NCBI RefSeq assembly: GCF_028281565.1
Contig: NZ_JANQJQ010000013.1
Location: 52,846-116,845, forward strand
Direction: 5' to 3'
Source of the DNA: Seonamhaeicola sp.
GTDB taxonomy: Bacteria; Bacteroidota; Bacteroidia; Flavobacteriales; Flavobacteriaceae
DNA: 64,000 nucleotides
Below are positions 1 to 64,000 of this stretch, piece after piece. A model generated the notes under the pieces. That model saw only the letters and a list, made by a program, of their open reading frames with translations. It did no database searches and was not told the DNA's origin. Within the stretch, counting starts at the first letter, position 1. Every line of letters begins with the position of its first letter. A program made the position numbers and the translations under genes.

Positions 1-1655
1 ATAACATGTTGGAATCTCAGGCGCACAGAGGACCTGATTTTACCGGAACTTATTTTGACAATGGCTTTGCCACCTTAGGACATAACAGGCTTTCTATTAT
101 TGATTTATCTTCGAATGCTAATCAACCTTTTACAGATACTACCAGGAGATTTACTATTGTTTTTAATGGCGAAATTTATAATTATTTAGAGCTTAGAGAC
201 AGTTTAAAAGACGATTATGATTTTAAAACCTCGTCTGATACAGAAGTACTATTAGCTGTATTTATTAAATATGGCAAGGCGTGTTTAAAAATGCTAAATG
301 GTATGTTCTCTTTTGCCATTTGGGATAATTTGAACAAAGAACTGTTTGCTGCCAGGGATAGATTTGGTATCAAACCGTTTTATTATTCACACTACAATAA
401 AAACCTGATTTTTTCCAGTGAAATTAAAGCAATCCATAAAGTTGGGATTGAAAAAGTTCCAAATGAGTACGTGTGGTCCGGTTATTTCGTAAATGGTAGT
501 TATGGGGCACCCAATGAAACATTTTGGGAAGGTATTAACCAATTGCCGGCAGGGCACTTTTTAGAATATTCCAATGGCAGCATAAAAGTTGAAGAATGGT
601 ATGATTTTGTTGCCAGGGTACAGGAACAACCTAAACTAACAAACTATCAGGACGCTAAAGCCATTTATACTAAGTTGTTAATTGATAGTATTAAATTAAG
701 ATTCAGGGCTGATGTTCCGGTAGGATTCAACGTTAGCGGTGGATTAGATAGTTCGGCCCTTTTGGCTTTGGCCAATATTTCTCAAAAAGATATTTCAAAA
801 ATAGAGGCTTTTACGTTTTATACCAATGATGAGAACTATGACGAATTACCATGGGTTGAGCAAATTATTGCCGCTTACAAAAATCCGTTAAACAAAATTC
901 TGCTGTCTTCAAATCAAGTATCGGAAATATCGAAAAGTATATCCGATTTTCAGGACGAGCCCTATGGAGGGATCCCTACCCTGGCGTATTCCAGGTTGTT
1001 TGCTTCGGCATCAAAAAAAGGCGTAAAGGTATTATTAGATGGTCAGGGCATGGATGAGCAGTTAGCCGGTTACGATTATTATAGGAATACATCAAATGCC
1101 ACCATACAAGGTGTTGGTAAAAGCCCGTTCAGAAAAAATATGCTAAATAATGTCTTTATGGGGCTTGCTTTAAAAAAGGACTATCCAAAACCTTTTAATT
1201 CGTCAATAAAAAATACACAATACAGGGATTTGTTTTATACAAAAATACCCAGGGCATTACGTTTTAATGATAGGGTGTCAATGGCGCATTCAACGGAGTT
1301 AAGAGTGCCCTTTTTAGATTACAGATTGGTTGAGTTTGCATTTTCATTACCTATGGAATTCAAACTAAAAAATAACCAGGGGAAGCAGCTTTTAAGAGAT
1401 GTTATTTCTAAATATGTAGATGAAAAAGTTACCTACGCCCCTAAACGCCCTTTACAAACACCTCAGCGAGAATGGCTGGGCGAAGATCTGAAAGAGTATG
1501 TTCAAAATTGTATGAACAGCATTAAATCTTCAAAATATAAAGCATGGTTTAACGAAAGAGAATTGGATTTGGAGTGGCATAGGTATTTGGCAGGAGATAA
1601 TCAATCAAGTTTTCATATCTGGCAGTTGGTTAACTTCTCATTGTTAATGACTTAA
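1..1655 (+). CDS. asnB: Asparagine synthase (glutamine-hydrolysing), 5'-truncated by window edge
   Basis: HRGPD, GHNRLSIIDLS, FNGEIYN glutaminase motifs and SGGLDSS synthetase P-loop; the catalytic MCGI N-terminus lies outside the window. Confidence 0.93.
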   Translation, partial: NMLESQAHRGPDFTGTYFDNGFATLGHNRLSIIDLSSNANQPFTDTTRRFTIVFNGEIYNYLELRDSLKDDYDFKTSSDTEVLLAVFIKYGKACLKMLNGMFSFAIWDNLNKELFAARDRFGIKPFYYSHYNKNLIFSSEIKAIHKVGIEKVPNEYVWSGYFVNGSYGAPNETFWEGINQLPAGHFLEYSNGSIKVEEWYDFVARVQEQPKLTNYQDAKAIYTKLLIDSIKLRFRADVPVGFNVSGGLDSSALLALANISQKDISKIEAFTFYTNDENYDELPWVEQIIAAYKNPLNKILLSSNQVSEISKSISDFQDEPYGGIPTLAYSRLFASASKKGVKVLLDGQGMDEQLAGYDYYRNTSNATIQGVGKSPFRKNMLNNVFMGLALKKDYPKPFNSSIKNTQYRDLFYTKIPRALRFNDRVSMAHSTELRVPFLDYRLVEFAFSLPMEFKLKNNQGKQLLRDVISKYVDEKVTYAPKRPLQTPQREWLGEDLKEYVQNCMNSIKSSKYKAWFNERELDLEWHRYLAGDNQSSFHIWQLVNFSLLMT

Positions 1656-1714
1656 CAGCTTATGTTTTATTGCTAAAAATGGTATCTTTAAGGTTTTAAA
1701 CTAACAACAAAAAA

Positions 1715-3112
1715 TTGCAAAAAAAAGAATCAAAATTAGCTCTTGTAATTACAGACGGAGTTGGCTTTAGAAATTTCATTTTAAGTGACTTTTTAAAATA
1801 TGCAAACCAGGCCTTTAATGAGGTAGTTATTCTATCCTGTTTACCAAAATCCATTTATAAAGAACATACGGAGTTAAGGGTTGTTGAGCTAAATGTTTTT
1901 GTAGAAACTTTTAAAACATGGTTCTTCAGAAAGGCAAAAGAAATAGCGCATCTCAAATTACATAAAAAAGAAAATTTTGGTATCCTGGATAATTTAAATG
2001 CCAATTACTCAAGGTTTAAAACCAGTAGAGGATATGCTACGCGATTCATCTACAGACTTACGGCTTTGTTTCATAGTGAGTCAAATATCCAACAGTTCCA
2101 GAGGTTGCAAAATGTTACATTCAGGCATCATAAAATAACTAAGGAATATGTATCAATATTAGAAGAAGAACAATTTAATATGTTGTTCTTTACCCACCAA
2201 CGGCCTCCTTATATAGCACCTTTGGTGTATGCAGCAAATCGAAAAAAAATAAAGACGTCTGCATTTATTTTTAGTTGGGATAACCTGGCTTCCAAAGGAA
2301 GAATGGCTTCGAACTTTGATTATTATTTAGTGTGGAGTGATTTGATGAAACAAGATTTGTTAAAATTTTATAAGGCAATCAAAGAGGAACATATTAAAGT
2401 AGTTGGAACACCCCAGTTTGTGCCCTATGTCATGGAAACATATAAAATATCGAAAACAGACTTTATTGATCAATTCGATTTAGATCCAAATTTAAAAACG
2501 ATCTGTTTTAGTTGTGGGGATATTTCAACAAGTAAAAATGATGAACTTTATATTGAAACTATGGCTAATGCCATTTTAGAGAAGACAGTGGAGCCCGTTA
2601 ATTTTATTGTAAGAACATCGCCGGCTGAAGACCCCGTTCGTTTTGAAGAACTGGTTGAAAAATTCCCTTTTATAAAATGGAATTTCCCAAAATGGAAACA
2701 AGTAAGGCCCAATCATCAGGAATCCTGGTCGCAACGTATTCCAACAGTGGAAGATGTTAAACAATTAAGAGCCTTATTAGAATATTCCGATTTGAATATT
2801 AATATGCTTTCAACGATGAGTCTTGATTTTATGATGTTTGATAAACCTGTTATTAATCCGGTATTCGGAAATGCTGATAACGGATTATATGATGACCAGC
2901 GCTTTTTGGGTTATGAGCATATTCAGCATTTGGTCAATAGCAAATCAACCAGAGTTGTAAAGAACAAGGAACAGTTGCTGGAGGCCATATCTGCTTATTT
3001 ATCAAATAATTCAGGTACAAAAAACAGAAAGGCATTCATTGACCAGCAGGTTGGAGTACCTTTAGAAGAAACCAATAAACAACTGGTAAAAAGTTTAGCC
3101 TCATGGGTGTAG
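1715..3112 (+). CDS. Glycosyltransferase-like / capsular polysaccharide protein (UDP-glycosyltransferase or CDP-glycerol transferase-like fold)
   Basis: 465-aa ORF with TTG start inside a GT cluster; SWDNLASKGRM and LNMLSTMSLDFMMFDKPVI resemble donor-site motifs of GT-B enzymes. Confidence 0.6.
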   Translation: MQKKESKLALVITDGVGFRNFILSDFLKYANQAFNEVVILSCLPKSIYKEHTELRVVELNVFVETFKTWFFRKAKEIAHLKLHKKENFGILDNLNANYSRFKTSRGYATRFIYRLTALFHSESNIQQFQRLQNVTFRHHKITKEYVSILEEEQFNMLFFTHQRPPYIAPLVYAANRKKIKTSAFIFSWDNLASKGRMASNFDYYLVWSDLMKQDLLKFYKAIKEEHIKVVGTPQFVPYVMETYKISKTDFIDQFDLDPNLKTICFSCGDISTSKNDELYIETMANAILEKTVEPVNFIVRTSPAEDPVRFEELVEKFPFIKWNFPKWKQVRPNHQESWSQRIPTVEDVKQLRALLEYSDLNINMLSTMSLDFMMFDKPVINPVFGNADNGLYDDQRFLGYEHIQHLVNSKSTRVVKNKEQLLEAISAYLSNNSGTKNRKAFIDQQVGVPLEETNKQLVKSLASWV

Positions 3113-4179
3113 ATAGAAAGCAAATTGCCGTCATATGTAATTATAAATTACTTCCGGACAGGGTAGGGGGCATGGATTATTTTTTCTGGGCATTTGATAA
3201 GAAATGCAAAGAAAATAATGTGGAGGTCGATTGGTTTTTTCCTAATTATTCCAACCATGATTCCTACACGGATTTAAATATTATTTCGTCGAAACAGGAG
3301 TCTGCTTTTGAAGTTTTTGTCCTTAATAGTCTTGAAAAAGATTATAGCCTCATTTTTACACACTTCGTTGAACTTTGTACATCGTTTTACTGTAAACTTA
3401 AAAAACAAACAGCCGCTAGGGTCATTGCTGTAGATCATAACCCAAGGCCTTTAAAGGGCTATCCTTTAAAAAAAAGGATTAAAAAGCGTTTGAAAGGTTG
3501 GTTATACTCAAAATGCATAGATCAGTTTATAGGAGTTTCCACCTATACAACCCATGAAATATTGAAAGACTTTGGTAGCTCCTTAGAGCAAAAAACTTCA
3601 GTAATTTATAATGGGATTTTTATAGATCATATACAAACCAATACAGATAGAAGTGATAAGTTTCCTAAGTTTTTAGTGGCTTCACATTTAAGGGAATCTA
3701 AAGGTGTTCAAGACCTTATAGAAGCGGTTGGTCTGCTACCCGAACCTGTTAAAAGTAAACTTACCATTGACGTTTACGGTGAAGGACCCTATGAAGATGT
3801 GCTTAAAGCAAGAGTTAATGCACTTTCATTGACTAAAGTATTCGCATTTAAAGGAAGTGTTTCAAATCTTAATCAAATATATGGTCAGTATGACTATATG
3901 TTACAGCCTACCCATATGGAGTGTTTTAGCTTGTCAATTTTAGAGAGTTTAGCGGCAAATGTTCCGGTAATAACTACTAATGTGGGTGGTAATGAAGAAG
4001 CAGTTACTCATGGGGAGAATGGTTACATCTTTAAGGCAAAAGACATCTCAAAATTAAAAGATATTATTGAGGACGTCTTTTCAGGTGAAAAGTATATAAA
4101 AGTAAACACAAGGACATTAATTGAAGCATCCTTTTCAATTCGGAACATGGTTGAAAATTATTTTAAACTTATATCATGA
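3103..4179 (+). CDS. Glycosyltransferase family 4
   Basis: C-terminal ECFSLSILESLAANVPVITTNVGGNEE and VYGEGPYEDVLK typical of GT4; overlaps neighbours. Confidence 0.85.
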   Translation: MGVDRKQIAVICNYKLLPDRVGGMDYFFWAFDKKCKENNVEVDWFFPNYSNHDSYTDLNIISSKQESAFEVFVLNSLEKDYSLIFTHFVELCTSFYCKLKKQTAARVIAVDHNPRPLKGYPLKKRIKKRLKGWLYSKCIDQFIGVSTYTTHEILKDFGSSLEQKTSVIYNGIFIDHIQTNTDRSDKFPKFLVASHLRESKGVQDLIEAVGLLPEPVKSKLTIDVYGEGPYEDVLKARVNALSLTKVFAFKGSVSNLNQIYGQYDYMLQPTHMECFSLSILESLAANVPVITTNVGGNEEAVTHGENGYIFKAKDISKLKDIIEDVFSGEKYIKVNTRTLIEASFSIRNMVENYFKLIS

Positions 4180-5321
4180 AGATTGCATTTTTAACTCCGG
4201 AGTTCCCGCATGCCAAGACAACCCCTTCAGGAGGTATTGGTGCAAGTATTATGAGTTTATCAAAGGGCTTGATAAAGCTTAAACATAGCGTTTCGGTTAT
4301 TGTTTACGGGCAGGATAAAGATGATGTTATTGAAGAAAATGACCTTGTAATACACAAAGTGAAGAATGTGAAGTTTAAAGGACTATCTCTTTATTTAACA
4401 CAGAAGAAGGTCCAACGTCTGATTAACCAAATGCATGCTTCAGGAAATATAGATATTGTTGAAGCACCTGATTGGACCGGATTTACGGCTTTTATAAATT
4501 TAAGATGTCCCTTAATTTTAAAACTTCATGGAAGCGATACTTATTTTTGTTATCTGGATAGACGAAAGGTAAAACCCAAAAACAGATTCTTGGAGAAAAG
4601 CGCTTTAAAAAAAGCTAATGACATTATTGCCGTTAGTGATTATGTGGGCAAATTAACCAATCAGGTTTTTGATTTAGACCTTAAGTTTAGGGTGATACCA
4701 AATGCCATTGATGTAGAATTATTTCAGCCGAAACAAGATAAAGAGCATGCTGATAGGATTTTATATTTTGGAACATTGATACGGAAAAAAGGTGTTTTGG
4801 AAATACCCGAAATATTTAATAAGATCGTTCAACAGCAATCGGAAATAGAACTTATTTTGGTAGGGAAAGATGCATCGGATATAAAAACAGGAGCAAGTTC
4901 CACCTGGAACCTGATGAAAGCTAAATTTAGTGAGAAAGCCAGTAAACAGGTTAGTTATTTAGGGCAAGTGCCTTACTCGGAAATAAAAGACTATATAAAT
5001 GCTTCCGATTTATGTATATTTCCGTCATTTGCTGAAGCACTTCCCGTGTCCTGGTTAGAGGCTATGGCGATGAAAAAACCTATTGTTGCTTCCGATATCG
5101 GCTGGGCAAGTGAAATGATAGTCCATGGAAAAGAAGGCTATTTGGTTGACCCTAAAAATCATCAGGCCTTTTCGGATGCTATTTTAAAGATATTAAATGA
5201 TACCGCTTTGCAAACCACTTTGGGAACAGCTGCTAGAAGTAAAGTAAAGAACGTGTTTGATATAGAGGTTGTTGCCCAAAAGAATGTAGATTTTTATAAA
5301 ACAGTACTTGAAAATGCCTGA
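4176..5321 (+). CDS. Glycosyltransferase family 4
   Basis: FPSFAEALPVSWLEAMAMKKPIVASDIGWASEMI and VIPNAIDVELF; GT4 architecture. Confidence 0.87.
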   Translation: MKIAFLTPEFPHAKTTPSGGIGASIMSLSKGLIKLKHSVSVIVYGQDKDDVIEENDLVIHKVKNVKFKGLSLYLTQKKVQRLINQMHASGNIDIVEAPDWTGFTAFINLRCPLILKLHGSDTYFCYLDRRKVKPKNRFLEKSALKKANDIIAVSDYVGKLTNQVFDLDLKFRVIPNAIDVELFQPKQDKEHADRILYFGTLIRKKGVLEIPEIFNKIVQQQSEIELILVGKDASDIKTGASSTWNLMKAKFSEKASKQVSYLGQVPYSEIKDYINASDLCIFPSFAEALPVSWLEAMAMKKPIVASDIGWASEMIVHGKEGYLVDPKNHQAFSDAILKILNDTALQTTLGTAARSKVKNVFDIEVVAQKNVDFYKTVLENA

Positions 5322-6873
5322 TCAGCAATTAGTTTTAAAAGAATATATAACCAAATCTAATGAAACCCTGCTATACGTTGGTAAGCCGAATTTGGAGCTA
5401 CTTGATGATTTGGCATCTACGCCGGGTGATGTATGGCATAGTGCTTTAGATCAGGGATTTAAAGATTGCTTTCAGGAAATTAAATACCAAACAGCGGTGT
5501 ATTGGTGGTTTTTAAATGATTTTGAGGGTCGTGAAGTTTGTGTAAACTGGCGAATTAATATACATGCGTTTGTAGTTAGAAAAAGCGTTTGGGAAGTCTT
5601 CAAAGATTCTATTTTTATATATGAGAACCTTTTGGTTTCGGGCTTGGATTTTGGCTTCAACCTGTTGCGTTACCAGGGCGGAATACCTTTATACATAAAA
5701 GATCTTTTCCCAAATGTCAGGCAAACTAATGTTGAAATTTCAACATCTGACAGATATTTATTCTACCTAAAGAATTTTAAGAGGCACCATAGTTATTATA
5801 TGCTTTTAAGAAAAGGTGTTTTTCGCTTTTTCAAGGAGTTAAATGCTCTAAATAAGGCTAAAACCAAAATAAGGACAGGAGGCACGCTTCAAACTTTTGT
5901 ATCATTAAGGGCATTAAAGCCACTATCAGGTAGTCCGTCGGTTAGTTTGGTAATACCAACAATGAAGCGCCAAGCGTTTACGGAGTTGCTATTGCAAGAT
6001 CATAATGCCCAAACCTGTTTAATTAAAGAAGCGGTCATTGTAGATGCAACGCCCGAAAGTGAGCGAGACGATAAGTATTATCAACAGGAAAATTTCAAAT
6101 TTGATATTAAAGTAAAATGGCAAACTACAAAAGGTAGTTGCAGAGCAAGAAATGAAGCCATAGCCATGTGTACAGGTGATTATATCATTTTTGCAGATGA
6201 TGATATACGAATATTGCCCGATTTTGTTGAAAATCATTTAAGGTTTTTACAAACATATCAGGCCGAAGCTGCCAATGGGTTAGACATTATGGCTTCTCAT
6301 CAAGCCCAGGATTTGACTGATTTGAAACAACGTTTAGACGATTTGGGAGAAGAAAGATGGAAAGGCGGCGTGTCTCAATCATTTAGTAATGCTAACTCTA
6401 TAGTTAAACATAACCTGGTAGAACAGCTAGCAGGCAATGATATTAACTTTGATGGAGGCTATGGAGAAGACTCTGATTTTGGGTTACGTATTTTAAAAGC
6501 CGGAGGGGTTTTGTTACATAACCCGTTTTCACCTAATTTACATTTAAAGCCGCCTCAGGGAGGTTATAGGTTTTGGGGCCAGCAGGCTAAAATAATAGGG
6601 AAACAACGCAAAACCCAACCCTGGGAGCTTGATAACCCGGTTAAATTTGTAAAACCGGTCCCAAGCCCTACAATTACCTATGGCATATTAAAGCATTTTA
6701 ATAAAGACCAAATTAAGGAATGGAGACATAAACATTTTTTCATCTATTTATTTAAAAATGATAAAAAAGCATTGCCGTTGAGATTATTAAAGTTGCCTTA
6801 TAAACAGTTACAGTTTACAAAGTCGCTTCAATATGCGAAACGCTTAATAGCATTAGGCCCAAGATATCAATAA
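5314..6873 (+). CDS. Glycosyltransferase family 2 with an extra N-terminal domain resembling a GT2 C-terminal region
   Basis: SLVIPTMKRQ, ADDDIRILPDF, GEDSDFGLRI motifs; ORF opens at TTG 5308 but ATG at 5314 overlaps the upstream stop. Confidence 0.8.
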   Translation: MPDQQLVLKEYITKSNETLLYVGKPNLELLDDLASTPGDVWHSALDQGFKDCFQEIKYQTAVYWWFLNDFEGREVCVNWRINIHAFVVRKSVWEVFKDSIFIYENLLVSGLDFGFNLLRYQGGIPLYIKDLFPNVRQTNVEISTSDRYLFYLKNFKRHHSYYMLLRKGVFRFFKELNALNKAKTKIRTGGTLQTFVSLRALKPLSGSPSVSLVIPTMKRQAFTELLLQDHNAQTCLIKEAVIVDATPESERDDKYYQQENFKFDIKVKWQTTKGSCRARNEAIAMCTGDYIIFADDDIRILPDFVENHLRFLQTYQAEAANGLDIMASHQAQDLTDLKQRLDDLGEERWKGGVSQSFSNANSIVKHNLVEQLAGNDINFDGGYGEDSDFGLRILKAGGVLLHNPFSPNLHLKPPQGGYRFWGQQAKIIGKQRKTQPWELDNPVKFVKPVPSPTITYGILKHFNKDQIKEWRHKHFFIYLFKNDKKALPLRLLKLPYKQLQFTKSLQYAKRLIALGPRYQ

Positions 6874-6874
6874 C

Positions 6875-7867
6875 ATGACCTTTTCATTAATTATCTGTAC
6901 ATATTTGAGATCCAAACCCCTTTTAGAATTATTGAATTCTGTAAGGACGCAAAGTATGTACCCTAATGAGATTTTGATTATTGATAGTTCTACAGATAAT
7001 GAGACTGAAACGATTTTAAAAGAAAACAGTTTCAAAAACCTCAAATACTTCAAGGTAGGGGATGAACACCGGGGTTTAACAAAGCAACGCAATTATGGCA
7101 TTACTAAGGTTGATAAGGACTCAGAGGTTATTTGTTTTTTAGATGACGATGTTGTATTAGAAACGGATTATTTCCAAAATCTTATAGCTACCTATGAAGG
7201 AAAACCCAATGCCATAGCTGTAGGTGGTTATATTACGAACGAAGTCCAATGGAGTATTTCGGATAAAAATAATAACCCGTCAAGGTTTTATTTTGATGGT
7301 TATATGAGAAATGAACCTTTTAGGTTTCGGGTGAGACGTATATTTAATTTATTGCCCGATATGGCCCCAGGGTTTATGCCAAGTTTTTCCCATGCCAGAA
7401 GCATTAGCTTTTTACCACCTTCCGGTAAGGTGTATCCCGTTGAATTCTTTATGGGCGGTGTTTCTTCGTATAGGAAGGATGCATTTAAGAAAATTAATTT
7501 CTCAGAGTATTTTGATGGATATGGTTTGTATGAAGATTTAGATTTTTGTTTAAGAGCCTCTAAATTTGGGGCATTGTATGTTAATACACGGGCACAATTA
7601 GAACATTTTCATGAAGCAGCGGGGAGGCCTAATAGGTATAAATACGGCAAGATGGTCGTTAGGAATGGGTGGTACGTATGGCGCATAAAGCACAATCAGG
7701 TAACTATTAAAACTAATTTAAAGTTTCATGCAACAACATTATTGCTTATGGGTATTCATTTTATTAATGCCTTTCAAGGCTCCAATAAAGTACAATCATT
7801 TACTGAGACGCTAGGAAGATTTTCTGGTTGGATATCTTTATTTTTCAATAAACCAATAAAAAAATAA
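6875..7867 (+). CDS. Glycosyltransferase family 2
   Basis: SLIICTYLRSKPL...IIDSSTDNE...CFLDDDVVLE...YEDLDFCLRAS. Confidence 0.9.
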   Translation: MTFSLIICTYLRSKPLLELLNSVRTQSMYPNEILIIDSSTDNETETILKENSFKNLKYFKVGDEHRGLTKQRNYGITKVDKDSEVICFLDDDVVLETDYFQNLIATYEGKPNAIAVGGYITNEVQWSISDKNNNPSRFYFDGYMRNEPFRFRVRRIFNLLPDMAPGFMPSFSHARSISFLPPSGKVYPVEFFMGGVSSYRKDAFKKINFSEYFDGYGLYEDLDFCLRASKFGALYVNTRAQLEHFHEAAGRPNRYKYGKMVVRNGWYVWRIKHNQVTIKTNLKFHATTLLLMGIHFINAFQGSNKVQSFTETLGRFSGWISLFFNKPIKK

Positions 7868-8808
7868 TGAAGTTAGAATTTTTAAAGAAAAACCTAATTA
7901 ATCCAATATCAAAAGAAGATTGTGCCGCTATTGAGCCGTCTGAAATTGTTTTTAACTGCGGTCATAAATATGAGACAGTCAACAATATTCCTGTAATAAT
8001 TGATGAGTCAAGAAGTATATTCAGTGTATGTGATATATTAGAAAAAGTACCTACAGCACAAAATTCTAACTATAGGAAGGACAATTTAAAGAATATAATT
8101 AGAAAAAAGGTTTTACCATCACTTTCTAAGGATTTTGGATTCAGGAAGCGCTATGAGCAACTTGCTGATAAATTTAAAGGAAAGAAAGTTCTAGTTGTTG
8201 GTGCCGGTGATAAGGTAGCTTTTTATAATAAGACATTTAAAGATTCGTTAGTCATTACTTCAGATGTTCATTTGCAGTTTAATCCGGATATTGTATTTGA
8301 TGCCCACCACATACCTTTTAAAAATGAAAGTTTTGATTTGGTATTAGTACCTCAAGTTTTAGAACATACCTTTAGACCATGGGAAGTTGCTAATGAGCTT
8401 CAGCGTGTTACCAAACTTTATGGTAATTTGTTAATTGAAACCCCTTTTAATTTTCCGTATCACAGTCCCCCATACGATTTTTTTAGATTCACTTTTACTG
8501 GTCTAAGAAGTTTGTTTCCTTATTGCGCTTTAGAGAAATTTGAAGCCAATGAAGGAAGCGCAAGTGCCGTAGCCACTTTTAATGCGCAATTTTTAATAGA
8601 TTTATTTTCTAATAGATACCTCAGGATGCTTATGTTATTTGTTTCAAGATTTATGTTTGGTTGGATAAAATATTTAGATGTTTTTAAAAAAAGAACGGCC
8701 TATTTGAGTATGTTTTCACCCATGGGGCTAAGCATGATTTTCAAAAAGGATAATTTAAAAAGGGGGGATGTTGAATTACTAAACGACTCTTATAAACTTA
8801 AGCAATAA
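7867..8808 (+). CDS. Class I SAM-dependent methyltransferase
   Basis: KVLVVGAGDK motif I; FDLVLVPQVLEHTFRPWEVANELQRVTK; short N-terminal Trm112-like segment. Confidence 0.8.
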   Translation: MKLEFLKKNLINPISKEDCAAIEPSEIVFNCGHKYETVNNIPVIIDESRSIFSVCDILEKVPTAQNSNYRKDNLKNIIRKKVLPSLSKDFGFRKRYEQLADKFKGKKVLVVGAGDKVAFYNKTFKDSLVITSDVHLQFNPDIVFDAHHIPFKNESFDLVLVPQVLEHTFRPWEVANELQRVTKLYGNLLIETPFNFPYHSPPYDFFRFTFTGLRSLFPYCALEKFEANEGSASAVATFNAQFLIDLFSNRYLRMLMLFVSRFMFGWIKYLDVFKKRTAYLSMFSPMGLSMIFKKDNLKRGDVELLNDSYKLKQ

Positions 8809-9924
8809 ATGGGGTTTCTCGTATTAACACACGTTGTACATAAAAAAAAAGGAAATGACTTTTATGGTTATGCACCCTACGTAAGAGAGATGAATTTATG
8901 GTTTAAATATGTAGACCGTGTAGTCGTGGTTGCTCCCTTGTGCAATGAAGCCCCTTCCAATATAGATTTAGCCTATAATCAAGAAAATCTGGATTTTGTA
9001 AAAATACCTGAAATAGCTTTTATATCGGTTAAAAGTGCTATAAGGGCACTTTTTAAATTGCCAATAATTTTCTTTAGCATATTTCAAGCCTGTAGAAAGG
9101 CAAGTCATATCCATTTAAGGTGTCCAGGAAATATTGGTTTGCTTGGTTGTTTGGTTCAAATGCTGTTTCCTTCTAAAATTAAGACCGCGAAATATGCCGG
9201 TAACTGGGACCCTAATTCCAAACAGCCACTAAGTTATAGGATTCAGAAGCGTATTTTAAGCAATACCTTTTTAACAAAAAGAATGAAGGTTTTGGTGTAT
9301 GGCAAATGGAAAAACCAAAGTAAAAACATAAAAGCTTTTTTCACTGCAACATATACCGAAAACGAGATTGAACCTATTAAAAAAAGAAATTATTCAGAAA
9401 AGTTGAACTTTATTTTTACCGGTAGTTTAGTAGAAGGGAAAAGACCACTACTTGCTATTAAAGTCATAGAGCAATTAAAGGATATGGGAAAAGATGTGAC
9501 TTTAGAGCTATTCGGCGATGGCCTTTTAAAACAACAGTTGCAAACTTATATAATTGCGAATAAGTTACAAGAGCACGTTAAAATCCATGGCAATAAGCCT
9601 AAGTCAGAAATAAAGGAAGTTCTAAAGCGGGCCCATTTTTTAATGCTAGCGTCAAAGTCGGAAGGTTGGCCAAAAGCAATAGCGGAAGCTATGTTTTTTG
9701 GAACCATTCCTATTGCTACTAAAATATCCTGTGTACCCTATATGTTAGATGAAGGTAAAAGAGGGATTTTAATTGATCCGAACGTGGAGCATATAGTTAA
9801 TAACATATTAAATTGTTTGTTAGGGGCGGATTTGTTGATTGAGATGTCTGAATTAGCGGCACAATGGTCGCAAGAATATACTTTGGATTTATTTGAATCT
9901 GAAATAAAAAAACTGCTTATCTAG
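8809..9924 (+). CDS. Glycosyltransferase family 4
   Basis: FTGSLVEGKRPLLAI...LASKSEGWPKAIAEAMFFGTIPIATKIS. Confidence 0.85.
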   Translation: MGFLVLTHVVHKKKGNDFYGYAPYVREMNLWFKYVDRVVVVAPLCNEAPSNIDLAYNQENLDFVKIPEIAFISVKSAIRALFKLPIIFFSIFQACRKASHIHLRCPGNIGLLGCLVQMLFPSKIKTAKYAGNWDPNSKQPLSYRIQKRILSNTFLTKRMKVLVYGKWKNQSKNIKAFFTATYTENEIEPIKKRNYSEKLNFIFTGSLVEGKRPLLAIKVIEQLKDMGKDVTLELFGDGLLKQQLQTYIIANKLQEHVKIHGNKPKSEIKEVLKRAHFLMLASKSEGWPKAIAEAMFFGTIPIATKISCVPYMLDEGKRGILIDPNVEHIVNNILNCLLGADLLIEMSELAAQWSQEYTLDLFESEIKKLLI

Positions 9925-9926
9925 TT

Positions 9927-11003
9927 ATGCGCGTACTTCAATTGGTAGATTCTTTAGAACTTGGAGGAACCGAACGGGTAGCGGTAAATACCGCTAATGC
10001 CTTATCTCATAAAATAGATAAATCCTTTTTATGTGCTACTCGGAAAGAAGGATTATTAAAAGAAAGTCTTAATGATAAAGTTGAATATTTATTTCTTGAC
10101 AAGAATAAGACCCTTGATTTTAAGGCCATTAAAAGGTTGAAAGGGTTTATTAAAGTCAATGAAATAGGTGTTGTTCATGCGCATTCCAGTTCATTTTTTT
10201 TGGCGGTCCTAGTAAAGTTGTTTCGTCCTAGGCTTAAAATAATATGGCATGATCACTACGGTAATAGTGAGTTTTTAGAGCAAAGAAGGTCTATGGTCTT
10301 GTCTATTATATCTGTTTTTTTCTCTCACATTATAAGCGTAAATGAGCTTTTGAAGAATTGGGCAGAAGACCATCTTAAATGTGCAAGAGTAGACTATTTA
10401 CCAAATTTTGCAATTCCAGATAATAACAAGCCATTAACTAAATTAAAAGGAAATGAAGGGAAAAGGATTGTTCATCTGGCTAATTTAAGGCCTCAAAAAA
10501 ACCATAAAACGTTGTTGAAAGCTTTTAAAGCGGTAATTGAAGTTTATCCCGATTGGACCTTGCATTGCATCGGCAAAGATTTAGAAGACAAGTACAGTCA
10601 ATCCTTGAAGTCCATGGTAGATGAATTTCAACTAAATAATAAGGTGTTTTTTTATGGAAGTAGACAAGATATATCACATATACTTAAAGGCTGTGATATC
10701 GCCGTTCTTTCCTCTAAATCAGAAGGTTTACCCATAGCGTTATTGGAATATGGTTTTGCAAAATTACCCACTGTGGTAACCAATGTAGGTGATTGTAGCA
10801 AAGTTATTTCATCATCCAACGAAGGATTGATTATTAATAAAGCTGATATAAGTGCCTTAACGGAAGCTTTAGTTAAATATATTAGCGATGAAAGACTTAG
10901 AAGTAAAAAGGGGAGAAATTTGTTTTTGAAGGTGAATGAATTCTATTCAGAAAATGCAATAATTAATAAGTTAATAAACATATATAAGCTTCACGTAGTA
11001 TGA
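9927..11003 (+). CDS. Glycosyltransferase family 4
   Basis: LVDSLELGGTERVAVNTANAL; LSSKSEGLPIALLEYGFAKLPTVVTNVGD. Confidence 0.88.
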   Translation: MRVLQLVDSLELGGTERVAVNTANALSHKIDKSFLCATRKEGLLKESLNDKVEYLFLDKNKTLDFKAIKRLKGFIKVNEIGVVHAHSSSFFLAVLVKLFRPRLKIIWHDHYGNSEFLEQRRSMVLSIISVFFSHIISVNELLKNWAEDHLKCARVDYLPNFAIPDNNKPLTKLKGNEGKRIVHLANLRPQKNHKTLLKAFKAVIEVYPDWTLHCIGKDLEDKYSQSLKSMVDEFQLNNKVFFYGSRQDISHILKGCDIAVLSSKSEGLPIALLEYGFAKLPTVVTNVGDCSKVISSSNEGLIINKADISALTEALVKYISDERLRSKKGRNLFLKVNEFYSENAIINKLINIYKLHVV

Positions 11004-12364
11004 GACTATCTCTATATTTTAAGCTACTTTTATTACATGTGTTATTAGGTTTAGCTGTTTTTGTTTTTAAGCCCTTAGCTACGCTGTATTTTTTGTTTAT
11101 TACGTTTTTCTGTCTTTATAAAATTATAAGAGTTTCAAAAAAGAATAAAGCTTTCTATGTTTTATTAGCCTGCGCATATATTGTAGGCATTGAGGTGTTT
11201 TTAAGGATGAATGGAGGGACATTTTTTTATGAGGCCAGTAAGTATTTAGTAATTGTTTTCATTTTATTAGGAATGTTTGGCGTTAGCTTTACTAACAAAG
11301 CATTAATATATGTGCTTTATGTATTAATGCTGATACCTGGGATTTTTGTGGCTGTTTCAGAAATGGGGTTTGAAACTGATATCCGCAGAGCCATAGCCTT
11401 TAATTTAAGCGGGCCGGTATGTTTAGGGCTTGTAGCGATCTTTTGTTACCGTCGCAGAATAACATTTAATCAAATTAAAATAATTCTCTTAGGATTTTTG
11501 CTACCTCTGATAAGTATGACCGTGTATTTATTTCTTTATACGCCTGATATTAAAACGGTAATTACAGGAACAGCTTCAAATTTTGCAACATCAGGCGGGT
11601 TTGGCCCCAACCAGGTAGCAACCGTTTTAGGATTGGGAATGTTTGTTTTATCAGCACGTTTTTTCATGTCAAAAGATACTATCATGCTAAGGTTTATAGA
11701 TTTGGGTATTTTAGGGTTGATGGGATTTCGGGCTGTCGTGACTTTTAGTAGAGGTGGGGTTATTACTGCTTTAATAATGATCTTAGGCTTTCTAATGTTA
11801 TACTATTTAAAGGTTAACAGGCAAAAGAAGCTTAATATTAGATTGTCAATTTTTTTCTTTTTGGGAGTAGTTTTGTTTACCTGGTTTATAAGCTCTATTC
11901 AAACCAGTGGTTTTATTGATAAACGATATGCTAATCAGGATGCTGCAGGGCGTTCTAAAGGTGATGTGACAACAGGTAGAGCCGATTTATTGACTTTTGA
12001 ATTTAAGGAGTTTATAAATAATCCATTTTTTGGAATTGGTGTTGGTAAGGTAAAAGAGGTTCGTTTTAATGAAACAGGCATTGAAGCTGCTTCTCATAAC
12101 GAGATGAGCCGAATTGTTGCAGAGCATGGTTTGTTCGGTATTTTTGCATTTCTTATTTTACTCATAGTACCGTTAATTTTGCGTTTAAAGAACAAGTCGA
12201 ATATTTTTTTCTATTCGTTTTATGCGTTCTGGCTATTAACAATAAATCATTCGGCAATGCGCATTGCGGCTCCGGCTTTTGTTTATGGCTTGTGCCTATT
12301 AAATATTGTTTATGAAACATCAAGTGGAAAGAAAACACTGCAAAGTCAACAATTATCATCTTGA
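11000..12364 (+). CDS. O-antigen ligase/polymerase family membrane protein (Wzy/WaaL-like)
   Basis: Multi-TM ORF with FSRGGVITALI and NNPFFGIGVGKV...SHNEMSRIVAEHGLFG motifs. Confidence 0.85.
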   Translation: MRLSLYFKLLLLHVLLGLAVFVFKPLATLYFLFITFFCLYKIIRVSKKNKAFYVLLACAYIVGIEVFLRMNGGTFFYEASKYLVIVFILLGMFGVSFTNKALIYVLYVLMLIPGIFVAVSEMGFETDIRRAIAFNLSGPVCLGLVAIFCYRRRITFNQIKIILLGFLLPLISMTVYLFLYTPDIKTVITGTASNFATSGGFGPNQVATVLGLGMFVLSARFFMSKDTIMLRFIDLGILGLMGFRAVVTFSRGGVITALIMILGFLMLYYLKVNRQKKLNIRLSIFFFLGVVLFTWFISSIQTSGFIDKRYANQDAAGRSKGDVTTGRADLLTFEFKEFINNPFFGIGVGKVKEVRFNETGIEAASHNEMSRIVAEHGLFGIFAFLILLIVPLILRLKNKSNIFFYSFYAFWLLTINHSAMRIAAPAFVYGLCLLNIVYETSSGKKTLQSQQLSS

Positions 12365-12470
12365 TGTTACATGTGACATTTGAGAAACAATAACAAAGAA
12401 CACATGAAACGAGCATTAACAAATTTTAAAAATTTCTTAATAAAAAGGTAATGTTTAAAATTTTTAATGT

Positions 12471-12505
12471 GAGAACGGAGTGGTTGCACACGTTCTCAAT
12501 TTTAT
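12471..12505 (+). terminator. Stem-loop GAGAACG...CGTTCTC followed by an AT-rich tract
   Basis: Perfect 7-bp arms downstream of the O-antigen ligase-like gene. Confidence 0.5.
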
Positions 12506-12544
12506 AATTAACATATTATCAGATAATTACTAAAATTTAAACGT

Positions 12545-13555
12545 GTGAAAAATCTCCTGTACATAGGAAACAAGTTACAGCAAACTAATAAAACGTTGAC
12601 TACCATTGATACCCTGAGCAAAAATTTGCAAAGGGAATCATACCATGTTATTTCAGCTTCAGGTAAAAAGAACAAGCTCTTTCGGCTGTTTGATATGTTG
12701 TATCATATTGTAAAGCATAGAAAAACTACGGATTATGTATTAATAGATACCTACAGTACTTTAAACTTTTATTATGCTTATTTGTGTAGTAAGTTATGCG
12801 TCTTTTTTAAATTGAAGTACATACCCATGCTACATGGAGGTAATTTACCGGAGCGATTAAAGTCATCTCCTAAATTATCAGCATCAATTTTTAACAAAGC
12901 TCACGTCAATATCGCTCCATCACTTTATATTAAATCCAGTTTTGAAGATTCTGGCTTTGAGAACGTGGAATGTATACCGAATGCTATCGAAATAGAAAAT
13001 TACCCTTTTAAAAAAAGACATTTTGATAAAGTAAAATTATTATGGGTACGTTCGTTTTCAAAAATTTATAATCCAACATTAGCGATAAAAATCGCAAAGA
13101 TTTTAAAAGATAAGCATATGGACGTTGCGCTTTGTATGGTAGGACCTGATAATGATGGAAGTTTAGACGAAGTAAAAACCCTGGCAAAGAAGTTAAATAT
13201 TACAGTTCGTTTTACAGGCAAATTACCAAAAGAAGCATGGATTAAACTATCGGAAGACTATAACATTTTTATCAATACAACTAATTTTGACAATATGCCG
13301 GTTAGTGTTATTGAAGCTATGGCTTTGGGCCTGCCTGTGGTGTCCACAAATGTAGGAGGTATGTCTTTTTTAATAGAGGATGGTGTTGATGGCATTTTGG
13401 TAAGACCAAATGATGAACGGGCATTTGTGGAGGCTGTTAATAAGGTTATTAGTAGCATAGAAGATATAGAGAAAATGACACTTTTAGCTAGAAAAAAGGT
13501 TGAAAATTTTGATTGGGAAATTGTGAAGCACCAATGGATTTCAGTTTTAAAATAG
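12545..13555 (+). CDS. Glycosyltransferase family 4
   Basis: GTG start; CIPNAIEIENY, TTNFDNMPVSVIEAMALGLPVVSTNVGGM. Confidence 0.87.
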   Translation: MKNLLYIGNKLQQTNKTLTTIDTLSKNLQRESYHVISASGKKNKLFRLFDMLYHIVKHRKTTDYVLIDTYSTLNFYYAYLCSKLCVFFKLKYIPMLHGGNLPERLKSSPKLSASIFNKAHVNIAPSLYIKSSFEDSGFENVECIPNAIEIENYPFKKRHFDKVKLLWVRSFSKIYNPTLAIKIAKILKDKHMDVALCMVGPDNDGSLDEVKTLAKKLNITVRFTGKLPKEAWIKLSEDYNIFINTTNFDNMPVSVIEAMALGLPVVSTNVGGMSFLIEDGVDGILVRPNDERAFVEAVNKVISSIEDIEKMTLLARKKVENFDWEIVKHQWISVLK

Positions 13556-13611
13556 TAGCTTAATTAAATTCCTTGTATCTTTACAACCCTAATTTCCCAG
13601 TCTGAAATAAA

Positions 13612-15003
13612 ATGCCTAAAAGCAGTATCCATTTCAATATATCAGAGCGTAAAGTATTACTGCGTATTTTTGATATCGTTTTTGTCCTGTTTGTACTTTA
13701 TTTTGTGGGGGATACCTTTGAATTTGACTACTTTTCCATAACTAGGGAAAACTGGAGATGGGTTTTCGTATTGATCCTTTACATTTCAATTTTTGGCTCT
13801 ATTTTCGAGCTATATGACTTACAGAAATCAAGTAAAATAGAAAAGATATCAACCAGTATTGTTTTTACAGTATCAGTTACGGTTTTATTCTATTTTTTAA
13901 CGCCGTTTTTCACACCGATTTTACCTGATAACCGTTTACAAATCGTTTATTTTTATTTCGCTATTCTTTTTGCATTGGTTTTATGGCGATTAGCGTATAT
14001 TACCTTTATAGTATCACCAAGGTTTTATAAAAAGGCCCTTATAGTTGGAGAAATTTCAAGTATTGAGACTATCATTGAAGCTTTCAAACTTGCCGATCCT
14101 AATTATAAGATCGTTGGGTTTGTTAATTGTGAGCTAAGTAAAAAAGAAAATATAAAGTTTAATGGAATAAAAGAATACAGTCCGAAGCAGTTAAGGCAAA
14201 TTGTAAAAGACGAATACATATCTGAAATTGTAGTTGCCAGTTACAATTCGGAAACCATCACGTATGAGATATATTATGCTCTTATTTCGCTTTTGGAAGA
14301 CGGGGTACCCATCAGGGAATATACCCAGGTTTATGAAGATTTAACCCAACGTATTCCAGTGCAGTTTGTTGGTAGGGATTTTTATAAATATTTCCCTTTT
14401 AGCCGAAGCAACCAGAACAAAATGTATCTCTTCTTTCACCGTTTGTTTGATATTTTAATCTCGATTGTGGGACTTGTTTTTGGTGTTGTGTTTTTCCCCC
14501 TGATTTTACTTGGAAATATTATAGCTAATAGAGGGCCGCTTTTTTACACACAAGAGCGTATTGGAAAAAACGGACGTCGTTTCAAAATTATCAAGTACCG
14601 CACTATGATAAAGAATGCAGAAAAGGATGGTGTGGCATGGGCCAAGAAAAAAGATTCAAGGATAACGCTGTTTGGAAGATTTTTAAGAAATACAAGGCTG
14701 GATGAGATTCCACAGTTTATAAACATTTTGAAAGGAGAAATGAGTTTGATCGGTCCAAGACCGGAACGTCCGTATTTTGTGAAAGAGTTGTCTCAAATGC
14801 TTCCTTTTTATGAAACACGACATATCGTAAAACCAGGACTTACAGGTTGGGCACAGGTTAAAACAAGATACGGCTCTTCTGTAGACGATAGTTTACTTAA
14901 ACTGCAATACGACTTGTATTATATAAAACACCGAAGCTTTTTACTGGATTTAAACATTCTCATCAAGACACTTAGTACAGTGATTTTCTTTAGAGGGCAA
15001 TAG
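13612..15003 (+). CDS. Exopolysaccharide biosynthesis polyprenyl glycosylphosphotransferase (initiating sugar transferase)
   Basis: Multi-TM N-terminus and C-terminal KIIKYRTM...LRNTRLDEIPQFINILKGEMSLIGPRPERP...KPGLTGWAQV. Confidence 0.93.
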   Translation: MPKSSIHFNISERKVLLRIFDIVFVLFVLYFVGDTFEFDYFSITRENWRWVFVLILYISIFGSIFELYDLQKSSKIEKISTSIVFTVSVTVLFYFLTPFFTPILPDNRLQIVYFYFAILFALVLWRLAYITFIVSPRFYKKALIVGEISSIETIIEAFKLADPNYKIVGFVNCELSKKENIKFNGIKEYSPKQLRQIVKDEYISEIVVASYNSETITYEIYYALISLLEDGVPIREYTQVYEDLTQRIPVQFVGRDFYKYFPFSRSNQNKMYLFFHRLFDILISIVGLVFGVVFFPLILLGNIIANRGPLFYTQERIGKNGRRFKIIKYRTMIKNAEKDGVAWAKKKDSRITLFGRFLRNTRLDEIPQFINILKGEMSLIGPRPERPYFVKELSQMLPFYETRHIVKPGLTGWAQVKTRYGSSVDDSLLKLQYDLYYIKHRSFLLDLNILIKTLSTVIFFRGQ

Positions 15004-16165
15004 ACTTCTTATAATAAGAAACCAGATAAAAATATCTGATAAGTAAAGCTATTAACAGTGGAATCAACCCTATAGCGAAGACCTGCACGCCAATAATCCA
15101 GTGCAATGTCAAAAGACATAGCATAATTATCAAAAACTTTAAATACTTAATAAACCAGGTTTTGACTTTTTTCTTTGGAAGCTGCCCGATCATTAAAATA
15201 TTTAAAACAAAAGCCCATAGCAGATTATAGTTTTGGTGGGTGCCGGTGTGGTCTGTTGCAAACCAAAGAAATAAAATACATATACCCACTACTCCGGTGA
15301 AGCTAAATAAAAAAACATCTATCCAAACCGTTTGTTTTTTCGCTTTAGAATCTTTGTAGGTAATAAATAGAATAAACAAAGCCATGAGCCCTAAAATAAA
15401 CAACGGACTACTAAAAAAGTGGTTGGCTGTTTTGGTTGGCCTTTCAGTGAAAATAATGTTATTTTTCTTAACCAATGCGGTACCATCTTTTTTAGTTGCA
15501 GTATCAAAGAATTTATAAATATTTTCAGGTAAGAACATATGCTCTTCAGGAGTAGCTTCTCTATCAATTACGGCGCCTAAAGCTATATCAATACCTAAAC
15601 TTCCCCAGGTATTTTTATTTACATTGTCATAAATTAGATATCTGAATGTTTTAGGACTGAAATTTTCGGGATTATTGAACTCAATGTTATTATCCGTAGA
15701 AACTTTGGCTACATCTTTAATTCGGGTAGCACAATTATCAAAGAAGAATTCGTATAAGTAGCCCCGGTTTTCAGGCTTGTAATTATTAATTAGATAGTCG
15801 TAGAGTTTTTGTTTTTCACTTTGTGATAAATTTAAAACCTGCTCTTTAACTGTTCTGTTGAAATAAACATATATCTGGCAAAACCTGCTGAAATCATCTT
15901 TGCTAAGCAGGTAATTGAGTTTACCGCGGGCAAATTTTAAATAAAAATTAGGGGCATCAAAATCATACTCGCCATAACCATATACCACATCAAGACTGTT
16001 ATTCGGATCATTTATTCTGAAGGCACTATGACCAAACGAATCAACTAAAGGGATACCAGGGCCAACAGTTAAAACACTAATTTCGGCTGTATTTGAAAGA
16101 GTAACTTGTTGTGCATAAGCAAATGAAGAAAAGACTAAAAAAAGAAAAAGCAGTTTTTTTAACAT
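14990..16165 (-). CDS. DUF4105 / Lnb-type N-terminal periplasmic domain membrane protein
   Basis: Signal peptide; VGPGIPLVDSFGHSAFRI...YGYGEYDFDAPNFYLKFARGKLNY; C-terminal TM helices. Confidence 0.8.
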   Translation of the reverse strand: MLKKLLFLFLVFSSFAYAQQVTLSNTAEISVLTVGPGIPLVDSFGHSAFRINDPNNSLDVVYGYGEYDFDAPNFYLKFARGKLNYLLSKDDFSRFCQIYVYFNRTVKEQVLNLSQSEKQKLYDYLINNYKPENRGYLYEFFFDNCATRIKDVAKVSTDNNIEFNNPENFSPKTFRYLIYDNVNKNTWGSLGIDIALGAVIDREATPEEHMFLPENIYKFFDTATKKDGTALVKKNNIIFTERPTKTANHFFSSPLFILGLMALFILFITYKDSKAKKQTVWIDVFLFSFTGVVGICILFLWFATDHTGTHQNYNLLWAFVLNILMIGQLPKKKVKTWFIKYLKFLIIMLCLLTLHWIIGVQVFAIGLIPLLIALLIRYFYLVSYYKKSIAL

Positions 16166-17241
16166 TACCTAAAGATACTAAAATCGAGTTTTAATGAAAA
16201 TACATTAGAATACAGGGCCACACTTTGGTCACCGATATCAGTAAATGCATAATCTATTTGAATACCATTGTATTTAAAACCTACGCCAAAACTTGGTTGA
16301 AAGGTGAGTTGCTCCGTATTATCTATCTGTAATTCATTTTGAAAATTACCCATACCGGCACGCAAGTAAACCATATCAATATACCCAAATTCAAAACCTA
16401 GGGCAGGATTGATACTGGCAAAAGAGGTTGAAATAATATCGTTATTTTCTTCAAACCTCACATTTAAATTAACTGCCGCCAATAAGGTGTAATCAATGTT
16501 AAAATCGAATTGTTTAGAAATACCAATTTGCAGTTTTGGGATGGTGATTTCCGTACTTTCGGGTAATTCCTGGTTTTGGCCTTCAACAGCATCTCTAATT
16601 TTTTCAAATTCACCTTCGTCAATAGCCCAGGCATTGAATGTGGTGGTGATATCACGAGCCATAACTCCAAATTTCCAGTTGTTATTGGTTTCAAACTGAA
16701 TGCCCGCATCCAGGCCAAACCCCCAGGACGAAGCAAAATCTCCAATAACACGACGTATTACTTTCGCATTTACGCCGTAATTTAAACCTTGAACCGGAAG
16801 TTCCCTGGCATATGAAAATGTGAGTCCGTAATCTGCGGTAGAGAATAGGCTAATCCTGTCATAGTTAATATTCCCTTGTTCATCAATTAATTGCGTGGTA
16901 TTCAAAATATCATCAACTGCAAACCGAATTAAGGAGATACCAATCGCACTTCTATTATCTAAGGGCATAGCATAAGCGGCATAATCATAATTGGCAATAT
17001 TGGCAAAATAGCTGGAATGCATCAAGGCTAACTGGTTGTCTTCCAGAGCCAGAAGTCCGGCAGGATTCCAGTAGCCTGAGTTAACATCAGCGGTGTGCGA
17101 AGTAACGGCACTGCTCATGCCTAAAGCGGCGGCATCAACACCAATATTCATAAACTCATTAGAATATTTTCTAGTGGTCTGACTGAACAAAGTAACCGAT
17201 AGTAAACAAAATAAGGTGCTTAGGTAAACTTTCAATCGCAA
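16165..17241 (-). CDS. PorV/PorQ family outer-membrane beta-barrel protein
   Basis: EFMNIGVDAAALGMSSAVTSHTADVNSGYWNPAGLL signature. Confidence 0.85.
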   Translation of the reverse strand: MRLKVYLSTLFCLLSVTLFSQTTRKYSNEFMNIGVDAAALGMSSAVTSHTADVNSGYWNPAGLLALEDNQLALMHSSYFANIANYDYAAYAMPLDNRSAIGISLIRFAVDDILNTTQLIDEQGNINYDRISLFSTADYGLTFSYARELPVQGLNYGVNAKVIRRVIGDFASSWGFGLDAGIQFETNNNWKFGVMARDITTTFNAWAIDEGEFEKIRDAVEGQNQELPESTEITIPKLQIGISKQFDFNIDYTLLAAVNLNVRFEENNDIISTSFASINPALGFEFGYIDMVYLRAGMGNFQNELQIDNTEQLTFQPSFGVGFKYNGIQIDYAFTDIGDQSVALYSNVFSLKLDFSIFR

Positions 17242-17328
17242 TTTTTTTACAAATATAAACCTATAAACTGTAAAATATAACAGATATTGTTCAATACTTG
17301 TTTAAGACTAAAATTGTTTGTTAATTTG

Positions 17329-17354
17329 GATTCCCGCCTGCGCGGGAATGACAG
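17329..17354 (+). repeat. Palindromic intergenic element copy A (GGATTCCCGC-CTGC-GCGGGAATGACA)
   Basis: Perfect 8-bp arms ATTCCCGC/GCGGGAAT with 4-nt loop. Confidence 0.8.
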
Positions 17355-17366
17355 TTATAGTGGAAA

Positions 17367-17388
17367 CCCCGACGCAAAGCGTCGAGGA
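17367..17388 (+). repeat. Second hairpin module CCCCGACGC-AAA-GCGTCGAGG
   Basis: Perfect 6-bp CGACGC/GCGTCG stem, partially extended by CC/GG. Confidence 0.7.
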
Positions 17389-17412
17389 ATTCTTTTTAAT
17401 TAAAACTCTTAC

Positions 17413-18138
17413 ATGAAGCGATATATCCCGAATGCCCTGACACTGTTAAACCTGTTTAGTGGAAGTATTGCTGTTATTTTTGCTGTTAATGACAACTTTG
17501 TTTCCGCAGCTTTTTTTGTGTTTCTGGGTATTTTCTTCGATTTTTTTGATGGCTTTGCCGCAAGAAAATTGAACGTACAAAGTGAATTAGGATTACAATT
17601 AGATTCTTTAGCCGATGTGGTGACCAGTGGTTTGGTGCCGGGCATTATAATGTTCAAATTGTTAGAGCTTGTAGAATCTGATTGGGAAGCGGTTGATTTA
17701 TCCAGTGATTTTAGCATACCATTAGTACCTCTTTTAGGATTAGCAATAACACTTGCATCCGCATATCGTTTAGCAAAATTTAATGTGGACACAGAACAAC
17801 AAAACTTTTTTAAAGGGCTGCCAACACCGGCCAATGCCCTGTTGATTGTCTCATTACCTTTAATTCTGGAGTTTCAGAACAATGATACCATAAATGCCAT
17901 AATTCTTAGTAAATGGTTCTTAATTGCTGTAACAATTTTAAGTTGTTGGCTACTAAATTCTGGTATAAGGCTTTTTGCCTTAAAATTTAAAGATTGGGGG
18001 TTTAAAGCCAATGCAACACGGTATATTTTTATAGTGCTATGTGCCGTATTGTTAATTGTATTGCAGTTTGCGGCCATTCCGTTAATCATAGTATTGTATA
18101 TCGTTATGTCTGTTTTAGACTCTGTAACATCAAAATAA
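17413..18138 (+). CDS. pssA: CDP-diacylglycerol--serine O-phosphatidyltransferase
   Basis: LGIFFDFFDGFAARKLNVQSELGLQLDSLADVVTSG matches the CDP-alcohol phosphatidyltransferase motif. Confidence 0.92.
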   Translation: MKRYIPNALTLLNLFSGSIAVIFAVNDNFVSAAFFVFLGIFFDFFDGFAARKLNVQSELGLQLDSLADVVTSGLVPGIIMFKLLELVESDWEAVDLSSDFSIPLVPLLGLAITLASAYRLAKFNVDTEQQNFFKGLPTPANALLIVSLPLILEFQNNDTINAIILSKWFLIAVTILSCWLLNSGIRLFALKFKDWGFKANATRYIFIVLCAVLLIVLQFAAIPLIIVLYIVMSVLDSVTSK

Positions 18139-18144
18139 AATCTC

Positions 18145-18933
18145 ATGGTTGAAAATATTTTCACGCTTTTAATGCTTATTCTGCTTCAAATTGTTTTAGG
18201 GTTTGATAATTTACTTTATATCTCTTTAGAAAGTAAAAATGCCCCGGCGGATAAACAGTCGTATGTTAGAAAAGTAGGGATACTTTTAGCCATTGTATTT
18301 CGTATAGCATTACTGTTTATCCTTTTAGAAGTGATAAGTTATTTCCAGGACCCAATCATTCATTTACCATGGGTTGATGTAGCCGAAGGCCATTTTAATA
18401 TTCATAGTTTAATTGTTTTGGGAGGTGGGGTTTTTATCATCTATACGGCTATGAAAGAAATCTGGCATATGATAGGTATCCATAAGGTTGACACGGATGT
18501 TGAAGACCATGGAAAAGGTTCTGTTGCCAAAGTGATTACTATGATCATTATTATGAATTTGGTGTTCTCTTTTGATTCTATTTTAAGTGCTATGGCATTG
18601 ACCAGTGTGAAATGGGTAATGGCTACTGCTATAATTGCCGGTGGATTATTAATGATCTGGTTAGCAGATAAGGTATCAAACTTTCTTGCCAAAAACAGGA
18701 TGTATGAAGTTTTAGGTTTGTTTATCCTGTTTATTGTAGGTGTTATGTTATTAACCGAAGGCGGCCATTTAGCACACTTAAAACTGTTAGGAAATGAAAT
18801 TACCCCAATGAGTAAAACAACATTCTACTTTGTAATAGCCATATTAGTTGTTACAGATATTGTTCAGGGGCGTTATCAAAAGAAACTTATGGCAGAGCAG
18901 GAAGAGCTTCAGGATGGTAAGGATCAAAATTAA
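18145..18933 (+). CDS. TerC family integral membrane protein
   Basis: VLGFDNLLYISLESK, VFSFDSILSAMALT; multi-TM. Confidence 0.9.
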   Translation: MVENIFTLLMLILLQIVLGFDNLLYISLESKNAPADKQSYVRKVGILLAIVFRIALLFILLEVISYFQDPIIHLPWVDVAEGHFNIHSLIVLGGGVFIIYTAMKEIWHMIGIHKVDTDVEDHGKGSVAKVITMIIIMNLVFSFDSILSAMALTSVKWVMATAIIAGGLLMIWLADKVSNFLAKNRMYEVLGLFILFIVGVMLLTEGGHLAHLKLLGNEITPMSKTTFYFVIAILVVTDIVQGRYQKKLMAEQEELQDGKDQN

Positions 18934-18952
18934 TATTTCTGCTTTTTAAAAT

Positions 18953-19027
18953 ATCCCCTTGAGGGGATTATAGGGGTGTATTCTAATCTAACTTTTAAGT
19001 AACACCTCCCTTCATCCCTCCTCAAGG
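18953..19027 (+). repeat. Imperfect inverted-repeat element (ATCCCCTTGAGGGGAT...AGGGGTGT...ACACCTCCC...CCTCAAGG)
   Basis: Self-palindrome at 18953-18968; CCTTGAGG/CCTCAAGG and GGTGT/ACACC pair across the element. Confidence 0.65.
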
Positions 19028-19043
19028 AAGGAACATATTTTTG

Positions 19044-19116
19044 GGATTCTTGCCGAAGTTTATCTTGAGCCCTTCGTCTCGGCTCAGGACAAGCTAAAGT
19101 TGAAGGCAGGAATGAC
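19044..19116 (+). repeat. Palindromic intergenic element copy B (GGATTCTTGCC...GGCAGGAATGACA)
   Basis: Outer arms ATTCTTGCC/GGCAGGAAT (one G-T wobble); inner stem TGAGCC/GGCTCA. Confidence 0.75.
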
Positions 19117-19147
19117 AGATAAATTAAATGATAAAAGGAAAAATTAC

Positions 19148-19888
19148 CTAGTCCCTAATCTTCTTTTTTCTAAGCTCAAAGTTTTGACCTAAATACACTT
19201 TACGTACCATAGCATCATTGGCCAATTCTTCAGGGACACCAGCTTTAAGAATGCTCCCTTCAAACATCAAATAAGTTCTATCAGTAATAGCAAGGGTTTC
19301 TTGTACATTGTGATCTGTAATTAATATCCCGATATTCTTTTTAGTAAGTTGCGCTACAATACGCTGAATATCTTCAACCGCTACCGGATCTACACCGGCA
19401 AAAGGTTCATCTAAAAGAATAAAGTTAGGGTCGGTAGCCAAAGCCCGGGCAATTTCTGTTCTTCGTCGTTCACCACCCGACAATAGATCCCCTCTGTTTT
19501 TTCTAATATGCCCTAAGCCAAACTCCTCAATTAGGGATTCCATTTTATACTGCTGCTCTTTTTTACTCAGTTTGGTAAGCTGTAATACACTTAAAATGTT
19601 ATCTTCAATACTTAATTTTCGAAAAACAGAAGCCTCCTGGGCCAGATAGCCAATACCATTTTGAGCACGTTTGTACATAGGGAACTTGGTAATCTCAGTA
19701 TTATCCAGAAAGATTTGCCCTCCATTAGGCTTAATCAACCCCACTATCATATAAAAGGAGGTTGTTTTACCTGCACCGTTAGGCCCAAGTAATCCAACAA
19801 TTTCTCCCTGGTTGACCTCTAAAGAAACATCTTTTACCACTTTACGTCCGCTATAGGACTTCATTAAATTTTCGGCTCTCAAAATCAT
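19148..19888 (-). CDS. lptB: LPS export ABC transporter ATP-binding protein
   Basis: [18 protein letters not shown] Walker [18 protein letters not shown] signature, [12 protein letters not shown]. Confidence 0.95.
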
Positions 19889-19911
19889 ATTTGCAATAAC
19901 GTAAATTTTAA

Positions 19912-20259
19912 TTAATTATTGGCTTCCAAAGCATCCCAAAACTCATAAGCTTTTCTTAAATGTGAAATGACTATAGTACCACCAACCAAAGTGGCAATAC
20001 TTAAAGCCTCAACCACCTGTGCTTTAGTTAAGCCTTCTTTATGGCAAGTTTCCAAATGATATTTTACACAATCATCACATCTTAACACCATTGAAGCCAC
20101 TAAAGCTAAGAGTTCTTTGGTTTTCACATCTAATGCGCCTTCCGTAAAAGCATTGGTGTCCAGATTAAAAATGCGTTTGATTATTTTGTTGTTATCGGCA
20201 AGAATTTTGTCATTCATTCTCGTGCGATACTCCTTAAATTCATTAACGATATCAGACAT
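19912..20259 (-). CDS. Carboxymuconolactone decarboxylase family protein
   Basis: [31 protein letters not shown] CxxC...H motif. Confidence 0.9.
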
Positions 20260-21076
20260 TTTGAGCTTCTTTTCGTTTTTGATTTCTAACCACGATTTTA
20301 GAAATATAAATACTTACTTGGTATAAGACTAGTATTGGAATAGCCACTATAATCTGACTGACGATATCCGGTGGTGTAATAATTGCTGATAAAATTAAAA
20401 CCACTACCAGGGCATATTTCCTGTATTTCTTAAGGATTTCCGGGGTTACCAACCCGATTCTTGTAAAGAAATAGATGATGATTGGTAGTTCAAAAATGAG
20501 TCCGGAGGCCAAGGCCGAAGAGCGAACCAAAGCAATGTAAGAACTAATATCAATTTGGTTATCAACAAGATCTGCAACATTATAGTTTGCCAAAAAGTTA
20601 ATAGATAAAGGCGTTACAATATAGTAGCCAAAAAGAACCCCTAAAAAGAACAAAAGTGATGAGATTATAATAAAACCTCTGGAATGTTTTCTTTCGTTTT
20701 CATGTAAACCGGGACTTATAAATTTCCATAATTGGTAAATGACATAAGGAAATGAAATAACAAAACCACCTAAAATAGCGGTCCATATATCTGCCGAAAA
20801 CTGGCCTGCCATGGTTCGGTTTTGGATCATCATAGGGACTTCTTCATTACAAAAAGTAGTATCAACACCAATATAAGTAGCACCTCTGCATAGAAATTCA
20901 TAAGTAGGGAAACTCATGTCTAACGGTGCAAAAATGATGTCTTCAAAAATGAACCGGCTGAAAATAAATGCCAGTGTAGCTACAATGACTACTGCTAAAC
21001 AAATTCTGATTAAATGCCACCTTAAATCTTCAAGATGATCTAAAAAAGACATCTCGTTTACGTTTTTTTTCGCCAT
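20252..21076 (-). CDS. tatC: Twin-arginine translocase subunit TatC
   Basis: MSFLDHLEDLRWHLIRI; multi-TM; RKYALVVVLILSAIITPPD. Confidence 0.95.
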   Translation of the reverse strand: MAKKNVNEMSFLDHLEDLRWHLIRICLAVVIVATLAFIFSRFIFEDIIFAPLDMSFPTYEFLCRGATYIGVDTTFCNEEVPMMIQNRTMAGQFSADIWTAILGGFVISFPYVIYQLWKFISPGLHENERKHSRGFIIISSLLFFLGVLFGYYIVTPLSINFLANYNVADLVDNQIDISSYIALVRSSALASGLIFELPIIIYFFTRIGLVTPEILKKYRKYALVVVLILSAIITPPDIVSQIIVAIPILVLYQVSIYISKIVVRNQKRKEAQNV

Positions 21077-22041
21077 TATATAATGCCTTCTTTTATTAAA
21101 TCGTGCAGGTGAACAACACCCGCATATTTTCCGTTTTCTTCAACAAGTAACTGTGTGATTTCATTCACTTCCATAATATCTAAGGCATCCACAGCCATGG
21201 TATCATTAGCTACACGTTTTGGATCAGCACTCATGATATCTTTAGCGGTTAATGAAGAAAAATTATCTCCGTTGCTCAACATCCTTCTTATATCACCATC
21301 GGTGATGATACCAATGATTACTTCATTTTCAACTACCGCAGTAACACCTAATCGTTTTTCTGATATTTCAACAATAACATCTTTTACATTGGTGTCTGCA
21401 AACACTTTTGGTTTTTCATTGACAGATGAAATATCCTGAACTCTTAAATACAATTTCTTACCTAAAGATCCGCCGGGATGATATTTGGCAAAGTCGTTAC
21501 TGGAAAAGCCTCGCATTTCCAATAGACAGACCGCCAGTGCATCACCAATAACCAATTGAGCCGTGGTGCTCGTGGTTGGTGCCAGGTTATTCGGGCATGC
21601 TTCCTTTTCAACATAAGCATTTAAAACATAATCTACTTGCTGCCCCAAGTAAGAGTCTTTATTCCCGGTTATAGCTATCATTTTGTTTTTGGCACTTTTA
21701 ATGAGTGGCACCAATACTTTAATTTCCGGCGTATTTCCACTTTTTGAGATGCAAATAACTACGTCGTCTTTTAAAATCAGTCCCAGATCACCATGAATAG
21801 CATCACCGGCATGCATAAATATTGCCGGCGTACCGGTTGAGTTTAAAGTAGCCACTATTTTGTTGGCAATAATGGCACTTTTGCCAATACCGGTTATTAT
21901 GACCCGTCCCTTGGAATTGTAGATAAGTTTTACGGCCTCTTCAAAGTCACTGGTAATCAAATTTGAAAGATTAAAAATAGCTTTGCTTTCGGCTTCTATA
22001 GTTTGTTTAGCAATTTGTAAAATAGATTTTTCGCTATTCAA
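21076..22041 (-). CDS. kdsD: KpsF/GutQ family sugar-phosphate isomerase (arabinose-5-phosphate isomerase)
   Basis: SIS domain GRVIITGIGKSAIIANKI...HAGDAIHGDLG plus two CBS domains. Confidence 0.93.
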   Translation of the reverse strand: MNSEKSILQIAKQTIEAESKAIFNLSNLITSDFEEAVKLIYNSKGRVIITGIGKSAIIANKIVATLNSTGTPAIFMHAGDAIHGDLGLILKDDVVICISKSGNTPEIKVLVPLIKSAKNKMIAITGNKDSYLGQQVDYVLNAYVEKEACPNNLAPTTSTTAQLVIGDALAVCLLEMRGFSSNDFAKYHPGGSLGKKLYLRVQDISSVNEKPKVFADTNVKDVIVEISEKRLGVTAVVENEVIIGIITDGDIRRMLSNGDNFSSLTAKDIMSADPKRVANDTMAVDALDIMEVNEITQLLVEENGKYAGVVHLHDLIKEGII

Positions 22042-22218
22042 AATTTATGTGTTTTTAGTTGATGCTTTTAAAGATTTTCTTATCTTTAAAGGTATTCAAA
22101 TTCAAATTTTGTTGTAATTTGGATTTTCGTTACAAAAGTACATGAATTTTTTTCATTTGGAAATTCATAAAAGCCAATTGAAAAATTTATATGGACTGGT
22201 AAAATGGTTACTGAAGTG

Positions 22219-22258
22219 AAACTAAATTTTGTAATTTTTTGGGAACAAAATTTAGTTT
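22219..22258 (+). repeat. 14-bp perfect inverted repeat AAACTAAATTTTGT-N12-ACAAAATTTAGTTT
   Basis: Directly read; lies between divergent kdsD and recQ. Confidence 0.8.
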
Positions 22259-22380
22259 TTTGCGGAAGAAAACTAACGAAAAAATATGAGGGTTCTTCAA
22301 AGTACACTAATTAATTATTCGGATGCATTTTGAGTATTTAGTGTGTTTTTAAAGTAGGTTAATTAATATTTAGTTAATTC

Positions 22381-24585
22381 ATGTTAATAGCAAAAAGTGA
22401 CTTGCATTCTGCTCTTAAAAAATATTTTGGGTTTAATAAATTCAAAGGATTGCAAGAAGATGTTGTTGAAAGTATTTTATCAAAAAATCATACGTTTGTA
22501 ATAATGCCAACAGGTGGCGGAAAGTCGCTTTGTTACCAACTTCCGGCTTTAATGCAGGAGGGTACGGCTATTGTGGTGTCTCCGTTGATCGCCTTAATGA
22601 AAAACCAGGTGGATGCCATTAGGGGCGTTTCAAATGAAGAAGGCATAGCGCACGTTTTAAATTCATCTTTAAATAAAACCGAAGTAAAACGGGTTAAAGA
22701 AGATATTATTAATGGCGTAACAAAGTTGCTCTATGTGGCTCCGGAATCTTTAACAAAAGATGAAAACGTAGACTTTTTAAAAACGGTAAGGGTATCTTTT
22801 ATGGCTATTGATGAGGCGCACTGTATTAGTGAGTGGGGGCATGACTTTAGACCGGAATATCGAAATTTACGCCATATTATCAGTAGAATCGGTGATAATA
22901 TCCCCATTATTGGTTTAACGGCCACAGCTACACCTAAAGTACAGGAAGATATCATTAAAAATCTTGGTATTTCAGGAGCAAGAACATTTAAGGCATCGTT
23001 TAACAGGCCTAATTTGTATTATGAGGTCAGACCAAAGACCAAGAATGTAGATGCCGATATTATTCGATTTATAAAGCAAAACGAAGGAAAGTCCGGGATT
23101 GTCTATTGCTTAAGTAGAAAACGCGTTGAAGAATTGGCCCAGGTGTTACAGGTAAATGGCATTAAGGCGGTTCCGTATCATGCCGGTTTAGATGCGAAAT
23201 CAAGGTCCAGTCACCAGGATATGTTCTTAATGGAAGATATTGATGTGGTGGTGGCCACCATTGCGTTTGGAATGGGAATAGATAAGCCGGATGTTAGGTT
23301 TGTTATCCATCATGATATCCCGAAAAGTATTGAAAGTTATTATCAGGAAACCGGACGTGCAGGACGTGACGGAGGTGAAGGGCATTGTTTGGCCTTTTAT
23401 GCTTATAAAGACATTGAAAAATTGGAGAAATTCATGTCTGGTAAACCTGTGGCAGAACAGGAAATTGGTCACGCCTTGCTACAGGAAGTGGTGGCGTTTG
23501 CCGAAACCTCCATATCCAGAAGAAAATTCATTTTACATTATTTTGGAGAAGAATTTGATACTAAAACCGGGGAAGGTGGTGATATGGATGACAATGTCAG
23601 GCATCCTAAAAAGAAACATGAAGCCAAAGATGATGTTATTGTGCTTTTGGAAACCATCCAGGATACCAACGAAAAATATAAATCCAAGGATTTGGTAAAT
23701 GTTATTGTAGGCAATGAGAATGCGCTTATTAATTCCCATAAAACCAACGAGCAACCATTTTTTGGAAGAGGTAAAGACAAAGACAAAAAGTATTGGATGG
23801 CACTGTTAAGACAAGTGCTTGTGGCCGGTTATCTTAAAAAAGATATTGAAACCTACGGTGTTATTAAATTAAATGACGATGGTAAGGCATTTATAAGCAG
23901 ACCGATATCATTTATGATGACCGAAGACCATGTTTATGAAGGCGAACAAGAAGACGGCACCATTATTACAGCATCCAAAGGAGGCGGTGCGGTAGCAGAT
24001 GAGACGCTGATGAATATGCTTAAAGACCTTCGTAAGAAGAATGCCAAAAAACTGGGTGTACCACCATTTGTTATTTTTCAGGACCCATCCCTTGAAGATA
24101 TGGCACTTAAGTACCCAATTACATTATCAGAACTTGGAAATGTTCATGGTGTTGGTGAAGGGAAGGCCAGGAAATACGGAAAAGATTTTGTTGAGCTCAT
24201 AGCTAAATATGTTGAAGAGAACGATATTGTCCGTCCGGACGATTTAGTGGTGAAGTCAACAGGGAGTAATTCTACCTTAAAGTTATACATCATCCAGAAT
24301 ATTGACAGAAAGTTGCCTTTAGATGATATTGCGTCTTCAAAAGGTATGGAAATGGAAGAATTCATTAAGGCTATGGAAGCTATTGTGTATTCAGGAACCA
24401 AGTTAAATATCAGTTATTGGATTGATGAAATTCTTGACGAAGACCAGCAGGAAGAAATTCACGAGTATTTTATGGAATCTGAGTCGGATGCTATTGATGA
24501 TGCCATTGAAGAGTTTGATGGTGATTATGATGATGAAGAACTTCGCCTATATAGAATTAAGTTTATTAGTGAAGTAGCTAATTAG
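22381..24585 (+). CDS. recQ: ATP-dependent DNA helicase RecQ
   Basis: MPTGGGKSLCYQLPA, DEAHCISEWGHDFRPEY, YYQETGRAGRDG, HRDC-like C-terminus. Confidence 0.96.
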   Translation: MLIAKSDLHSALKKYFGFNKFKGLQEDVVESILSKNHTFVIMPTGGGKSLCYQLPALMQEGTAIVVSPLIALMKNQVDAIRGVSNEEGIAHVLNSSLNKTEVKRVKEDIINGVTKLLYVAPESLTKDENVDFLKTVRVSFMAIDEAHCISEWGHDFRPEYRNLRHIISRIGDNIPIIGLTATATPKVQEDIIKNLGISGARTFKASFNRPNLYYEVRPKTKNVDADIIRFIKQNEGKSGIVYCLSRKRVEELAQVLQVNGIKAVPYHAGLDAKSRSSHQDMFLMEDIDVVVATIAFGMGIDKPDVRFVIHHDIPKSIESYYQETGRAGRDGGEGHCLAFYAYKDIEKLEKFMSGKPVAEQEIGHALLQEVVAFAETSISRRKFILHYFGEEFDTKTGEGGDMDDNVRHPKKKHEAKDDVIVLLETIQDTNEKYKSKDLVNVIVGNENALINSHKTNEQPFFGRGKDKDKKYWMALLRQVLVAGYLKKDIETYGVIKLNDDGKAFISRPISFMMTEDHVYEGEQEDGTIITASKGGGAVADETLMNMLKDLRKKNAKKLGVPPFVIFQDPSLEDMALKYPITLSELGNVHGVGEGKARKYGKDFVELIAKYVEENDIVRPDDLVVKSTGSNSTLKLYIIQNIDRKLPLDDIASSKGMEMEEFIKAMEAIVYSGTKLNISYWIDEILDEDQQEEIHEYFMESESDAIDDAIEEFDGDYDDEELRLYRIKFISEVAN

Positions 24586-24589
24586 TACT

Positions 24590-24614
24590 CAGTAATCAGT
24601 AGGCAGTAATCAGT
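24590..24614 (+). repeat. Direct repeat CAGTAATCAGT x2 (3-bp spacer)
   Basis: cagtaatcagt-agg-cagtaatcagt directly after the recQ stop. Confidence 0.7.
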
Positions 24615-24688
24615 CTTGGTTTTCTGTCATCAGTCATCTTTCTTTAAAAACTTCTAACATCTAACTTCGTTCTTCTAACTTACTTTTC

Positions 24689-24696
24689 TATCTTTG
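24689..24696 (+). promoter_or_regulatory. Bacteroidetes -7 element TATCTTTG
   Basis: Match to TAnnTTTG 23 nt upstream of the ATG at 24719; no clear -33 TTG. Confidence 0.5.
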
Positions 24697-24718
24697 CACT
24701 TTCTTAAAAATTAGAACA

Positions 24719-25651
24719 ATGCAAGACGGATTATACGCAAAATTCAACACGACGAAAGGCGAAATTTTAGTTGCTTTAGAATACAAAAAAACGCCGGGAA
24801 CGGTAGGTAACTTTGTCGCTTTGGCAGAAGGTAATTTAGAAAATGCTGTAAAGCCACAAGGAACACCTTATTATGACGGATTAAAATTTCACAGGGTGAT
24901 TCCGGATTTTATGATTCAGGGTGGATGCCCCCAGGGAACCGGAACAGGAAATCCCGGATACCAGTTTGATGACGAATTTCACCCGGAATTAAAGCACGAT
25001 GGCCCGGGCGTTTTGTCAATGGCTAATGCAGGTCCCGGAACTAACGGAAGCCAATTTTTTATAACTCATGTGGAAACCCCATGGTTAGATAATAATCACA
25101 CTGTTTTTGGTAAGGTAGAGCACGGACAGGAAGTGGTTGATGCCATTGCTCAGGACGATGCCATTGAAACTTTAGAAATTGTTAGGGTTGGAGCAGATGC
25201 AGAAGCCTATAATGCCGTTGAAGCTTTCAGAACATTTGAAGGAGCCAGAGAAAAAAGAATAGCAGAAGAAAAGGCTAAGGCTGAGGCAGAATTGGAAAAA
25301 CTGGCAACCGGTTTTGAAAAAACAGATAGTGGTTTAAGATATCAGATCATTCAAAAAGGAGATGGTATAAAAGCTGAAAAAGGGAAAACAGTTTCGGTTC
25401 ATTATAAAGGGCAATTAGCAGATGGGACCGTTTTCGATTCATCTTATAAAAGAAACCAGCCAATTGATTTTCCAATTGGTGTTGGCCAGGTCATTCCGGG
25501 CTGGGACGAAGGCATTCAATTATTAAGCGTAGGTGATAAAGCACGTTTGGTAATTCCAAGTCACTTAGGCTATGGAAGTAGAGGAGCCGGTGGGGTTATT
25601 CCACCTAATGCTACATTGATTTTTGATGTTGAATTGATGCATGTGAAATAA
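24719..25651 (+). CDS. Dual-domain peptidyl-prolyl isomerase: N-terminal cyclophilin plus C-terminal FKBP
   Basis: [21 protein letters not shown]...[12 protein letters not shown] (cyclophilin) and [19 protein letters not shown]...[13 protein letters not shown] (FKBP). Confidence 0.95.
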
Positions 25652-25741
25652 GCAGGGAGACATCCCTAATAGTAGTATATCGGAACGTGTGAATCGCTTG
25701 CCCTGAGTGAAGTCCAAGGGTATTAAAAATTACAATATTCG

Positions 25742-25766
25742 AGCACTTCTTTTGAAGTGCTTTTTT
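25742..25766 (+). terminator. Rho-independent terminator AGCACTTC-TTTT-GAAGTGCT-TTTTT
   Basis: Perfect 8-bp stem followed by U tract, downstream of the PPIase gene. Confidence 0.85.
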
Positions 25767-25856
25767 CTGCCTAATTTTCGTGCTTATTTAAAGCTTTTTT
25801 ACAGTGTTTATCGGATATTTTTCACCTTTTTATTTAGGAGATATAGTTTTGCAAGT

Positions 25857-26288
25857 ATGGTTAGTGTAAAAGATTCAAGTTTTTATACAGAGGTTTTAAA
25901 GGAACTAAATTATCCTTTTGCTACAGCATTTATCTTTAAAGGCTTTGTAGTTGTAGAAATTAACGAAGGTATTGAATATACCTGGGATAATCACGGAAAG
26001 TTAATGGCCCAGGATGTCGCTTATTTTTTAGGAACCGATGGAGGCAATTTAATTTATATTTCTAACAGGATGCATTCCTATTCGGTTGTTCCCCAGGATT
26101 GGCTTAAATTTTTCAGGTCCGACTATCGCTTAAAAGAATACTATGTTGTAAGCCCTAACCGTAAGGGAACATTCAATTTAATAATTGAAAGCCTGTTTTT
26201 TAAGAATAAGATAAAAAGTTTTCCCTCTTTATCAGAGGCCGTAGTATCTGCCAAGAATAGTACTTTAAAAGAAGAAGTAAATAATTAG
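25857..26288 (+). CDS. Conserved-looking hypothetical protein (start revised from 25707)
   Basis: The ORF-track start overlaps the terminator at 25742-25766; ATG at 25857 is preceded by TAGTTTTG (TAnnTTTG). Confidence 0.6.
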   Translation: MVSVKDSSFYTEVLKELNYPFATAFIFKGFVVVEINEGIEYTWDNHGKLMAQDVAYFLGTDGGNLIYISNRMHSYSVVPQDWLKFFRSDYRLKEYYVVSPNRKGTFNLIIESLFFKNKIKSFPSLSEAVVSAKNSTLKEEVNN

Positions 26289-26345
26289 AACAGTCACTTT
26301 TAACAAGAAGATGCTGTTCTAATTATTTAAGTTTTGAGTTGTTTA

Positions 26346-28139
26346 CTAGTGTTTCTTGAACACAGGCTTATGATGTCTTTCTATTTTAAAAACATAGGCG
26401 TAGTTACCTTTCTTTTGGGGCGTCTTTATAACTAAGCCGTGCCGTGTAAGCGACCAGTCTAGTGGTTTATCGTCTCCAAGAAGCGAAATGCTTTTAATTT
26501 CAGATTTATAGAAGCCTCGGTAAACGGGGGTATCCAGATCTTCGGGAGTAAAGTGAAGGGTTTCGCCGTCGTAGACGAAATAACCTTCAAACTCTTCTGT
26601 TTCTAAGAATATTTCTGCTCCATTTTGTGTATAGTATCCACTATTGACCTTGGTTTCAAAATCGCCACCCGTGGCTATGACTTTTTGGTTTTCCTTGAAT
26701 GATAATTTAACAGTCCCCAGGTCTTCAACCTTTACCTTAAAATCATGACCTGCAATTGTGGCTACATCTTTGTAATCATTTGGGTTAATGGTATTGTATT
26801 TTTCAATACCAGTAGCAACATCGGGATCGTCACCACGTAATACGGGGATAATGGCATAGTCTCCTGGCCAATCCAGAAATGTTGCATAGAGATTGTCCCC
26901 TTTAACCGTAAAACGAATATCTTCAGGGGTATAGATCTGGTCAGATTCATTAAATCCTATTTCACCCACTTCTTCAAGATTTGTTGGTCCAACACTGGCA
27001 ATGAACCAAGGCGATGTGCCATATATGGCCTCTCCGTTTGTTTCTAACCATGTCCCCATGGCAAGTAACACCTCCTTGGCACCCTCAGGGATGGTACCGT
27101 CGGGTTTGGGGCCTACATTAAGTAATAGATACCCGTTTTTACTAACACGGTCCACTAAATTATCTATTAAGCGGTTGGGTGTTTTAAAGGTTAGGTTTTC
27201 TGCCCAGCCCCAAGCGCCGCGATCATCAACGGAATTATCGGTTATCCATTCATTATAGGTTAATTGATCTTCCTGGCCCAATTCTAAATCCCGCACGCCA
27301 GAACCTGGTATCAAATCATGGCCTTTATAGGTTATAACAACCTCTTTGTTTTTATTTAGGGCATCATTGTAATAGTATGTCATAAAGTCCTTGACATAGC
27401 CCTCGGCAATATCATCTAAAGCAAAATCGAACCATATGAAATCCGGCCCGTAATTGTCAATTACCTCAATGATTTTATGATACCATTCGTCCAGGAATGC
27501 CTCATTGATCTGATCTCCAGGTTTGTGATATTGACCGTAAAGATCGGCGTATTTGGGGTTGCTGGTGTCGTATCTTGCATCGCTTACGGGGTACCAAAAC
27601 CAGTTAGCAGCATGATGAAATGCCGTAACAAACTTCATGTCCTTTGCCTTAATGGCTTTTTCTAGTTCGCCTACAACATCGCGTTTGGGGCCCATTTTGG
27701 CCGCGTTCCAATTGGAGTATTGGGTATCCCACATGGCAAAGCCATCATGGTGTTCTGCCACTGGTCCTGCGAATTTAGCGCCCGACTTGGCAAATAGCTC
27801 AGCCCATTCCTCGGCATCAAAATTCTCGGCGGTAAACTTGAGGATTAAGTCCTTGTAGCCAATACTGTCTAGGGAGCCGAATTTACCCTCAAAGTGCTTC
27901 CTGGCCTCCGAATGGGGGTTCCGGTAAAGTTCATTGGAATACCAAGTGGTATTAGATCCATGGGCATGAACCGCATATACGCCCCAATGGGTATAAATTC
28001 CAAATTTGCCCTCTTGTAGCCATTTGGGGACTTGTACCCGTCTTAGGGATTGCCAATTTGATTCGTACTTTTGCGCATAGGCGGAAAAACAAAAAAAGCA
28101 ACTAAAGACCAGGGCTTTTAGTAAAATTAGTTTCTTCAT
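26346..28139 (-). CDS. Alpha-L-fucosidase, GH29 family, secreted
   Basis: Signal peptide MKKLILLKALVFSCFFCFSAYA; WFGIYTHWGVYAVHAHGSNTTWYSNELYR-like, EHHDGFAMWDTQYSNWNA, GPDFIWFDFA, NGYLLLNVGPKPDGTIPEGAKEVL. Confidence 0.92.
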   Translation of the reverse strand: MKKLILLKALVFSCFFCFSAYAQKYESNWQSLRRVQVPKWLQEGKFGIYTHWGVYAVHAHGSNTTWYSNELYRNPHSEARKHFEGKFGSLDSIGYKDLILKFTAENFDAEEWAELFAKSGAKFAGPVAEHHDGFAMWDTQYSNWNAAKMGPKRDVVGELEKAIKAKDMKFVTAFHHAANWFWYPVSDARYDTSNPKYADLYGQYHKPGDQINEAFLDEWYHKIIEVIDNYGPDFIWFDFALDDIAEGYVKDFMTYYYNDALNKNKEVVITYKGHDLIPGSGVRDLELGQEDQLTYNEWITDNSVDDRGAWGWAENLTFKTPNRLIDNLVDRVSKNGYLLLNVGPKPDGTIPEGAKEVLLAMGTWLETNGEAIYGTSPWFIASVGPTNLEEVGEIGFNESDQIYTPEDIRFTVKGDNLYATFLDWPGDYAIIPVLRGDDPDVATGIEKYNTINPNDYKDVATIAGHDFKVKVEDLGTVKLSFKENQKVIATGGDFETKVNSGYYTQNGAEIFLETEEFEGYFVYDGETLHFTPEDLDTPVYRGFYKSEIKSISLLGDDKPLDWSLTRHGLVIKTPQKKGNYAYVFKIERHHKPVFKKH

Positions 28140-28307
28140 TTTAGGAGTTATTAATAAGTGATGCAATATAGTTTTTAAAGTTAAGAAAGTATGTTAATGT
28201 TTTCTTAATGTATATTTTTTAATCTGCCGTAACCTTAAAAAAATAGTAGTTGGATTTAGCTGGCAACTAATTAATATTTATTTTTAGTGGTCTATAAAAA
28301 CTTATTC

Positions 28308-28856
28308 ATGATAGATTCCAACACTTTAGAAAAATTAAAATATCCGATTGGGCAATTTGAATGCCCATCGCCAATTACCCAGAAGCACATTAAAGCTTGG
28401 ATTAGCATTTTAGAACAGTTTCCAATTCGTTTCGAGGCCTTGGTAAAGCACCTGTCAAAGGAACAATTAGATACGGTTTACAGGCCCGGTGGCTGGACCA
28501 TCCGGCAAGTGGTTCATCATGTGTCAGATAGCCATCATCACAGTTATACGCGTTTTAAATGGGCGTTAACAGAAGATAAACCGTTAATCAAGGCTTACAA
28601 GGAAGCAGATTGGGCGGAATTACATGATAGCAAAAGTGCTCCCATTCAAATGTCATTAGAACATATAAAAGCAATACATTATAAGTTAGTGCATTTGTTG
28701 AAAGGCTTATCCGGAGAAGATTTAAACAAAAGCTTTATTCATCCGGAAACCAACTCTGAGGTTTTACTGTCATACAATATTGGTAATTACGCATGGCATG
28801 GTGAACACCATTATGCCCATGTTGAAAGCGTTCTTAAACGAAAAGGCTGGTTATAA
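28308..28856 (+). CDS. YfiT/DinB family putative metal-dependent hydrolase (bacillithiol transferase-like)
   Basis: YRPGGWTIRQVVHHVSDSHHHSYTRFKWALTED and NIGNYAWHGEHHYAHV. Confidence 0.85.
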   Translation: MIDSNTLEKLKYPIGQFECPSPITQKHIKAWISILEQFPIRFEALVKHLSKEQLDTVYRPGGWTIRQVVHHVSDSHHHSYTRFKWALTEDKPLIKAYKEADWAELHDSKSAPIQMSLEHIKAIHYKLVHLLKGLSGEDLNKSFIHPETNSEVLLSYNIGNYAWHGEHHYAHVESVLKRKGWL

Positions 28857-29342
28857 ATGATAAGGGAGTTTCAACCAAAAGATACGCAGCAGCTTCTGGA
28901 TATTTACAATTATTACGTTTTGAATTCTGTGGTTACTTTTGATGACAAAGTACTGTCCTTCGAAACATTTCATGAAAAAGTAACCAGGATCAATTCAGAA
29001 TACCCTTTTATAGTTTTTGAAGAAAACAATACTATTTTAGGGTATGCCTATGGTAGCCGATTTAGGCCTAAACCGGCTTACAAGCATACTGTTGAATCAA
29101 CCATATATTTAAAACATACGGCTCAGGGACGGGGAATAGGTACTGCATTATACGCCAAATTGATAGCACTTTTAAAAGAAGAAAAATTTCATATCGTATT
29201 AGGTATTTTAACACTTCCTAATAAGGCCAGTGAAAAACTTCATGTAAAGCTTGGATTTAAAAAAGTAGCCCACCTGGAGGAAGTTGGCTTAAAATTTGGG
29301 GCATGGCAGGATGTAGGTGTTTTTCAGCTTAAATTAAGTTAA
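28857..29342 (+). CDS. GNAT N-acetyltransferase (phosphinothricin acetyltransferase-like)
   Basis: TVESTIYLKHTAQGRGIGTALYAKLI; LGFKKVAHLEEVGLKFGAWQDVGVFQL. Confidence 0.88.
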   Translation: MIREFQPKDTQQLLDIYNYYVLNSVVTFDDKVLSFETFHEKVTRINSEYPFIVFEENNTILGYAYGSRFRPKPAYKHTVESTIYLKHTAQGRGIGTALYAKLIALLKEEKFHIVLGILTLPNKASEKLHVKLGFKKVAHLEEVGLKFGAWQDVGVFQLKLS

Positions 29343-29413
29343 CTCCAGTCAGCTCTGGGGCATTTCTACAACCTAACTTTAATAAATATTGAAAACTCTA
29401 TAATAGTTTTGGC

Positions 29414-29437
29414 TCTCCTCTTAAATTTAAGAGGAGA
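29414..29437 (+). repeat. 24-bp perfect palindrome TCTCCTCTTAAATTTAAGAGGAGA
   Basis: Directly read; between convergent genes. Confidence 0.85.
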
Positions 29438-29445
29438 ATGAATTT

Positions 29446-29464
29446 CAGTTTCTTTTAGAAACTG
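29446..29464 (+). repeat. Hairpin CAGTTTC-TTTTA-GAAACTG
   Basis: Perfect 7-bp arms adjacent to the 24-bp palindrome. Confidence 0.6.
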
Positions 29465-29520
29465 GAAGAAAGAGGAGTTTTATTGATAACCCTCCGAATC
29501 CCAATAATAATCAGGATTCA

Positions 29521-29542
29521 CCTCCCTTTAAAAAAGGGGAGG
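29521..29542 (-). terminator. Hairpin CCTCCCTTTAAAAAAGGGGAGG
   Basis: Imperfect palindrome near the 3' end of the thioredoxin-like gene. Confidence 0.4.
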
Positions 29543-29557
29543 AGCTAGGTATTAACA

Positions 29558-30115
29558 CTAAACCTTCCACTTGATATTACAACCAATACTTGGTTTTTGT
29601 AAAGCCGTATTTTCCTTACCTTCAACCAGACAGTCTAAAGCGTGTCTTAGATCATTTCCGTTTAAAGGTTTACCATTTTCAGGCCTGGAATCATCTAACT
29701 GCCCTCTGTAAACCAGTTCTAAATTTGTGTTAAAAACATAAAAATCAGGCGTACAAGCGGCGTCATAGGCTTTTGCTATAGCTTGCGTTTCATCATATAA
29801 ATAAGGGAACGGATAGCCTTCATTTTTCGCATGGGCTTTCATCTTTTCAGGGCTGTCTTGCGGGTAGTTAATCACATCATTGCTTGAAATAGCCGTAAAA
29901 CCAATACCTTTTTCGGTATAAGTTTTAGCAATAGCAACAATTTCGGAGTTCACATGAATCACAAAAGGGCAATGGTTGCATATAAACATTATGACCGTTC
30001 CGTTAGGGCCTTTAATAGCCTCTAAAGTTTTAACGGAATCTGAAACGGTATCCTGAAGTGAAAAATTTGGTGCGATTGTTCCCAGAGGGAGCATATTTGA
30101 AGGGGTTCTTGCCAT
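29558..30115 (-). CDS. Thioredoxin family / AhpC-TSA (peroxiredoxin-like) protein
   Basis: LGTIAPNFSLQDTVS...GTVIMFICNHCPFVIHVNSEI...YDAACTPDFYVFN. Confidence 0.9.
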   Translation of the reverse strand: MARTPSNMLPLGTIAPNFSLQDTVSDSVKTLEAIKGPNGTVIMFICNHCPFVIHVNSEIVAIAKTYTEKGIGFTAISSNDVINYPQDSPEKMKAHAKNEGYPFPYLYDETQAIAKAYDAACTPDFYVFNTNLELVYRGQLDDSRPENGKPLNGNDLRHALDCLVEGKENTALQKPSIGCNIKWKV

Positions 30116-30209
30116 AAGTTACCTGTAAATATTATTAGATTTCAACAGTTCAAATTTACAAATAATATTTACAGGATCACCTATATGTGTAGCAAGTGTT
30201 ATTTATCAA

Positions 30210-30647
30210 TTATTGGGGTTTTTTCAATGAATTGTGCCGCTCAATAGCCCATTTAAGTTTATCTTCAAGAGTCATAAGATTATCTTCAAGTATATGTGGG
30301 CTTATTGCCGTTCCATCTCTCAGTGATATAATGCTATTGGGCGCATTGAACCACTCCGGATAAACTTTTTTTATTTTCGCCAATTCGCCTCTATTGACAT
30401 TAATACAATGTTTTAAACGTTTAACAGAAGCTTGGGCCGCTTTATATTGTGCCAACGTATAAGCGTTAGGGGCGTTTTCCATATCAGAAATCTCCTTTTC
30501 GGCTTTTTTTAGGAGGGTTTTACACGATTCAATTTCATTAAACAATTTTTCAACTCTTTCTTGACTAGGATATTGGTTAGTTTGTGCTTGAACGATAGAA
30601 ACAAGACAGAATATAAAGGATATTGATATAGTTTTTAAAAGTTTCAT
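30210..30647 (-). CDS. Hypothetical secreted helical protein
   Basis: Signal peptide MKLLKTISISFIFCLVSIVQAQ then charged helical sequence. Confidence 0.6.
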   Translation of the reverse strand: MKLLKTISISFIFCLVSIVQAQTNQYPSQERVEKLFNEIESCKTLLKKAEKEISDMENAPNAYTLAQYKAAQASVKRLKHCINVNRGELAKIKKVYPEWFNAPNSIISLRDGTAISPHILEDNLMTLEDKLKWAIERHNSLKKPQ

Positions 30648-30659
30648 TTTAACATGGCT

Positions 30660-31070
30660 TTAATGTGTTAGTCCCAACTCTTTTTTCTTTTTCTCTAAGC
30701 GTTGTTGAATGACTTTCATCCGTTTAGAATAATGCTCATTTGATGCGCATGAAAGCGCAATATTTTGCCATGCTTGCATAAATTGGGTACTTTTTGTCAA
30801 AGTTTTTGAGTATTCAGGTGAAGATACCAGTTCAATAGGGTTGTCTTTATGCTTGGCCATTAATGCTAAAAAATCATTGGCCCAAGTCTCATAGGTGTTT
30901 AAGAAATCATCGCAGTCTTTAATCCCTTTTGAGGAAGCGGTTGGGTTTTTAGGCTCCAGCGCTTTATGAGATTGTATTTCCTGAGTGTTTTTAATTGGAT
31001 TGGACTCACTTTTTTTACAACTCATATTAAAAAGTACCAAACAAATAATAAGTGCTAATTTGATTTTCAC
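30660..31070 (-). CDS. Hypothetical lipoprotein
   Basis: MKIKLALIICLVLFNMSCKKSES lipobox-like N-terminus; compact spacing with the neighbouring gene. Confidence 0.65.
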   Translation of the reverse strand: MKIKLALIICLVLFNMSCKKSESNPIKNTQEIQSHKALEPKNPTASSKGIKDCDDFLNTYETWANDFLALMAKHKDNPIELVSSPEYSKTLTKSTQFMQAWQNIALSCASNEHYSKRMKVIQQRLEKKKKELGLTH

Positions 31071-31084
31071 TGTAGTTGATTTTT

Positions 31085-31114
31085 AGGTAGAAAAGGTTGA
31101 AACCTTTTCTACCT
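31085..31114. repeat. 14-bp perfect inverted repeat AGGTAGAAAAGGTT-GA-AACCTTTTCTACCT
   Basis: Directly read; between the OmpA-family stop and the lipoprotein start. Confidence 0.85.
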
Positions 31115-31124
31115 TATTTGCGTT

Positions 31125-32285
31125 TTAATTGTTGAGAACAAATTCAACACGTCTGTTCTGTGCCCATGCTTTTTCGTTATTGCCTTTCACCAGGGGACGT
31201 TCTTCGCCATAGCCAATTGTTTTAAGCCTTTTGATGTCAATTCCTTTTATTACTAGGTAATTCATAACGGCTTTGGCCCGATTTTCAGAAAGTCTCTGAT
31301 TAGATTCATTACTACCGTTAGAATCTGTATGTCCTTCAATTATTACCGACGTATTTGGATTTTGATTTAACAATTGGAAGATTTTATCAATAGCTGGATA
31401 GGAAGCGGGTTTGATAAAATACGAATCTCTATCAAAATGGATGTCATGGACAATTATTCTACCATCTGTTACGAGGCGTTTGTATAAAGCCAGACCAGAA
31501 CCGCCAATTTTAAAGTTATTTATCTTTGCACTTTCCCACTGCGGTCTTGTTGAGCCGGGAGATCCAACATAAACTTCTAAAAAGTCGAACGTATACTTTT
31601 CTATGTCCGGGTCGTTTATTAGTTGAATACCATCGTAAAACGCTTTTAAGTTTCCTTTGTTAAAGGATATCTGGATGGTATGCCAACCTTCAGGTCCTTT
31701 GCCTGGCAACCTCGAAGTAACATCACTGCCACTGCTTATGCCAAACCAACTAATTCTTATGTCATGATTTTTATATGGATTTTTGGAATTTTTTAGATTG
31801 ATATTGTACCATTCATTGCCATTTCCATGAAAATAAACTTCAAGTTCAATTTTGAATGATTGGCCCAGATAAGTATCTTCTTTAAACGTTGGTTTAATGG
31901 TTGCGGAATTGGAGATCCATTCTACTACATTATAATTTTTTCCAAACAAGTGCACCTGTTTGTTTTGAACAGAACCGCTTACTTGGGTCCATTTACTTGG
32001 AAATTCGCCTGCCCGCTCATTGTTAAAGTTATCAGAAAATAAAATATTTCCACTAATGAAGTTAGATAGGGGCGTTCTATTTTCTGTTTTAATGCCTTCT
32101 TCATTTTCTTGTTTATTATTTTTATCCTTTCCCTCAATTTTTTCAATGCCTTTGTCTATAGTTTTGTCAATGACCTTTTTACTTTTATTTTTTAAAATGC
32201 CGCCAATGTTTTGTGCAGAGGCATTTGTTGCGATGCAAAAGAGTAGCACATAAACGCATAGTTTAATGATTTTAATAGTCTTCAT
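31125..32285 (-). CDS. OmpA family protein with central LamG/DUF1080-like jelly-roll region
   Basis: C-terminal VIIEGHTDSNGSNESNQRLSENRAKAVMNYLVIKGID; central region reads as a beta-rich concanavalin-like domain. Confidence 0.85.
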   Translation of the reverse strand: MKTIKIIKLCVYVLLFCIATNASAQNIGGILKNKSKKVIDKTIDKGIEKIEGKDKNNKQENEEGIKTENRTPLSNFISGNILFSDNFNNERAGEFPSKWTQVSGSVQNKQVHLFGKNYNVVEWISNSATIKPTFKEDTYLGQSFKIELEVYFHGNGNEWYNINLKNSKNPYKNHDIRISWFGISSGSDVTSRLPGKGPEGWHTIQISFNKGNLKAFYDGIQLINDPDIEKYTFDFLEVYVGSPGSTRPQWESAKINNFKIGGSGLALYKRLVTDGRIIVHDIHFDRDSYFIKPASYPAIDKIFQLLNQNPNTSVIIEGHTDSNGSNESNQRLSENRAKAVMNYLVIKGIDIKRLKTIGYGEERPLVKGNNEKAWAQNRRVEFVLNN

Positions 32286-32385
32286 TTTTACTTTTTTTAT
32301 AGTTATTGTTTGTCCAAATATCTGTTTTATAGATATTTACGTCAATCGCGTATATGAGGTATTTCTTAAATGAAGATCAGGAGCC

Positions 32386-33012
32386 TTAAATCAATTTTTG
32401 CTTAAAAGCTTTATAAATGGCTTCGGCTCTATTATTTACGCGAAGTTTTGAGTATATGTTTTTAATATGCGTTTTAACCGTGTATGGACTTAAAAAAAGT
32501 TCTGTGGCAACTTCCTTGTAATTAAATCCTTTGCTTAGTAATTTAATTACATCTGTTTCACGTTCAGAAAGGGGATTTTCTATTATTCTAAATGAGTTCA
32601 CAATTTTTCTTGCTATCCGACCGCTCATAGAAGAACCGCCTTTATAAACTTCTAGTATATGTTTTAATAGTTCCGCAGGGTCTGTATCCTTTAGCAAATA
32701 GCCAGATGCCCCAGCACAAAGGGATTCAAAGATTGAGTCATCATCAGATTGAACGGTTAGCATTATAATATCAAGTTCTGGACATTTTTGCTTTATGTAT
32801 TTTGTTGCTTCAATACCCGATTTTCCAGGTAGGGCAATATCCATTAAAACAATATCTATTGGGAGGTTTTCTATTGAAACCATTGCAGATTCAGCATCAG
32901 GGAATGCATAATTACAAGTAAAGCCTTGAGAGCCATTAATAATAAGCGTTAAGGTTTGACGAATCTCATTATCGTCTTCTACAATGGCAATATGTACATT
33001 TTGGTGAGTCAT
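32386..33012 (-). CDS. LuxR/NarL-type response regulator
   Basis: REC: VEDDNEIRQTL...VLMDIALPGKSGIEA; HTH: LSERETDVIKLLSKGFNYKEVATELFLSPYTVKTHIKNIYSKL. Confidence 0.95.
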   Translation of the reverse strand: MTHQNVHIAIVEDDNEIRQTLTLIINGSQGFTCNYAFPDAESAMVSIENLPIDIVLMDIALPGKSGIEATKYIKQKCPELDIIMLTVQSDDDSIFESLCAGASGYLLKDTDPAELLKHILEVYKGGSSMSGRIARKIVNSFRIIENPLSERETDVIKLLSKGFNYKEVATELFLSPYTVKTHIKNIYSKLRVNNRAEAIYKAFKQKLI

Positions 33013-33024
33013 TAATCGTTTAAT

Positions 33025-36000
33025 TTACAATTCTTTTTCGATGTTAGCCTCACCCAAATGGGGTATTTTTTTTAGATGAATTTTTGTACCATCTTTAGAT
33101 GATTTTACTTCTAATTCTGCATTTATACTTTTAGCCCTTTCTTTCATATTCTTTAAACCCCTGCCTTTAGATTTTTTTTCTAAATTAAACCCGATACCAT
33201 CATCCGTAAGTTCTAAATTAAAATAGGTTTTGTTTATTGATACTTTTAAAAGAATGTTTTTACCCTGTGAATATTTTGAGCTATTGTTCATAGCTTCTTT
33301 AAAAATCATTATGAGATGTTTTTTAGTTTTTGGATCTATGCTTACGTTTGGTGGCACCTTATGAAAGCCACGAATACCAAAGTTGGTATTGCCATTATTG
33401 AAAATATCTTCACCATAATCTTTAAGCCTTTCCAATGAGTCATTGAGACTGTCTTTTTTAGGATCGATAATCCATAACATATCCCTAAAACCAATAGAAA
33501 GGTCTTTTACATTTTCCCTAATCTTGCCTAGCCATTTCATGGAATCTTCACTGTTATCCAAGCTCCGCTCGGCTAGCGTTAAGAACATAGATATTTTTGT
33601 AACCGAAGATCCCAATTCATCATGAAAATCTGCTGCGTTTTCTTGTCTCATAAGCTCTCTTTCCGCAATCAAAGCATTTTCCAATTTAGCTTTTTGCTCT
33701 ACTTCCCTTATGCGTTTTCTAATTTTTAGTAAATAAAAGTAACGTATACTACCAAGTATTAGAAGTGCATAAATAATGTAAGCAATCGTGGATTGATAAA
33801 AAGGAGGTGAAATGGAAAGTTCTATTACAATGGGGTTTTCGGACCAATTATTCTGGTTATTGCTGCCATCTAAAATAACCTGATAATCTCCTGGGGGTAA
33901 ATTATAATAAGACAATTGACCCACATGGTCTGTTTCAACCCATTTTTCCTGAACTGGTACTATTTTGTGCCTGTAGATATTGTTTTTTGGAGTGGTAAAA
34001 TCCAGAACCGAATAATTAATATGAATTGAATTTTCAAAATGCTTAAGTTCAATATTTTCATAATTGGTCATTTTATCAATTAGACCAAAGTCCTTAGTGT
34101 TTTTCTTTGTGGTTCTAAAAGATGTTATTGCCATATTAAATTTGTTAAACGCTTTTACTTTTGTTTGTGGAGCAATAACACTTAACCCGTTTCTACAACC
34201 AATAAAAACATAATCTTGTTTGTCAATATAGAGCGCGTTTCTGTAAGTTATATTATCAGCTAGACCATTGTTTTTAGTGTAGTGCGTAATATTGGTCAGG
34301 CTTTTCTTTTTAGGACTGAATTTTGCTTTTATGACACCATTGGTCGTAGCAATCCATAAGTAACCTTTGCTATCCTGATTGAGTCCCAATATATATTCAG
34401 AAGGCAAACCTTCTTTACGTCCCAATTGCAGAAAAGTGTCCGTTTTAGGGTTGTACAGATTAAGGCCTTTTTGTGTACCAATCCAAAGGTTTCCCTCATG
34501 ATCATTAAATACCTGTTTAATAGTGTTGTTGCTTAAAGATTCATAGTTGTTTCTTTGGCTAGTATAATTAGTAAATGTTTCTTTACTGGGACTGGATACA
34601 AGCTTGCTAACACCATAAAAAGTCCCAATCCAAAGGTTGTTGTTTCCATCAACGTCAATATCGGTAGTATATGCATTTACTAAACTGTTAGGGGTATTGG
34701 GATCAGATCCAAAGACTTCTATTTCGGTATTATCCAGTGATCCGTTTAATAGCGTAAGTTTAACTAATCCAGCATAATTACATACCCAGAATGTGTTTTG
34801 GGATGCTTCATGAATATCAAAGCTCCAATTATGTGGTAAACCGTCTAATTTGGTAAAATGTTTAAATTTTCCTGGGGCGAAATTTTCATCTAATTGGGTA
34901 ACACCCAGGCTTCCTTCTGCACCAATCCATAGTCTGTTTTTACTGTCTATATATAGATTTCTTGAAAATTGTAATTGTTCGTTTTTAATATGGATATATT
35001 CTTTAGGACACTTTCCTTCTATAATATCACTTTTCTTAAATCTGTATAAATCCCCTGGTGTTGTAACCCATAGATTTCCGCCATGATCCTCTGCAATCGC
35101 GTACACACTGAGGCCGTATTTAAAGCAGTCAGGAAGATACAAAGCCGGAAAATTTATTATATCCCGCTTAAATTCTGTGAGTTTATACAAGCCATTGGTA
35201 TTTGGTATCCAAATATTGTTCTTGTCGTCTTGAAAAACCGACATTGAATTTCCAGACATATTTAGCATATGGCCTTGACTACCAATTACCTGTTGTTCAA
35301 TTAAGTAATCTCCTTCTACTTTATATTTTTTAAAGTAATTTTTCCAAGTTGCAATCCATATATAGTTTTCATGGTCCACCATAACCCTGTATATGTGGTG
35401 GGTGGCTGTAACAATATTTGAGTTACTGTAAAAGTTGTCAATTAAAATTCCAGAAGGTGCGCTAAAAGTTCCTTTTAGTAATCCCAGGTTGGTTTCAATC
35501 AGCAAAAATTGGCCTTGAAACTCTTTTATTCCTGAAATAATGATTTCTCTAGGATTTAGTCCGTGGGAATACGTGACATTGGTTTTTTTGAAGGACAGGA
35601 AGTCGTTTTTAGAATTGATATAAATATTGCTTCCGGAAGTTATATAAATGGTATTGTTTTTAGAACAGCTAATGCCATCAATTTTTTTTAATGGAATGGA
35701 TTCATCAATTAAATTTGGGATGGCAACAGGGGTCCTATCAAATTTGTTAATATAAAAGACCCCTCCATAAGTATTTACCCAAACATTTTGGTTATTATCC
35801 GTAATAATGTTTTTTATATAATTTTCTTCATCTGTCGGTGATTTTTTTAGTTGGAAATAAGAAACCTTATTTTCCTTTACAGTATGTAACCCCTTGGGGG
35901 TACCTACCCAAATGGTTCGGTCTGAAGTTTCATTAATTGCAATTATTTTATTGTCCCTTAGCCCAGTGGTATCTTTTAATGTGGAAAAGAAAGGTTTAAA

Positions 36001-36210
36001 GTTTTGTCCATCAAATTTATAAAGGCCGTTATTACCGGCTATCCATAAAAAGCCATTGCTGTCTTGAATGACATCCCTAACTATCCTGGATGGTAGTCCG
36101 GTATCGTCCGCATACCTTGTAACCTCATATATATGCTGGGCGTATAAACTATGGTGGAAAGAAATAAATCCCAATAGTAAAATATAAAAAAATGCATTTC
36201 CAAAATTCAT
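33025..36210 (-). CDS. Two-component sensor histidine kinase with reg_prop beta-propeller and Y_Y_Y sensor
   Basis: Repeated GLPS/W(I/V)ATxNG(L/V) propeller repeats; NIYRHKIV...LPPGDYQVILDGSNN (Y_Y_Y); TM; DFHDELGSSVTKIS (HisKA_3); HATPase TDDGIGFN. Confidence 0.93.
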   Translation of the reverse strand: MNFGNAFFYILLLGFISFHHSLYAQHIYEVTRYADDTGLPSRIVRDVIQDSNGFLWIAGNNGLYKFDGQNFKPFFSTLKDTTGLRDNKIIAINETSDRTIWVGTPKGLHTVKENKVSYFQLKKSPTDEENYIKNIITDNNQNVWVNTYGGVFYINKFDRTPVAIPNLIDESIPLKKIDGISCSKNNTIYITSGSNIYINSKNDFLSFKKTNVTYSHGLNPREIIISGIKEFQGQFLLIETNLGLLKGTFSAPSGILIDNFYSNSNIVTATHHIYRVMVDHENYIWIATWKNYFKKYKVEGDYLIEQQVIGSQGHMLNMSGNSMSVFQDDKNNIWIPNTNGLYKLTEFKRDIINFPALYLPDCFKYGLSVYAIAEDHGGNLWVTTPGDLYRFKKSDIIEGKCPKEYIHIKNEQLQFSRNLYIDSKNRLWIGAEGSLGVTQLDENFAPGKFKHFTKLDGLPHNWSFDIHEASQNTFWVCNYAGLVKLTLLNGSLDNTEIEVFGSDPNTPNSLVNAYTTDIDVDGNNNLWIGTFYGVSKLVSSPSKETFTNYTSQRNNYESLSNNTIKQVFNDHEGNLWIGTQKGLNLYNPKTDTFLQLGRKEGLPSEYILGLNQDSKGYLWIATTNGVIKAKFSPKKKSLTNITHYTKNNGLADNITYRNALYIDKQDYVFIGCRNGLSVIAPQTKVKAFNKFNMAITSFRTTKKNTKDFGLIDKMTNYENIELKHFENSIHINYSVLDFTTPKNNIYRHKIVPVQEKWVETDHVGQLSYYNLPPGDYQVILDGSNNQNNWSENPIVIELSISPPFYQSTIAYIIYALLILGSIRYFYLLKIRKRIREVEQKAKLENALIAERELMRQENAADFHDELGSSVTKISMFLTLAERSLDNSEDSMKWLGKIRENVKDLSIGFRDMLWIIDPKKDSLNDSLERLKDYGEDIFNNGNTNFGIRGFHKVPPNVSIDPKTKKHLIMIFKEAMNNSSKYSQGKNILLKVSINKTYFNLELTDDGIGFNLEKKSKGRGLKNMKERAKSINAELEVKSSKDGTKIHLKKIPHLGEANIEKEL

Positions 36211-36327
36211 ATGAAGTAAAATTTCTTTTACCTTTTAAAATTAGCTATTTATATTCCAATTTCTATAAGCCTTTTGAGGTATTGTTAAGTAGCGTGCTTA
36301 ATTTCTTTTTTTTATATTTAAAGATTA

Positions 36328-36660
36328 ATGAAAACTATAGTATTCGAAGATTTTACAAAAATTGATTTAAGAGTAGGAACCATTATTGAAGTTAATGACT
36401 TTCCGGAAGCCAGAAATCCTGCTTACCAACTAACCATAGATTTTGGAGATTTAGGAGTAAAAAAGTCTTCAGCTCAAATTACAACGCTATATAAAAAAGA
36501 AGATTTATTACACAGGCAAATAGTGGCAATTATAAACTTTCCCAAAAAACAAATAGCCAGATTTATGAGTGAATGTTTGGTTTTGGGAGCCGTCAATGGT
36601 AAAGATATTATTCTCCTAAACCCTGAAAATAAAGTAAAAAACGGGAGCGTTGTGGCTTAA
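36328..36660 (+). CDS. tRNA-binding protein, CsaA-like
   Basis: FTKIDLRVGTIIEVNDFPEARNPAYQLTIDFG...KSSAQIT. Confidence 0.9.
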   Translation: MKTIVFEDFTKIDLRVGTIIEVNDFPEARNPAYQLTIDFGDLGVKKSSAQITTLYKKEDLLHRQIVAIINFPKKQIARFMSECLVLGAVNGKDIILLNPENKVKNGSVVA

Positions 36661-36663
36661 TGT

Positions 36664-37560
36664 ATGCAGGAACTCGATTCGGTAAAAATAAATTTTGACA
36701 ATAGTGGGCTGTGGGTGCTAAATATTGCCTTAGCCGTAGTCATGTTTGGAGTAGCATTAGGCATTACTCTAAACGATTTTAAAAACCTGTTAAAACAACC
36801 CAAACTGGTTTTAGTCGGTGTTTTGTCTCAATTCATTTTTTTACCCTTAGTCACTTTTTTAGTGGTCATACTTATAAAACCGCAACCTAGTATTGCTTTG
36901 GGCATGATCATGGTGGCCGCTTGTCCCGGAGGCAATATTTCCAATTTTATGACGCATTTGGCGAAAGGAAACACGGCCTTATCAATTAGTTTAACAGCCT
37001 TTGCAACTTTTTTTGCTATTTTCATGACACCGTTTAATTTCCAGTTTTATGGAAGTTTATACCAACCTACAGCTCAACTATTAAAAGAAGTTGAATTGAA
37101 TCCGTTTGAGCTAATAAAGTTGGTAACTCTAATTCTGGGTATTCCATTGTTTTTTGGTATGCTTGTAAGGCGTTACAATGAAAAATTAGCTTTAAAGCTT
37201 GCTAAAATTTTAAGGCCACTGTCCATTTTTATTTTTGGAGCCATAATTGTGATAGCGTTCTCTAACAATATAGATGTTTTTAATGCCTATATTCATCATG
37301 TATTACTGTTGGGGATCTCTCACAATATAGTGGCCATTTTTTTAGGGTTAGTTGTGGCTAAAGTATCGAGATTGTCATTTAAAAACCAAAAAACTATTGC
37401 TATAGAAACGGGGATTCAAAACTCCGGATTAGGTTTGTTACTTATTTTTACGTTTTTTAATGGTTTGGGAGGTATGGCCATTTTAGCTGCTTTCTGGGGT
37501 ATTTGGCATATTATTTCAGGATTGCTTTTGGCGTTTTACTGGTCTAACAAACAAGATTGA
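36664..37560 (+). CDS. Bile acid:sodium symporter family protein
   Basis: AACPGGNISNFMTHLAKGNTALSISLTA; IETGIQNSGLG. Confidence 0.9.
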   Translation: MQELDSVKINFDNSGLWVLNIALAVVMFGVALGITLNDFKNLLKQPKLVLVGVLSQFIFLPLVTFLVVILIKPQPSIALGMIMVAACPGGNISNFMTHLAKGNTALSISLTAFATFFAIFMTPFNFQFYGSLYQPTAQLLKEVELNPFELIKLVTLILGIPLFFGMLVRRYNEKLALKLAKILRPLSIFIFGAIIVIAFSNNIDVFNAYIHHVLLLGISHNIVAIFLGLVVAKVSRLSFKNQKTIAIETGIQNSGLGLLLIFTFFNGLGGMAILAAFWGIWHIISGLLLAFYWSNKQD

Positions 37561-37570
37561 CTTATCGAAT

Positions 37571-38602
37571 TTGAAAAAACTTTGGTTACATAGCGTACGT
37601 ACCTATTTAAGGCTGGGAATGTTTTTTTACTTTAAAAAAGTAGTCATTCACCATATTGAAAATGTTCCTAAAGATAAACCGGTGTTGTTTTTGGGAAACC
37701 ACCAAAACGCCCTTTTAGATGCCCTTTTAATTGCTGTTTACGGACCCAGATTTTCTTTTTTTCTTACCAGGGCAGCGGTGTTTAAAAAGAAGTTTGTAAG
37801 TAAGTTATTGAAGAGTTTGCAAATGCTTCCGGTGTATAGAATTAGAGATGGATGGAATAATTTAACAAACAACAATGCCATTTTTGAAACCTGCTCGGAA
37901 TTATTGAAAGACGGAGAGGCTATTGTCATTTTTCCGGAAGGGAACCACAATTTGGCAAGACGTGTAAGGCCGCTTAGTAAAGGCTTTACAAGAATAGTCT
38001 TTGATACTTTAAACAAATATCCTGATATGGATTTGCAATTGGTTCCCGTTGGGTTAAATTATAAGAATGCCCTTGGTTTTCCAGATAGTACTGCTATGTT
38101 TTTTGGAAAACCCATAGCAGCGAAGCGCTTTGTTTCCGAACGTAAAACCGAAGGAGTTATTAAGCTGAAAGAAAGCATTCAATCGGAGTTAATGAAATTG
38201 ACAACTCATATTCCACAGGAGCACTATCAGAATGATTTAAAACGATTATTGGCATTACAAGTTGATTTTTTAAAGCCTCAGGATGTTAATACATGTATTA
38301 AAAGCGGATTTACTAATTGTGAGCAAAAAGCGAAGTCCAATATAAATGGTTTAAGAACGCTTTTTAAAGGATTACTTATTTTCAATTTGATCTTACCTTA
38401 TACCATATGGAAACTAATCATTGAACCAAAAATAACGGAATTGGAGTTTAAATCGACATTTCGATTTACTGTGGCCTTAACCCTGGTGCCTTTTTGGGTT
38501 TTATTGCTAACCTTTGTCCTGTTAGCCTATTTTGGCTGGTTTATAGCTTTGGGATACTTTAGTCTAACTTTAGTTTTGGCACTTTTAGCAATTAAATTAT
38601 AA
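37571..38602 (+). CDS. 1-acyl-sn-glycerol-3-phosphate acyltransferase (PlsC-like)
   Basis: LGNHQNALLDALL (HxxxxD-type), FPEGNHN; TTG start. Confidence 0.85.
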   Translation: MKKLWLHSVRTYLRLGMFFYFKKVVIHHIENVPKDKPVLFLGNHQNALLDALLIAVYGPRFSFFLTRAAVFKKKFVSKLLKSLQMLPVYRIRDGWNNLTNNNAIFETCSELLKDGEAIVIFPEGNHNLARRVRPLSKGFTRIVFDTLNKYPDMDLQLVPVGLNYKNALGFPDSTAMFFGKPIAAKRFVSERKTEGVIKLKESIQSELMKLTTHIPQEHYQNDLKRLLALQVDFLKPQDVNTCIKSGFTNCEQKAKSNINGLRTLFKGLLIFNLILPYTIWKLIIEPKITELEFKSTFRFTVALTLVPFWVLLLTFVLLAYFGWFIALGYFSLTLVLALLAIKL

Positions 38603-38605
38603 TAA

Positions 38606-38632
38606 AAAAGCCGCTATAGAATAGCGGCTTTT
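38606..38632. terminator. Bidirectional terminator AAAAGCCGCTAT-AGA-ATAGCGGCTTTT
   Basis: 12-bp perfect stem between convergent genes. Confidence 0.92.
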
Positions 38633-38651
38633 GATAATTTCCTTATGAACA

Positions 38652-39053
38652 CTATATATCGTCAAAGTCAACATCAGTAAAACTCTCGGTAGTTTTTAAA
38701 GTGTCTTCTGTTTCAGATTTGGCACTGGTATACTCTTCACTATTATTATGTTCCTTCTTGAAATCTTTTTGGTGACGTTCACTAATGACTTCATCTCCTC
38801 TCTGATCAATAATATAGTCAGTCATTTCCGCTAAAATATCTTTAAACTCAGCAAAGTCTTCTTTATAGATATATATTTTATGTTTTTTATAGTGGAATGA
38901 TCCATCATCATTTGTAAACTTTTTACTTTCGGTAATCGTTAAGTAATAATCATCTGCTTTGGTAGCTCTTACGTCAAAAAAATAGGTGCGTCTTCCGGCC
39001 CTCAGTACCTTAGAAAATATCTCTTCTCTCTCCATCATATCATTGTTATTCAT
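38652..39053 (-). CDS. PUR family DNA/RNA-binding protein (DUF3276)
   Basis: FSKVLRAGRRTYFFDVRATKADDYYLTITESKK. Confidence 0.88.
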   Translation of the reverse strand: MNNNDMMEREEIFSKVLRAGRRTYFFDVRATKADDYYLTITESKKFTNDDGSFHYKKHKIYIYKEDFAEFKDILAEMTDYIIDQRGDEVISERHQKDFKKEHNNSEEYTSAKSETEDTLKTTESFTDVDFDDI

Positions 39054-39206
39054 AGTTAAATAAATATTTATTTGAATTATCGTTTGTGTATCAAAAATCT
39101 AAAAAAAACAGTTACTAACCAACAAATTATGAAGTTTCTTTTTTAAATGTTCTTTTTTGTTGCATATATTTAAAAATTTTGAACAGATAAATAATTGATA
39201 CAGAGT

Positions 39207-40964
39207 TTATTTTGAAGTGGTTTCACTGATTTGTTTCAGGTACAAATGTTTGTAGTAACCATCTGTGTTTATAAGTGTTTCGTGTGTTCCCTCCTGTACT
39301 ATTTTGCCTCCATCCAATACAATAATTTTATCGGCATTTTTAGCCGATGATACTCTGTGGCTCACAATGATCGAGGTTTTGCCTTTTGAGATTTTTTCAA
39401 GGTTTTTTAAGATTTTCTCTTCAGTTTCAGTATCTACAGCCGAAAGACAATCATCAAATAATAATATTTTTGGCGATTTTATAATAGCCCTGGCAATAGA
39501 AACACGTTGCTTTTGTCCGCCCGAAAGGGTGATGCCACGCTCACCTAAAACAGTTTCATAGCCATTATTGAATTTTACAATATTCTTATGTACCTGAGCG
39601 TTTTTGGCTGCTTGAATGACTTCGTCATCGGTAGCGTCTTCTTTACCAAATTTGATATTGTTCTTTATAGTGTCTGAGAATAGAAAAGCATCCTGAGGCA
39701 CGTAACCAATACTGTCTCTTAAATTGTATAAATTATGATCTTTAATTTTGGTATCATTAACCAAAATAGTGCCCTCATCTATATCGTAAAGCCTTCCTAT
39801 CAGATCTAAAACAGTTGATTTTCCTGAGCCTGTTTTCCCTAAAATAGCAAGTGTTTCACCTTCTTTTATATAAAAACTTATGCCTTTTAAAGCTTGGATA
39901 TTGGTGTCATCATAAGTGAACGATACATTATTAAAGGCAATATCACCGCTAATTTCTGTTGAAATGTCAACGGTATTTTTAATTTCAGGTTCAATCTTTA
40001 AAAACTCATTGATACGCTTTTGCGACGCTTCTGCCTGTTGCACAATAGACGTTACCCAGCCAACTGTGGCAACCGGCCAGGTGAGCATATTGACGTAAAT
40101 GATAAATTCCGCAATGGTGCCCAAACTTTCAATTTCGCCATTTATATATTGCATACCACCAATGTAGATGACCAATAAGTTACTGGTGCCTATCAGTAAA
40201 ATCATCATGGGAAAAAACCAGGCCTGTACTTTGGCAAGATTAACTTGTTTATCTTTACTTTCATTGGCAAGTGATGTAAAGCTTGATGCTGTTTGAGGTT
40301 CAATACCATAAGCCTTTATAACTGAAATGCCACTGAATGATTCCTGTGTAAACGTTGATAGTTTAGACAAATATTCCTGTACTATGGTACTTCTTTTATG
40401 AATTTCCTTGCTCAGTTTATATATAATGACTGAGAGTATGGGAAGCGGCAAAATAGTATAAAGGGTCAGGGTAGGAGCGGCTTTAAACATATAAATTAGT
40501 GCCACAACAAACAGTGCTACAGTATTGATACTGTACATAATGGCCGGACCTGCATACATGCGTACTCTGCCTACGTCTTCAGTAATGCGGTTCATTAAAT
40601 CACCGGTTCTGTTTTTCTTATAGAAGTTTAAAGACAATCGCTGGTATTGCTCATAAATCTCATTTTTTAAGTCAAACTCAATATAACGTGATACATTAAT
40701 AATGGTTTGTCTCATAAAAAAAGTAAGTACCGCAGCAATCAAAGCGGCTCCAATGATCCAGAGAATGGCAATGGCTAATTCAGATTTAAAAACATCTTTT
40801 GTAATAGCGTCATTGGCAAATCGTTCAATGGCAACAAAGATCTTTTTTACATATCTGGGGGTATAAAGCAAAAATATTCTGGCAGCAACGGTAATGATGC
40901 TACCTAATATAAGGTGTGTTTTATACTTTAAAAAATATTTATTTAAATGCTGTAGTTCTTTCAT
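39207..40964 (-). CDS. ABC transporter ATP-binding/permease (MsbA-like)
   Basis: N-terminal TM domain; GKTGSGKSTVLDLIGRLYD, LSGGQKQRVSIARAI, LLFDDCLSAVD. Confidence 0.93.
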   Translation of the reverse strand: MKELQHLNKYFLKYKTHLILGSIITVAARIFLLYTPRYVKKIFVAIERFANDAITKDVFKSELAIAILWIIGAALIAAVLTFFMRQTIINVSRYIEFDLKNEIYEQYQRLSLNFYKKNRTGDLMNRITEDVGRVRMYAGPAIMYSINTVALFVVALIYMFKAAPTLTLYTILPLPILSVIIYKLSKEIHKRSTIVQEYLSKLSTFTQESFSGISVIKAYGIEPQTASSFTSLANESKDKQVNLAKVQAWFFPMMILLIGTSNLLVIYIGGMQYINGEIESLGTIAEFIIYVNMLTWPVATVGWVTSIVQQAEASQKRINEFLKIEPEIKNTVDISTEISGDIAFNNVSFTYDDTNIQALKGISFYIKEGETLAILGKTGSGKSTVLDLIGRLYDIDEGTILVNDTKIKDHNLYNLRDSIGYVPQDAFLFSDTIKNNIKFGKEDATDDEVIQAAKNAQVHKNIVKFNNGYETVLGERGITLSGGQKQRVSIARAIIKSPKILLFDDCLSAVDTETEEKILKNLEKISKGKTSIIVSHRVSSAKNADKIIVLDGGKIVQEGTHETLINTDGYYKHLYLKQISETTSK

Positions 40965-41109
40965 TTAAAACCAAATCAACAAGAAAACAAATATAACGTA
41001 TATAAAACTATAATTAGCTTTAAAGCGGCTTAGTAATTGTTAAAAATATTCTAAAGTTATGTTGACAATAATATAAGATTGAAAATAGAGTTCCTTTTTA
41101 AAATAATAT

Positions 41110-41117
41110 TATTTTTG
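41110..41117 (+). promoter_or_regulatory. -7 element TATTTTTG upstream of nusB
   Basis: TAnnTTTG match. Confidence 0.5.
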
Positions 41118-41172
41118 CAGCGTAAAAAGCAGTAAATGTTTTACTCTATTTTAATTTAAGTTCTTTGTAATT

Positions 41173-42117
41173 ATGCTAAACAGGAGACATATTCGTGTAA
41201 AAGTAATGCAGACTTTATATAGCTATAAAGGAAGTGAAAGTGATGATTTTAGTAAAGATCAAAAGTTTTTATTGTTTAGTATAAGTAATATGTACAATCT
41301 TTATCTTTTATTAATCTCATTACTTCTGGAGGTTAGAAAAAGAGCTGAAAAAGATTTGCTAAAGAAGCAGCAAAAACATCTTGCCACTGCTGAGGACAGA
41401 GACCCTAACAGAAAGTTTATAAACAATCAATTGCTTCAACTTTTAAGTAACAATTTAGAGTTGAAGCACCAGTTGGAATCTCATAAAATAAACAATTGGG
41501 AACTTGATAACGAATACGTTGATGTCATCTTTAAAGCGGTAAGGTCCAGTGAATTATATAAGGACTATATGCAAACGAGGGTTTCTGATTTTAAAGAGGA
41601 TAAGCAATTTGTTATAGATATGTTCAAAGAGATTATTGCACCAAACGACAAGCTTTACGAATATATTGAAGACAAAAACCTGACCTGGCTAGATGACCTT
41701 CCAACCGTTAATACTACCATTTTAAAGCTTTTAAGAAAAGCTAAAGCAAATTCGGACCCATCTCATTTTGTGCCTAAACTCTATAAAGAAGATGAAGACA
41801 AACAATTTGCGATAGACCTGTTTAAGAAAACCTTATTGAACAGATCTGCCCTGAACAAGGAAATTGATAAAAAAACCAAAAATTGGGATGCCGACAGGAT
41901 TGCAGATGTTGACTATACTTTGCTTCAAATGGCCATTTGTGAGTTGCAAAAGTTTTCGTCTATACCCGTGAAAGTGACCATTAATGAATACTTGGAAATT
42001 GCCAAAGAATATTCAACGCCAAAAAGCAGCATTTTTATTAATGGTATTTTAGATAAACTGGTAAAAGAATACAATGATTCCGGAGCCTTGAATAAAATAG
42101 GCAGAGGTTTGTTATAA
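41173..42117 (+). CDS. nusB: Transcription antitermination protein NusB
   Basis: MLNRRHIRVKVMQTLYSYK; C-terminal IPVKVTINEYLEIAKEYSTPKSSIFINGILDKL. Confidence 0.93.
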   Translation: MLNRRHIRVKVMQTLYSYKGSESDDFSKDQKFLLFSISNMYNLYLLLISLLLEVRKRAEKDLLKKQQKHLATAEDRDPNRKFINNQLLQLLSNNLELKHQLESHKINNWELDNEYVDVIFKAVRSSELYKDYMQTRVSDFKEDKQFVIDMFKEIIAPNDKLYEYIEDKNLTWLDDLPTVNTTILKLLRKAKANSDPSHFVPKLYKEDEDKQFAIDLFKKTLLNRSALNKEIDKKTKNWDADRIADVDYTLLQMAICELQKFSSIPVKVTINEYLEIAKEYSTPKSSIFINGILDKLVKEYNDSGALNKIGRGLL

Positions 42118-42202
42118 TTTCTTGTTAAGTTGTTTTTGAAAAGTTTTTAATCGGTTAAATAATTATTACTTTTACTGCGATTAATAGATAAATAGATTTA
42201 AA

Positions 42203-42682
42203 ATGAAGAAAATATTTTTAGGTTTAAGTGCTTTATGCCTGATTGTCTTTACTTCTTGTAAAGAAAATGCAGCTAAAAAGATTGATGAAAAAAATATAGC
42301 AGCTGCCGCTGAAAGAGATGCTAAAGCATCTAAGTTTCCTGTAATTGAGTTTGATAAAACCGAGCACGATTTTGGTGAGATAGAAAAAGGAACCAAAGTA
42401 TCTACGGTATTTAAATATAAAAATGTTGGAGATGCCCCCTTAGTGATAACTGAAATTAAAAGCTCTTGCGGTTGTACAGTTCCCCAGGATTGGAGCAGGG
42501 AGCCATTGGCTTCTGGTGGTTCCGGAGAGTTTACAGTAACGTTTAATGGCAGTGGTACTAACAAAGTTTCAAAAACCATTACAGTTACCGCTAATACTGA
42601 AAAAGGAAAAGAAACTGTTAAAATAACGGCATTTGTAAAAGATCCAAATGCTATTAAACCAGCTGTTAACCCGGCACAATAA
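42203..42682 (+). CDS. DUF1573 domain lipoprotein
   Basis: TSCKENA lipobox; FDKTEHDFGEIEKGTKVSTVFKYKNVGDAPLVITEIKSSCGCTVPQ. Confidence 0.92.
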   Translation: MKKIFLGLSALCLIVFTSCKENAAKKIDEKNIAAAAERDAKASKFPVIEFDKTEHDFGEIEKGTKVSTVFKYKNVGDAPLVITEIKSSCGCTVPQDWSREPLASGGSGEFTVTFNGSGTNKVSKTITVTANTEKGKETVKITAFVKDPNAIKPAVNPAQ

Positions 42683-42690
42683 ATTATATA

Positions 42691-42981
42691 ATGGGAGAAG
42701 GAGGAATCGGGGCATTTATGCCATTTATTTTAATGTTTGTGGTAGTGTATTTCTTTATGATTGCACCACAGATGAAACGCGCTAAAAAGGAAAAGAAATT
42801 CGCTGCAGAACTTAAAAAGGGAGACAGGGTCATTACCAAGAGCGGTTTGCACGGAAAAATTTTAGAACTCAATGACAAAGACGGTACCTGTATTATGGAG
42901 ACTATGTCAGGCAAGTTAAAATTAGAGCGTTCTGCTATTTCCATGGAAATGAGCAATAAGTTAAATGCACCTGCAAAATAA
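42691..42981 (+). CDS. yajC: Preprotein translocase subunit YajC
   Basis: FMIAPQMKRAKKEKKFAAELKKGDRVITKSGLHGKI. Confidence 0.95.
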   Translation: MGEGGIGAFMPFILMFVVVYFFMIAPQMKRAKKEKKFAAELKKGDRVITKSGLHGKILELNDKDGTCIMETMSGKLKLERSAISMEMSNKLNAPAK

Positions 42982-43002
42982 AGGCAAAACCTATATTTTA
43001 TA

Positions 43003-43032
43003 AAAAAAGGCTTCCAAACGGAAGCCTTTTTT
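43003..43032. terminator. Bidirectional terminator AAAAAAGGCTTCC-AAAC-GGAAGCCTTTTTT
   Basis: Perfect 13-bp stem between convergent yajC and cysteine synthase. Confidence 0.93.
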
Positions 43033-43039
43033 ACGGTTT

Positions 43040-43951
43040 TTAATCTAATAAATCTTCAACGGAAAGATACCGCTCGCCAGTGTCATAGTTCATTGTTAAA
43101 ATGGTTCCGTTAACATTACCCACAGACAGGTGTTTTCTAACCGAGGCCAGAGAGGCTCCGGTAGAAATTCCAACCAAAATCCCTTCTGTTTTGGCTATGT
43201 TCTTAACTTCTTCAAAAGCCTCTTCTTTGGTGATCTTATATACGCCATCAATGATATCAATGTTGAACACCTCCGGAACAAACCCCGGGCCGATACCCTG
43301 TAAAGGATGTGGGCCCGGTTCTTCACCGGATATTACGGCAGAATCAGACGGTTCTACAGCATATACTTTTAAATGGAGAAATTTCTCTTTCAGGACTTCA
43401 GCCATTCCGGTAATATGTCCTCCGGTACCGACACCAGTAATTAAATAATCTATACCTTCAGGAAAGTCATTTGTAATTTCCAGGGCCGTAGTCTTTCTGT
43501 GTATTTCCGGATTTGCCTGATTTGTAAATTGAGAGGGCATCCAGGCCTTATCATTGTTTGCAACTAATTCATCAGCCTTGGCTAAAGTGCCTCCCAGGCC
43601 TTCTTCTTTTGGGGTAAGAACAAGATTTGCACCATAGGCAGCCATTAGGGAACGGCGCTCAACAGACATAGATTCCGGCATTACCAAAGTAAGCTTATAA
43701 CCTTTTACAGCAGCTACCATGGCCAGGCCAATACCCGTATTTCCCGAAGTGGGCTCTATAATTTCGGTATCTTTTGTAAGGATGTTTCTTTTTTCGGCAT
43801 CTTCAATCATAGCCATGGCTATTCTATCTTTAATGCTACCGCCTGGGTTTGCTTTTTCAAGTTTCATCCAAACATTTGCATTCGGAAATAACTTATTTAA
43901 CTTTACAACAGGGGTGTTACCTATACTTTCCAGGATATTATTGAATTTCAT
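43040..43951 (-). CDS. cysK: Cysteine synthase (PLP-dependent)
   Basis: [48 protein letters not shown] versus B form not resolved. Confidence 0.9.
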
Positions 43952-43977
43952 AAATTATGGTTGGTTATTGGTTAGTT

Positions 43978-44577
43978 TTAGCAGTTTTTGTATTTATCAT
44001 GTAAACCAACACCTTGTAAAATCATGGGTGTGATTTTTTCTAAACGGTTTTGTTTGGTGGCCTCCCGTTTGGCAGTTTGGATGTATTCACAATACTCACG
44101 TTGTTTATAAGGGGTTAAAGACTCGAAACGGTCTTTTAACTCTTTATGTGTTTCAAACAAATTATTTAATTCATCAGGGATAACAGTTTCCTTTTTAGTT
44201 CTGTCCGGTTTAACCTCCTTGCCTAGTTTCTGGTTCTCAATGGCTTCTTTTATATATTGAAGCACAATGTTTTTATCCACGTCATCTATGGAAGCAAAGT
44301 TGAGTTGACGCATGGCCTTGGTTTTTCCTTCTTGCGCATTTCTAAGTAATTTATGCTCATCTTTAAGAAAGACCCCGTTAAAAAACCAAAGCCCAAAATG
44401 TTCTTTAAAGGCGCCTATACCACAGACATTTTTTCCATTTATGGTATAGGTTGGAATACTCCATTTAAGTGTCTCTTCCAATTCAGTTGATATTAATAGG
44501 GATCTTAAGAGCGAAAGGGCTTCAGACCATTTTGAATTAATCTCTATGTATTCTTCTACGGAACTTACTTTTTTCAT
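43978..44577 (-). CDS. YdeI/DUF1801 family protein
   Basis: LEETLKWSIPTYTINGKNVCGIGAFKEHFGLWFFNG; C-terminal YKQREYCEYIQTAKREATKQNRLEKI. Confidence 0.85.
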   Translation of the reverse strand: MKKVSSVEEYIEINSKWSEALSLLRSLLISTELEETLKWSIPTYTINGKNVCGIGAFKEHFGLWFFNGVFLKDEHKLLRNAQEGKTKAMRQLNFASIDDVDKNIVLQYIKEAIENQKLGKEVKPDRTKKETVIPDELNNLFETHKELKDRFESLTPYKQREYCEYIQTAKREATKQNRLEKITPMILQGVGLHDKYKNC

Positions 44578-44630
44578 GTCATAGTTTTAATCGTGGTACT
44601 AAAGTTATGAACTTAACTTTTTAAACAAAA

Positions 44631-44661
44631 AAAATAAGGCTCAATATTTGAGCCTTATTTT
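44631..44661 (-). terminator. Terminator AAAATAAGGCTCAA-TAT-TTGAGCCTTATTTT
   Basis: 14-bp perfect stem just 3' of the first small secreted gene. Confidence 0.9.
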
Positions 44662-44682
44662 AATATTATAAAAAGAACATTT

Positions 44683-45099
44683 TTATTTTTTGCCTCTTAA
44701 CTTTTTAACTCCAAATGCAGCAGCCCCCAATAATAAAATACCTAAACCACCATCTAATGGGATGGAGTCTGTCCTATTTCTCTTCCTCTTTTCGGGTAAG
44801 TTGTTTTCGTTGTTGTTGTCCCATGCATTCTTCCAAAATTTCTTCCACCATTTTCTGTTTTTGCGCTTGACTTCGTCTTTGTTTTTGTTGTCTTTCCACC
44901 ATTTCTTCCACCATTCGGACCAGCTATTTGTTAAAGCATATGTATGAGTTGAAGCAGTGATGGTGCTTAAAGGAACATGGTTTAATTTGATTGAGTTTGT
45001 ACTGGCTGAAGCAGTATTGGTGTTACCACATAAGATAAAAACAAATACTATGGTAACCATTCTAAACGTTTTAACGAAAATATTACCCTTGATTTTCAT
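44683..45099 (-). CDS. Small secreted Trp/Lys-rich protein with PID-CTERM-like C-terminal sorting tail
   Basis: Signal peptide MKIKGNIFVKTFRMVTIVFVFILCGNTNTASAS; core SWSEWWKKWWKDNKNKDEVKRKNRKWWKKFWKNAWDN; tail DSIPLDGGLGILLLGAAAFGVKKLRGKK. Confidence 0.85.
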   Translation of the reverse strand: MKIKGNIFVKTFRMVTIVFVFILCGNTNTASASTNSIKLNHVPLSTITASTHTYALTNSWSEWWKKWWKDNKNKDEVKRKNRKWWKKFWKNAWDNNNENNLPEKRKRNRTDSIPLDGGLGILLLGAAAFGVKKLRGKK

Positions 45100-45131
45100 T
45101 TGTAAATTGATTTAATGGATTAATAGCTATT

Positions 45132-45139
45132 CAAAAATA
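45132..45139 (-). promoter_or_regulatory. -7 element TATTTTTG (minus strand) for the 44683-45099 gene
   Basis: Same element and surrounding sequence are repeated upstream of the paralogue. Confidence 0.6.
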
Positions 45140-45170
45140 TAAAACATACCCTGCCAAAAGATTTTTAGGG

Positions 45171-45231
45171 AACAGAACGTTAGTTCTGTTTGTCTCTATA
45201 GTTATTGAATTTTGTCTGTAAAATTCAATAA
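45171..45231. repeat. Two adjacent perfect hairpins: AACAGAAC-GTTA-GTTCTGTT and TTATTGAATTTT-GTCTGT-AAAATTCAATAA
   Basis: Directly read, in the spacer between the paralogous genes. Confidence 0.8.
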
Positions 45232-45347
45232 TAACAATATTGTCTTGATTTTTAGTTTTTTGTGTTTATAAAAAAACTCTTTTCCAGAATGAGCCTTTTT
45301 ATTTGATGGCAATTAGTAAGAACTAAAATGTATTTATTATTAAAAGC

Positions 45348-45722
45348 TTATTTTCGGTTTCTAAGTTTTCTAACTCCAAAAGCCGTTGCACCTAATAATA
45401 AAATACCTAGACCACCATCTAATGGGATAGAGTCTGTCCCCTTTTTCTTCTTGTTCTTGTTCTTGTTCTTCTTCTTATCCTTGTTCTTCTTGTTCTTCTT
45501 CTTCTTATCCTTGTTCTTCTTGTTCTTCTTCTTCTTGTTTCCGAACCAATCCCAAAATGTTAGAGCATACGTATGACTGGAAGCAGTCATGGTACTTAGA
45601 GGAAGATTGTTTAATGAGTTTGAACTGGCCGAAGCGGCATTTGCGTTGCCACAAAGTATAAATACTAATACTATGGCAATAATTTTAAATGTTTTAACGA
45701 AAACATTACCCTTGATTTTCAT
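45348..45722 (-). CDS. Small secreted Lys/Asn-rich protein with PID-CTERM-like C-terminal sorting tail
   Basis: Signal peptide MKIKGNVFVKTFKIIAIVLVFILCGNANAASAS; core KKKKNKKNKDKKKKNKKNKDKKKNKNKNKKKKG; tail DSIPLDGGLGILLLGATAFGVRKLRNRK. Confidence 0.85.
   Translation of the reverse strand: MKIKGNVFVKTFKIIAIVLVFILCGNANAASASSNSLNNLPLSTMTASSHTYALTFWDWFGNKKKKNKKNKDKKKKNKKNKDKKKNKNKNKKKKGTDSIPLDGGLGILLLGATAFGVRKLRNRK
45481..45540 (-). repeat. 30-bp tandem repeat, 2 copies, encoding decapeptide-scale Lys/Asn repeats
   Basis: ttgttcttcttgttcttcttcttcttatcc / ttgttcttcttgttcttcttcttcttgttt. Confidence 0.85.
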
Positions 45723-45755
45723 TTGTAAATTGATTTAATGGATTAATAGCTTATC

Positions 45756-45763
45756 CAAAAATA
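45756..45763 (-). promoter_or_regulatory. -7 element TATTTTTG (minus strand) for the 45348-45722 gene
   Basis: CAAAAATA on + strand; conserved with 45132-45139. Confidence 0.6.
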
Positions 45764-45891
45764 TATAAAACATATCCTACAAAATATTTTTTTCGATTAA
45801 AACACAATTTTCCACGCTAAAAATTTTATGGAAATTTAAATTGGAAATTTGCCGAAAATTTTGGCTTTTTATCGAGGGTAAAATAAGCTAA

Positions 45892-47136
45892 TTAAGCTTC
45901 TTTTTGTAATGCAGCCAGTTCAACAATCTTACAAATGACCTCGGTAGCTTTGATCATACTTTCCACAGGAACATATTCATAACGTCCGTGAAAATTATGT
46001 CCGCCAGCAAAAATATTAGGACATGGTAACCCCATATAACTTAATTGAGACCCGTCGGTTCCACCTCGAATAGCCTTAATTAAAGGTGTAATACCCAAGG
46101 CTTTCATAGCTTCCTCGGCAATGTCAACAATATGCATCACGGGTTCTACTTTTTCTTTCATATTAAAATACTGGTCTTTTATTGTGGCAGTAACCGTCTC
46201 ATTTCCATATTGCAAGTTTAGTTCGTCGGTTAGCTTTTGCATCACGTCTTTTCTGGCTTCAAAGTGGCGACGATCATGGTCACGAATGATATATTCTAAA
46301 ACCGTTTCCTCAACGGCCCCTTTCATATTATGTAAATGAAAGAACCCCTGATAGCCTTCGGTATGCTCCGGTGTTTCCATTCTGGGTAATGAGTTTATAA
46401 ACTCAGTTGCTATATACATGGAATTTATCATTTTGCCTTTGGCATATCCGGGATGTACTATTTTGCCTTTAATTTTAACAACAGCCGATGCCGCATTGAA
46501 GTTTTCATACTCCAATTCACCAATTTGACTTCCATCCATGGTATAAGCCCAGTCTGCCCCAAATTTTTTAACATCAAACTTATGAGCGCCTCTGCCAATT
46601 TCTTCATCCGGTGTGAAACCGACTCTGATCTTGCCATGTTTGATCTCAGGATTATTGATCAGGTATTCCATGGCTGAAACAATCTCACAAATACCTGCTT
46701 TATCGTCGGCTCCTAAAAGTGTGGTACCGTCCGTTGTAATAAGCGTTTGCCCTATGTAAAGCCGAAGATCTTCGAAGTAATCCGGAGATAATACAATACG
46801 TTCTTTTTTATTAAGCAAAATGTCACCACCCAGATAGTTTTCATGAATTTGTGGTTTAACATTAGCACCGGTGAAATCCGGGGAGGTATCAAAATGTGCA
46901 ATAAACCCAATGGTTGGTACATCATGATCAACATTGCTTGGCAAGGTTGCCATGATATAAGCATTCTCATCAATATTAACATCCTGCATCCCTATAACTT
47001 TTAGTTCTTCGGCCAGCTTATTGGCCAGGTCCCATTGTTTTGCCGTACTGGGCGTTGTTTCAGAATGCGGATCAGATTCCGTATCAATAGTCACATAACT
47101 TATAAATCGTTTGATGATATGGTCTTTTGAAATCAT
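45892..47136 (-). CDS. pepT: Peptidase T (tripeptide aminopeptidase)
   Basis: [76 protein letters not shown]. Confidence 0.95.
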
Positions 47137-47237
47137 TTTTTGAATGAAATTAGTGTGTTAAGAATGCGATAAAAAGTACCCCAGGTAGGGCTAACCAAAA
47201 GTACAATTATTAATTTTTTATTTAGATTATTTCGGAG

Positions 47238-47245
47238 TATTTTTG
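47238..47245 (+). promoter_or_regulatory. -7 element TATTTTTG upstream of pyrD
   Basis: TAnnTTTG match 15 nt upstream of the ATG. Confidence 0.5.
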
Positions 47246-47259
47246 CACAAATAAAACAG

Positions 47260-48294
47260 ATGTATAAACTACTGCTTCGCCCTATTTTCTTTTTATTCGA
47301 TCCTGAAAAAATACATCATTTTACGTTTTCTTTAATAAAATTCACCTCTAAACTACCTGGTTTATCATCGTTATTAAAAGGTTTGTATACCATTGAAGAT
47401 AAACGCCTGGAACGCCATGTATTGGGACTTACTTTTAAAAATCCGGTGGGATTGGCGGCAGGGTTTGATAAAAATGCGGTGTTGTACAATGAGTTGGCCA
47501 ATTTTGGATTTGGCTTTATAGAGATAGGCACAGTAACGCCTAAAGGACAACCCGGAAATCCTAAGAAACGTTTATTCAGGCTTAAAGACGACCATGGCAT
47601 TATCAACCGAATGGGGTTTAATAACGAAGGGCTGGAGGCTGCCATTGAGCAACTTAAGAAAAATAAAGGAAAGCTTATCATTGGAGGAAATATTGGGAAA
47701 AATACTGAGACAAAGCCAGAAGATTATACGGCAGATTATTTAAAGTGTTTTAAAGCTTTGCATCCTTATGTTGATTATTTTGTATTAAATGTAAGTTGTC
47801 CTAATGTAGGGAGTCATGCCAAGTTAAATGACAAAGATTATCTTGAAGAATTGATTAATGAGGTTCAAAATGCCAATGCTGGTTTTGAAAAGCAAAAACC
47901 AGTACTTTTAAAGATTGCCCCGGACTTAAATGATGGCCAGTTAGATGAGATAGCAGACCTTATAAAAGACACTAACCTCGATGGTGTTATAGCCAGTAAT
48001 ACATCGGTTGACAGAGCCGGTTTAAAAGCTTCTGAAGAACAATTGGAAGCCATTGGAAATGGAGGTTTAAGCGGACAACCCATTAAAGATAAGAGTACCA
48101 GGGTGATTAAACATTTGGCAGATAAAAGTAATAAGGCTTTCCCGATCATTGGTGTTGGCGGCATTCATTCTGCTAAAGATGCTCTGGAAAAAATTGAAGC
48201 AGGAGCCGATTTGGTTCAAATCTATACAGGGTTTATCTATGAAGGCCCCAAATTGATTAAAAGTATTAATAAAGCTATTCTTAAAACTACCTAA
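47260..48294 (+). CDS. pyrD: Quinone-dependent dihydroorotate dehydrogenase
   Basis: [60 protein letters not shown]. Confidence 0.96.
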
Positions 48295-50218
48295 TAAACC
48301 GTTTAGTTACTTTAGAATTTTTACCGGTTATAGTTAACAAGTAAGTACCACTGGCTAAATCACTAACATTGATAGGTCGCGCTGTAACCTCGCCTGATGA
48401 AAAGGTTTGCCCAACCAAATTAGAAATCTCATAGACCAGGTGGTCTTTGTTTTCATCTGTAGTTTTTACAAACAATAAATCGTCCTTTACCGGATTGGGG
48501 TACAATCTGACGGTTTCGTCAGATATAGGGACACTTATAGTTTTTAAGAAAACGGCATCAATAGCAATATCGCCATCCCAACCAGGCCCTTTAATGGCTC
48601 TGAATCTTATATTAATAGTTTCACCGGTGTAAGATGACAAATCAATATTTTTAGTCAGGAAAGCTTCTGTTTGCTGCTGTTGTTGGCTGCCAATAAGTGG
48701 CGGAATGACATCTAATATAAACCCTGACGCTGTTTTAACATCAACATGTAATTCTCCAATATTTTCTCCAAACATATGGTAAGCAAATTCAATTTCGGAA
48801 TTTTCATAAACAACATCAATGCAGGGCGAAATGAATTCAGCGACATCTCCCGGGTTTCCTTCAGAAGCTTCAGCATAAATATACTTTCCTAAAACACCAT
48901 CTTCTGTATGGTCATTCAAAGGTCCTGTGTTTTCCGATGGGGTTTCCCCATGATTTACTAACCAATTATAACCGGTTTTAGAGATATCATTCGTTGTCCA
49001 GCCATGGTCTCCGGCTATTTCAAAATCATTAAAGTTCTCATCAAATAAAGCGTCTGTTGTAACGCCAACCTTTATAAGCCCGGAATAGGTCTTACTAATG
49101 GTATTTGAATTATCAGATACAGTTAATGTCACATCATAAACTCCGGAATTAAACGTATGGGTTGGGCTTGGGGCTGTATAATCCGTGATACCATCAGAAT
49201 CCATATCCCATTCCCAATTCATGATGCCGGAACAGGCACTACTGAAATTTACTGTCAGGTTGTTTTCACAGGTCTGGCTTATATCAACACTAAAATCGGC
49301 ATGAAAAGAAGGGCATGACAAATAGTGTTTTTGGGTCATGTAAAAGGCATACATTCTTGCCAGTTGTTGGTCGGAAAAATGCGATCTGCAAGCTTTTAAC
49401 GAATAAGACATGATATTGCCGGTATCCGGGGTAAATGCATGCCCATGAGCATCAGTAACTGTGCCTGTGTATTCACAAAAATTATTAACATTTTCATGAG
49501 AAAGTTGTGGGTCCGCAGGTGTGTCACAAATACCATCGCCGTCGGTATCACAATTACTGCCGTCAACTAATTCCGTTGTTAAAGTATCATTATCAGGTCC
49601 ATGCGTGTGCAATAATGAGAAAACATGCCCCATTTCATGAGCTAAAGAAGACACGTTGGTAGCACAATCATTTTTTACAACAATAAAGTCCTTGGTTCTT
49701 TCATTGTTACTATAACCGCAAATACTCTCGTCAGAATCATTTTCCAGGTATTCCGTAAAATAAATGTTTATTACCCCTGAAACATTGTTTTCCTCAATTA
49801 ACGGTGCTTCGTTACCCTTTCTAAAATGACACAAGGCATCATCATCAATATAATTAATAGCGCCGCAAAGAAAGAATTCCAGGTTGGAGCCCGTAAAAGA
49901 TTGATTTAAGTTTTCGATAGCTTTATCCAAATCTGATTCAGATAAACCACCGCTTCCGTTTGAGTACCTTATAATGTGGGCTTTAATGGGAATAGCATTA
50001 ACCATTTTGGTAGGCACATCATTTTTATTGAACTTATTGGATAGAAATTTTTGTTCAACAGGAAATAATTGCGGTTTAATATCATTAAAGAACGTTAGTT
50101 GTTCTGAAGAAAACTGAGTACCACAATGCGCATCGTTATTTTGAGAGGGAAGTAAGCCTATTGACGATAAAAATATCGAAACGAAAATATATATAAACCT
50201 ACTAATAAAGAATTTCAT
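48287..50218 (-). CDS. M43-like zinc metalloprotease with PKD and MAM-like domains and T9SS type A C-terminal sorting domain
   Basis: [44 protein letters not shown] (PKD); [27 protein letters not shown]...[10 protein letters not shown] (MAM); [15 protein letters not shown]...[20 protein letters not shown] (T9SS). Confidence 0.88.
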
Positions 50219-50313
50219 TGGGGCGAAACGTTTGCCCAAATGTATATCTTATAGCAAAGGCTAGCTAATAAAAACGTTTAAGCGTAGGATTTTATGGGTA
50301 TATTAAAATTTAG

Positions 50314-51234
50314 CTACTTTATAATGAGTTTTTTAGTAAGACTTTCATCGTTAATAGCATTTATTTTTAATAAATAAATACCGGAATTTAAAGATGATAT
50401 ATCTAATTGAAAGTCGGAAACATTATTTCTAACCGGGAAAATTTTACTGCGCTTTCCAATGGCATTATATATCTCAATAGTTCTTAATTGAATGTTCTTT
50501 GAGTTAGAAATAATGATATGGTCCCTGGCCGGATTAGGGTAAAATGATAATTGCCCCAGACGGCTATCTATAGTATTTAAAACCGATTTCAAGGTTATTG
50601 TGATAGTTCCTATTTTTTTCTCATTAAATGGTGTAGTGTTAGAACGACTGGTAATAACGCCTTGTGGTGTTGTAGCCGGGTTACTTAAAGAATACCCGGT
50701 GCCATCTTCGGTTCCTGCATCATAGGGAAATAGATCTATAGTTACCGAATTTACCCAGGAGCCTCCATTTCTTAAATCATAACTGTTTATTGCTATAAAC
50801 CAATCCGGGCTTGGAGCAATCATTGAAGCCAGCGTTAACAATGGATAATTTTCGCTTACTTGTAGGTCACTAATGGATATGGTGCCTTTTCCGGAACCTA
50901 AGCCACCGCCATTTATAAATTGGTCGGCATCAGCATTTGAAGTAACTTCAGTCTGAAACGTTCCATAAGCACCGGTTTCGGCAACAGATTCAATGCCCGG
51001 TGTAGCTGCTTGCCCCATTTCCAAAAAAGTGTTTGCTGTAGCATGCGTGGCCCCCACTAAAGAGGACCAATGGGCACCTCCGGGTAAATCTATAGTGCTA
51101 CAACCATTTGTGGGGTCATTAGTGGTTGAATCCCAAATACTTTCAAAAACAATATCATAAGTGGCCACACTTTGACTGAATAATAAGGGAGAACATAAAA
51201 TGGTAAGTATGAATAAAGAAGTAATTTTTTTCAT
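50314..51234 (-). CDS. Spondin-like domain protein with T9SS type A sorting domain
   Basis: YDIVFESIWDSTTNDPTNGCSTIDLPGGAHWSSLVGATHATANTFLEMGQAATPGIESVAETG (Spondin_N-like); LSFYPNPARDHIII...SGIYLLKI (T9SS). Confidence 0.85.
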   Translation of the reverse strand: MKKITSLFILTILCSPLLFSQSVATYDIVFESIWDSTTNDPTNGCSTIDLPGGAHWSSLVGATHATANTFLEMGQAATPGIESVAETGAYGTFQTEVTSNADADQFINGGGLGSGKGTISISDLQVSENYPLLTLASMIAPSPDWFIAINSYDLRNGGSWVNSVTIDLFPYDAGTEDGTGYSLSNPATTPQGVITSRSNTTPFNEKKIGTITITLKSVLNTIDSRLGQLSFYPNPARDHIIISNSKNIQLRTIEIYNAIGKRSKIFPVRNNVSDFQLDISSLNSGIYLLKINAINDESLTKKLIIK

Positions 51235-51328
51235 GGTAGATTTTAGTTGATGTTTATTTTTATGTCATGATAATTGTAATTGCCTTACAAAAATTAATAG
51301 TATTTTTATCCTTGAAATAGATCAGTGC

Positions 51329-52192
51329 ATGCCTGAAAAAATTAAAATCATTGAGTGCCCACGGGATGCCATGCAAGGCATAAAACAGTTTATTCCAACG
51401 GAACAAAAGGTACAGTACATTCAGGCTTTATTGCGTGTTGGTTTTGATACGATTGATTTTGGAAGTTTTGTATCGCCAAAAGCCATTCCTCAAATGGTAG
51501 ATACGGCCGAAGTACTGGGGCAATTGGATCTAAGTAAGACCAGTAGTAAATTATTGGCTATAGTAGCTAATGTTCGGGGTGCACAAAATGCCTGTTTGCA
51601 TCCTGAAATTAATTATCTAGGGTATCCGTTTTCTATTTCGGAGAACTTTCAAATGCGTAATACCCATAAAACCATTGCACAGTCGGTAGATATTTTGAAA
51701 GCTATTCTAGAGTTGGCCGATAGCTCTAATAAAGAGGTTGTGGTCTATATTTCTATGGGATTTGGAAATCCGTACGGTGATCCGTGGAATGTTGACATTG
51801 TAGGAGCGTGGACCGAACGGTTGCATGAAATGGGGGTTAAAATTTTATCCTTAAGCGATACCATTGGGAGTTCCACTCCGGAAAGTATTACCTATTTATT
51901 TTCAAACTTGATTCCTAAGTACCCCAACATAGAATTTGGGGCACATTTACATACAACACCCAGTACCTGGTTCGAAAAAGTGGAGGCTGCTTTTTTAGCC
52001 GGTTGTAAACGTTTTGACGGCGCCATTCAGGGTTTTGGTGGTTGTCCTATGGCAAAAGACGAACTTACAGGTAATATGCCCACAGAAAAGCTCCTTTCAT
52101 ATTTTACTTCAAAGCAGCTTAATAGCTTAAATGCACTTAGTTTTGAAAGTGCTTTTAACGAAGCTTCCAAAATTTTTAATAACTACTATTAG
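51329..52192 (+). CDS. Hydroxymethylglutaryl-CoA lyase
   Basis: IIECPRDAMQGIKQFIPTEQKVQYIQALLRVGFDTIDFGSFVSPKAIPQM; LSDTIGSSTPESI; GCPMAKDELTGNMPTEKL. Confidence 0.9.
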   Translation: MPEKIKIIECPRDAMQGIKQFIPTEQKVQYIQALLRVGFDTIDFGSFVSPKAIPQMVDTAEVLGQLDLSKTSSKLLAIVANVRGAQNACLHPEINYLGYPFSISENFQMRNTHKTIAQSVDILKAILELADSSNKEVVVYISMGFGNPYGDPWNVDIVGAWTERLHEMGVKILSLSDTIGSSTPESITYLFSNLIPKYPNIEFGAHLHTTPSTWFEKVEAAFLAGCKRFDGAIQGFGGCPMAKDELTGNMPTEKLLSYFTSKQLNSLNALSFESAFNEASKIFNNYY

Positions 52193-52215
52193 AAAATAAA
52201 GAATTTCCTAGAATG

Positions 52216-52252
52216 AGCATTCCCCAAGGAAGAGCCTCAGGGAATGCTTTTT
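52216..52252 (+). terminator. Terminator AGCATTCCC...GGGAATGCTTTTT
   Basis: 9-bp perfect stem plus U tract after the HMG-CoA lyase gene. Confidence 0.8.
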
Positions 52253-52299
52253 GATTAAAAGCGCTATTAAAATAAATAGCACTTTAATATTTCTATATT

Positions 52300-54543
52300 T
52301 TAGAATCTTAATTCGAAACCACCATAAGCACCAAATGGGTGTCCTGGTCTAAGGCCTGCAGGAACTCTGGAAACAGCATAAGTTTCATCTAATAAGTTAA
52401 TAATTCTACCAGATAAGCTTATGTTTTTTGAAAGGTGATATTTACCAGATATATCTATGATAAAGTTAGAATCGACCAATTCATTACTGGGTATAGTACC
52501 ATTGCCCGCTTGCGTTCTAAACTCTCCGTTGTAACGCCCATTTAAGTTGAGTTCGTACTTTGCGTGTTCCAGCGAAGCGCCAAAGTTAAATTGATGTTTC
52601 GGAATGTAAGGAAGTTCATCACCTTCATTAACCTCACCCCAAAGACTGTCGTCACTTCCAAAACTGTTCAAAAACTCAGTATTGGTTAATGTATACCCAA
52701 ATGTTAATGGTAATTTTAATTTATTGTTTTTAGCTAATAAATCATAGTTTAATAAAAATTCTATACCGTTTACAGCTACCTCACCGGCATTAAATTGATC
52801 TAGAGAGCCAGTACCTCCGGTAGCCGCTAGATCGTTACCAAGTAAATTGCTATAATCATTATAGAAACCAATTAATTCACCTTGTATTCTTCCTAAAGAA
52901 AAACGAGAACCAAGTTCATAGTTGATACTCTCTTCTGCTTTTTCACCTTCCTGATTACCAGGAGGCGAAAATCCTTTGTGTACACCGCCAAATAAGGAGA
53001 CTTGTTTCGAAAGTTGATAACTAAAACCAATACCAGGTATAAATACATCTACCTTATTTTCTCTGGTAGAAAGGTCATTGCCTGTTCTGCCAAAATCAGA
53101 TGTTCCGTAGTTATCTCTTTGAAGCGTAATGTTTTCATATCTAATTCCAGGTGTTAAAGTTAAATTATTGTACTTCATTTTGTGCATAACATATCCGGCA
53201 AAAGCTTTGGCACTACTAATTCTGTTTGCTTCCGAACCTTCAGGAGCATCAAAGGTTAGATTCATAGCACCATTAATGATGTTGTAACCGTCTTCCCATT
53301 GAAAACGATCTTCCTCATCATAATGATATCTTAAACCAATTTCCAGATCATGAAAAGTATTATTACCATACCAGTGATAATCCAGCTTGGTTTGAATACC
53401 TTTAGATAAGTATTTTCTATTGTTAGCTTTGACAAGTAGTTCATCATTATTTGAATTGACAACGCCCTTTAAGATTGAAAAATGATCTGGATATGTTGCA
53501 GGATTTGAAACTACTTCTGCTATTTTTTGTTTATCTCCATTAAAAATAACATCATCCAGTTTGTACCAATTTCTTGTAGTACGATTGTAGTAACCGTCAG
53601 TTGTGATTCTAAAGTTTTTATTCAAGTTTAATGTATGGCTTACTTGTAATTGAATATGGTCTGCATTCATTTTATCTATTTGAGAAGCAGCATATCTACT
53701 AAAGGGAGATATATTGAAATCCTCTTCAGAAAGCCCTAAATAAGTTTCATTGGATACTTCGTCATAATAGTGAAACTTAAATTCTAAAGCTTGTTGTAAC
53801 AGAGCATCTTTATTGCTGTGTATCCTAAATTTAGCAACTACATCGTCTATATTAAATCCTGTATTACTTCCATTAGGTAAATTTTTAAAGCCATCAGAAT
53901 TGTAATTAAGATATTCAACCATATATCCAATGTTCGTTTTATTATCCCCGACTTTGGCATGAATTAAACCTGTATTAAAGCTTCCTAGGCTAGCTCTAAC
54001 ATTTCCTTTAAAGGAATCCGGTATTTTAGTAGAAACCATATTAATAGCTCCACCTGTTGTGAATGGTCCATATTGAACTTGACTACTTCCTTTTAGGATC
54101 TCTACAGCTTCCATTCTGGCTACAGAAGGAAAATAGTAAGCAGCAGGAGCACTATAGGGAGCGGGAGCAATGAGGATACCGTCTTCCATTAATGAGATTT
54201 TAGCACTTCTTTCAGGTGACGTACCCCTCAAACTTATATTAGGTCTTAAACCAAATCCGTCTTCCTCATAAAAAGTTACTCCAGGTACAGTTTTTAATAC
54301 ACGATTAATATCTGTATAACTTTGTTTTTTTAGTTCATCTGGTGAAATATAATAAGCGGAACCCGTTCTATTTTTGGCTACATACTTGTTTCCAAAAATA
54401 GTGCCCGACTTAATAATCACTTCGTCAAGTTTTTGAATAGAATCTTTAGTTTTTTCTTCAGGGTGTTCTTCAGGGTTTTCTTGGGAGTTAATATTGCCAA
54501 TTGTAGCTATACCCAGTAACAAAAATAAGGTCAGTTTTTTCAT
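52300..54543 (-). CDS. TonB-dependent siderophore/Fe(3+)-dicitrate-type receptor (FecA-like)
   Basis: Plug: VLKTVPGVTFYEEDGFGLRPNISLRGTSPERSAKISLMEDGILIAPAPYSAPAAYYFP; C-terminal barrel ending in F. Confidence 0.9.
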   Translation of the reverse strand: MKKLTLFLLLGIATIGNINSQENPEEHPEEKTKDSIQKLDEVIIKSGTIFGNKYVAKNRTGSAYYISPDELKKQSYTDINRVLKTVPGVTFYEEDGFGLRPNISLRGTSPERSAKISLMEDGILIAPAPYSAPAAYYFPSVARMEAVEILKGSSQVQYGPFTTGGAINMVSTKIPDSFKGNVRASLGSFNTGLIHAKVGDNKTNIGYMVEYLNYNSDGFKNLPNGSNTGFNIDDVVAKFRIHSNKDALLQQALEFKFHYYDEVSNETYLGLSEEDFNISPFSRYAASQIDKMNADHIQLQVSHTLNLNKNFRITTDGYYNRTTRNWYKLDDVIFNGDKQKIAEVVSNPATYPDHFSILKGVVNSNNDELLVKANNRKYLSKGIQTKLDYHWYGNNTFHDLEIGLRYHYDEEDRFQWEDGYNIINGAMNLTFDAPEGSEANRISSAKAFAGYVMHKMKYNNLTLTPGIRYENITLQRDNYGTSDFGRTGNDLSTRENKVDVFIPGIGFSYQLSKQVSLFGGVHKGFSPPGNQEGEKAEESINYELGSRFSLGRIQGELIGFYNDYSNLLGNDLAATGGTGSLDQFNAGEVAVNGIEFLLNYDLLAKNNKLKLPLTFGYTLTNTEFLNSFGSDDSLWGEVNEGDELPYIPKHQFNFGASLEHAKYELNLNGRYNGEFRTQAGNGTIPSNELVDSNFIIDISGKYHLSKNISLSGRIINLLDETYAVSRVPAGLRPGHPFGAYGGFELRF

Positions 54544-54856
54544 TTATTTAGACTAATTAAAAATAATTATTGTTTCTGGTATGCAAATCTATATTGTATA
54601 TTTAGTTTTTCAAAATTTATTTAGAATAAATAAAAATAAAGTTTTTAAAATTCTGTTTATCAGTTATTTATGATTCTATTTTTTGTATGATGTTCTTTTT
54701 TTGTAGAGAATTACGTACAATTCTTTGTCTTAAATTGATGTGTTTTTTGATTTATGGTTACTTAGATAAATTACTTTGAAGTCTATTTAGTAATTTATAG
54801 GTTTAATTTTAGCTTGGTGATTATCACTTTTTAAGCCTAAATTCATTTATAAATTG

Positions 54857-54864
54857 TATATTTG
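54857..54864 (+). promoter_or_regulatory. -7 element TATATTTG upstream of guaB
   Basis: TAnnTTTG match 26 nt before the ATG. Confidence 0.55.
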
Positions 54865-54889
54865 CACGCAATTATAACGTAATTGCACC

Positions 54890-56362
54890 ATGACTGCACA
54901 TCAAAATAAGATAGTAGGAGAGGGTTTAACCTACGATGACGTCCTTTTAGTTCCGGCATTTTCAGAAGTACTTCCGCGCGAAGTAAATATCCAAACCAAA
55001 TTCACACGTAACATTACCATTAATGTGCCTATAATTTCGGCCGCAATGGATACGGTTACAGAAAGTAAGATGGCCATTGCCATGGCACAGGAAGGTGGTA
55101 TTGGCGTTCTTCATAAGAATATGACCATTGAGGCGCAAGCTAACAAAGTAAGACGTGTAAAACGTGCGGAAAGCGGGATGATCATGGATCCGGTAACCTT
55201 ACCAATGGATGCTGTGGTAAGAGATGCAAAACGCGCTATGGCGGAACATGGTATCGGGGGGATTCCCATTGTTAATGATGAAGGTACCTTAAAGGGTATT
55301 GTCACTAACCGGGATCTTCGCTTTGAGCACAAAAATAAAAGGCCCATCGTTGAGGTAATGACCGGTGAAAACCTCGTAACCGCTCCGGTTGGAACGTCGT
55401 TATCGGACGCCGAGATCATTCTTCAAAAACATAAAATTGAAAAATTGTTAATAGTTGATGATAACTATAAACTTTCCGGTTTAATTACGTTTCGGGATAT
55501 TACCAAGTTAAGCCAGAAGCCCATTGCCAATAAAGATAAATACGGACGTTTACGTGTTGCTGCTGCCATAGGTGTTACAGCGGATGCTGTGGAGCGTGCC
55601 GAAGCTCTGGTAGGGGCGGGTGTTGATGCTGTGGTTATTGATACGGCCCATGGGCACACCAAAGGCGTGGTTACCGTTTTAAAAGAGATAAAAGAAAAAT
55701 TCCCGGAATTGGATGTTATTGTTGGAAATATAGCAACGGGTGCTGCCGCCAAATATTTGGTGGAAGCAGGAGCCGACGCTGTGAAAGTAGGTATTGGTCC
55801 CGGATCCATCTGTACGACGCGTGTAGTGGCCGGTGTTGGTTTTCCACAATTTTCTGCGGTTTTAGAAGTTTCTGCAGCCATAAAGGGAAGCGGTGTTCCT
55901 GTAATTGCCGATGGTGGTATCAGATATACAGGCGATATTCCTAAAGCCATTGCGGCCGGTGCGGATTCGGTTATGCTAGGATCGTTGCTGGCGGGAACTA
56001 AGGAATCGCCTGGAGAGACTATCATATATGAAGGTCGTAAGTTTAAATCCTATCGTGGCATGGGCTCTGTGGAAGCTATGAAACAAGGTAGTAAAGACCG
56101 TTATTTCCAGGATGTGGAAGATGATATTAAAAAATTAGTACCGGAAGGCATTGTAGGACGTGTCCCTTATAAGGGCGATCTATATGAAAGCATTCACCAG
56201 TTCATAGGTGGTTTACGTGCCGGTATGGGGTATTGTGGTGCCAAAGATATTGAAACGTTAAAAGCGCATGGGCAATTTGTAAAAATTACAGCCAGCGGCA
56301 TCAATGAAAGTCATCCACATGATGTGACCATTACCAAAGAATCCCCTAATTATTCAAGATAG
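54890..56362 (+). CDS. guaB: IMP dehydrogenase
   Basis: [17 protein letters not shown]; two CBS domains; [30 protein letters not shown]. Confidence 0.97.
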
Positions 56363-56382
56363 ATACATAGCAAGAATCAAAT

Positions 56383-56518
56383 AAAAAACTGTCTAAAGAA
56401 TATTTGAAATTGTCATTCTGAATTTATTTCAGAATCTCATTTTACTGATTATTAGAGACTATGAGAACCTGAAACGAGTTCAGGTTGACAAAAATTTAGT
56501 TTTTTAGACAGCTTTTTT
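56383..56518. repeat. Nested inverted-repeat structure (terminator arms enclosing palindromic element copy D)
   Basis: Outer AAAAAACTGTCTAAA/TTTAGACAGcTTTTTT; inner ATTCTGAA/TTCAGAAT and AACCTGAA/TTCAGGTT hairpins; TGTCA/TGACA pair. Confidence 0.85.
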
Positions 56519-56538
56519 AGTTTTTTATGTGATATTAT

Positions 56539-57162
56539 TTATTGCACGCCTTTTTGTTTGTTTATTTCATCTTGCAATTGACGTCTTACTTTTTGTTCGC
56601 GTTCCAGAGCAATTCTACGGTGCTCGTCAAACTCTTCTTCAATTTCAGCAAGGTTTTGTTTTGCCAGTTTGGTAACGGCATTACTGTTTTTAAACCTATA
56701 AATAAACAAGATAAGCAGTGCCAGTAAAGCAGCTATAATGGTCCACATAAGCATATTATAACCGGTTTTACTCATCTGCATACCAAACAGTGCCATACTG
56801 TCTTTTTCCTTATTGGTATTATCTAACGTGGTTTGCGTTTGTGTCAAATTGCTCTTTAACTCATTAATTTCTTTATCCTGACTTGTTATAGTGGCATTTG
56901 AATTAGATAATTCTTTCTTCAGCGTATTAATGGAATCTATAGTATGTCTTTGTAAGCTAAGAAACATACTGCGCTTAACGGCTTCATAAGCTTGCCCGTT
57001 AGTGCCCTTGAAATTACCGGATTTTCTTAGTACAAACTCGAATTTTTCGTTTATAGAACCATCGTTTATAGACTGTGATTGCTGACTTTCCTGCGCATTT
57101 AATGATGTAAACGAAATAAATAGAAAAAGGAAAATAAAAGTAGATAGCTTAAAGCGATTCAT
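56539..57162 (-). CDS. Hypothetical signal-peptide protein with coiled coil and one TM helix
   Basis: Signal peptide ending SLNAQ; heptad-rich TLKKELSNSNATITSQDKEINELKSNLTQTQTTLDN; TM MLMWTIIAALLALLILFIY; charged C-tail. Confidence 0.7.
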   Translation of the reverse strand: MNRFKLSTFIFLFLFISFTSLNAQESQQSQSINDGSINEKFEFVLRKSGNFKGTNGQAYEAVKRSMFLSLQRHTIDSINTLKKELSNSNATITSQDKEINELKSNLTQTQTTLDNTNKEKDSMALFGMQMSKTGYNMLMWTIIAALLALLILFIYRFKNSNAVTKLAKQNLAEIEEEFDEHRRIALEREQKVRRQLQDEINKQKGVQ

Positions 57163-57222
57163 TTATGATTGGTTTAAATGGATTAATTTGGTTTCTACGA
57201 AGTTAAAAATTTATATTTATAT

Positions 57223-57246
57223 AAAGCCTCACTTGGTGAGGCTTTT
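57223..57246 (-). terminator. Hairpin AAAGCCTCAC-TTG-GTGAGGCTTT(T)
   Basis: 10-bp perfect stem 3' of the gap gene. Confidence 0.85.
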
Positions 57247-57283
57247 GTATATACGATTAAAATTCAATATCAGATGTCTTCTG

Positions 57284-58732
57284 TTAATAATAAGTATAAC
57301 GTCTTACTTTGGCAATATATTTTGCAAGTCTGATCACCTGATGACTATAGCCATATTCATTATCATACCAAATATATAGAATCGCATTTTTTCCGTCAGA
57401 TCTTACAATAGTTGCTTTGCTGTCATAAATGGAGGGTGCTGAACTACCAACAATATCACTGGAAACCAATTCATCACTGAGCTCGTATTTAATTTGCTCC
57501 ACCAGATCACCTTCCAGGGCATATTTCTTTAAAATAGTGTTTATACCGTTTAAAGTGGTTTTCTTTGCCAGTTCTAAATTTAAAATGGCTAAGGAGCCGT
57601 TTGGAACCGGAACCCGTATGGCATTTGATGTCAATTTCCCTTTTAAACTTGGTAAGGCTTTAGCAACGGCATTACCGGCACCGGTTTCGGTGATAACCAT
57701 ATTTAATGCTGCTGCACGGCCGCGACGGTATTTTTTGTGAAAATTATCTACCAAATTCTGATCGTTCGTATAAGCGTGAATGGTTTCCAAATGACCAGAT
57801 TTTATACCATAAGAATCTTCAATAGCCTTTAAAACAGGAGTAATGGCATTGGTAGTACAGGACGCTGCCGAATATATCTTGACTTTATCCGGGTTGTTCT
57901 CTTTATGATTAACGCCATATACAACGTTGGGTACTTCTTTACCCGGAGCTGTCAATAAAACCTTTTCTATACCTTTGGCTTTTAAATGCCTGCTTAACGA
58001 TTTTTTATCTCTAAAAGCACCGGTATTATCAATGACCAATGCTTTATTGATATTGAATTGTGTATAATCTATATCCTCCGGAGCATTGGATGATATGACC
58101 TTTACCGTGGTACCATTGATTATAAGGGCGCTATTTTTAACATCTATGGAAACCGTTCCGGGAAAATCACCATGCACAGAATCATTGCGTAACAAAGACG
58201 CTCTTTTTTCAAGAATAGTTTCATCAATGGTACCTCTGGTCACAATAGCTCTCAAACGCAATTGACTGCCCTTACCGGTTCTTACCATTAATTCCCGGGC
58301 AACCAGCCGTCCAATTCTGCCAAAACCATAAAGCACCACATCTTTGGGCTCAATGCCATTGTTCTTATCTGCATCTTTAAGCTTTCTGGCAACAAAGGCC
58401 GTAGCGTTGGCATGTTTATTGTCATCCAAATGAAATTCATAGGTCAGTTTACCGATATCTAATTTAGCAGGAGGAATGTCCAGGGTTTTAATGGCTCTTG
58501 CAATTTCAACAGAATCAAAAATAGAAATGGGTTTTTGAACAAATTTACCCGCATAATCATGCAAGTTTAAGATCTGACTTACGTTTCTGTCGATCAATTG
58601 ATTTCGAAAAAGAACCAGTTCAATGGACTTGTCGTACCAAAGGTCACTTACTGTTTTTATAAACTCAACAGTAGCTCTTCTGCGGTCTGCCTGAAATGCC
58701 AGTTCTTTTTCATAAGTTTCATTAAAGTTCAT
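57284..58732 (-). CDS. gap: Glyceraldehyde-3-phosphate dehydrogenase, long form with about 130-aa N-terminal extension
   Basis: VVLYGFGRIGRLVARELM; SAASCTTNAITPVLKAI; start revised to ATG at 58732 (MNFNETYEKEL). Confidence 0.92.
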   Translation of the reverse strand: MNFNETYEKELAFQADRRRATVEFIKTVSDLWYDKSIELVLFRNQLIDRNVSQILNLHDYAGKFVQKPISIFDSVEIARAIKTLDIPPAKLDIGKLTYEFHLDDNKHANATAFVARKLKDADKNNGIEPKDVVLYGFGRIGRLVARELMVRTGKGSQLRLRAIVTRGTIDETILEKRASLLRNDSVHGDFPGTVSIDVKNSALIINGTTVKVISSNAPEDIDYTQFNINKALVIDNTGAFRDKKSLSRHLKAKGIEKVLLTAPGKEVPNVVYGVNHKENNPDKVKIYSAASCTTNAITPVLKAIEDSYGIKSGHLETIHAYTNDQNLVDNFHKKYRRGRAAALNMVITETGAGNAVAKALPSLKGKLTSNAIRVPVPNGSLAILNLELAKKTTLNGINTILKKYALEGDLVEQIKYELSDELVSSDIVGSSAPSIYDSKATIVRSDGKNAILYIWYDNEYGYSHQVIRLAKYIAKVRRYTYY

Positions 58733-58808
58733 GCTTAAATGGTTTAGTCGTGTGTTTAAGTTTGTGGCAAAATTATCATATTTCAAACGTTTTCGTAGCA
58801 CATTTTAA

Positions 58809-58847
58809 CAAAAAAATAACCCCTTTAATTTTACTTAAAGAGGTTAT
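58809..58847 (-). terminator. Terminator for the htrA-like gene
   Basis: ATAACCCCTTTAA/TTAAAGAGGTTAT (one mismatch) with a T tract on the minus strand. Confidence 0.85.
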
Positions 58848-58874
58848 GCTACTTATTTACGTTTTTAAGGAAAT

Positions 58875-60284
58875 CTATCTGAAATTAAAATGGTCTTTTT
58901 CGCCTTTGGAATTAATGAGTTCTATTCTTAACCCGTCATAATCAGACTTGTTTTTGAGAGCACTTTGAACATCATCAACAGAATTTACTTTAATGCCGTT
59001 AATAGACGTGATAATGCTTCCTTCTTCAACACTGTTTTTTTTCCAGTAGTCTGCATAGGTTTCATCCAAACTAATGATTTTTACACCGTTTGAAGCTTTG
59101 AGCTTTTTCAGGTCTTTTTCTTTGGCATTTTTAACTTCACCAACTAAGGGCATTGTATAAGTTTCATTTTTTAATAACGTTACAGGAACCGTATTTAGCT
59201 TGCCATTTCTGGCATAGGTAACGTTTACAACATCGTATGGTCTTTTAGAGTTTATTTGACCGGTAAGATCTGCAAATTTAGAAATCTTGATATTATTGAT
59301 CTTTTTAATGATATCACCTTCTTGTAATCCGGCTTTATCCGCTCCAGAATCTTCAACAACATCGGCAATGTAAACACCTTCGGTATCATTAATGCCCAGC
59401 TCTTCTGAAGCCTTACTGTTTAAAGTGCCTCCTCTGATCCCTAAAATACCGTTCTGAACATTACCGTATTCCATAATATCTTCAATAACCTTTCTGGCAA
59501 TATTACTTGGAACCGCAAATGAATACCCGATATAAGAACCTGTTTGCGACGTAATGGCAGTGTTAATGCCAATGAGTTCGCCATTCGTATTTACAAGTGC
59601 ACCACCGGAATTTCCAGGGTTTACGGCCGCATCTGTTTGAATAAAAGACTGAACATTACCCGGGTTTCCGGAAATATCTCTTGCCTTGGCACTAATAATA
59701 CCGGCAGTTACTGTTGATGTTAAATTAAACGGATTTCCAACGGCTAAAACCCATTCGCCTATTTTAGCATTGTCAGAATCACCAAACGTTACATAAGGTA
59801 AATCTTCATCAGGTTCAATTTTTAAGAGGGCTATATCGGTTTTGGCATCGGCACCTATCAATTTGGCTTCGTATGTTTTGTTGTTATTCATGGTCACCGA
59901 TAATTCCTGAGCGTTTTTTATAACATGATTATTTGTGATAATATAACCATCGGCATTGATAATAACACCTGATCCTGTCCCTAATTGCGGGCGTTGAGAA
60001 CGTCTTCCGTAAAAGAAATCTTCAAAAGTCATTTGCCCGGAGGTCATTGACAGATTTTTTACGTGCACAACAGCATTCACCGTATTTTCTGCGGCCGAAA
60101 CAAAATCCGGAGCTTCGGTAGTATTATATAAGGTGCTTAAATTACTTGTAGGTAAAAAGGTAGGTGTAGTTTGCGTGTTATCAATAACTACAGTGTTTTC
60201 TTTTTCTAAAAATAATTTGTAGGCTCCAAGTGTTAAAACGCCGCCTAAGGCCGAAATCAGTACTAACGATAAGATCTTCTTCAT
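58875..60284 (-). CDS. Do/DegP-family periplasmic serine endopeptidase with PDZ domains
   Basis: GSGVIINADGYIITNNHVIKNA; DIALLKIEPD; QTDAAVNPGNSGGALVNTNGELIGINTAI; two PDZ regions. Confidence 0.95.
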   Translation of the reverse strand: MKKILSLVLISALGGVLTLGAYKLFLEKENTVVIDNTQTTPTFLPTSNLSTLYNTTEAPDFVSAAENTVNAVVHVKNLSMTSGQMTFEDFFYGRRSQRPQLGTGSGVIINADGYIITNNHVIKNAQELSVTMNNNKTYEAKLIGADAKTDIALLKIEPDEDLPYVTFGDSDNAKIGEWVLAVGNPFNLTSTVTAGIISAKARDISGNPGNVQSFIQTDAAVNPGNSGGALVNTNGELIGINTAITSQTGSYIGYSFAVPSNIARKVIEDIMEYGNVQNGILGIRGGTLNSKASEELGINDTEGVYIADVVEDSGADKAGLQEGDIIKKINNIKISKFADLTGQINSKRPYDVVNVTYARNGKLNTVPVTLLKNETYTMPLVGEVKNAKEKDLKKLKASNGVKIISLDETYADYWKKNSVEEGSIITSINGIKVNSVDDVQSALKNKSDYDGLRIELINSKGEKDHFNFR

Positions 60285-60353
60285 AATTTTTCAGTATTAA
60301 GTTTTATTTAAAAATGACGCCTCGAATTTTTAATTTGAGGTTTCCTTTGAAAT

Positions 60354-60403
60354 TGTCATTCCCGTGTGCCACACTGAACTTGTCGAAGTGAAGACGGGAA
60401 TCC
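60354..60403 (+). repeat. Palindromic intergenic element copy C (TGTCATTCCCGT...ACGGGAATCC)
   Basis: Perfect 8-bp arms ATTCCCGT/ACGGGAAT; inner CACT/AGTG. Confidence 0.8.
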
Positions 60404-60512
60404 TTACAACGATTAAAATTAAATATTTATTGAGTTATGATTTTTGTTTTAACGGTATTTTAACGCCAACTTTAACTCCTATTTAACAATCAATAAAACG
60501 GTTTTATATTCA

Positions 60513-60520
60513 TATATTTG
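60513..60520 (+). promoter_or_regulatory. -7 element TATATTTG upstream of dapF
   Basis: TAnnTTTG match. Confidence 0.5.
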
Positions 60521-60530
60521 TTCTCTGATT

Positions 60531-61304
60531 ATGCAGCAAACTTTTTATAAATATCAAGGAACGGGAAACGATTTTGTGATGATTGATAATCGTCAATTAA
60601 CGTTCGACAAAAATAATACCAAACACGTCGCTTTTTTATGCGACAGACGTTTTGGCATAGGGGCGGATGGTCTTATTCTATTGGAAGATCATGATACTTT
60701 GGATTTTAAAATGGTTTATTATAATTCTGATGGAAATGAAAGCACGATGTGTGGCAATGGCGGACGTTGTTTAGTAGCTTTTGCGAGACAGCTCGGTGTC
60801 ATTGAAAATAAGGCTGTTTTTGAAGCTATAGACGGTTTGCATCACGCCTTCATTGAAGGTGATATAGTCAAATTACAAATGCTGGATGTTGACGTCGTGG
60901 AGAAACATGAAAACCATGTGTTTTTAGATACCGGATCTCCTCATCACGTTCAATTTGAGGAGGCTATTGAAACCTTTGATATTAAAATCGAAGGCGCCAG
61001 AATCAGATATGGTGCACCTTATAATGACATTGGTAGCAATGTGAATTTTGTTAAAAAAATAACAGATGATACCTTTACCGTTAGAACCTACGAACGTGGC
61101 GTTGAAGACGAAACCTTGTCTTGTGGTACAGGAGCCACCGCAGTAGCTTTGGCTATGCATGCTATTAAAGAAACCAATGATAACCTGATCAATTTAAACG
61201 TACAGGGCGGTGAGTTAAAGGTGTCTTTTGATGTTGAAAACGGCGTCTACAAAAACGTATGGCTTATTGGTCCGGCAAAATTTGTGTATCAAGGGACGAT
61301 ATGA
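60531..61304 (+). CDS. dapF: Diaminopimelate epimerase
   Basis: FYKYQGTGNDFVMIDNR; NSDGNESTMCGNGGRC; YERGVEDETLSCGTGATA. Confidence 0.96.
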   Translation: MQQTFYKYQGTGNDFVMIDNRQLTFDKNNTKHVAFLCDRRFGIGADGLILLEDHDTLDFKMVYYNSDGNESTMCGNGGRCLVAFARQLGVIENKAVFEAIDGLHHAFIEGDIVKLQMLDVDVVEKHENHVFLDTGSPHHVQFEEAIETFDIKIEGARIRYGAPYNDIGSNVNFVKKITDDTFTVRTYERGVEDETLSCGTGATAVALAMHAIKETNDNLINLNVQGGELKVSFDVENGVYKNVWLIGPAKFVYQGTI

Positions 61305-61837
61305 CGACACTTAAAGGAGAACATATCTACTTACGTGCTTTGGAACCGGAAGATCTGGAGTTTGTTCATGCGGTTGAAAACGATGAAACCATCTGGGACA
61401 TTAGTAGCACACAAACCCCGTTTTCCAAATTCATAATCAAACAGTATATAGAAAACGCTCATAAAGATATTTATGAGGTGAAACAATTACGATTGGTTAT
61501 ATCAAGTTATAAGGATGTGCCCCTTGGAATGATAGATATTTACGATTTCGATTTTAAAAACAGCAGAGCCGGTATTGGTATTTTAATAAAAGATAGTAAA
61601 ACCCGGGGGAAAGGTTATGGTACCGAGGCGCTTAAATTATTGGTGTCTTATTGTTTTGCTCATTTGGGCTTACATCAGTTGTATTGTAATATTTCTGAAG
61701 AGAATGAAACCAGTATTAAGCTTTTTAAAAGCCAGGGATTTAAGCAGGTTGGCCTTAAAAAGGATTGGAACTACGTGAATAGTTCTTATAAAAACGAGTA
61801 TTTATTTCAGCTCATAAATAAACAAGATGTACATTAA
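61301..61837 (+). CDS. GNAT family N-acetyltransferase
   Basis: YLRALEPEDLEFVHAVEN; DSKTRGKGYGTEALKLLVSYCFAHLGLHQLYCNI; ATGA overlap with dapF gives start 61301. Confidence 0.9.
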   Translation: MTTLKGEHIYLRALEPEDLEFVHAVENDETIWDISSTQTPFSKFIIKQYIENAHKDIYEVKQLRLVISSYKDVPLGMIDIYDFDFKNSRAGIGILIKDSKTRGKGYGTEALKLLVSYCFAHLGLHQLYCNISEENETSIKLFKSQGFKQVGLKKDWNYVNSSYKNEYLFQLINKQDVH

Positions 61838-62870
61838 AAAAATTCTTTGGGCCGTTGCTTTGCTAGGATTAGCGGTTGCAGGTTATTTCGCCTACTATAT
61901 CTATTCCGCTATGATGGCACCTAATACGGCATTTAATAATGAAGAAGCCTATATCTATATCAGATCAACCGACACTTACAAAGAGGTTAGGGAACAGTTA
62001 GAGCCTTTGTTAAAAGATATAGATAAGTTTGATGCTTTGGCAAAACAGAAAAAGTACATCAGTAATATTAAAGCCGGAAAGTTTGCCATAAAGAAAGCTA
62101 TGAGTAATAATGATATTATTAACTCTATCAGAAGTAACAACTTACCGGTGAAAGTATCATTCAACAATCAAAATTCGCTGGAAAAACTGGCTGGTAGAAT
62201 AGCGCTTCAAATTGAAGCGGATAGTGTTGCTTTATTAAATGCCATGAAAGATCAGGCGTTTTATTCTGAAAATAATTTTAAAGATGAAACAGCTTTAGGG
62301 ATGTATTTACCTAATAGTTATGAGCTTTTCTGGAATACCTCGGCAGAAGCGTTTAGAGACCGTATGTTAAAGGAATACAATCGTTTTTGGAACGAATCGC
62401 GTTTAAGTAAAGCTAAAGGGCTCGGTTTATCGGAAGACGAAGTCATGGCGCTGGCTTCCATTGTATATGAAGAATCAAAACAACCAACGGAGCAGCCAAG
62501 AATTGCAGGTGTTTATATAAACAGGTTGGAGATAGGCATGCCTTTACAGGCAGACCCGACACTTAAATTTGCTGCTTATAAGTTGCCAAAATATAAGAAT
62601 ACAGTTATTAAACGCGTGCTGAATGTTCATAAGGAAATAGAGTCTCCGTACAATACCTATAAATATGCCGGTTTGCCTCCGGGACTTGTCACTATGCCAG
62701 ATTTATCAGCAATAGAAGCTGTTTTAAATTATGAAAAACACAAGTATTTGTATTTTGCCGCTGATCCTAAACGCGTTGGCTTTCATAAGTTCGCTAAAAC
62801 GTTGTCACAGCATAATGTGAATGCCAGAGCCTATCAAAAGTATTTGTCTTCACAAGGAATTTATAAATAG
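61827..62870 (+). CDS. mltG: Endolytic transglycosylase MltG (YceG-like)
   Basis: ALASIVYEESKQPTEQPRIAGVYINRLEIGMPLQADPTLKFA; SPYNTYKYAGLPPGLV. Confidence 0.94.
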   Translation: MYIKKILWAVALLGLAVAGYFAYYIYSAMMAPNTAFNNEEAYIYIRSTDTYKEVREQLEPLLKDIDKFDALAKQKKYISNIKAGKFAIKKAMSNNDIINSIRSNNLPVKVSFNNQNSLEKLAGRIALQIEADSVALLNAMKDQAFYSENNFKDETALGMYLPNSYELFWNTSAEAFRDRMLKEYNRFWNESRLSKAKGLGLSEDEVMALASIVYEESKQPTEQPRIAGVYINRLEIGMPLQADPTLKFAAYKLPKYKNTVIKRVLNVHKEIESPYNTYKYAGLPPGLVTMPDLSAIEAVLNYEKHKYLYFAADPKRVGFHKFAKTLSQHNVNARAYQKYLSSQGIYK

Positions 62871-62872
62871 GA

Positions 62873-63784
62873 GTGAAGTGGCTTGATGTCATATATCTTT
62901 TTCTGGCTGCATTTGTGTCAACAGCATCATTTTCACAATCAAAACTCGATACTTTTTTAACGCCAAGCGATACTTTAAACAAGCCCAGGAGAGACTTAGT
63001 GGTTATTTCTGAGACCACTCTGGCTACCGCTTCGTTAGTTGGATTAAATCAGCTTTGGTATTCGGATTTCGATCGTTCAAAATTCCATACGGTTAATGAC
63101 AATAATGAATGGCTTCAAATGGATAAAATGGGGCATGTGTTCACATCGTATCAATTGGGCAGAGTAGGAGCTGATTTAATGCATTGGAGTGGTGTGCGTA
63201 AAAAAGACCAGTTACTGTATGGCGCCACACTTGGATTCGGGTTTTTAACCGCGGTTGAAGTGTTAGATGGCTATTCCAAAGAATGGGGTTTTTCGTGGGG
63301 TGATATTGCTGCAAATGCTGCGGGAACGGGACTCTATATTGGGCAAGAATTACTGTGGAATGAACAACGAATTGACGTAAAGTACTCATTTCATCAAACA
63401 AAATATGCTCCACAGAACCCTGAAAAGCTGGGAAAAGGCCTTTTGGAAGAAGTTTTGAAAGATTATAACGGGCAAACTTATTGGCTAAGCGCCAATTTGC
63501 ATTCTTTTTTTAAAGAAAGTAACATTCCAAAATGGCTAAATGTGGCTGTAGGCTACGGTGCAGAAGGGCTGCTAAGCGGGGCGGAAGATATTGACAGTCA
63601 GTTGTTAACAAATAATTCCAGAAGACGTCAGTTTTTTTTAAGTTTTGACGTAAATTTGAATAAGATTAAGACCCAATCTTCCCTAATAAGAACAATTTTT
63701 AGCATTATTAATATGATAAAAATGCCTTTTCCTACGTTAGAAATTAGTAAAAAAAGGTGTGTTTTTCATCTATTCTACTATTAA
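62873..63784 (+). CDS. DUF2279 / YfiM-like protein
   Basis: DKMGHVFTSYQLGRVGADLMHWSGVRKKDQLLYGATLGFGFLTAVEVLDGYSKEWGFSWGDIAANAAG; GTG start. Confidence 0.82.
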   Translation: MKWLDVIYLFLAAFVSTASFSQSKLDTFLTPSDTLNKPRRDLVVISETTLATASLVGLNQLWYSDFDRSKFHTVNDNNEWLQMDKMGHVFTSYQLGRVGADLMHWSGVRKKDQLLYGATLGFGFLTAVEVLDGYSKEWGFSWGDIAANAAGTGLYIGQELLWNEQRIDVKYSFHQTKYAPQNPEKLGKGLLEEVLKDYNGQTYWLSANLHSFFKESNIPKWLNVAVGYGAEGLLSGAEDIDSQLLTNNSRRRQFFLSFDVNLNKIKTQSSLIRTIFSIINMIKMPFPTLEISKKRCVFHLFYY

Positions 63785-63807
63785 ATATAGTATTTAAACG
63801 AGTAGTT

Positions 63808-63837
63808 TTGAAGTTATTAAAATTTTTTATAATTTTG
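63808..63837 (+). promoter_or_regulatory. Bacteroidetes promoter TTG-N19-TAATTTTG
   Basis: -33 TTG (63808-63810) and -7 TAATTTTG (63830-63837). Confidence 0.65.
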
Positions 63838-63874
63838 CACGCTCAAATTTCAAGGCATAGTTTTTGAAAAAATT

Positions 63875-64000
63875 ATGCTGAAAAAATTTAGAATTATGGT
63901 AAAGAATATTGCAAGTTATTTTACCCTCGGGCTTACAATATGCTTTTTATTGTATGTTTCATTTTCCTCAAATGAAACAGTAGACTTGAGTAAGTATTCT
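63875..64000 (+). CDS. N-terminal fragment of a membrane/secreted protein (truncated by window end)
   Basis: Open frame MLKKFRIMVKNIASYFTLGLTICFLLYVSFSSNETVDLSKYS, signal-anchor-like, preceded by a good promoter. Confidence 0.65.
   Translation, partial: MLKKFRIMVKNIASYFTLGLTICFLLYVSFSSNETVDLSKYS

What the first reader, a model, noticed from the sequence alone, without database searches (positions are those of the whole stretch)
56383..56518. Palindromic element apparently nested inside the guaB terminator
The outer arms AAAAAACTGTCTAAA (56383-56397) and TTTAGACAGcTTTTTT (56503-56518) form a good terminator stem, but the loop is about 105 nt. That loop contains element D with two further perfect 8-bp hairpins (ATTCTGAA/TTCAGAAT, AACCTGAA/TTCAGGTT) and a TGTCA/TGACA closing pair. 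This looks like an insertion into a terminator loop, giving a multi-branched structure between convergent genes.
Basis: partly seen in the sequence, partly recalled or inferred. Interest (0 to 1): 0.62.

Follow-up and report, generated by a model that had tools for sequence, protein, structure and literature searches.

The report
Transposon relic that replaced guaB's terminator
The odd hairpin after guaB is one copy of a 131-base jumping-gene relative (IS1182 type) found across many Bacteroidota, which at eight compared sites lies where relatives have an ordinary transcription stop signal and appears to have taken over that job.

Summary
The palindromes are real and at the stated coordinates. 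The outer arms, however, are not an interrupted guaB terminator. They are the terminal inverted repeats (consensus GAGGCTGTCTAAAAAGT) of a dispersed 131-bp element, window 56385-56515. About 15 framed copies were seen in this genome, and the frame recurs in other Flavobacteriaceae and Bacteroidota. Closely similar ends bound intact ~1.7-kb IS1182-family insertion sequences in relatives, so the element reads as an IS1182 MITE. Inside lies an 80-bp head-to-head dimer of CGTC/TGTC-tagged REPs, which also occurs alone. At eight sites (three in this genus, including guaB; five between two related species) the relative has an ordinary terminator hairpin where the element sits. At the clearest sites the flanks are identical, the original hairpin is gone and there is no target duplication. 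This is the insertion mode reported for IS1272, an IS1182-family member that targets terminators and deletes their stem-loop. Outer arms plus retained A/T tracts form a new bidirectional terminator. So 'insertion into a terminator loop' becomes 'replacement of the terminator by a MITE that is itself a terminator'. Transposition and termination are inferred, not shown; this genome has no detectable IS1182 transposase.

The parts
54890..56362 (+). guaB (IMP dehydrogenase), upstream convergent gene
   Evidence: ORF of 490 aa; orthologues 92-95% identical in the same genus
56383..56388 (+). A-tract at the left end (gives the U-tract for transcripts of the minus strand)
   Evidence: sequence; copies are A-rich in the 8 nt to the left (0.65 vs 0.37) and T-rich in the 8 nt to the right (0.64 vs 0.38)
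56385..56515 (+). 131-bp IS1182-type MITE (whole element)
   Evidence: ends set by comparison with copies GAGGCTGTCTAAAAAGT..ACTTTTTAGACAGCCTC; inner span CTGTCT..AGACAG is 123 bp, the modal length in other genomes
56385..56401 (+). left terminal inverted repeat (AAAACTGTCTAAAGAAT; 12/17 to consensus GAGGCTGTCTAAAAAGT)
   Evidence: similar ends on intact IS1182 elements
56499..56515 (-). right terminal inverted repeat (GTTTTTTAGACAGCTTT on +; 13/17 to consensus)
56411..56490 (+). 80-bp core TGTCA...TGACA: head-to-head dimer of CGTC/TGTC-type REPs
   Evidence: dispersed: 46 genome hits, many without the frame; features match Di Nocera et al. 2013
56411..56438 (+). REP 1: tag TGTC, stem ATTCTGAA/TTCAGAAT, loop TTTAT, tail CTC
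56463..56490 (-). REP 2: tag TGTC, stem AACCTGAA/TTCAGGTT (8 bp), loop 5 nt, 3-nt tail
56513..56518 (+). T-tract at the right end (U-tract for guaB transcripts)
56539..57162 (-). convergent neighbour gene (207 aa), also syntenic in relative G006

Best explanation
The structure is a 131-bp non-autonomous element (MITE) with the terminal inverted repeats of an IS1182-family subgroup, carrying a head-to-head dimer of CGTC/TGTC-tagged REPs. Inferred history: an IS1182-type transposase, now absent from this genome, inserted it at the intrinsic terminator between guaB and its convergent neighbour in the IS1272 manner: recognising the hairpin, deleting the stem-loop and making no target duplication. 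The element's inverted repeats, flanked by the host's remaining A- and T-tracts, then formed a new hairpin that terminates transcription from both sides. Shown here: repeat family, fixed ends and length, ends shared with IS1182, absence of the relatives' hairpin at orthologous sites. Inferred: transposition by IS1182 enzymes, and terminator activity.
For: (1) Repeat family: 46 matches in the genome, about ten including the outer arms; frame pattern 13+13 sites vs 3+2 for the reversed control. (2) Exact GGCTGTCTAAAAAGT occurs in 15 of 121 family genomes, with only 4 control hits in all, and inverted pairs with two exact arms lie 112 bp apart; 39 of 71 copies from many genera have CTGTCT..AGACAG = 122-124 bp although the inner palindromes differ. 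(3) Near matches to these ends bound intact ~1.7-kb IS1182 elements (L447, L448, L451, L452; transposase 443-466 bits, cut-off 270) and a decayed one in G106. (4) Eight sites have an ordinary terminator hairpin where the other species has the element: guaB/G006; L014/G001 and L017/G006; L276, L326, L321, L325, L340 between G106 and G143. At L276 the flanks TAGTTT|..|TTTCAT are the same in G106 and G145 and nearly so in G143. (5) No clear target duplication, as reported for IS1272, which targets hairpins, mostly terminators, and deletes the stem-loop (PMC4923244). (6) Framed copies: 25 convergent/29 tandem/4 divergent vs 38/147/52 for other gaps in the same loci; p = 2e-5 and 0.008. (7) A/T tracts flank the copies and outer stem positions 1-3 covary.
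Against: No IS1182 transposase was found in this genome, so the mover is assumed to be lost. At guaB only one relative (G006) keeps the convergent neighbour; G002-G005 show ordinary terminators but next to other genes, and G001 is cut off by a contig end. The intergenic sequence there is too diverged to show the exact junction; exact junctions come from another genus. In L327 the element sits beside a terminator that was kept, and in L269 no terminator was obvious in the other species. Flanking direct repeats are slightly longer than in shuffles (4.14 vs 3.81 +/- 0.11); A/T-rich flanks may explain it. Covariation counts are not corrected for relatedness, and the copies were selected by similarity to the consensus.
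Confidence: 0.8

Rival explanations
1. One reading: a palindromic (REP-dimer) element inserted into the loop of the guaB terminator, whose own arms are the outer stem.
For: The REP dimer does occur alone at many sites and inside more than one frame, so it behaves as a separable module.
Against: The outer arms are shared by copies throughout this and other genomes with a fixed total length. Relatives' guaB terminators have different stems. Nearly every true frame seen carries a core or a remnant of one; two short hairpins in G012 and G116 look like collapsed forms.
Confidence: 0.07
2. A REPIN-like element moved by a RAYT (IS200/IS605-type tyrosine transposase); the frame is just a conserved outer part of the REPIN.
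For: The core is two inverted REPs that can fold into one rod, like a REPIN; the genome has three Y1_Tnp hits.
Against: The RAYT loci read are flanked by other palindromes, except one unframed TGTCA dimer in L076 more than 1 kb from the gene. The published survey found no transposase associated with CGTC REPs. The frame matches IS1182 ends.
Confidence: 0.05
3. The element was added beside the old terminator by ordinary insertion, and the now redundant old hairpin was later deleted, perhaps through A/T-tract microhomology.
For: L327 shows an element next to a kept terminator; A/T tracts on both sides offer microhomology.
Against: Several sites show clean replacement with no remnant, one with about 96% and 91% flank identity between species; IS1272 does this in one step.
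Confidence: 0.15
4. An ordinary long terminator that evolved in place, with the repeat resemblance due to chance or to general terminator composition.
For: It is at a terminator position, and terminator stems are often similar in AT-rich genomes.
Against: Hits with E down to 1e-31 to other sites in the genome over the full length; fixed 123/131-bp length across genera.
Confidence: 0.01

Closest known systems
IS1272 / TnSha1 (IS1182 family), Furi et al. 2016, PMC4923244
   Same: IS1182 family; targets hairpins, most of them transcription terminators; deletes part of the stem-loop; no target duplication; repeated independent insertions into the same terminator
   Different: IS1272 is an autonomous staphylococcal element that can carry a resistance gene; here a 131-bp non-autonomous element in Bacteroidota, in which the inserted DNA is itself terminator-like, and in the cases seen the whole stem is gone rather than part of it
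CGTC-tagged REPs, Di Nocera et al. 2013, PMC3733652
   Same: tag CGTC/TGTC, 8-bp stem starting AT, 5-nt loop, 3-nt tail, mostly head-to-head dimers, mostly downstream of genes, present in Bacteroidetes (G. forsetii listed), no known transposase
   Different: here many dimers sit inside a larger fixed-length transposon frame; the passages read do not mention such frames
SPRITE/BOX/RUP and Correia-type MITEs
   Same: short dispersed palindromic elements that can resemble terminators and nest in each other (review PMC10969869)
   Different: different ends and hosts; no replacement of terminators described in the passages read
REPINs with RAYTs (Bertels and Rainey 2011, PMC3116915)
   Same: two inverted REPs forming a rod, dispersed in intergenic space
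   Different: no cognate RAYT; different tag (TGTC/CGTC, not GTAG); extra outer frame

Membership tests
IS1182-family MITE | terminal inverted repeats matching an IS1182 element | tested here: met
   L447, L448, L451, L452: intact IS1182 transposase between ends with 2-5 mismatches in all to the two 17-nt consensus ends; IS1182 elements of another subgroup (L458, L459) have other ends
IS1182-family MITE | small, non-coding, multi-copy, fixed ends | tested here: met
   131 bp; about 15 framed copies in own genome, 30 or more in G106
IS1182-family MITE | insertion at hairpins with loss of stem-loop and no target duplication (IS1272-type) | tested here: met
   eight orthologous site pairs; no clear duplication; exception L327
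IS1182-family MITE | transposase able to move it present in the same genome (not required for descent, required for present mobility) | tested here: not met
   0 matches to NF033551 in own genome; matches in G106 and in 53 of 201 family genomes
CGTC-tagged REP dimer | tag CGTC or TGTC, 8-9-bp stem beginning AT, 4-5-nt loop, 3-nt tail | tested here: met
   REP 1 at 56411-56438 fits in full (stem ATTCTGAA); REP 2 at 56463-56490 has an 8-bp stem beginning AA instead of AT
CGTC-tagged REP dimer | head-to-head dimer, intergenic, many copies | tested here: met
   46 hits, nearly all intergenic
REPIN/RAYT system | cognate RAYT gene flanked by the same REP | tested here: not met
   two RAYT loci carry other palindromes; the third has one unframed TGTCA dimer far from the gene
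Intrinsic bidirectional terminator | stable stem followed by a T-tract on both strands at gene 3' ends | tested here: met
   stem closed by A6/T6 tracts, -49.0 and -41.9 kcal/mol; convergent genes. A simple scan for short-loop terminators does not see it
Intrinsic bidirectional terminator | RNA 3' ends at the T-tract | not testable with these tools
   needs Term-seq or RNA-seq

The most novel reading that the evidence does not exclude
A class of 'terminator-healing' MITEs: IS1182-type ends that destroy the hairpin they target but are themselves a terminator, so insertion is nearly neutral. This would let them spread through gene 3' ends of a phylum and, as a by-product, carry CGTC-REP dimers that have no transposase of their own.
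Probability: 0.5. Interest if true: 0.7.

Novelty: new variant of a known kind. Interest (0 to 1): 0.55.

Why it matters
It links two loose ends. Terminator-targeting by IS1182-type elements was described from staphylococci; CGTC REPs are widespread but were reported to lack a transposase. Here a short IS1182-type element carrying a CGTC-REP dimer lies in place of ordinary terminators at eight compared sites, apparently without breaking termination. If confirmed, it is a mechanism by which bacterial gene 3' ends turn over quickly, and it gives a testable vehicle for a large orphan repeat family. It also warns that a terminator stem can be foreign DNA, not descended from the gene's own terminator.

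Tried and rejected
Rfam: only sub-threshold eukaryotic microRNA families, rejected as chance. RAYT/REPIN origin: RAYT loci checked, rejected. Literature searches by sequence string found nothing relevant. A second frame in G106 (TTTGTATATCCGTTTTGTAAC ends) was examined as a contrast: it has a 9-bp target duplication and clean empty sites, so the method does see ordinary insertions. An IS1182 transposase in the own genome was sought and not found. Simple terminator scan negative because of its short-loop rule. Pairing of the flanks beyond the GAGG ends was tested; it is mostly composition.

Full report
Observation. The described arms are all present at the stated places, and the region folds far better than shuffled sequence (-49 kcal/mol, z -7.7). 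The minimum-energy form is one long rod rather than a multi-branched loop. The element lies between guaB (54890-56362, +) and a convergent gene (56539-57162, -).

It is a repeat, and the outer arms belong to it. A search of the own genome with 181 bp gives 46 matches. Aligned copies fall in two sorts. Many contain only the 80-bp core TGTCA..TGACA. About a dozen contain the core inside the frame GAGGCTGTCTAAAAAGT..ACTTTTTAGACAGCCTC. The frame alone finds 26 sites in the genome against 5 for the reversed control, and some frames hold a different core of the type TGTCATATTGAGCTTGTCGAAATA.

The frame is widespread and of fixed length. The matches that have both arms are mostly in Flavobacteriaceae and other Bacteroidota (Flavivirga, Lutibacter, Algibacter, Mariniflexile, Tamlana, Flavobacterium and others), with a few MAGs labelled as other phyla. 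In 71 copies the span CTGTCT..AGACAG is 122-124 bp in 39, and 123 bp in this copy (56389-56511), although the inner palindromes differ between lineages. A search that did not ask for the core (exact GGCTGTCTAAAAAGT, 121 genomes) found 15 genomes with hits, 4 control hits in all, and pairs 112 bp apart. The whole element from GAGG to CCTC is 131 bp; here 56385-56515.

What was there before. In the same genus, G006 keeps the convergent neighbour and has AAAAAAGCTGCAATTTTTTAATTGCAGCTTTTTT after guaB. G004 and G005 have nearly the same hairpin, and G002 and G003 other short ones, next to other genes. Two further framed copies of this genome were compared: L014 against G001 and L017 against G006; both relatives have an ordinary terminator there. 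In another genus of the family, G106 and G143 gave exact junctions. At L276, G106 has TAGTTT[element]TTTCAT, while G143 and G145 have TAGTTT[AACGTCTCAATnnnATTGAGGCGTT]TTTCAT. G146 has the same kind of hairpin, and G142 and G144 carry another framed element at that spot. L326, L321, L325 and L340 show the same exchange with four other hairpins. L327 is an exception: the element lies beside a kept terminator. L269 is unclear.

Which transposon. In G106 a decayed 1.7-kb element has ends GAGGTCGTCTAAAAAGC..CAGACAGCCTC and remains of an IS1182-type transposase. Intact IS1182 transposases in other family genomes lie between the same kind of ends (L447, L448, L451, L452). IS1272, an IS1182-family element, is published to insert into hairpins, most of them terminators, with deletion of the stem-loop and without target duplication (PMC4923244). 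The framed copies likewise show no clear duplication and stem-loop loss. In contrast, a second frame in G106 carrying the same core has 9-bp duplications and clean empty sites.

What is inside. The core meets the published description of CGTC-tagged REPs: tag CGTC or TGTC, 8-bp stem usually starting with AT (REP 1 does; REP 2 starts with AA), 5-nt loop, 3-nt tail, head-to-head dimers, Bacteroidetes among the hosts, and no associated transposase (PMC3733652). Two RAYT loci of this genome are flanked by unrelated palindromes; the third has one unframed TGTCA dimer at a distance.

Function. Framed copies are enriched between convergent genes (25 of 58 vs 38 of 237 other gaps, p = 2e-5) and depleted between divergent ones (4 vs 52, p = 0.008). 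Flanks are A-rich on the left and T-rich on the right. Outer stem positions 1-3 keep complementarity beyond shuffles. This copy has GC-to-AT changes on both arms (GAGG to AAAA, CCTC to CTTT), although one of these pairs is now A-C. All this fits a bidirectional terminator; no RNA data were available.

Limits. No IS1182 transposase was found in this genome. The exact guaB junction cannot be read because relatives are too diverged. Copy counts are lower bounds. The gene-context test uses simple ORF calls. Why the total length stays at 131 bp while the core changes is not explained; it may reflect descent or a length demand of the transposase. Targeted literature searches did not find a described IS1182 MITE carrying REPs, but the library is partial.

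Noticed in passing
L382:13010-13154 and 14085-14229 (reverse-complement coordinates, G106), L364/L384: A second MITE frame (TTTGTATATCCGTTTTGTAAC.., inner span 144 bp) with a 9-bp target duplication carries the same kind of REP dimer; its transposase family was not identified.
   Followed up: partly
many loci, e.g. L152, L162, L175, L136, L050: The inner palindromes of the framed element differ by lineage while the 131-bp length is kept, even when TGTCA directly abuts one frame arm. Unexplained.
   Followed up: partly
L316 (G106) vs L342 (G143): Orthologous site with the core in opposite orientation and a different frame (GAAGCGGTCTCAAAAAC / GTTTTTGAGACCGTTTC), perhaps an inversion or a second insertion.
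   Followed up: no
L076:281-345 (own genome C5): Unframed TGTCATTCTGAATGAAACGAAGCATC dimer more than 1 kb from an open frame with a Y1_Tnp domain match.
   Followed up: no
L074 and L075 (own genome C32, C42): RAYT genes flanked by their own palindromes (GCGCGGATTTGTAATCCGTGCC; AGCGCTCGTTTGTAACGAGTGCTA).
   Followed up: no
L158, L167, L171, L173, L143: Framed or half-framed elements in MAGs labelled Treponema/Treponemataceae or Parcubacteria; transfer and binning error were not separated.
   Followed up: no
L445:1040-1095 (G106): 54-bp hairpin AAAGCTTTCTAAAAAGT..ACTTTTTAGAAAGCTTT with only a core remnant, possibly a collapsed element kept as a terminator.
   Followed up: no
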